The translations under genes were made by a program, and so were the position numbers. A DNA stretch of 15,362 nucleotides from an uncultured Lachnospiraceae bacterium (GTDB taxonomy: Bacteria > Bacillota_A > Clostridia > Lachnospirales > Lachnospiraceae), in assembly GCA_902780985.1 (NCBI GenBank), contig CACZHN010000089.1:1-15362 (forward strand), written 5' to 3'. The notes under the pieces are model-generated. The model made no database searches and was not told the origin of the DNA. It was given only the letters and a program-made list of their open reading frames with translations. Shown here piece after piece: positions 1-15,362 of this stretch (the first letter of the stretch is position 1; each line of letters opens with the position of its first letter).

Positions 1-155
1 CGGAGTATCTCTGCGACAGGATCGTAATGCTGAACAAGGGTAAGACCATCTGTGATGCGTCGCCGGAGGAACTCAAAAAGCAAAACGATGTATCCAATAT
101 GAGGGATGCATTTTACCGGATAATAGAAAGCGAGGGTATAAGCTATGAGGTATAA
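1..155 (+). CDS. ABC transporter ATP-binding protein, C-terminal end (partial)
   Basis: An open frame enters from the left edge (first full codon at base 3) and stops with TAA at 153-155, giving the last 50 residues of a protein. The visible start, EYLCDRIVMLNKGKTI, matches the stretch after the H-loop in ABC ATPases, where 'E..CDRI..l.kG' is typical, followed by a short helical C-terminus. The stop lies 8 bases inside the next gene, an ABC-2 type permease (11-base overlap), so the two are almost certainly translationally coupled subunits of one exporter. By family this subunit hydrolyses ATP on the cytoplasmic face and powers the NatB-like permease. The Walker motifs lie outside the window, so the assignment rests on this short stretch plus context. 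Confidence 0.8.
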   Translation, partial: EYLCDRIVMLNKGKTICDASPEELKKQNDVSNMRDAFYRIIESEGISYEV

Positions 156-2223
156 AGTAGTTAAGACCCTTATAAAGAAAGAGCTTCTGGATGTCATCAG
201 GGATAAGAAGGCGGTCATCATGATGCTCATCGTTCCGCTGGTGGTCTATCCGCTGATATTTTTCGGTACCATGGCAGTGATGACGGCTATTCAGACCGGA
301 ATGGAAGAGCATGAGTATAAAGTTGTCATCGAGCCTATAGAGGGTCCGGAATACGATTCGATACTGGCGGCCATAGATGAACATAATAAACCGTCGAAAG
401 ACGATAGCTCGGAAAAGACGGATCAGCTGAAATCCGTAAGAAGCGATGAAGAATGGGATTACGATAAGGCCTATGCAGCTCTTCAGAAGGAAGAGATAGA
501 TGCATTTGTCAGAATCTGGTCACAGGATATTGACGGAAGACCGGTTTATCAGATCGTTTATGTTTCGTCCATAACCAATTCGTCTTACGCGGCGGACATT
601 CTGAAAAGCGTTCTGAATAAGATGAATAAAGATGAGTCCGAGAGACTCATAAGCGAAATGGGCATCAAGCCTGAGCTGGTGCTTACGCCGCTGGTCATTG
701 AGAATAAAGACGTTGCCAGCAAGGAACAGACCACCGGAAATCTTCTGGGTATGATCCTTCCTATGCTGCTTATCATAAGTCTTCTCATGGGAACCATGTA
801 TCCGGCCATAGATACCACTGCCGGAGAGAAGGAAAGAGGTACCCTTGAGACCATGCTTACCCTGCCTGTTACCAACAGGGAGATCATATTCGGTAAGTTC
901 GTAACGGTTGCGATTATAGGAGTTGTATCGGCGCTTCTCAACCTGCTTTCCATGGCACTCATGGGCGTATACATGATAAAGCTTATCGGCGGTCTGGGAA
1001 TGGCGGTAAATACCGTGGACTTCGGAAGATTCATTCCGGCCATCCTGGTTACGATCCTTTCGGTGCTGGTATTCGCACTTTTCATAAGTGCACTGACCAT
1101 GTGCATAGCCGCATTTGCCAAGTCCTATAAGGAAGCCAATAACTATATAACACCTATGACTCTGGTAGTCATGCTTACGGGATACATCGCATTTATCCCG
1201 AATATCGAACTGGACAGCAAGATGGCACTGGTTCCCGTAGCCAACATATGCCTGCTGATAAAGAACATACTTAACTTTAAGTATGATATGGAAATCGTGA
1301 TGCTGGTTCTTCTCAGCAACGTGGTTTACGCTATGCTGGCGGTGCTTTTCCTGGGAAGAGTTTATAACAGTGAAGGAATCCTCTTCGACGAGGGTCGTTC
1401 CGGAGTTCAGCTTTTCGAAAAGCGCAGCAACATGAAAAAGGGCGGCGTTCCTACCGTCGGAGATGCCTGGTTCTTACTGTGCATAGTCTTCATGGCTGTT
1501 ATATATCTGGGAAGCATAATGCAGCTGGAGTGGGGCTTTACCGGTGTTGCCGGAACCCAGATCATCATACTGCTGCTGCCGCTGCTTTTCGTGATCTATA
1601 CGAAGAGAAGCATAAAAGAAACCTACAGCTTTAAGAAGCCTGCGGTCACATCGGTGCTGGGCGGAGTGGTACTTGTTCTGGGAGTTCTCCTTCTGGGAAT
1701 ACTGCTTACGGTATTTACTTCGATGCTGTTCCCGAACGACGCGGAACTGGCGGGAGAGAGTATTGACAGTACTCTTACGGGACACGGATTCCTGCTTACG
1801 CTTTTCGTAGCGGCACTTATGCCGGCTATATGCGAGGAAATGATGTTCAGAGGTTTTGTTCTGTCATCATTCAGAAAAAGATATAAGATTGTCACATCCA
1901 TACTTCTGGTGGCGGCAGTCTTCGGTATATATCATATGAGTATAGTGCGATTCTTCACCACGGCTCTGCTGGGTGCCGCACTGGCGCTTACGGTTTACTA
2001 TGCGGGAAGCATATTCCCGGCTATGTTGATGCATTTCTGTAATAACGGAATAGCTGTACTTCAGATGTATTATCCGGAGTTCTTTATAAAGTATGTTCCG
2101 ATCCTCGGCGAGGAGACTCTCAGTATTTCATCGACTATAATACTATTTTTACTTGGTACGGTACTGACTGCTGCCGGAATTCTTCTGCTCAGAAGAAGCC
2201 ACAGAGGAAAGGAAGCTAAATGA
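145..2223 (+). CDS. ABC-2 permease (NatB-like) fused to CPBP intramembrane protease
   Basis: A 692-residue membrane protein of two parts. The N-terminal half has one membrane helix (about residues 23-45), a large soluble loop to about residue 200 and then a group of helices (about 200-410), the layout of NatB-type ABC-2 permeases, which with their ATPase export sodium ions or other substrates. The C-terminal half (about 430-690) is a second helical bundle with CPBP (CAAX protease/bacteriocin-processing, Abi) motifs: EEMMFR with E564, E565 and R569; FGIYH with H597; and HFCNN with H630 and N634. The proposed glutamate and histidine catalytic or metal residues are therefore all present. This permease/CPBP fusion is, to my knowledge, a recognised clostridial architecture. 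The start overlaps the ATPase gene; the stop overlaps the lysozyme start (ATGA). The transported substrate cannot be read from the sequence. Confidence 0.9.
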   Translation: MRYKVVKTLIKKELLDVIRDKKAVIMMLIVPLVVYPLIFFGTMAVMTAIQTGMEEHEYKVVIEPIEGPEYDSILAAIDEHNKPSKDDSSEKTDQLKSVRSDEEWDYDKAYAALQKEEIDAFVRIWSQDIDGRPVYQIVYVSSITNSSYAADILKSVLNKMNKDESERLISEMGIKPELVLTPLVIENKDVASKEQTTGNLLGMILPMLLIISLLMGTMYPAIDTTAGEKERGTLETMLTLPVTNREIIFGKFVTVAIIGVVSALLNLLSMALMGVYMIKLIGGLGMAVNTVDFGRFIPAILVTILSVLVFALFISALTMCIAAFAKSYKEANNYITPMTLVVMLTGYIAFIPNIELDSKMALVPVANICLLIKNILNFKYDMEIVMLVLLSNVVYAMLAVLFLGRVYNSEGILFDEGRSGVQLFEKRSNMKKGGVPTVGDAWFLLCIVFMAVIYLGSIMQLEWGFTGVAGTQIIILLLPLLFVIYTKRSIKETYSFKKPAVTSVLGGVVLVLGVLLLGILLTVFTSMLFPNDAELAGESIDSTLTGHGFLLTLFVAALMPAICEEMMFRGFVLSSFRKRYKIVTSILLVAAVFGIYHMSIVRFFTTALLGAALALTVYYAGSIFPAMLMHFCNNGIAVLQMYYPEFFIKYVPILGEETLSISSTIILFLLGTVLTAAGILLLRRSHRGKEAK

Positions 2224-3200
2224 ATTCCAAAAACGACAAGATAAAACGACTGCTGATCATATGGGTTGTATTTCTCATGTTCCTGGTATGCACCATCGTT
2301 CTTCTGGTGAAGTCCATCATGTCCGAGATAAAAAATGCGGAGTTCCCGAAGCATGTATATATGTCGGACGAACTTGACGATGTGATACCTTTCGATGCGG
2401 ATTACTCCATCAGGGACATGATCAAAGACAACTATGTGAAGTATCTTCATCAGGCATATATAGTTCTGGGTACATACCCGGACTGCAGACTGGTAAAGAT
2501 CAGCGCAAATGTAGAGAGAAATGATTTCAACTGGAAAGAAGAGTTCTATTGTCCGGAAGGCGAGCTCTACTGGAAGAGATATAAGGACGGAGTGCCGGAA
2601 GGCAGGATAGCCATTGATGTTTCCGAGTACCAGAACAATATTGACTGGGAAGGCGTGAAGCAGGCAGGTGTTGAAGTTGCCATAGTCAGAGCCGGCTTCA
2701 GAGGTTACGGAAGCTCAGCAAAACTTGTGGCCGATGTGAACTTCGACCAGAACATGCAGGGAGCCGCATCCGTGGGAATAGAGACCGGAGTTTACTTCTT
2801 CTCCGAGGCCATAAACCGCGAGGAAGGTGAAGAGGAAGCGAGATTCGTTCTGGATATGGTTCAGGGGTACAACGTTACCCAGCCGATAATCATAGATACG
2901 GAATACATTTACGATACGGAAGGCGTAAGAGCCAATGATATATCCGTAGAGGACAGGACCGCCGCTGTTGTGGGATTCTGTGAGACAATAAAAGCGGCCG
3001 GGTATACACCGATGATATACGCCAGCCGCGATCAGTTCATATTCAATATGGACATAGATGCCATAGGTGATTACGAGTTCTGGCTCGCATGCTATGACAC
3101 GCCTAACTTCCCGTATCATACCGAGGGATATCAGTATTCTCCTTCGGGACTTATGAGCGGAATTGAAGGAAATGTAGATCTGGATGTATGGATGAGATAA
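2220..3200 (+). CDS. Membrane-anchored GH25 lysozyme (N-acetylmuramidase)
   Basis: A 326-residue protein with a single hydrophobic helix at about residues 10-31 after a basic N-terminus (KNDKIKR), so a signal anchor placing the rest outside the membrane. Residues 32-125 form a region I do not recognise. From about 128 to the end it is a glycoside hydrolase family 25 domain: IAIDVSEYQ (D133), AIVRAGFRGYG, GVYFFSEA and the catalytic pair in IIIDTEY (D226, E228). GH25 enzymes cut the beta-1,4 bond between N-acetylmuramic acid and N-acetylglucosamine in peptidoglycan. The start overlaps the permease stop by 4 bases (ATGA), so it is probably co-translated with the transporter genes. That suggests a local wall-remodelling role, not a phage endolysin: no holin or phage gene is nearby and the protein is anchored. 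The stop abuts the convergent amylase gene. Confidence 0.9.
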   Translation: MNSKNDKIKRLLIIWVVFLMFLVCTIVLLVKSIMSEIKNAEFPKHVYMSDELDDVIPFDADYSIRDMIKDNYVKYLHQAYIVLGTYPDCRLVKISANVERNDFNWKEEFYCPEGELYWKRYKDGVPEGRIAIDVSEYQNNIDWEGVKQAGVEVAIVRAGFRGYGSSAKLVADVNFDQNMQGAASVGIETGVYFFSEAINREEGEEEARFVLDMVQGYNVTQPIIIDTEYIYDTEGVRANDISVEDRTAAVVGFCETIKAAGYTPMIYASRDQFIFNMDIDAIGDYEFWLACYDTPNFPYHTEGYQYSPSGLMSGIEGNVDLDVWMR

Positions 3201-4511
3201 TTATCTCTCCATCTTCCAGACATATGATGTATAAGGAGCAAGCTCGGAGCCGCCGCCGAAGTCGTGCTTGGTACCGGTAAGCAGTTCGTCTGCCATGCCG
3301 CATCCCGCATCGAAATGCGCGGTGAAAGGCTGATCCGATGCGTTGATGGCAATCATGATCCTTTCGTCATCAACCCTGCGCTCGAAGATACACTGATGAT
3401 TTGTAAGAACGACAGACCTGAATGAACCGTAGTTCAGTGCTCTGCTGTTCTTTTTTATTTCCGCAAGGCGGGCTATATGGTCTGTAAGGCTGTTCCACTC
3501 CGGTGCCTCGAAGCATGGACGGAGAGCCGGATCTCCTTCTTCCTTACGGGCTTCCGCACCCCATTCGCTTCCGTAGTAAACGCTCGGGAATCCCGGCATT
3601 CCGAAAGCCAGAGTATATATAAGCGGAAGATGATTCTTGTTGGAAAGAATACTGGCAACTCTTGTAACATCATGGTTATCCACGAAGGACATGAGGTGCA
3701 TGTGCTTGTAACGGCACCAGTCTTCCGGACCGAACTGCTGCATGAGAGAGTGGATAATCTCGAACATGTTCATGCAGTTGAAGCTGGAGAACAGTCCTTT
3801 GTAGCATGCGTAGTTGGTACAGCTGTGAAGCATTCCGTCATTTACGAACATGGCATAATCGCCGTGAAGCAGCTCGCCCAGGAGCAGGAATTCAGGCTTG
3901 ATGTCGTTGGCCAGTCCGCGAAGTCTGTGGATGAAGTCTCTGTCCAGGCAGTAAGCTACATCCAGTCTCAGACCGTCTATATCGAAGTAATCAACCCAGT
4001 AACGGATTTTGTCGAAGATATGTTCCACCACATCGTTGTTGCGGAGGTTGAGCTTGACCAGGTCGTAGTTGCCTTCCCAGCCTTCGTACCAGAAGCCGTC
4101 GTTGTAATTGGAATTTCCGTCAAAGGAAAGATGAAACCAGTCCTTATAAGGAGAGTCCCATTTCTTCTCCTGAACATCCCTGAATGCCCAGAAGCCTCTG
4201 CCTACATGATTGAATACGCCGTCCAGAACAACTTTGATGCCGGCTTCGTGAAGGGCGTCCACAACCTTCTTGAAGTCCTCGTTTGTTCCGAGACGCTTAT
4301 CTATAAGTCCGTAATCGCGGGTGTTGTATCCATGAGTGTCGGATTCGAAAACAGGAGAAAAGTAGATGGCATTTGCGCCCAGTTTCTTGATGTGAGGTAT
4401 CCAGTCGATGACTTTGAGAATCCTTGATTCAAGTATTCCGTCATTCTCGAAAGGAGCACCAGTAAAGCCCAGAGGGTAGATCTGATAAAAGACCGATTCT
4501 TCAAACCACAT
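3201..4511 (-). CDS. GH13 alpha-amylase family glycosyl hydrolase, cytoplasmic
   Basis: A 436-residue protein without a signal peptide, starting at an ATG preceded by a near-perfect ribosome binding site (AAGGAGGA, complement of 4519-4526). It shows the GH13 conserved regions in order: region I VVLDGVFNHVG (about residues 95-105), region II GLRLDVAY with nucleophile D184, region III LLGELLHG with acid/base E213, and region IV FVDNHD with D281. A short beta-rich C-terminal domain follows (INASDQPFTAHF). The family hydrolyses or rearranges alpha-glucans. At 436 residues and cytoplasmic it probably acts on imported maltodextrins or cyclodextrins, but the exact specificity (amylase, neopullulanase-like, glucosidase) cannot be fixed here. 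It is transcribed divergently from pgi, which would accept the sugar phosphate made from released glucose; this functional link is inference. Its stop is immediately next to the lysozyme stop. Confidence 0.9.
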   Translation of the reverse strand: MWFEESVFYQIYPLGFTGAPFENDGILESRILKVIDWIPHIKKLGANAIYFSPVFESDTHGYNTRDYGLIDKRLGTNEDFKKVVDALHEAGIKVVLDGVFNHVGRGFWAFRDVQEKKWDSPYKDWFHLSFDGNSNYNDGFWYEGWEGNYDLVKLNLRNNDVVEHIFDKIRYWVDYFDIDGLRLDVAYCLDRDFIHRLRGLANDIKPEFLLLGELLHGDYAMFVNDGMLHSCTNYACYKGLFSSFNCMNMFEIIHSLMQQFGPEDWCRYKHMHLMSFVDNHDVTRVASILSNKNHLPLIYTLAFGMPGFPSVYYGSEWGAEARKEEGDPALRPCFEAPEWNSLTDHIARLAEIKKNSRALNYGSFRSVVLTNHQCIFERRVDDERIMIAINASDQPFTAHFDAGCGMADELLTGTKHDFGGGSELAPYTSYVWKMER

Positions 4512-4533
4512 ATTTCCGTCCTCCTTAAAATGC

Positions 4534-4564
4534 AGTATATTTTGCGTTGCAAAGACACCTTCAA
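4534..4564 (-). promoter_or_regulatory. Candidate promoter for the GH13 gene
   Basis: On the minus strand a -10-like TATACT (complement of 4534-4539) lies about 22 bases upstream of the gene start, with a -35-like TTGAAG (complement of 4559-4564) 19 bases further up. The spacing is longer than ideal and the -35 is a partial match, so this is a modest candidate. A second TATACT (complement of 4566-4571) lacks a good -35. Confidence 0.35.
4541..4553. promoter_or_regulatory. Palindrome in the amylase promoter spacer, possible operator
   Basis: TTTGC-GTT-GCAAA is a perfect 5+3+5 inverted repeat. It lies between the candidate -10 and -35 of the GH13 gene, where a bound repressor would block RNA polymerase. 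The TTGC/GCAA half sites recall operators of LacI/GalR-family sugar regulators such as MalR, though the half-site order and spacing differ from the classic GCAAACGTTTGC. No regulator gene is in the window, so the assignment is inference. Confidence 0.35.
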
Positions 4565-4613
4565 CAGTATACCAAATATGACAGCAAATCGCTATAAAAA
4601 CCGAACTTTTGCC

Positions 4614-4642
4614 TTGTAATGAAAGACTCGATTTGCTACAAT
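4614..4642 (+). promoter_or_regulatory. Promoter of pgi (sigma-A type)
   Basis: TTGTAA at 4614-4619 and TACAAT at 4637-4642 are separated by exactly 17 bases, matching four and five of six positions of the vegetative consensus. Transcription would start near 4649, leaving a leader of about 50 bases before the pgi ATG. The leader ends with a good ribosome binding site (AAGGAG, about 4687-4692). Confidence 0.65.
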
Positions 4643-4700
4643 TTAGGGTAGTGTTTTTTGGGGATTACAGAGGGAATTATATATAAAAGGAGATTTAGTT

Positions 4701-6056
4701 ATGGCACAAAAGGTATCATTCAGTTTTGAGAATGCTTCATTCATGGCAGATGATGCATCGGTTGCAGCTATCAAGGACAGAGTAACAGCTGCAAGAAACA
4801 CACTTGTTGAGAGAACAGGTGCGGGAAATGATTTCCTGGGTTGGATCGATCTTCCGATTGATTACGACAAGGAAGAGTTCGACAGAATTAAGAAGGCAGC
4901 AGCTAAGATTCAGAGTGATTCAGACGTACTTCTCGTTATCGGTATCGGCGGATCATATCTCGGCGCAAGAGCAGCTATCGAGGCTCTTCGTCACAGCTTC
5001 TATAACATGGTAGATAAGTCAATCCGTAAGACACCTGAGATTTATTACTGCGGTAATAACCTCAGCTCAACATACATCTGCGACCTCGTTGATGTTATCG
5101 GCGACAGAGATTTCTCTATAAATGTTATCTCTAAGTCAGGTACAACAACAGAGTGTTCCGTTGCTTTCCGTCTCTTCAAGGAAATGCTTGAGAAGAAGTA
5201 CGGCAAGGCAGAAGCAGCTAAGCGTATCTATGCTACAACAGATAAGGCACGCGGGGCTCTTAAGACTCTTTCAAACGAAGAGGGTTATGAGACATTCGTA
5301 GTTCCTGATGATGTAGGAGGAAGATATTCCGTTCTTACAGCAGTAGGACTTCTTCCGATTGCAGCTTCAGGTGCAGACCTTGATGCTCTTATGGCAGGTG
5401 CTGCAAAGGCACGTGAGTACTGCTTAAACAATGATTTTGATTCAAACGACGCACTTAAGTACGTTGCATACAGAAACGTTCTTCATGAAAAGGGACTCGG
5501 AATGGAGATCCTCGGAAACTTCGAGCCGTCACTTCATTACATCACAGAGTGGTGGAAGCAGCTCTACGGAGAAAGCGAAGGCAAGGACGGCAAGGGTATC
5601 TTCCCTGCAGGTGTTGATTTCACAACAGATCTTCACTCACTGGGACAGTTCATTCAGGAAGGTACAAAGAATCATTTCGAGACATTCCTCAATGTTAAGA
5701 ACCCACGCAGAAGCGTAGTTATGCAGGAAGAGGCAGTTGATCTTGACGGACTTAACTATCTTACAGGAAAGACTGTAGACTTCATCAATAAGTGTGCTAT
5801 GAACGGAACAATCCTTGCACATGTAGACGGACAGGTTCCTAACATCCGTATAGATATGGAAGAGATCAGCGAGGAGACAGTTGGTGAGCTCTTCTACATG
5901 TTCGAGTTTGCATGCGGCGTAAGCGGTTATGTTCTCGGAGTTAACCCATTCAATCAGCCTGGTGTTGAAAGCTACAAGAAGAACATGTTTGCTCTTCTCG
6001 GAAAGCCGGGTTATGAAGAAATGACAGCAGCTCTCAGAGAGAGACTCGGAGAGTAA
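4701..6056 (+). CDS. pgi: Glucose-6-phosphate isomerase
   Basis: A 451-residue enzyme, the usual length of the short Firmicute form (about 450). It interconverts glucose 6-phosphate and fructose 6-phosphate in glycolysis and gluconeogenesis, in the cytoplasm. Visible motifs: [10 protein letters not shown] (from G81) of the first SIS domain; ISKSGTTTE (K145-E151), which binds the sugar phosphate; the family signature VGGRYSV (G206-S210); [11 protein letters not shown] with the catalytic-region glutamate E291; and SLGQFIQEG. The start has a clear AAGGAG site 8 bases upstream. It has its own promoter and is closed by a strong terminator, so it is monocistronic. Codon use differs strikingly from all neighbours: ACA for Thr, GCA/GCT for Ala and CTT/CTC for Leu are preferred, whereas neighbours use ACC/ACG, GCG/GCC and CTG freely. 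This fits selection for high expression better than recent transfer. Confidence 0.97.
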
Positions 6057-6076
6057 TCAGTAATACAGGGCGAAAC

Positions 6077-6109
6077 ACGGGGACGGGGGTTGACCCCCGT
6101 CCCTGTTTT
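6077..6109 (+). terminator. Intrinsic terminator after pgi
   Basis: GGGACGGGGG (6080-6089) and CCCCCGTCCC (6094-6103) form a perfect 10-bp stem around a TTGA loop. It extends by three more pairs including one G-T (6077-6079 with 6104-6106) and is followed by TTTT (6106-6109). The stem is very stable and the T run short. It separates pgi from the following operon, whose first start codon is only 26 bases downstream. Confidence 0.85.
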
Positions 6110-6134
6110 AAGTTCCCGAAAATTTGGAGGAAAT

Positions 6135-7295
6135 ATGATAGGAGATACCTTCGAACTTATAGCACCGTGCCATTTCGGCCTTGAAGCGGTGTTGAAGCGA
6201 GAGATTCAGAATCTCGGATATGAGATCACTTCCGTGGAGGACGGTCGAGTTACCTTTCTTGCGGGAGCGGACGGAATACCGAGAGCCAATATAAATATCA
6301 GGACAGCCGAGAGAATCCTTCTCAAGTGCGGAAGCTTCAGAGCAAAGACATTCGATGAGCTTTTTGAAGGCACCAGAGCCATTAACTGGGAGAGAGTTCT
6401 TCCGAGAGATGCAAAGTTCTGGGTAACAAAAGCCACAACGAACAAGTCGGCTCTTTTTGCTGCGTCTTCGATACAGTCCATCGTGAAGAAGGCTATGGTA
6501 GACAGAATGAGTTCCGTCTATCACGTAAACCGCTTCGCAGAGGACGGTGACGAATATCCTGTAAGAGTTTTCATCATGAAGGACATGGTCACCATAGGAC
6601 TTGATACATCGGGTGTTTCGCTTCATAAGAGAGGTTACAGAAAGCTGGTAGGTAAGGCTCCTATTTCCGAAACACTGGCCTCAGCCCTTATCATGCTCAC
6701 ACCTTGGAGGGAAGACCGTATACTGGTAGATCCGTTTTCGGGCAGTGGTACATTTCCTATTGAAGCGGCTCTTATCGGAGCCAATATCGCACCGGGTGTG
6801 AACAGAGATTTTACGGCATGTACCTGGGAGAAGCTTATATCCAAGAAGCTTTGGTACGAGGCATATGACGAGGCGAGAAGCCTTGAGAAAAGAGATGTGA
6901 AGATGAATATCCAGGGCTACGACTTAGACCCTGAGATCGTCAAGGTGGCAAGGACAAATGCGGCCGATGCCGGCGTGGAAGAGTATATTCATTTTCAGCA
7001 GAGAGACGTGAAGGACCTTAGAAATCCGAAGCCATACGGCTTTGTGATCACCAACCCTCCATACGGCGAAAGACTTGAGGAGAAGGAAGCGCTTCCGGCG
7101 CTTTACAGAACCCTGGGAGAAGCTTATGCCGGGCTGGATAAATGGTCCATGTATATAATTACCTCTTATGAGGATACCGAGAAGTACATCGGCAGAAAGG
7201 CCGATAAAAACAGGAAGATCTATAACGGTATGATCCAGGCGAGATTCTACTCGTTCATGGGTCCTAAGCCGCCGCGTAACGATTCTTCCGTGTAA
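6135..7295 (+). CDS. THUMP-domain class I SAM-dependent RNA methyltransferase (YpsC/RlmL-like)
   Basis: A 386-residue protein whose start is set by GGAGG at 6126-6130; an in-frame TTG at 6090 would lie inside the pgi terminator and is rejected. The N-terminal ~170 residues (ELIAPCHFGLEAVLKREI...) are a ferredoxin-like/THUMP RNA-binding module. The C-terminal half is a Rossmann methyltransferase with DPFSGSGTFPIEAA (D199-A212), where S-adenosylmethionine and the target base are handled, and the NPPY motif (N307-Y310) typical of base N-methylation. This is the COG0116 family (B. subtilis YpsC; N-terminal part of E. coli RlmL, which makes m2G in 23S rRNA). The exact target is not readable here. 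No obvious promoter fits between the pgi terminator and this gene, so its transcription must begin inside pgi or by read-through. It heads the long operon that follows. Confidence 0.9.
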   Translation: MIGDTFELIAPCHFGLEAVLKREIQNLGYEITSVEDGRVTFLAGADGIPRANINIRTAERILLKCGSFRAKTFDELFEGTRAINWERVLPRDAKFWVTKATTNKSALFAASSIQSIVKKAMVDRMSSVYHVNRFAEDGDEYPVRVFIMKDMVTIGLDTSGVSLHKRGYRKLVGKAPISETLASALIMLTPWREDRILVDPFSGSGTFPIEAALIGANIAPGVNRDFTACTWEKLISKKLWYEAYDEARSLEKRDVKMNIQGYDLDPEIVKVARTNAADAGVEEYIHFQQRDVKDLRNPKPYGFVITNPPYGERLEEKEALPALYRTLGEAYAGLDKWSMYIITSYEDTEKYIGRKADKNRKIYNGMIQARFYSFMGPKPPRNDSSV

Positions 7296-7311
7296 CCGGA
7301 AGGGAAGGTTA

Positions 7312-9042
7312 ATGAGAACCAGAATTGTCGTATTCTTTTTATTAATAATACTGACACTAGCAGGGGCGTATGTCATATTTACACCGCATAAAGCGGGTAT
7401 CGGCAGAAATTCGGAGTTCGACGGTGCCGTGAACAGCCTGTCGGAGAAGATCGTGGAAAGCGCCGAAGAAAGCGGATTCGACCTCATGGTCGATGATAAG
7501 AGCCTGTCGGGATTCGATTATCAGGTTAAGATCGGACCGGGCATGGAGATAAGCTGTTCAGAGCAGTTCCTGGAAGACATCATGGGATGTTCGGTAAGTG
7601 TTTTTCCTACGGGAAAGGTTACCGTTGAAAGAAAAGATGTTCATCTGGAGTATAACGAGGGCAGCAATGTCATCGTTATGAAAAAGGGCGCTGATACCAA
7701 GAGGATAGAGTTCAGTCCGGATGCCAAGGTTACCGAAGACGGAGGAGTATTTCTTCCGGTGGGAGAAGTGCTGGGCAATCTCGGATATAGTGCCGAATAC
7801 ATTTACAGCAGAAGAGCTGTGGATTTTAAATGCATCGATGACGGTAAGTATCTCCCTGAGTCCTATGATATGAGGACCACGGGAAGAGTAACGCCGGTAA
7901 GAGATCAGGGCGTGTACGGTACATGCTGGGCATTTGCGTCACTGGGAGCGCTGGAGACCATACTTATGCCGGAAGAGAATAATGTGTATTCCGTCGACCA
8001 TATGTCGATGAACAACAACTTCTCTCTGGAACTCAGCGAAGGCGGAGAGCACGGCATCAGTATATCTTATCTTGCTTCATGGCTCGGACCTGTTATGGAC
8101 AGGGACGATCCGTACGGAGACGGAGAGACCAATACGAATCTCGAAGCCGTAAAGCATCTTGAGGAAGCCATCATCATGAAAGAGAGAAATGATGAGACCA
8201 TCAAGAGCGCCATCTATAAGTACGGCGGAGTGGAAACCTCCATGTATCTCGGAATGACTTACGGTGCAAATGATTCGGAGTTCTATAATGCGGAGACCGG
8301 AAGCTACTACTACGACGGAGACGAGATGCCGAACCATGCGGTGGTACTTGTAGGCTGGGATGATAACTATCCGAAGGAAAGATTCAACAAGCAGCCGTCA
8401 CGGAACGGAGCCTATATCTGTAAGAACAGCTGGGGCGAGACCTTCGGCGAAAGCGGTTACTTCTATGTGTCTTACGATGATACGAATCTTTGCCAGGAGA
8501 CCATAGTTTATTCCAAGCTGGTGGAGCCGAATGATTTCGACAACATTTATCAGACTGATATGCTGGGCTGGATAGGTCAGATGGGATTCGGTCAGGATTC
8601 CGCTTACTTTGCGAACTGCTACAAGGCAGAGGGTAAGGAGAATCTTGCTGCGGTTTCTTTCTATGCCACAGGACCGGATACATCGTTTTCCGTATATATA
8701 GTGAGACATTTCTCCGATAAGAAATCCCTGAACGACAGAGTTATGGTAGGTCAGGGACAGACCAGATACGCGGGATATTATACCGTGAAGTTTGATGACG
8801 AGATACCTCTGGACGAGGGCGAGAAGTTCGCGGTCATCGTGAGTATACAGACTCCGGGAAGCGAGCGTCCTATAGCGATTGAATGTGATGCGGGCGAAAG
8901 AACCGCTGATATAGATCTCAGAGACGGTGAAGGATACATGAGCCTTTACGGCGAGGTATGGCACAGAGCGGAGAATTCCGACTGCAACATATGTCTGAAA
9001 GCCTTTACCAGAACAAGAGAATCACGAAGTGAAGGAGAATAA
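7312..9042 (+). CDS. Surface C1-family (papain-like) cysteine peptidase with lectin-like domain
   Basis: A 576-residue protein with an N-terminal signal or anchor helix (about residues 5-23). Residues about 70-175 resemble the copper amine oxidase N-terminal (stalk) domain: short beta-rich repeats ending in FLPVGEVLGNLGYSAEY. The peptidase domain (about 180-400) opens with LPESYDMRTTGRVTPVRDQG and carries oxyanion Q199, nucleophile C205 in GTCWAFA, histidine H342 in NHAVVLVGWDD and asparagine N372 in KNSWGE, so the triad is complete. Residues about 415-570 (MLGWIGQMGFGQDSAYFAN...) resemble the lectin-like domain often attached to clostridial surface C1 peptidases. It likely acts at the cell surface on proteins or peptides; the substrate is unknown. 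It follows the methyltransferase by 16 bases and precedes rdgB by one base, an unexpected place for a surface protease within a housekeeping run. Confidence 0.9.
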   Translation: MRTRIVVFFLLIILTLAGAYVIFTPHKAGIGRNSEFDGAVNSLSEKIVESAEESGFDLMVDDKSLSGFDYQVKIGPGMEISCSEQFLEDIMGCSVSVFPTGKVTVERKDVHLEYNEGSNVIVMKKGADTKRIEFSPDAKVTEDGGVFLPVGEVLGNLGYSAEYIYSRRAVDFKCIDDGKYLPESYDMRTTGRVTPVRDQGVYGTCWAFASLGALETILMPEENNVYSVDHMSMNNNFSLELSEGGEHGISISYLASWLGPVMDRDDPYGDGETNTNLEAVKHLEEAIIMKERNDETIKSAIYKYGGVETSMYLGMTYGANDSEFYNAETGSYYYDGDEMPNHAVVLVGWDDNYPKERFNKQPSRNGAYICKNSWGETFGESGYFYVSYDDTNLCQETIVYSKLVEPNDFDNIYQTDMLGWIGQMGFGQDSAYFANCYKAEGKENLAAVSFYATGPDTSFSVYIVRHFSDKKSLNDRVMVGQGQTRYAGYYTVKFDDEIPLDEGEKFAVIVSIQTPGSERPIAIECDAGERTADIDLRDGEGYMSLYGEVWHRAENSDCNICLKAFTRTRESRSEGE

Positions 9043-9043
9043 T

Positions 9044-9523
9044 ATGAAACTGATCTTTGCAACAGGAAATGAAAATAAAATGAGAGAGATCCGCGAGATC
9101 CTTGCGGGACGCGGATATGAGATCCTGTCCATGAAGGAAGCGGGAATAGACGTTGATGTGGTTGAGGACGGAAAGACATTTGCGGAGAACGCACTTATCA
9201 AGGCCAGAGCCATATCAAAGATCGCAGGCGAACTGGTGCTTGCGGACGATTCGGGTCTGGAGATAGACGCACTGGGCGGCGAGCCGGGTATCTACTCCGC
9301 AAGATACATGGGATATGACACATCTTACACAGAGAAGAACAACAACCTTATAAGCCGCCTTGAAGGCGTGCCTGATGAGGAAAGAACAGCAAGATTTGTA
9401 TGCGCAATGGCTGCCGTATTCCCTGACGGACGTGAGGAGACGGTAGTGGGAACCATGGAAGGCCGCATCGGATATGAGATCGCGGGAGAGAACGGTTTCG
9501 GTTACGATTCTGATAATGAGTGA
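9044..9523 (+). CDS. rdgB: XTP/dITP pyrophosphatase RdgB, C-terminally truncated
   Basis: The protein starts at ATG 9044 with GAAGGAG just upstream; a GTG at 9029 overlaps the peptidase end and is less likely. RdgB/HAM1 enzymes hydrolyse non-canonical purine triphosphates (XTP, dITP, ITP) to monophosphates, keeping them out of nucleic acids. Visible: FATGNENKMREI (T7-K12, triphosphate binding), ENALIKA, LADDSGLEIDALGGEPGIYSARY (D68/D69 region) and GENGFGYD (to D155). The family normally continues with P-[IL]-F..., a conserved lysine and the SHRG-A motif that recognises the base, to about 200 residues. Here the protein ends four residues after FGYD (S-D-N-E, 159 residues). The missing ~45 residues suggest an inactive or severely impaired enzyme. 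The lost 3' end is replaced directly by the start of the next gene, indicating an out-of-frame deletion or an assembly error. Confidence 0.85.
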   Translation: MKLIFATGNENKMREIREILAGRGYEILSMKEAGIDVDVVEDGKTFAENALIKARAISKIAGELVLADDSGLEIDALGGEPGIYSARYMGYDTSYTEKNNNLISRLEGVPDEERTARFVCAMAAVFPDGREETVVGTMEGRIGYEIAGENGFGYDSDNE

Positions 9524-9992
9524 TTCTCACGGTATGAACAGATATGCGGCGCAGGTTCTCGAACAGGAGAAACCGGATATGCTTATCCACTGCGGCGATG
9601 TTCAGGGTTCCGAAACGGAGCTTGAAAAGATGGCGGGTTCGCCGGCCACACCGTGCGTTTTCGTAAAAGGCAATAATGACTGGGATTCAAGGAACCCGTA
9701 CACAAGAACCTTTAAGCTGAAGGGCCATAAGTTTCTTGTGACACACGGCCATACTCACGGAGTATACAGCAATGCGGGAGTTCAGAATCTGATATATCTG
9801 GCTCAGGAAAATGAATGCGACATCGTATGCTTCGGTCATACCCATGCGGTATTCGACGAAGAGGTAAACGGTGTGAGACTGCTGAACCCGGGAAGCATAT
9901 CGCTTCCGAGAGGCACTAAGAAAAAATCGTATATGATCATGACTCTGGAAGAGGACGGAAAATATACGGTCGAGAAGAGGTTTTTAGTATGA
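9516..9992 (+). CDS. YfcE/YsnB-type metallophosphoesterase, 5' end altered
   Basis: A two-metal phosphodiesterase of the YfcE/MJ0936 family. From ATG 9516 it has 158 residues and all metal ligands: SDSHG (D3, H5), CGDVQG (D28), KGNNDW (N53, D55), THGHTHG (H77), FGHTH (H108, H110) and NPGS. The family normally begins with M-K-x-L-x-I-S-D-[ST]-H-G; here the strand residues T-I-L-I that should precede MSDSHG are encoded upstream in the same frame but without their own start codon. They lie inside the rdgB end, in a different frame from rdgB. No ribosome binding site precedes 9516, so expression would need coupling to the rdgB stop (8-base overlap). Alternatively it starts at ATG 9474, preceded by GGAAGG at 9457-9462, giving 172 residues with a foreign N-terminus. 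The stop overlaps the next start (ATGA). Confidence 0.85.
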   Translation: MSDSHGMNRYAAQVLEQEKPDMLIHCGDVQGSETELEKMAGSPATPCVFVKGNNDWDSRNPYTRTFKLKGHKFLVTHGHTHGVYSNAGVQNLIYLAQENECDIVCFGHTHAVFDEEVNGVRLLNPGSISLPRGTKKKSYMIMTLEEDGKYTVEKRFLV

Positions 9993-11665
9993 AAAAGGGC
10001 GATATTATAGAGGGTATCATTACAGATTATAACTTTCCGAATAAGGGAAGTTTCATGTATCATTCGGTGGCTCCGGACGGAACACCTCTCGGTGATGACA
10101 GAAAGATAATAGTCAAGAATGCACTGCCGGGAAGCAAGGTCCGCGTAAGGATCATCAAGAAGAAGACCGGCTATGCCGAGGGAACTGTTCTTGATGTGAT
10201 CGAAAAGTCACCTCTTGAGACAAAGAAACCGATCTGTAATCATTTCTACAGCTGCGGAGGATGTACCTATCAGACCGTTGCTTATACCAATCAGCTTAAG
10301 ATGAAAGAGGATATGGTAAAGAAACTTCTGAAGCCTGTAGTGAACTTCGGAGGAGATGGTGCAAAGACCGAGCTGTCTCAGATTAAATGGGACGGAATAG
10401 TGGGCTCTCCGGATCAGTTCAGATACAGAAACAAGATGGAGTTTACCTTCGGAGATGAGGAAAAGTACGGCCCTCTCACCCTGGGACTTCACAGAAGATT
10501 TTCGAATCATGACATCCTGAGCATAGATTCCTGCGGTATTGTCAGCCCTACATGGAACGACATTCTGAAGTTCACACAGGATTTCTACAGAAAACTGGGA
10601 GTTCCTTATTATAACAAGTATACACACACGGGAGTTCTGCGTAATCTGGTGATCAGACAGTCTGCATCGGGCGGCGGAATCCTTGTGAATCTGGTAACCA
10701 CAACCCATCACAGCATAGACGAATCCACGAGAAATACTCCGTGGCATGAGAAGAGAAGCGAGACGGTTGACGAGCTGCATCTTCCTGAATATGTAGCGGG
10801 ACTTCTTTCACTGGGTGAGCCGAAGTCGGTGGGACTTGATGCATTTACTTCCCATGGTTATCAGAAGGCAAATACAAAGAAAAAGATCGTAAGAGACAAG
10901 TGGGGAAAACTCCAGAGAGTAAACGGAAGTTTTGAAGATAACGTTGGCTCCGGAGAGTTCGAGTCACTGTCTTACTATAACCGAATCGCAGGCGTTCTTT
11001 ACACAGAGTGCGACACCCTTGCGGATGCCATAATCCCTGATTCGGTAACACTTCTCTACGGAGAGGATTATCTGATGGAAGAGGTACTGGGGCTGAAGTT
11101 TAAGATATCTCCGTTCTCCTTCTTCCAGACCAACACAAAGGGAGCGGAGCTGCTTTACTCGAAGGTAAGAGAGTATGCACTGGAAGCACTGGCAAAGAAT
11201 GCCGGCAGCGATGATACCTCTGATGTGAAAACGGGAGTCATCTATGACCTTTACAGCGGAACCGGAACCATAGCACAGCTCATGTCACCGGTTGCGGATA
11301 AGGTATACGGAATTGAGATCATAGAAGAAGCTGTGGAAGCAGCCAAGGAAAATGCAAAGCTGAATAAACTCACCAACTGCGAATTCATCGCGGGAGATGT
11401 ATTAAAGAAGCTGGATGAACTGGAAGAAAAGCCTGATCTTATAATACTGGATCCGCCGAGAGACGGACTTAATCCGAAGGCCCTTACAAAGATACTGGCC
11501 TACGGCGTAAAGAATATAGTATATGTCAGCTGCAAGCCGACTTCTCTTGCAAGAGATCTGGAGATATTCGAAGCAAACGGATATGAGCCGGTGCGCGGAT
11601 GCTGCTGTGATATGTTCCCGAATACGGTACATGTGGAGACGGTTGTCCTTCTTGAGCAAAAATAA
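9989..11665 (+). CDS. rlmD: RlmD/TrmA-family m5U RNA methyltransferase
   Basis: A 558-residue SAM-dependent enzyme of the COG2265 family, which methylates C5 of uridine in 23S rRNA (or tRNA). Domains in order: an N-terminal TRAM-like RNA-binding barrel (about 1-70); an iron-sulfur cysteine set C83-x5-C89-x2-C92 with C182 as the likely fourth ligand; a central region; and the methyltransferase core with YDLYSGTGT (Y419-T427), ILDPPRDGL, nucleophile C515 in YVSCKP and base E550 in HVET. All catalytic parts are intact. It is about 100 residues longer than most RlmD proteins (about 450); the excess is a lysine-rich stretch at about residues 240-330. Whether the target is U1939, U747 or both (as for B. 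subtilis RlmCD) cannot be read. The start overlaps the phosphoesterase stop by 4 bases. Confidence 0.9.
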   Translation: MKKGDIIEGIITDYNFPNKGSFMYHSVAPDGTPLGDDRKIIVKNALPGSKVRVRIIKKKTGYAEGTVLDVIEKSPLETKKPICNHFYSCGGCTYQTVAYTNQLKMKEDMVKKLLKPVVNFGGDGAKTELSQIKWDGIVGSPDQFRYRNKMEFTFGDEEKYGPLTLGLHRRFSNHDILSIDSCGIVSPTWNDILKFTQDFYRKLGVPYYNKYTHTGVLRNLVIRQSASGGGILVNLVTTTHHSIDESTRNTPWHEKRSETVDELHLPEYVAGLLSLGEPKSVGLDAFTSHGYQKANTKKKIVRDKWGKLQRVNGSFEDNVGSGEFESLSYYNRIAGVLYTECDTLADAIIPDSVTLLYGEDYLMEEVLGLKFKISPFSFFQTNTKGAELLYSKVREYALEALAKNAGSDDTSDVKTGVIYDLYSGTGTIAQLMSPVADKVYGIEIIEEAVEAAKENAKLNKLTNCEFIAGDVLKKLDELEEKPDLIILDPPRDGLNPKALTKILAYGVKNIVYVSCKPTSLARDLEIFEANGYEPVRGCCCDMFPNTVHVETVVLLEQK

Positions 11666-11680
11666 AAATAGGGACATAAA

Positions 11681-11731
11681 ATGTATAACGAATATCTGGA
11701 AAAAACAAAGTATGTGGATTACGACGATTGA
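11681..11731 (+). pseudogene. 5' remnant of the transglutaminase-like gene
   Basis: A 16-codon ORF (MYNEYLEKTKYVDYDD) beginning 15 bases after the rlmD stop, with a modest AGGGA site upstream. From memory of the family, transglutaminase-like proteins of the type encoded just downstream begin with a similar 'YL....yIDy' segment, then about 20-25 residues before the F-V-R-D-E-I segment. Here the reading frame ends at TGA 11729-11731 and the rest of the protein continues in the +1 frame. This fits the true N-terminus cut off by a small out-of-frame deletion near 11727-11730. Confidence 0.55.
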
Positions 11732-12656
11732 GAATACATTTCTTTTCGTAAGAGATGAGATTAAACATTCCTGGGATGCTCAGGATAAAAGAGTAACGGT
11801 ATCGGCAAGCGATACCTTGAGAGAAGGCGTGGGAATCTGCTGGGCGAAAGCGAATCTTCTGGCGGCTCTTCTCAGAGCTAACGGAATTCCCGCAGGTTTC
11901 AGCTATCAGCGCCTTACGTTGGGAGAAACACCGGAAAGCGGTTACTGTATCCATGCGATGAATACGATTTATATTTCGAGTATGGATAAATGGATACGCC
12001 TTGACGCGAGAGGAAATAAGGAAGGCATAAATGCGCAGTTTTCAACCGAGGAAGAGATACTTGCGTTTTATATTCGCTGCGAAGGAGAAGAAGATTATCA
12101 CGATAATCATTCCTATCCGGATCAGGGACTTATGAAAGTCCTTGAAGAAAGCACGGATGCCATTGATATGTATCTGCATCATTTACCGGATCGATTATCA
12201 TACAGTGTCGATTATAAAACAGCGACTTTGGATGATATGGACCTTATGATGAGCAGCCGTCTGGAGATGCTGAGAGTTGTTAATAATCTTGATCTTTCCT
12301 ATAAGTACAGCGAAGAGATAATCGAGAACAGCCGGAAGTACTTTGAAGAAGGAGAACAGACAACGGTTCTGGCAATGGACGGAGAAAAAGTTATCGGCTG
12401 CGCAACCATGAGTTATATAACCATTATGCCGACATTTTCTCATCCTACGGGAAAAAGGGCACATCTTATGAATGTGTATACCATGAAGGAGTGGCAGAGA
12501 AGAGGCATCGCTAAGAAAATGGTACTTATGCTGATAGAGGATGCAAAGCGCCGCGGGGCTACGGAAGTCAGTCTGGATGCTACGGAAGAGGGACGTCCGC
12601 TTTACTATAACGTGGGATTTAAGGATTCCGACGAATGTATGGTTTTAGCCCTTTAA
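11712..12656 (+). CDS. Transglutaminase-like protein fused to GNAT acetyltransferase, N-terminus disrupted
   Basis: From ATG 11712 the protein has 314 residues. Residues about 5-150 are a transglutaminase-like cysteine-protease-fold domain: FVRDEIKHSW, then catalytic C43 in GVGICWAK, H81 in YCIHAMN and D98 in IRLDARG, a complete triad. Residues about 168-314 are a GNAT N-acetyltransferase domain with the acetyl-CoA loop QRRGIA (Q262-A267) and a C-terminal LDATEEGRPLYYNVGF. The two halves are in one frame, so the fusion is real or at least uninterrupted. The natural start appears to be ATG 11681 in another frame (see the remnant entry); ATG 11712 has only a weak site (GGAAAA). The open frame extends upstream to 11523, but that part lies in rlmD and is meaningless. 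Substrates of both domains are unknown. Confidence 0.8.
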   Translation: MWITTIENTFLFVRDEIKHSWDAQDKRVTVSASDTLREGVGICWAKANLLAALLRANGIPAGFSYQRLTLGETPESGYCIHAMNTIYISSMDKWIRLDARGNKEGINAQFSTEEEILAFYIRCEGEEDYHDNHSYPDQGLMKVLEESTDAIDMYLHHLPDRLSYSVDYKTATLDDMDLMMSSRLEMLRVVNNLDLSYKYSEEIIENSRKYFEEGEQTTVLAMDGEKVIGCATMSYITIMPTFSHPTGKRAHLMNVYTMKEWQRRGIAKKMVLMLIEDAKRRGATEVSLDATEEGRPLYYNVGFKDSDECMVLAL

Positions 12657-12671
12657 ATTCGGAGAAACAAC

Positions 12672-13160
12672 ATGAAGATAATAGAGATAGTCGGAGATAA
12701 TTACTTCGGTAAATGGGACAAGACCAATACGGCCTGCCGCGGGATCATTATCCGTGATGGCAGGATTCTTCTTTCTTACGAGACCCTGACGGATCAGTGG
12801 ATGATACCGGGAGGCGGACTCGAAGATGGAGAGAGCGAGAAGGAATGCTGCATACGTGAGATAGCGGAAGAAACAGGATTCGTTGTCAGCACCTCGGACT
12901 GCCTGTTCGAAATAGATGAATACTATGAGGACTGGAAATGGATAAACAGATATTTTGTCTGTGAAGTTACCGGAAGTACCGAGATGCATCTTACGGAACG
13001 GGAGAAGCAGGTGGGAATGGAACCGAGATGGCTCTCCTTAGATGCGATAGTTGAAATCTTCTCGAAGCATAACAGTTATGCGGATACCGATGAGATGAGA
13101 AGAGGTATGTACCTTCGTGAGTTTACGGCACTGAGGGAGTATCTGAAACAACAGGGTTGA
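12672..13160 (+). CDS. NUDIX hydrolase
   Basis: A 162-residue protein with a perfect Nudix box G-x5-E-x7-R-E-U-x-E-E-x-G-U at residues 48-70 (G48, E54, R62, E63, E66, E67, G69), which binds magnesium and cleaves nucleoside-diphosphate-linked compounds. The start has GGAGA about 6 bases upstream, 15 bases after the previous stop. N-terminal strand segments (KIIEIVGDN, GIIIRDGRILLSY) and a C-terminal helix (ALREYLKQQ) complete the fold. Its substrate cannot be told; Nudix enzymes range from mutT-type sanitation to NDP-sugar cleavage. Its place in the same run as rdgB would suit nucleotide cleaning, but that is inference. A promoter for downstream sequence overlaps its last codons. Confidence 0.9.
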   Translation: MKIIEIVGDNYFGKWDKTNTACRGIIIRDGRILLSYETLTDQWMIPGGGLEDGESEKECCIREIAEETGFVVSTSDCLFEIDEYYEDWKWINRYFVCEVTGSTEMHLTEREKQVGMEPRWLSLDAIVEIFSKHNSYADTDEMRRGMYLREFTALREYLKQQG

Positions 13161-13166
13161 CATAAG

Positions 13167-13175
13167 TGCTATAAT
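13167..13175 (+). promoter_or_regulatory. Extended -10 promoter upstream of the MFS gene
   Basis: TGCTATAAT is a perfect extended -10 element (TGnTATAAT), seven bases after the Nudix stop codon. The -35 position (about 13147-13152) is poor, which extended -10 promoters tolerate. Transcription would start near 13182 and give a leader of about 160 bases before the MFS gene. Confidence 0.6.
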
Positions 13176-13226
13176 AGTTGAATGACATAAAGAGAATTTA
13201 AGAGAGATTAAGGAGATAGATATATT

Positions 13227-13265
13227 ATGAGACTTTGTATTGCAACAGCTCCATGCAGGGTTTGA
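13227..13265 (+). CDS. 12-codon ORF with good RBS: leader peptide or gene remnant
   Basis: ATG 13227 follows AAGGAGA (13210-13216) at 10 bases and encodes MRLCIATAPCRV before TGA 13263-13265. Promoter, ribosome binding site and start are properly arranged, so translation is plausible. A +1 shift after codon 11 opens a further 17 codons from 13261 to the TGA at 13312-13314, starting FEELYGGL. So it may be the start of a broken or deleted gene instead of a regulatory peptide. I do not recognise a family. Confidence 0.35.
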   Translation: MRLCIATAPCRV

Positions 13266-13298
13266 GGAACTGTATGGAGGATTAGATAATTCCTCAGA
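13249..13298 (+). promoter_or_regulatory. Potential stem-loop/pseudoknot in the MFS leader
   Basis: CTCCATGCAG (13249-13258) can pair with CTGTATGGAG (13270-13279) over 10 bp with one G-U. Its 11-base loop contains TTTGAGGAA (13261-13269), which can pair with TTCCTCAGA (13290-13298) over 9 bp with one G-U. The two stems could form an H-type pseudoknot or compete. The first stem overlaps the last codons of the 12-codon ORF, so a ribosome there would disturb it, as in attenuation. No T tract follows, so this is not a simple terminator. Confidence 0.35.
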
Positions 13299-13316
13299 CT
13301 TTGCTTCAAAATGACA
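13284..13316 (+). repeat. Probable copy of a dispersed intergenic repeat
   Basis: The segment reads AGATAATTCCTCAG then ACTTTGCTTCAAAATGACA. It resembles the short 'aGATTCCTC...AATGACA' elements scattered between genes in many bacterial genomes; their complementary strand conceptually translates as CHFEAKSEE, also seen here. Only one copy is in the window, so repeat status rests on remembered resemblance. Confidence 0.4.
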
Positions 13317-13342
13317 AATATAATTATTTAGGAGCAAAGAAA

Positions 13343-14623
13343 ATGAAAAACAAAATAAACAAGAATAAAAAAGGCTTAAGAGATTTTTTGATACTGTGGA
13401 GTACACAGAGTCTGTCGCAGCTGGGAAGTTCCATGACTGCACTTGCTTTATCACTGTGGCTCTACGATACAACGGGTTCATCACTGAAGTCGGCAGCACT
13501 CAGTATATGCTCATATGCACCGTATGTTCTTATGAGTATCTTTGCGGGAGCTCTTTCGGATAAATTTGATAAGAAGAGAACCATGCTTGCCTGTGATCTG
13601 CTGGCGGCACTGAGTACGGTGACGGTACTGATATTGTATCTTACCCATAATCTTGAAATGTGGCATCTTTATGCGATAAATGCATTTTCGGGTCTGATGA
13701 ATACCGTACAGCAGCCTGCTTCGGAAGTTGCTACAACACTTCTTATTCCAAAGGAACATTATCAGAGAGCCAGCGGTCTTAACTCGTTTTCAAGGTCTCT
13801 GACAAATATTCTCGGACCGTTACTGGCTACGGCCATATACGGACTTCTGGGACTTACATCGGTAATCCTTATCGATCTGGGAAGCTTTGCGGTTGCATTT
13901 CTGGCGCTTCTTTTTCTGGTAAAGATTCCGGATGCGCCTGAAACGAAAAAAGAAAGCCTTAAGGTAATGGTAAAAGAAGGCGTAAGATATCTGAAAGATA
14001 CACCGATGATACTGACCATGATCCTTTTCATGTCGGGAATCAATCTGGTTGCTTCGGCATTTGATGCGGCCTTACGAGGATATGTTCTTCCGAATCCCAA
14101 GGGAGGAGAATTCATGCTGGGTGTGGTAACAGCCTGTGCGGGAATCGCCATGACATTGGGAAGTCTGCTGGTAGCGAAAATGCCGACACCGAAGAACAGA
14201 ATGAGAGTTGTATATGTCAGCATGCTTATATCCATGGGAACAGAGAACTTCATGCTGGCTTTCTGCAGGGAGCCTTGGCTCTGGTGTCTGGGACAGGTTA
14301 TCGGATGGATCCTTGTGCCGGTGATGAGCGCAAATTACGATGTGATATTCAGAAGCACGGTACCGACGGAACTTCAGGGACGTGTTTACGCATGCAGAAA
14401 TACGCTTCAGTTTTTTACCATTCCGATCGGTCTTTTCTTAGGCGGATTCATGGTTGATGAGATCTTCGAACCGTTTATGATGAGACACGGAAATTCGGAA
14501 AGCCTTACAGCACTTTTTGGATCGGGTAAAGGATCCGGAGCCGCCGTCGTTATGTTTGTACTCGGATTGGCGGGAACGATACATTGCCTGATCTGGGGAG
14601 GCAGAATGAAGAAATACAGTTAG
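13343..14623 (+). CDS. MFS transporter (DHA/MFS_3 efflux type)
   Basis: A 426-residue, strongly hydrophobic protein with about 12 predicted membrane segments. The start is set by AGGAG at 13330-13334, eight bases before ATG 13343; an in-frame start near 13301 lies inside the leader repeat. The basic N-terminus (MKNKINKNKKG) precedes the first helix. The loop GALSDKFDKKRTM (between helices 2 and 3) is a motif-A variant of the major facilitator superfamily, and QQPASEVATTLLIP after helix 4 is typical of the MFS_3/macrolide-efflux-like group (MefA, EntS relatives). By family it is a proton-driven exporter of small molecules; the substrate is unknown. It forms a two-gene unit with the PAP2 gene (8-base gap), driven by the promoter at 13167 and possibly by read-through from the Nudix gene. 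Confidence 0.88.
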   Translation: MKNKINKNKKGLRDFLILWSTQSLSQLGSSMTALALSLWLYDTTGSSLKSAALSICSYAPYVLMSIFAGALSDKFDKKRTMLACDLLAALSTVTVLILYLTHNLEMWHLYAINAFSGLMNTVQQPASEVATTLLIPKEHYQRASGLNSFSRSLTNILGPLLATAIYGLLGLTSVILIDLGSFAVAFLALLFLVKIPDAPETKKESLKVMVKEGVRYLKDTPMILTMILFMSGINLVASAFDAALRGYVLPNPKGGEFMLGVVTACAGIAMTLGSLLVAKMPTPKNRMRVVYVSMLISMGTENFMLAFCREPWLWCLGQVIGWILVPVMSANYDVIFRSTVPTELQGRVYACRNTLQFFTIPIGLFLGGFMVDEIFEPFMMRHGNSESLTALFGSGKGSGAAVVMFVLGLAGTIHCLIWGGRMKKYS

Positions 14624-14631
14624 GAAATTTT

Positions 14632-15291
14632 ATGAAAAAAGGGAAGTTTATAACATCGGGAATATTCGGCATACTCTCGATCATTTGGATCATTTTGATT
14701 AAAACAGTGGATGTGGCCGAAATCGGTCCTGCAGGAACAAGCATTGGACTGTCCACTATAAATCAGGCCGTATTTAAAACAATAGGAACACATAAGACCT
14801 GGTATCTTATCACAGAGGCACTCGGAATATTTGCCATCTGTGTGGCAGGTATCTTTGCACTGTTGGGACTTGTTCAGCTTATAAAGGGAAAGAGTCTTAA
14901 GCGTGTTGACAGAGAGATTATAGCATTGGGCGGACTGTATGCCATAGTGATAGGGCTCTACATAATTTTTGAAGAGTTAGTGGTTAATTACAGACCGGTC
15001 ATCATGGAAGGGGCAACAGCCCCTGAGGCGTCATTTCCGTCGTCTCATACCATGCTGACCTGCGTGGTAATGGGAAGCGCCATGCTTCTTATGGAAAAGT
15101 ATATTAAACATGATACGCTTCGCCTTGCGCTCTGGCTGGTCTGTGCTATCGTGCTTGTGATCACCGTTGCGGGAAGACTGCTTTCGGGTGCTCACTGGTT
15201 CACCGATATTGTAGGCGGCGTCCTGATAAGTATGACACTGCTTGCATGCTTTTCCGGAGTCAAAGGAGTTATACAGAGTAAAAAATTCTAG
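14632..15291 (+). CDS. PAP2-family membrane phosphatase
   Basis: A 219-residue membrane protein; ATG 14632 follows AGGAAA and sits 8 bases after the MFS stop. The longer frame from 14584 only reads back into the MFS gene. Motif 2 is PSSH (H139, context PEASFPSSHTM) and motif 3 is GRLLSGAHWFTD (R182, H188, D192), so the histidine pair and aspartate of the type-2 phosphatidic acid phosphatase fold are present. Motif 1 (K-x6-R-P) is degenerate: it reads EELVVNYRP, with Glu where Lys is usual. Several hydrophobic helices surround these motifs (about 7-24, 60-83, 97-113, 137-154, 162-180, 192-210). The family removes phosphate from lipid phosphates such as phosphatidic acid or undecaprenyl pyrophosphate. 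The stop overlaps the end of a convergent gene by four bases. Confidence 0.82.
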   Translation: MKKGKFITSGIFGILSIIWIILIKTVDVAEIGPAGTSIGLSTINQAVFKTIGTHKTWYLITEALGIFAICVAGIFALLGLVQLIKGKSLKRVDREIIALGGLYAIVIGLYIIFEELVVNYRPVIMEGATAPEASFPSSHTMLTCVVMGSAMLLMEKYIKHDTLRLALWLVCAIVLVITVAGRLLSGAHWFTDIVGGVLISMTLLACFSGVKGVIQSKKF

Positions 15292-15362
15292 TATGTACGG
15301 CTCCAGTTTCGGATCTCTTCGATCACATTTGCACTGTTATCAAGGTGGAGATAGTGGCCGCC
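15288..15362 (-). CDS. Alpha/beta hydrolase, C-terminal end (partial)
   Basis: On the minus strand an open frame enters from the right edge and stops with TAG (complement of 15288-15290), giving the last 24 residues, beginning GGHYLHLDN and ending NWSRTY. The segment G-G-H-Y-L-H-L-D-N, followed by a short amphipathic helix, is how many alpha/beta hydrolases end: the histidine is the catalytic base and the helix packs against the core. Only this tail is visible, so the subfamily is unknown. It converges on the PAP2 gene with a four-base overlap of stop codons and no room for a terminator between them. Confidence 0.6.
   Translation of the reverse strand, partial: GGHYLHLDNSANVIEEIRNWSRTY

Follow-up and report, generated by a model that had tools for sequence, protein, structure and literature searches.

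The window analysed here, a stretch of DNA of 15,362 bases from a Lachnospiraceae-type bacterium of gut or rumen, contains a gene for an XTP/dITP diphosphatase, rdgB, that runs into a gene for a YfcE-type phosphoesterase (Table 1). The rdgB frame opens at ATG 9044, which has a 6-base anti-SD match at a spacing of 6, and ends at TGA 9521-9523, giving 159 amino acids with the C-terminal end ...GENGFGYDSDNE. Codons 1 to 155 are intact, codon 155 being GAT at 9506-9508, and are followed by S-D-N-E and the stop. We found that the protein aligns with profile positions 1 to 151 of 186 of PF01725 at 176.7 bits, above the Pfam cut-off of 22.5, and so has the HAM1 domain. With the equivalog profile TIGR00042 it reached 141.7 bits, just below the cut-off of 145.35. 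Residues 1 to 155 are identical (155/155) to those of P0001, a public protein of 192 amino acids, which continues for 37 more residues, SHRG included. The C-terminal SHR motif, which determines base specificity, is absent from the RdgB of the window and present in P0001. P0001 can be aligned almost end to end, including the tail that the window lacks, with relatives of RdgB whose structures are solved (E. coli 1k7k/2pyu and others).

The phosphoesterase is read in the +1 frame relative to rdgB, from ATG 9474 to a stop that ends at 9992, and shares 50 bases (9474-9523) with the rdgB frame. We found that the 172-residue product of this frame scores 119.6 bits (cut-off 56.25) with TIGR00040 (yfcE) over positions 3 to 153 of 158, and thus carries the full YfcE/YsnB domain. 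The first strand, the SDSHG metal motif, GNND, THGH, and GHTH are all found in it. Residues 12 to 172 are identical (161/161) to residues 3 to 163 of P0121, a public protein of 163 amino acids that begins M-K-I-L-I-M-S-D-S-H-G. The M-K of P0121 is gone from the window, where the sequence in front of ATT is part of rdgB, and the phosphoesterase has neither its own start codon nor its own ribosome-binding site. Residues 1 to 11 of the 172-residue frame are encoded by rdgB DNA. The first-pass annotation had described an RdgB that follows its family to GENGFGYD and then ends as S-D-N-E-stop without SHRG, sharing its last bases with a phosphoesterase that lacks a start and a ribosome-binding site. 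Our reading of the frames, the TIGR00040 match, and the two public proteins agree with this description. Its figure of about 45 lost RdgB residues was too high, as the comparison with P0001 gives 37.

Table 1. Features at the rdgB-phosphoesterase junction, in positions of the window
Feature	Position	Strand	Evidence
rdgB (XTP/dITP diphosphatase, HAM1 family), truncated	9044..9523	+	PF01725, TIGR00042, identity with P0001
Weak ribosome-binding-like GGAAGG before ATG 9474 (4-base AAGG match, spacing 11)	9457..9462	+	anti-SD comparison
YfcE-type phosphoesterase ORF, 172 aa	9474..9992	+	TIGR00040, PF12850, identity with P0121
Deletion junction: rdgB codon 155 GAT meets ATT of the phosphoesterase I3 codon	9506..9509	+	comparison with G010, G033, G026, G060, and G055
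Alternative ATG, five bases 5' of the rdgB stop	9516..9518	+	sequence; putative start

We compared the locus with those of relatives. Of the species found, the five closest (G010, G033, G026, G060, and G055) each have a whole rdgB and a separate, whole phosphoesterase gene. All 111 relative loci that we fetched, which represent 107 distinct rdgB sequences because four pairs are one and the same contig, carry GYDP...SHR, and 37 to 49 residues follow GYD. A phosphoesterase match lies downstream on the same strand in 101 of the 111 loci, within 150 bases in 99 of them; one of these matches (L034) is partial. Of the 10 loci without such a match, 6 have fewer than 500 bases left, and 4 (L041, L057, L071, and L097) have room downstream of rdgB and no phosphoesterase match by the test used. 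Where the two genes overlap in relatives, an offset of -4 is common, and offsets of -20 to -26 occur in a few. The spacers of relatives are short apart from that of G055 (L087), where about 350 bases of repetitive-looking, AT-rich DNA separate the two genes. The ysnA-ysnB genes of Bacillus subtilis, named in the first-pass annotation, form a corresponding pair.

We also searched genomes. Within the genus to which the rumen MAG of locus L001 belongs, the RdgB query matches 55 of 61 genomes, and all the places listed have an open frame of at least 193 amino acids; 54 of the 55 matching genomes have one rdgB place, and G053 has two, so that a single copy is usual in this genus. In a second genus the query matches 29 of 42 genomes, and the only listed frames shorter than 193 amino acids are one of 82 in G099, where the match starts at base 6 of the contig, and one of 178 that is a second hit in G091. 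By the first-pass annotation, relatives that share the compact arrangement of the window would speak against its reading. We found none that does: none of the 111 loci is without the SHR tail, and the junction pattern, allowing up to 3 mismatches, occurs in 0 of the 61 genomes of the genus. The exact 26-base junction had no match in viral_contigs. The best 120 public protein matches include no separate entry for the product of 159 or that of 172 amino acids, although these entries are cluster representatives that could hide members; in this search, P0121 is credited with 13 contigs. One public protein, P0014, an RdgB of 169 amino acids from a contig of 1,935 bases, also goes wrong just past FGYDP and ends in ...PIFYLPEYERPQQR. 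Its fault resembles a frameshift located some residues later and differs from the junction in the window.

The window resembles the intact Lachnospiraceae rdgB-yfcE pair of G010, G033, and others in its genes, their order and strand, and the near-identical bodies of the two proteins. In contrast, the intact pair keeps the SHR tail and the start of the phosphoesterase, both of which the window has lost, on our reading by deletion. At the base level, the window is shorter by 166 bases than G010, 168 than G033, 192 than G026, 144 than G060, and 475 than G055, with the two shared bases counted in; global alignment likewise gave 166 and 168 missing bases against G010 and G033. These counts refer to the five closest species found, as the identical alleles were compared as proteins only, and the lost stretch was probably 140 to 200 bases long. 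The phosphoesterase lost two codons (M-K, judged by P0121) and its upstream spacer. Bases 9507-9508 (AT) agree with both flanks, and 9506 (G) may do so as well. The match on the phosphoesterase side begins at 9507, or at 9506 where the lysine codon of the relative is AAG (3 of the 5) rather than AAA (2 of the 5). The join therefore has 2 or 3 shared bases, since the flank matches overlap from 9507 or 9506 to 9508. This anatomy is beyond chance, because all 155 residues on the left are the same as in P0001, all 161 on the right are the same as in P0121, and the switch falls within 2 to 3 bases. What these comparisons show directly is which alleles are intact, where the junction lies, and which parts are missing.

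The first-pass annotation had proposed that one deletion took the rdgB tail and the phosphoesterase start, and P0001, P0121, and the five closest species all agree with this. According to this model, a single simple deletion in a strain of a Lachnospiraceae ("Eubacterium sp."-like) species would have removed the last 37 codons of rdgB, its stop, the spacer with the ribosome-binding site of the phosphoesterase, and the first two phosphoesterase codons. It would have fused the genes out of frame through the shared GAT/AT of 2 to 3 bases. Shared bases of this number are often seen at the joins of spontaneous deletions. We infer that the deletion lies in the DNA of the sequenced strain and is very recent. 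By judgement, and not by computation, we consider it probable that this is a real deletion in the strain. Two findings speak against it: the junction occurs in no second record among viral_contigs and the 61 genomes of the genus, and the intact form with identical protein exists elsewhere.

The body of rdgB bears on the age of the event. Against G010, the RdgB body differs at 2 of 155 residues, with 64 further codons differing synonymously (dN 0.008, dS 1.28); against G033, 3 residues and 69 codons differ. The RdgB body shows no decay and no relaxed selection. Because a long-dead gene would show decay, the event would either be very recent or not exist in the living genome, and the absence of relaxed selection fits a very recent event and an artefact equally well. 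Our comparison of indels covered positions 1-11665 (G010) and about 4767-11665 (G033) of the window. Over 11,610 bases aligned with G010 and 6,866 aligned with G033, the rdgB junction is the only frame-breaking indel in the middle of a gene. The remaining indels with a length that three does not divide fall in spacers or no more than about 21 bases from a gene end or an alignment end, and so the record is otherwise clean.

The main alternative is an artefact of assembly or library preparation, in which both genes are whole in the cell and the intervening stretch was lost through a chimeric read, a polymerase jump, or a scaffold join over a tiny overlap. PCR or amplification chimeras and scaffold joins leave equally short shared bases. 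Several of the findings above fit such an event: the existence of intact alleles that are identical at 155/155 and 161/161 residues, the conservation of both genes in the relatives examined, the truncated rdgB that shows no decay, and the lack of the junction in any other record among viral_contigs and the 61 genomes of the genus. The window may also be a metagenome contig, a setting in which such joins occur. However, assemblers normally make a false join only where a repeat has the length of their k-mer, and at most 3 bases are shared here. Repeat collapse is an unlikely source of the join because 2 to 3 shared bases are far too short for an assembler k-mer. In addition, the remainder of the compared 11.6 kb holds no comparable error. 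Again by judgement, we regard an artefact as a possible explanation but place it behind a real deletion.

Two further readings give the overlap a purpose. One is that a short working RdgB and an overlapping phosphoesterase evolved under selection, and short overlaps of the two genes in relatives and a +1 frame that is open back to an ATG are consistent with it. Against this, every fetched locus keeps the SHR tail and no genome of the genus has the junction, and in the human homologue the SHR pocket is essential (PMC5075207). We consider such a compact arrangement very improbable. The other, that a ribosomal frameshift in the 50-base overlap yields a purposeful RdgB-YfcE fusion, is scarcely credible, since the overlap by eye holds no slippery motif, relatives have two separate genes, and no frameshift could restore the missing RdgB tail. 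We rejected both programmed frameshifting and an evolved short RdgB.

We then considered what the RdgB of the window could still do. In human ITPA, residues 176-178 (the SHR signature) build the base-specificity pocket, and replacement of Arg178 by Ala or Lys abolishes complementation in E. coli (PMC5075207). The same source classes a stop at codon 151 as most likely nonfunctional. That variant, p.Trp151Stop (c.452G>A), belongs to the same family and, like the window RdgB, is a C-terminal truncation that removes the SHR pocket; it is a point nonsense mutation, whereas the event in the window is a deletion that also hits a neighboring gene. By analogy with the human enzyme, in which the lost SHR tail is essential, the RdgB of the window is almost certainly inactive. 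The cell would then be without ITP/XTP cleaning. This loss should be survivable, since E. coli rdgB mutants are viable (PMC9016069), although rdgB is synthetically lethal with recA (PMC1173102). The cell would tolerate the loss because the enzyme is nonessential in bacteria whose DNA repair works.

The phosphoesterase may still be produced from ATG 9474. The only nearby in-frame ATGs are this one (AAGG, spacing 11) and the one at 9516 (GGT, spacing 13). A start at 9474 would retain the first strand and the metal motif behind 11 foreign residues. The ATG at 9516 could be reached by translational coupling, but the first beta-strand (K-I-L-I) would go. If the phosphoesterase is made at all, it would come from ATG 9474, with 11 altered N-terminal residues, or to a lesser degree by coupling from ATG 9516. 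The most specific form of the model, a real, recent, and fixed deletion that left rdgB as a leader, a working phosphoesterase translated from ATG 9474, and a cell without ITP/XTP house-cleaning, we hold to be rather unlikely as a whole.

The junction looks like a commonplace deletion that breaks a gene, or like a fault of assembly; it is no new system and no new kind of gene. If the deletion is real, it provides a small natural null of rdgB and shows how a deletion can create overlapping genes in one step. If it is an artefact, it warns that a conserved gene pair may be falsely joined in a single record. Either way, what is known of the RdgB and phosphoesterase enzymes is unchanged.

We made further observations elsewhere in the window. 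A GH25 lysozyme gene (2220-3200, + strand) and an amylase gene (3201-4511, - strand) are convergent with a 0-base spacer, and the palindrome GAGATAATTATCTC lies at 3198-3203. G010 has a hairpin-rich spacer of 102 bases at this convergence. Among 30 fetched amylase loci, 10 have a convergent GH25 neighbor, whereas in 17 the best GH25 match is on the opposite strand and in 3 no GH25 match is within reach; the spacers of the 10 convergent loci are 5, 12, 23, 33, 102, 185, 236, 243, 244, and 352 bases long. We considered the 0-base spacer as a sign of a systematic assembly fault and dropped the idea, as short spacers occur naturally. Directly 5' of rdgB, positions 7312-9042 encode a peptidase of the papain family (C1) that carries a lectin-like domain at its C-terminus. 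At 145-2223, an ABC-2 type permease is fused with a CAAX/Rce1-like membrane protease domain in one protein of 692 amino acids. At 11523-12656, one ORF encodes a transglutaminase-core domain and, after it, a GNAT acetyltransferase domain; this ORF overlaps the end of the RNA methyltransferase gene that precedes it, and its true start is probably 3' of 11523.
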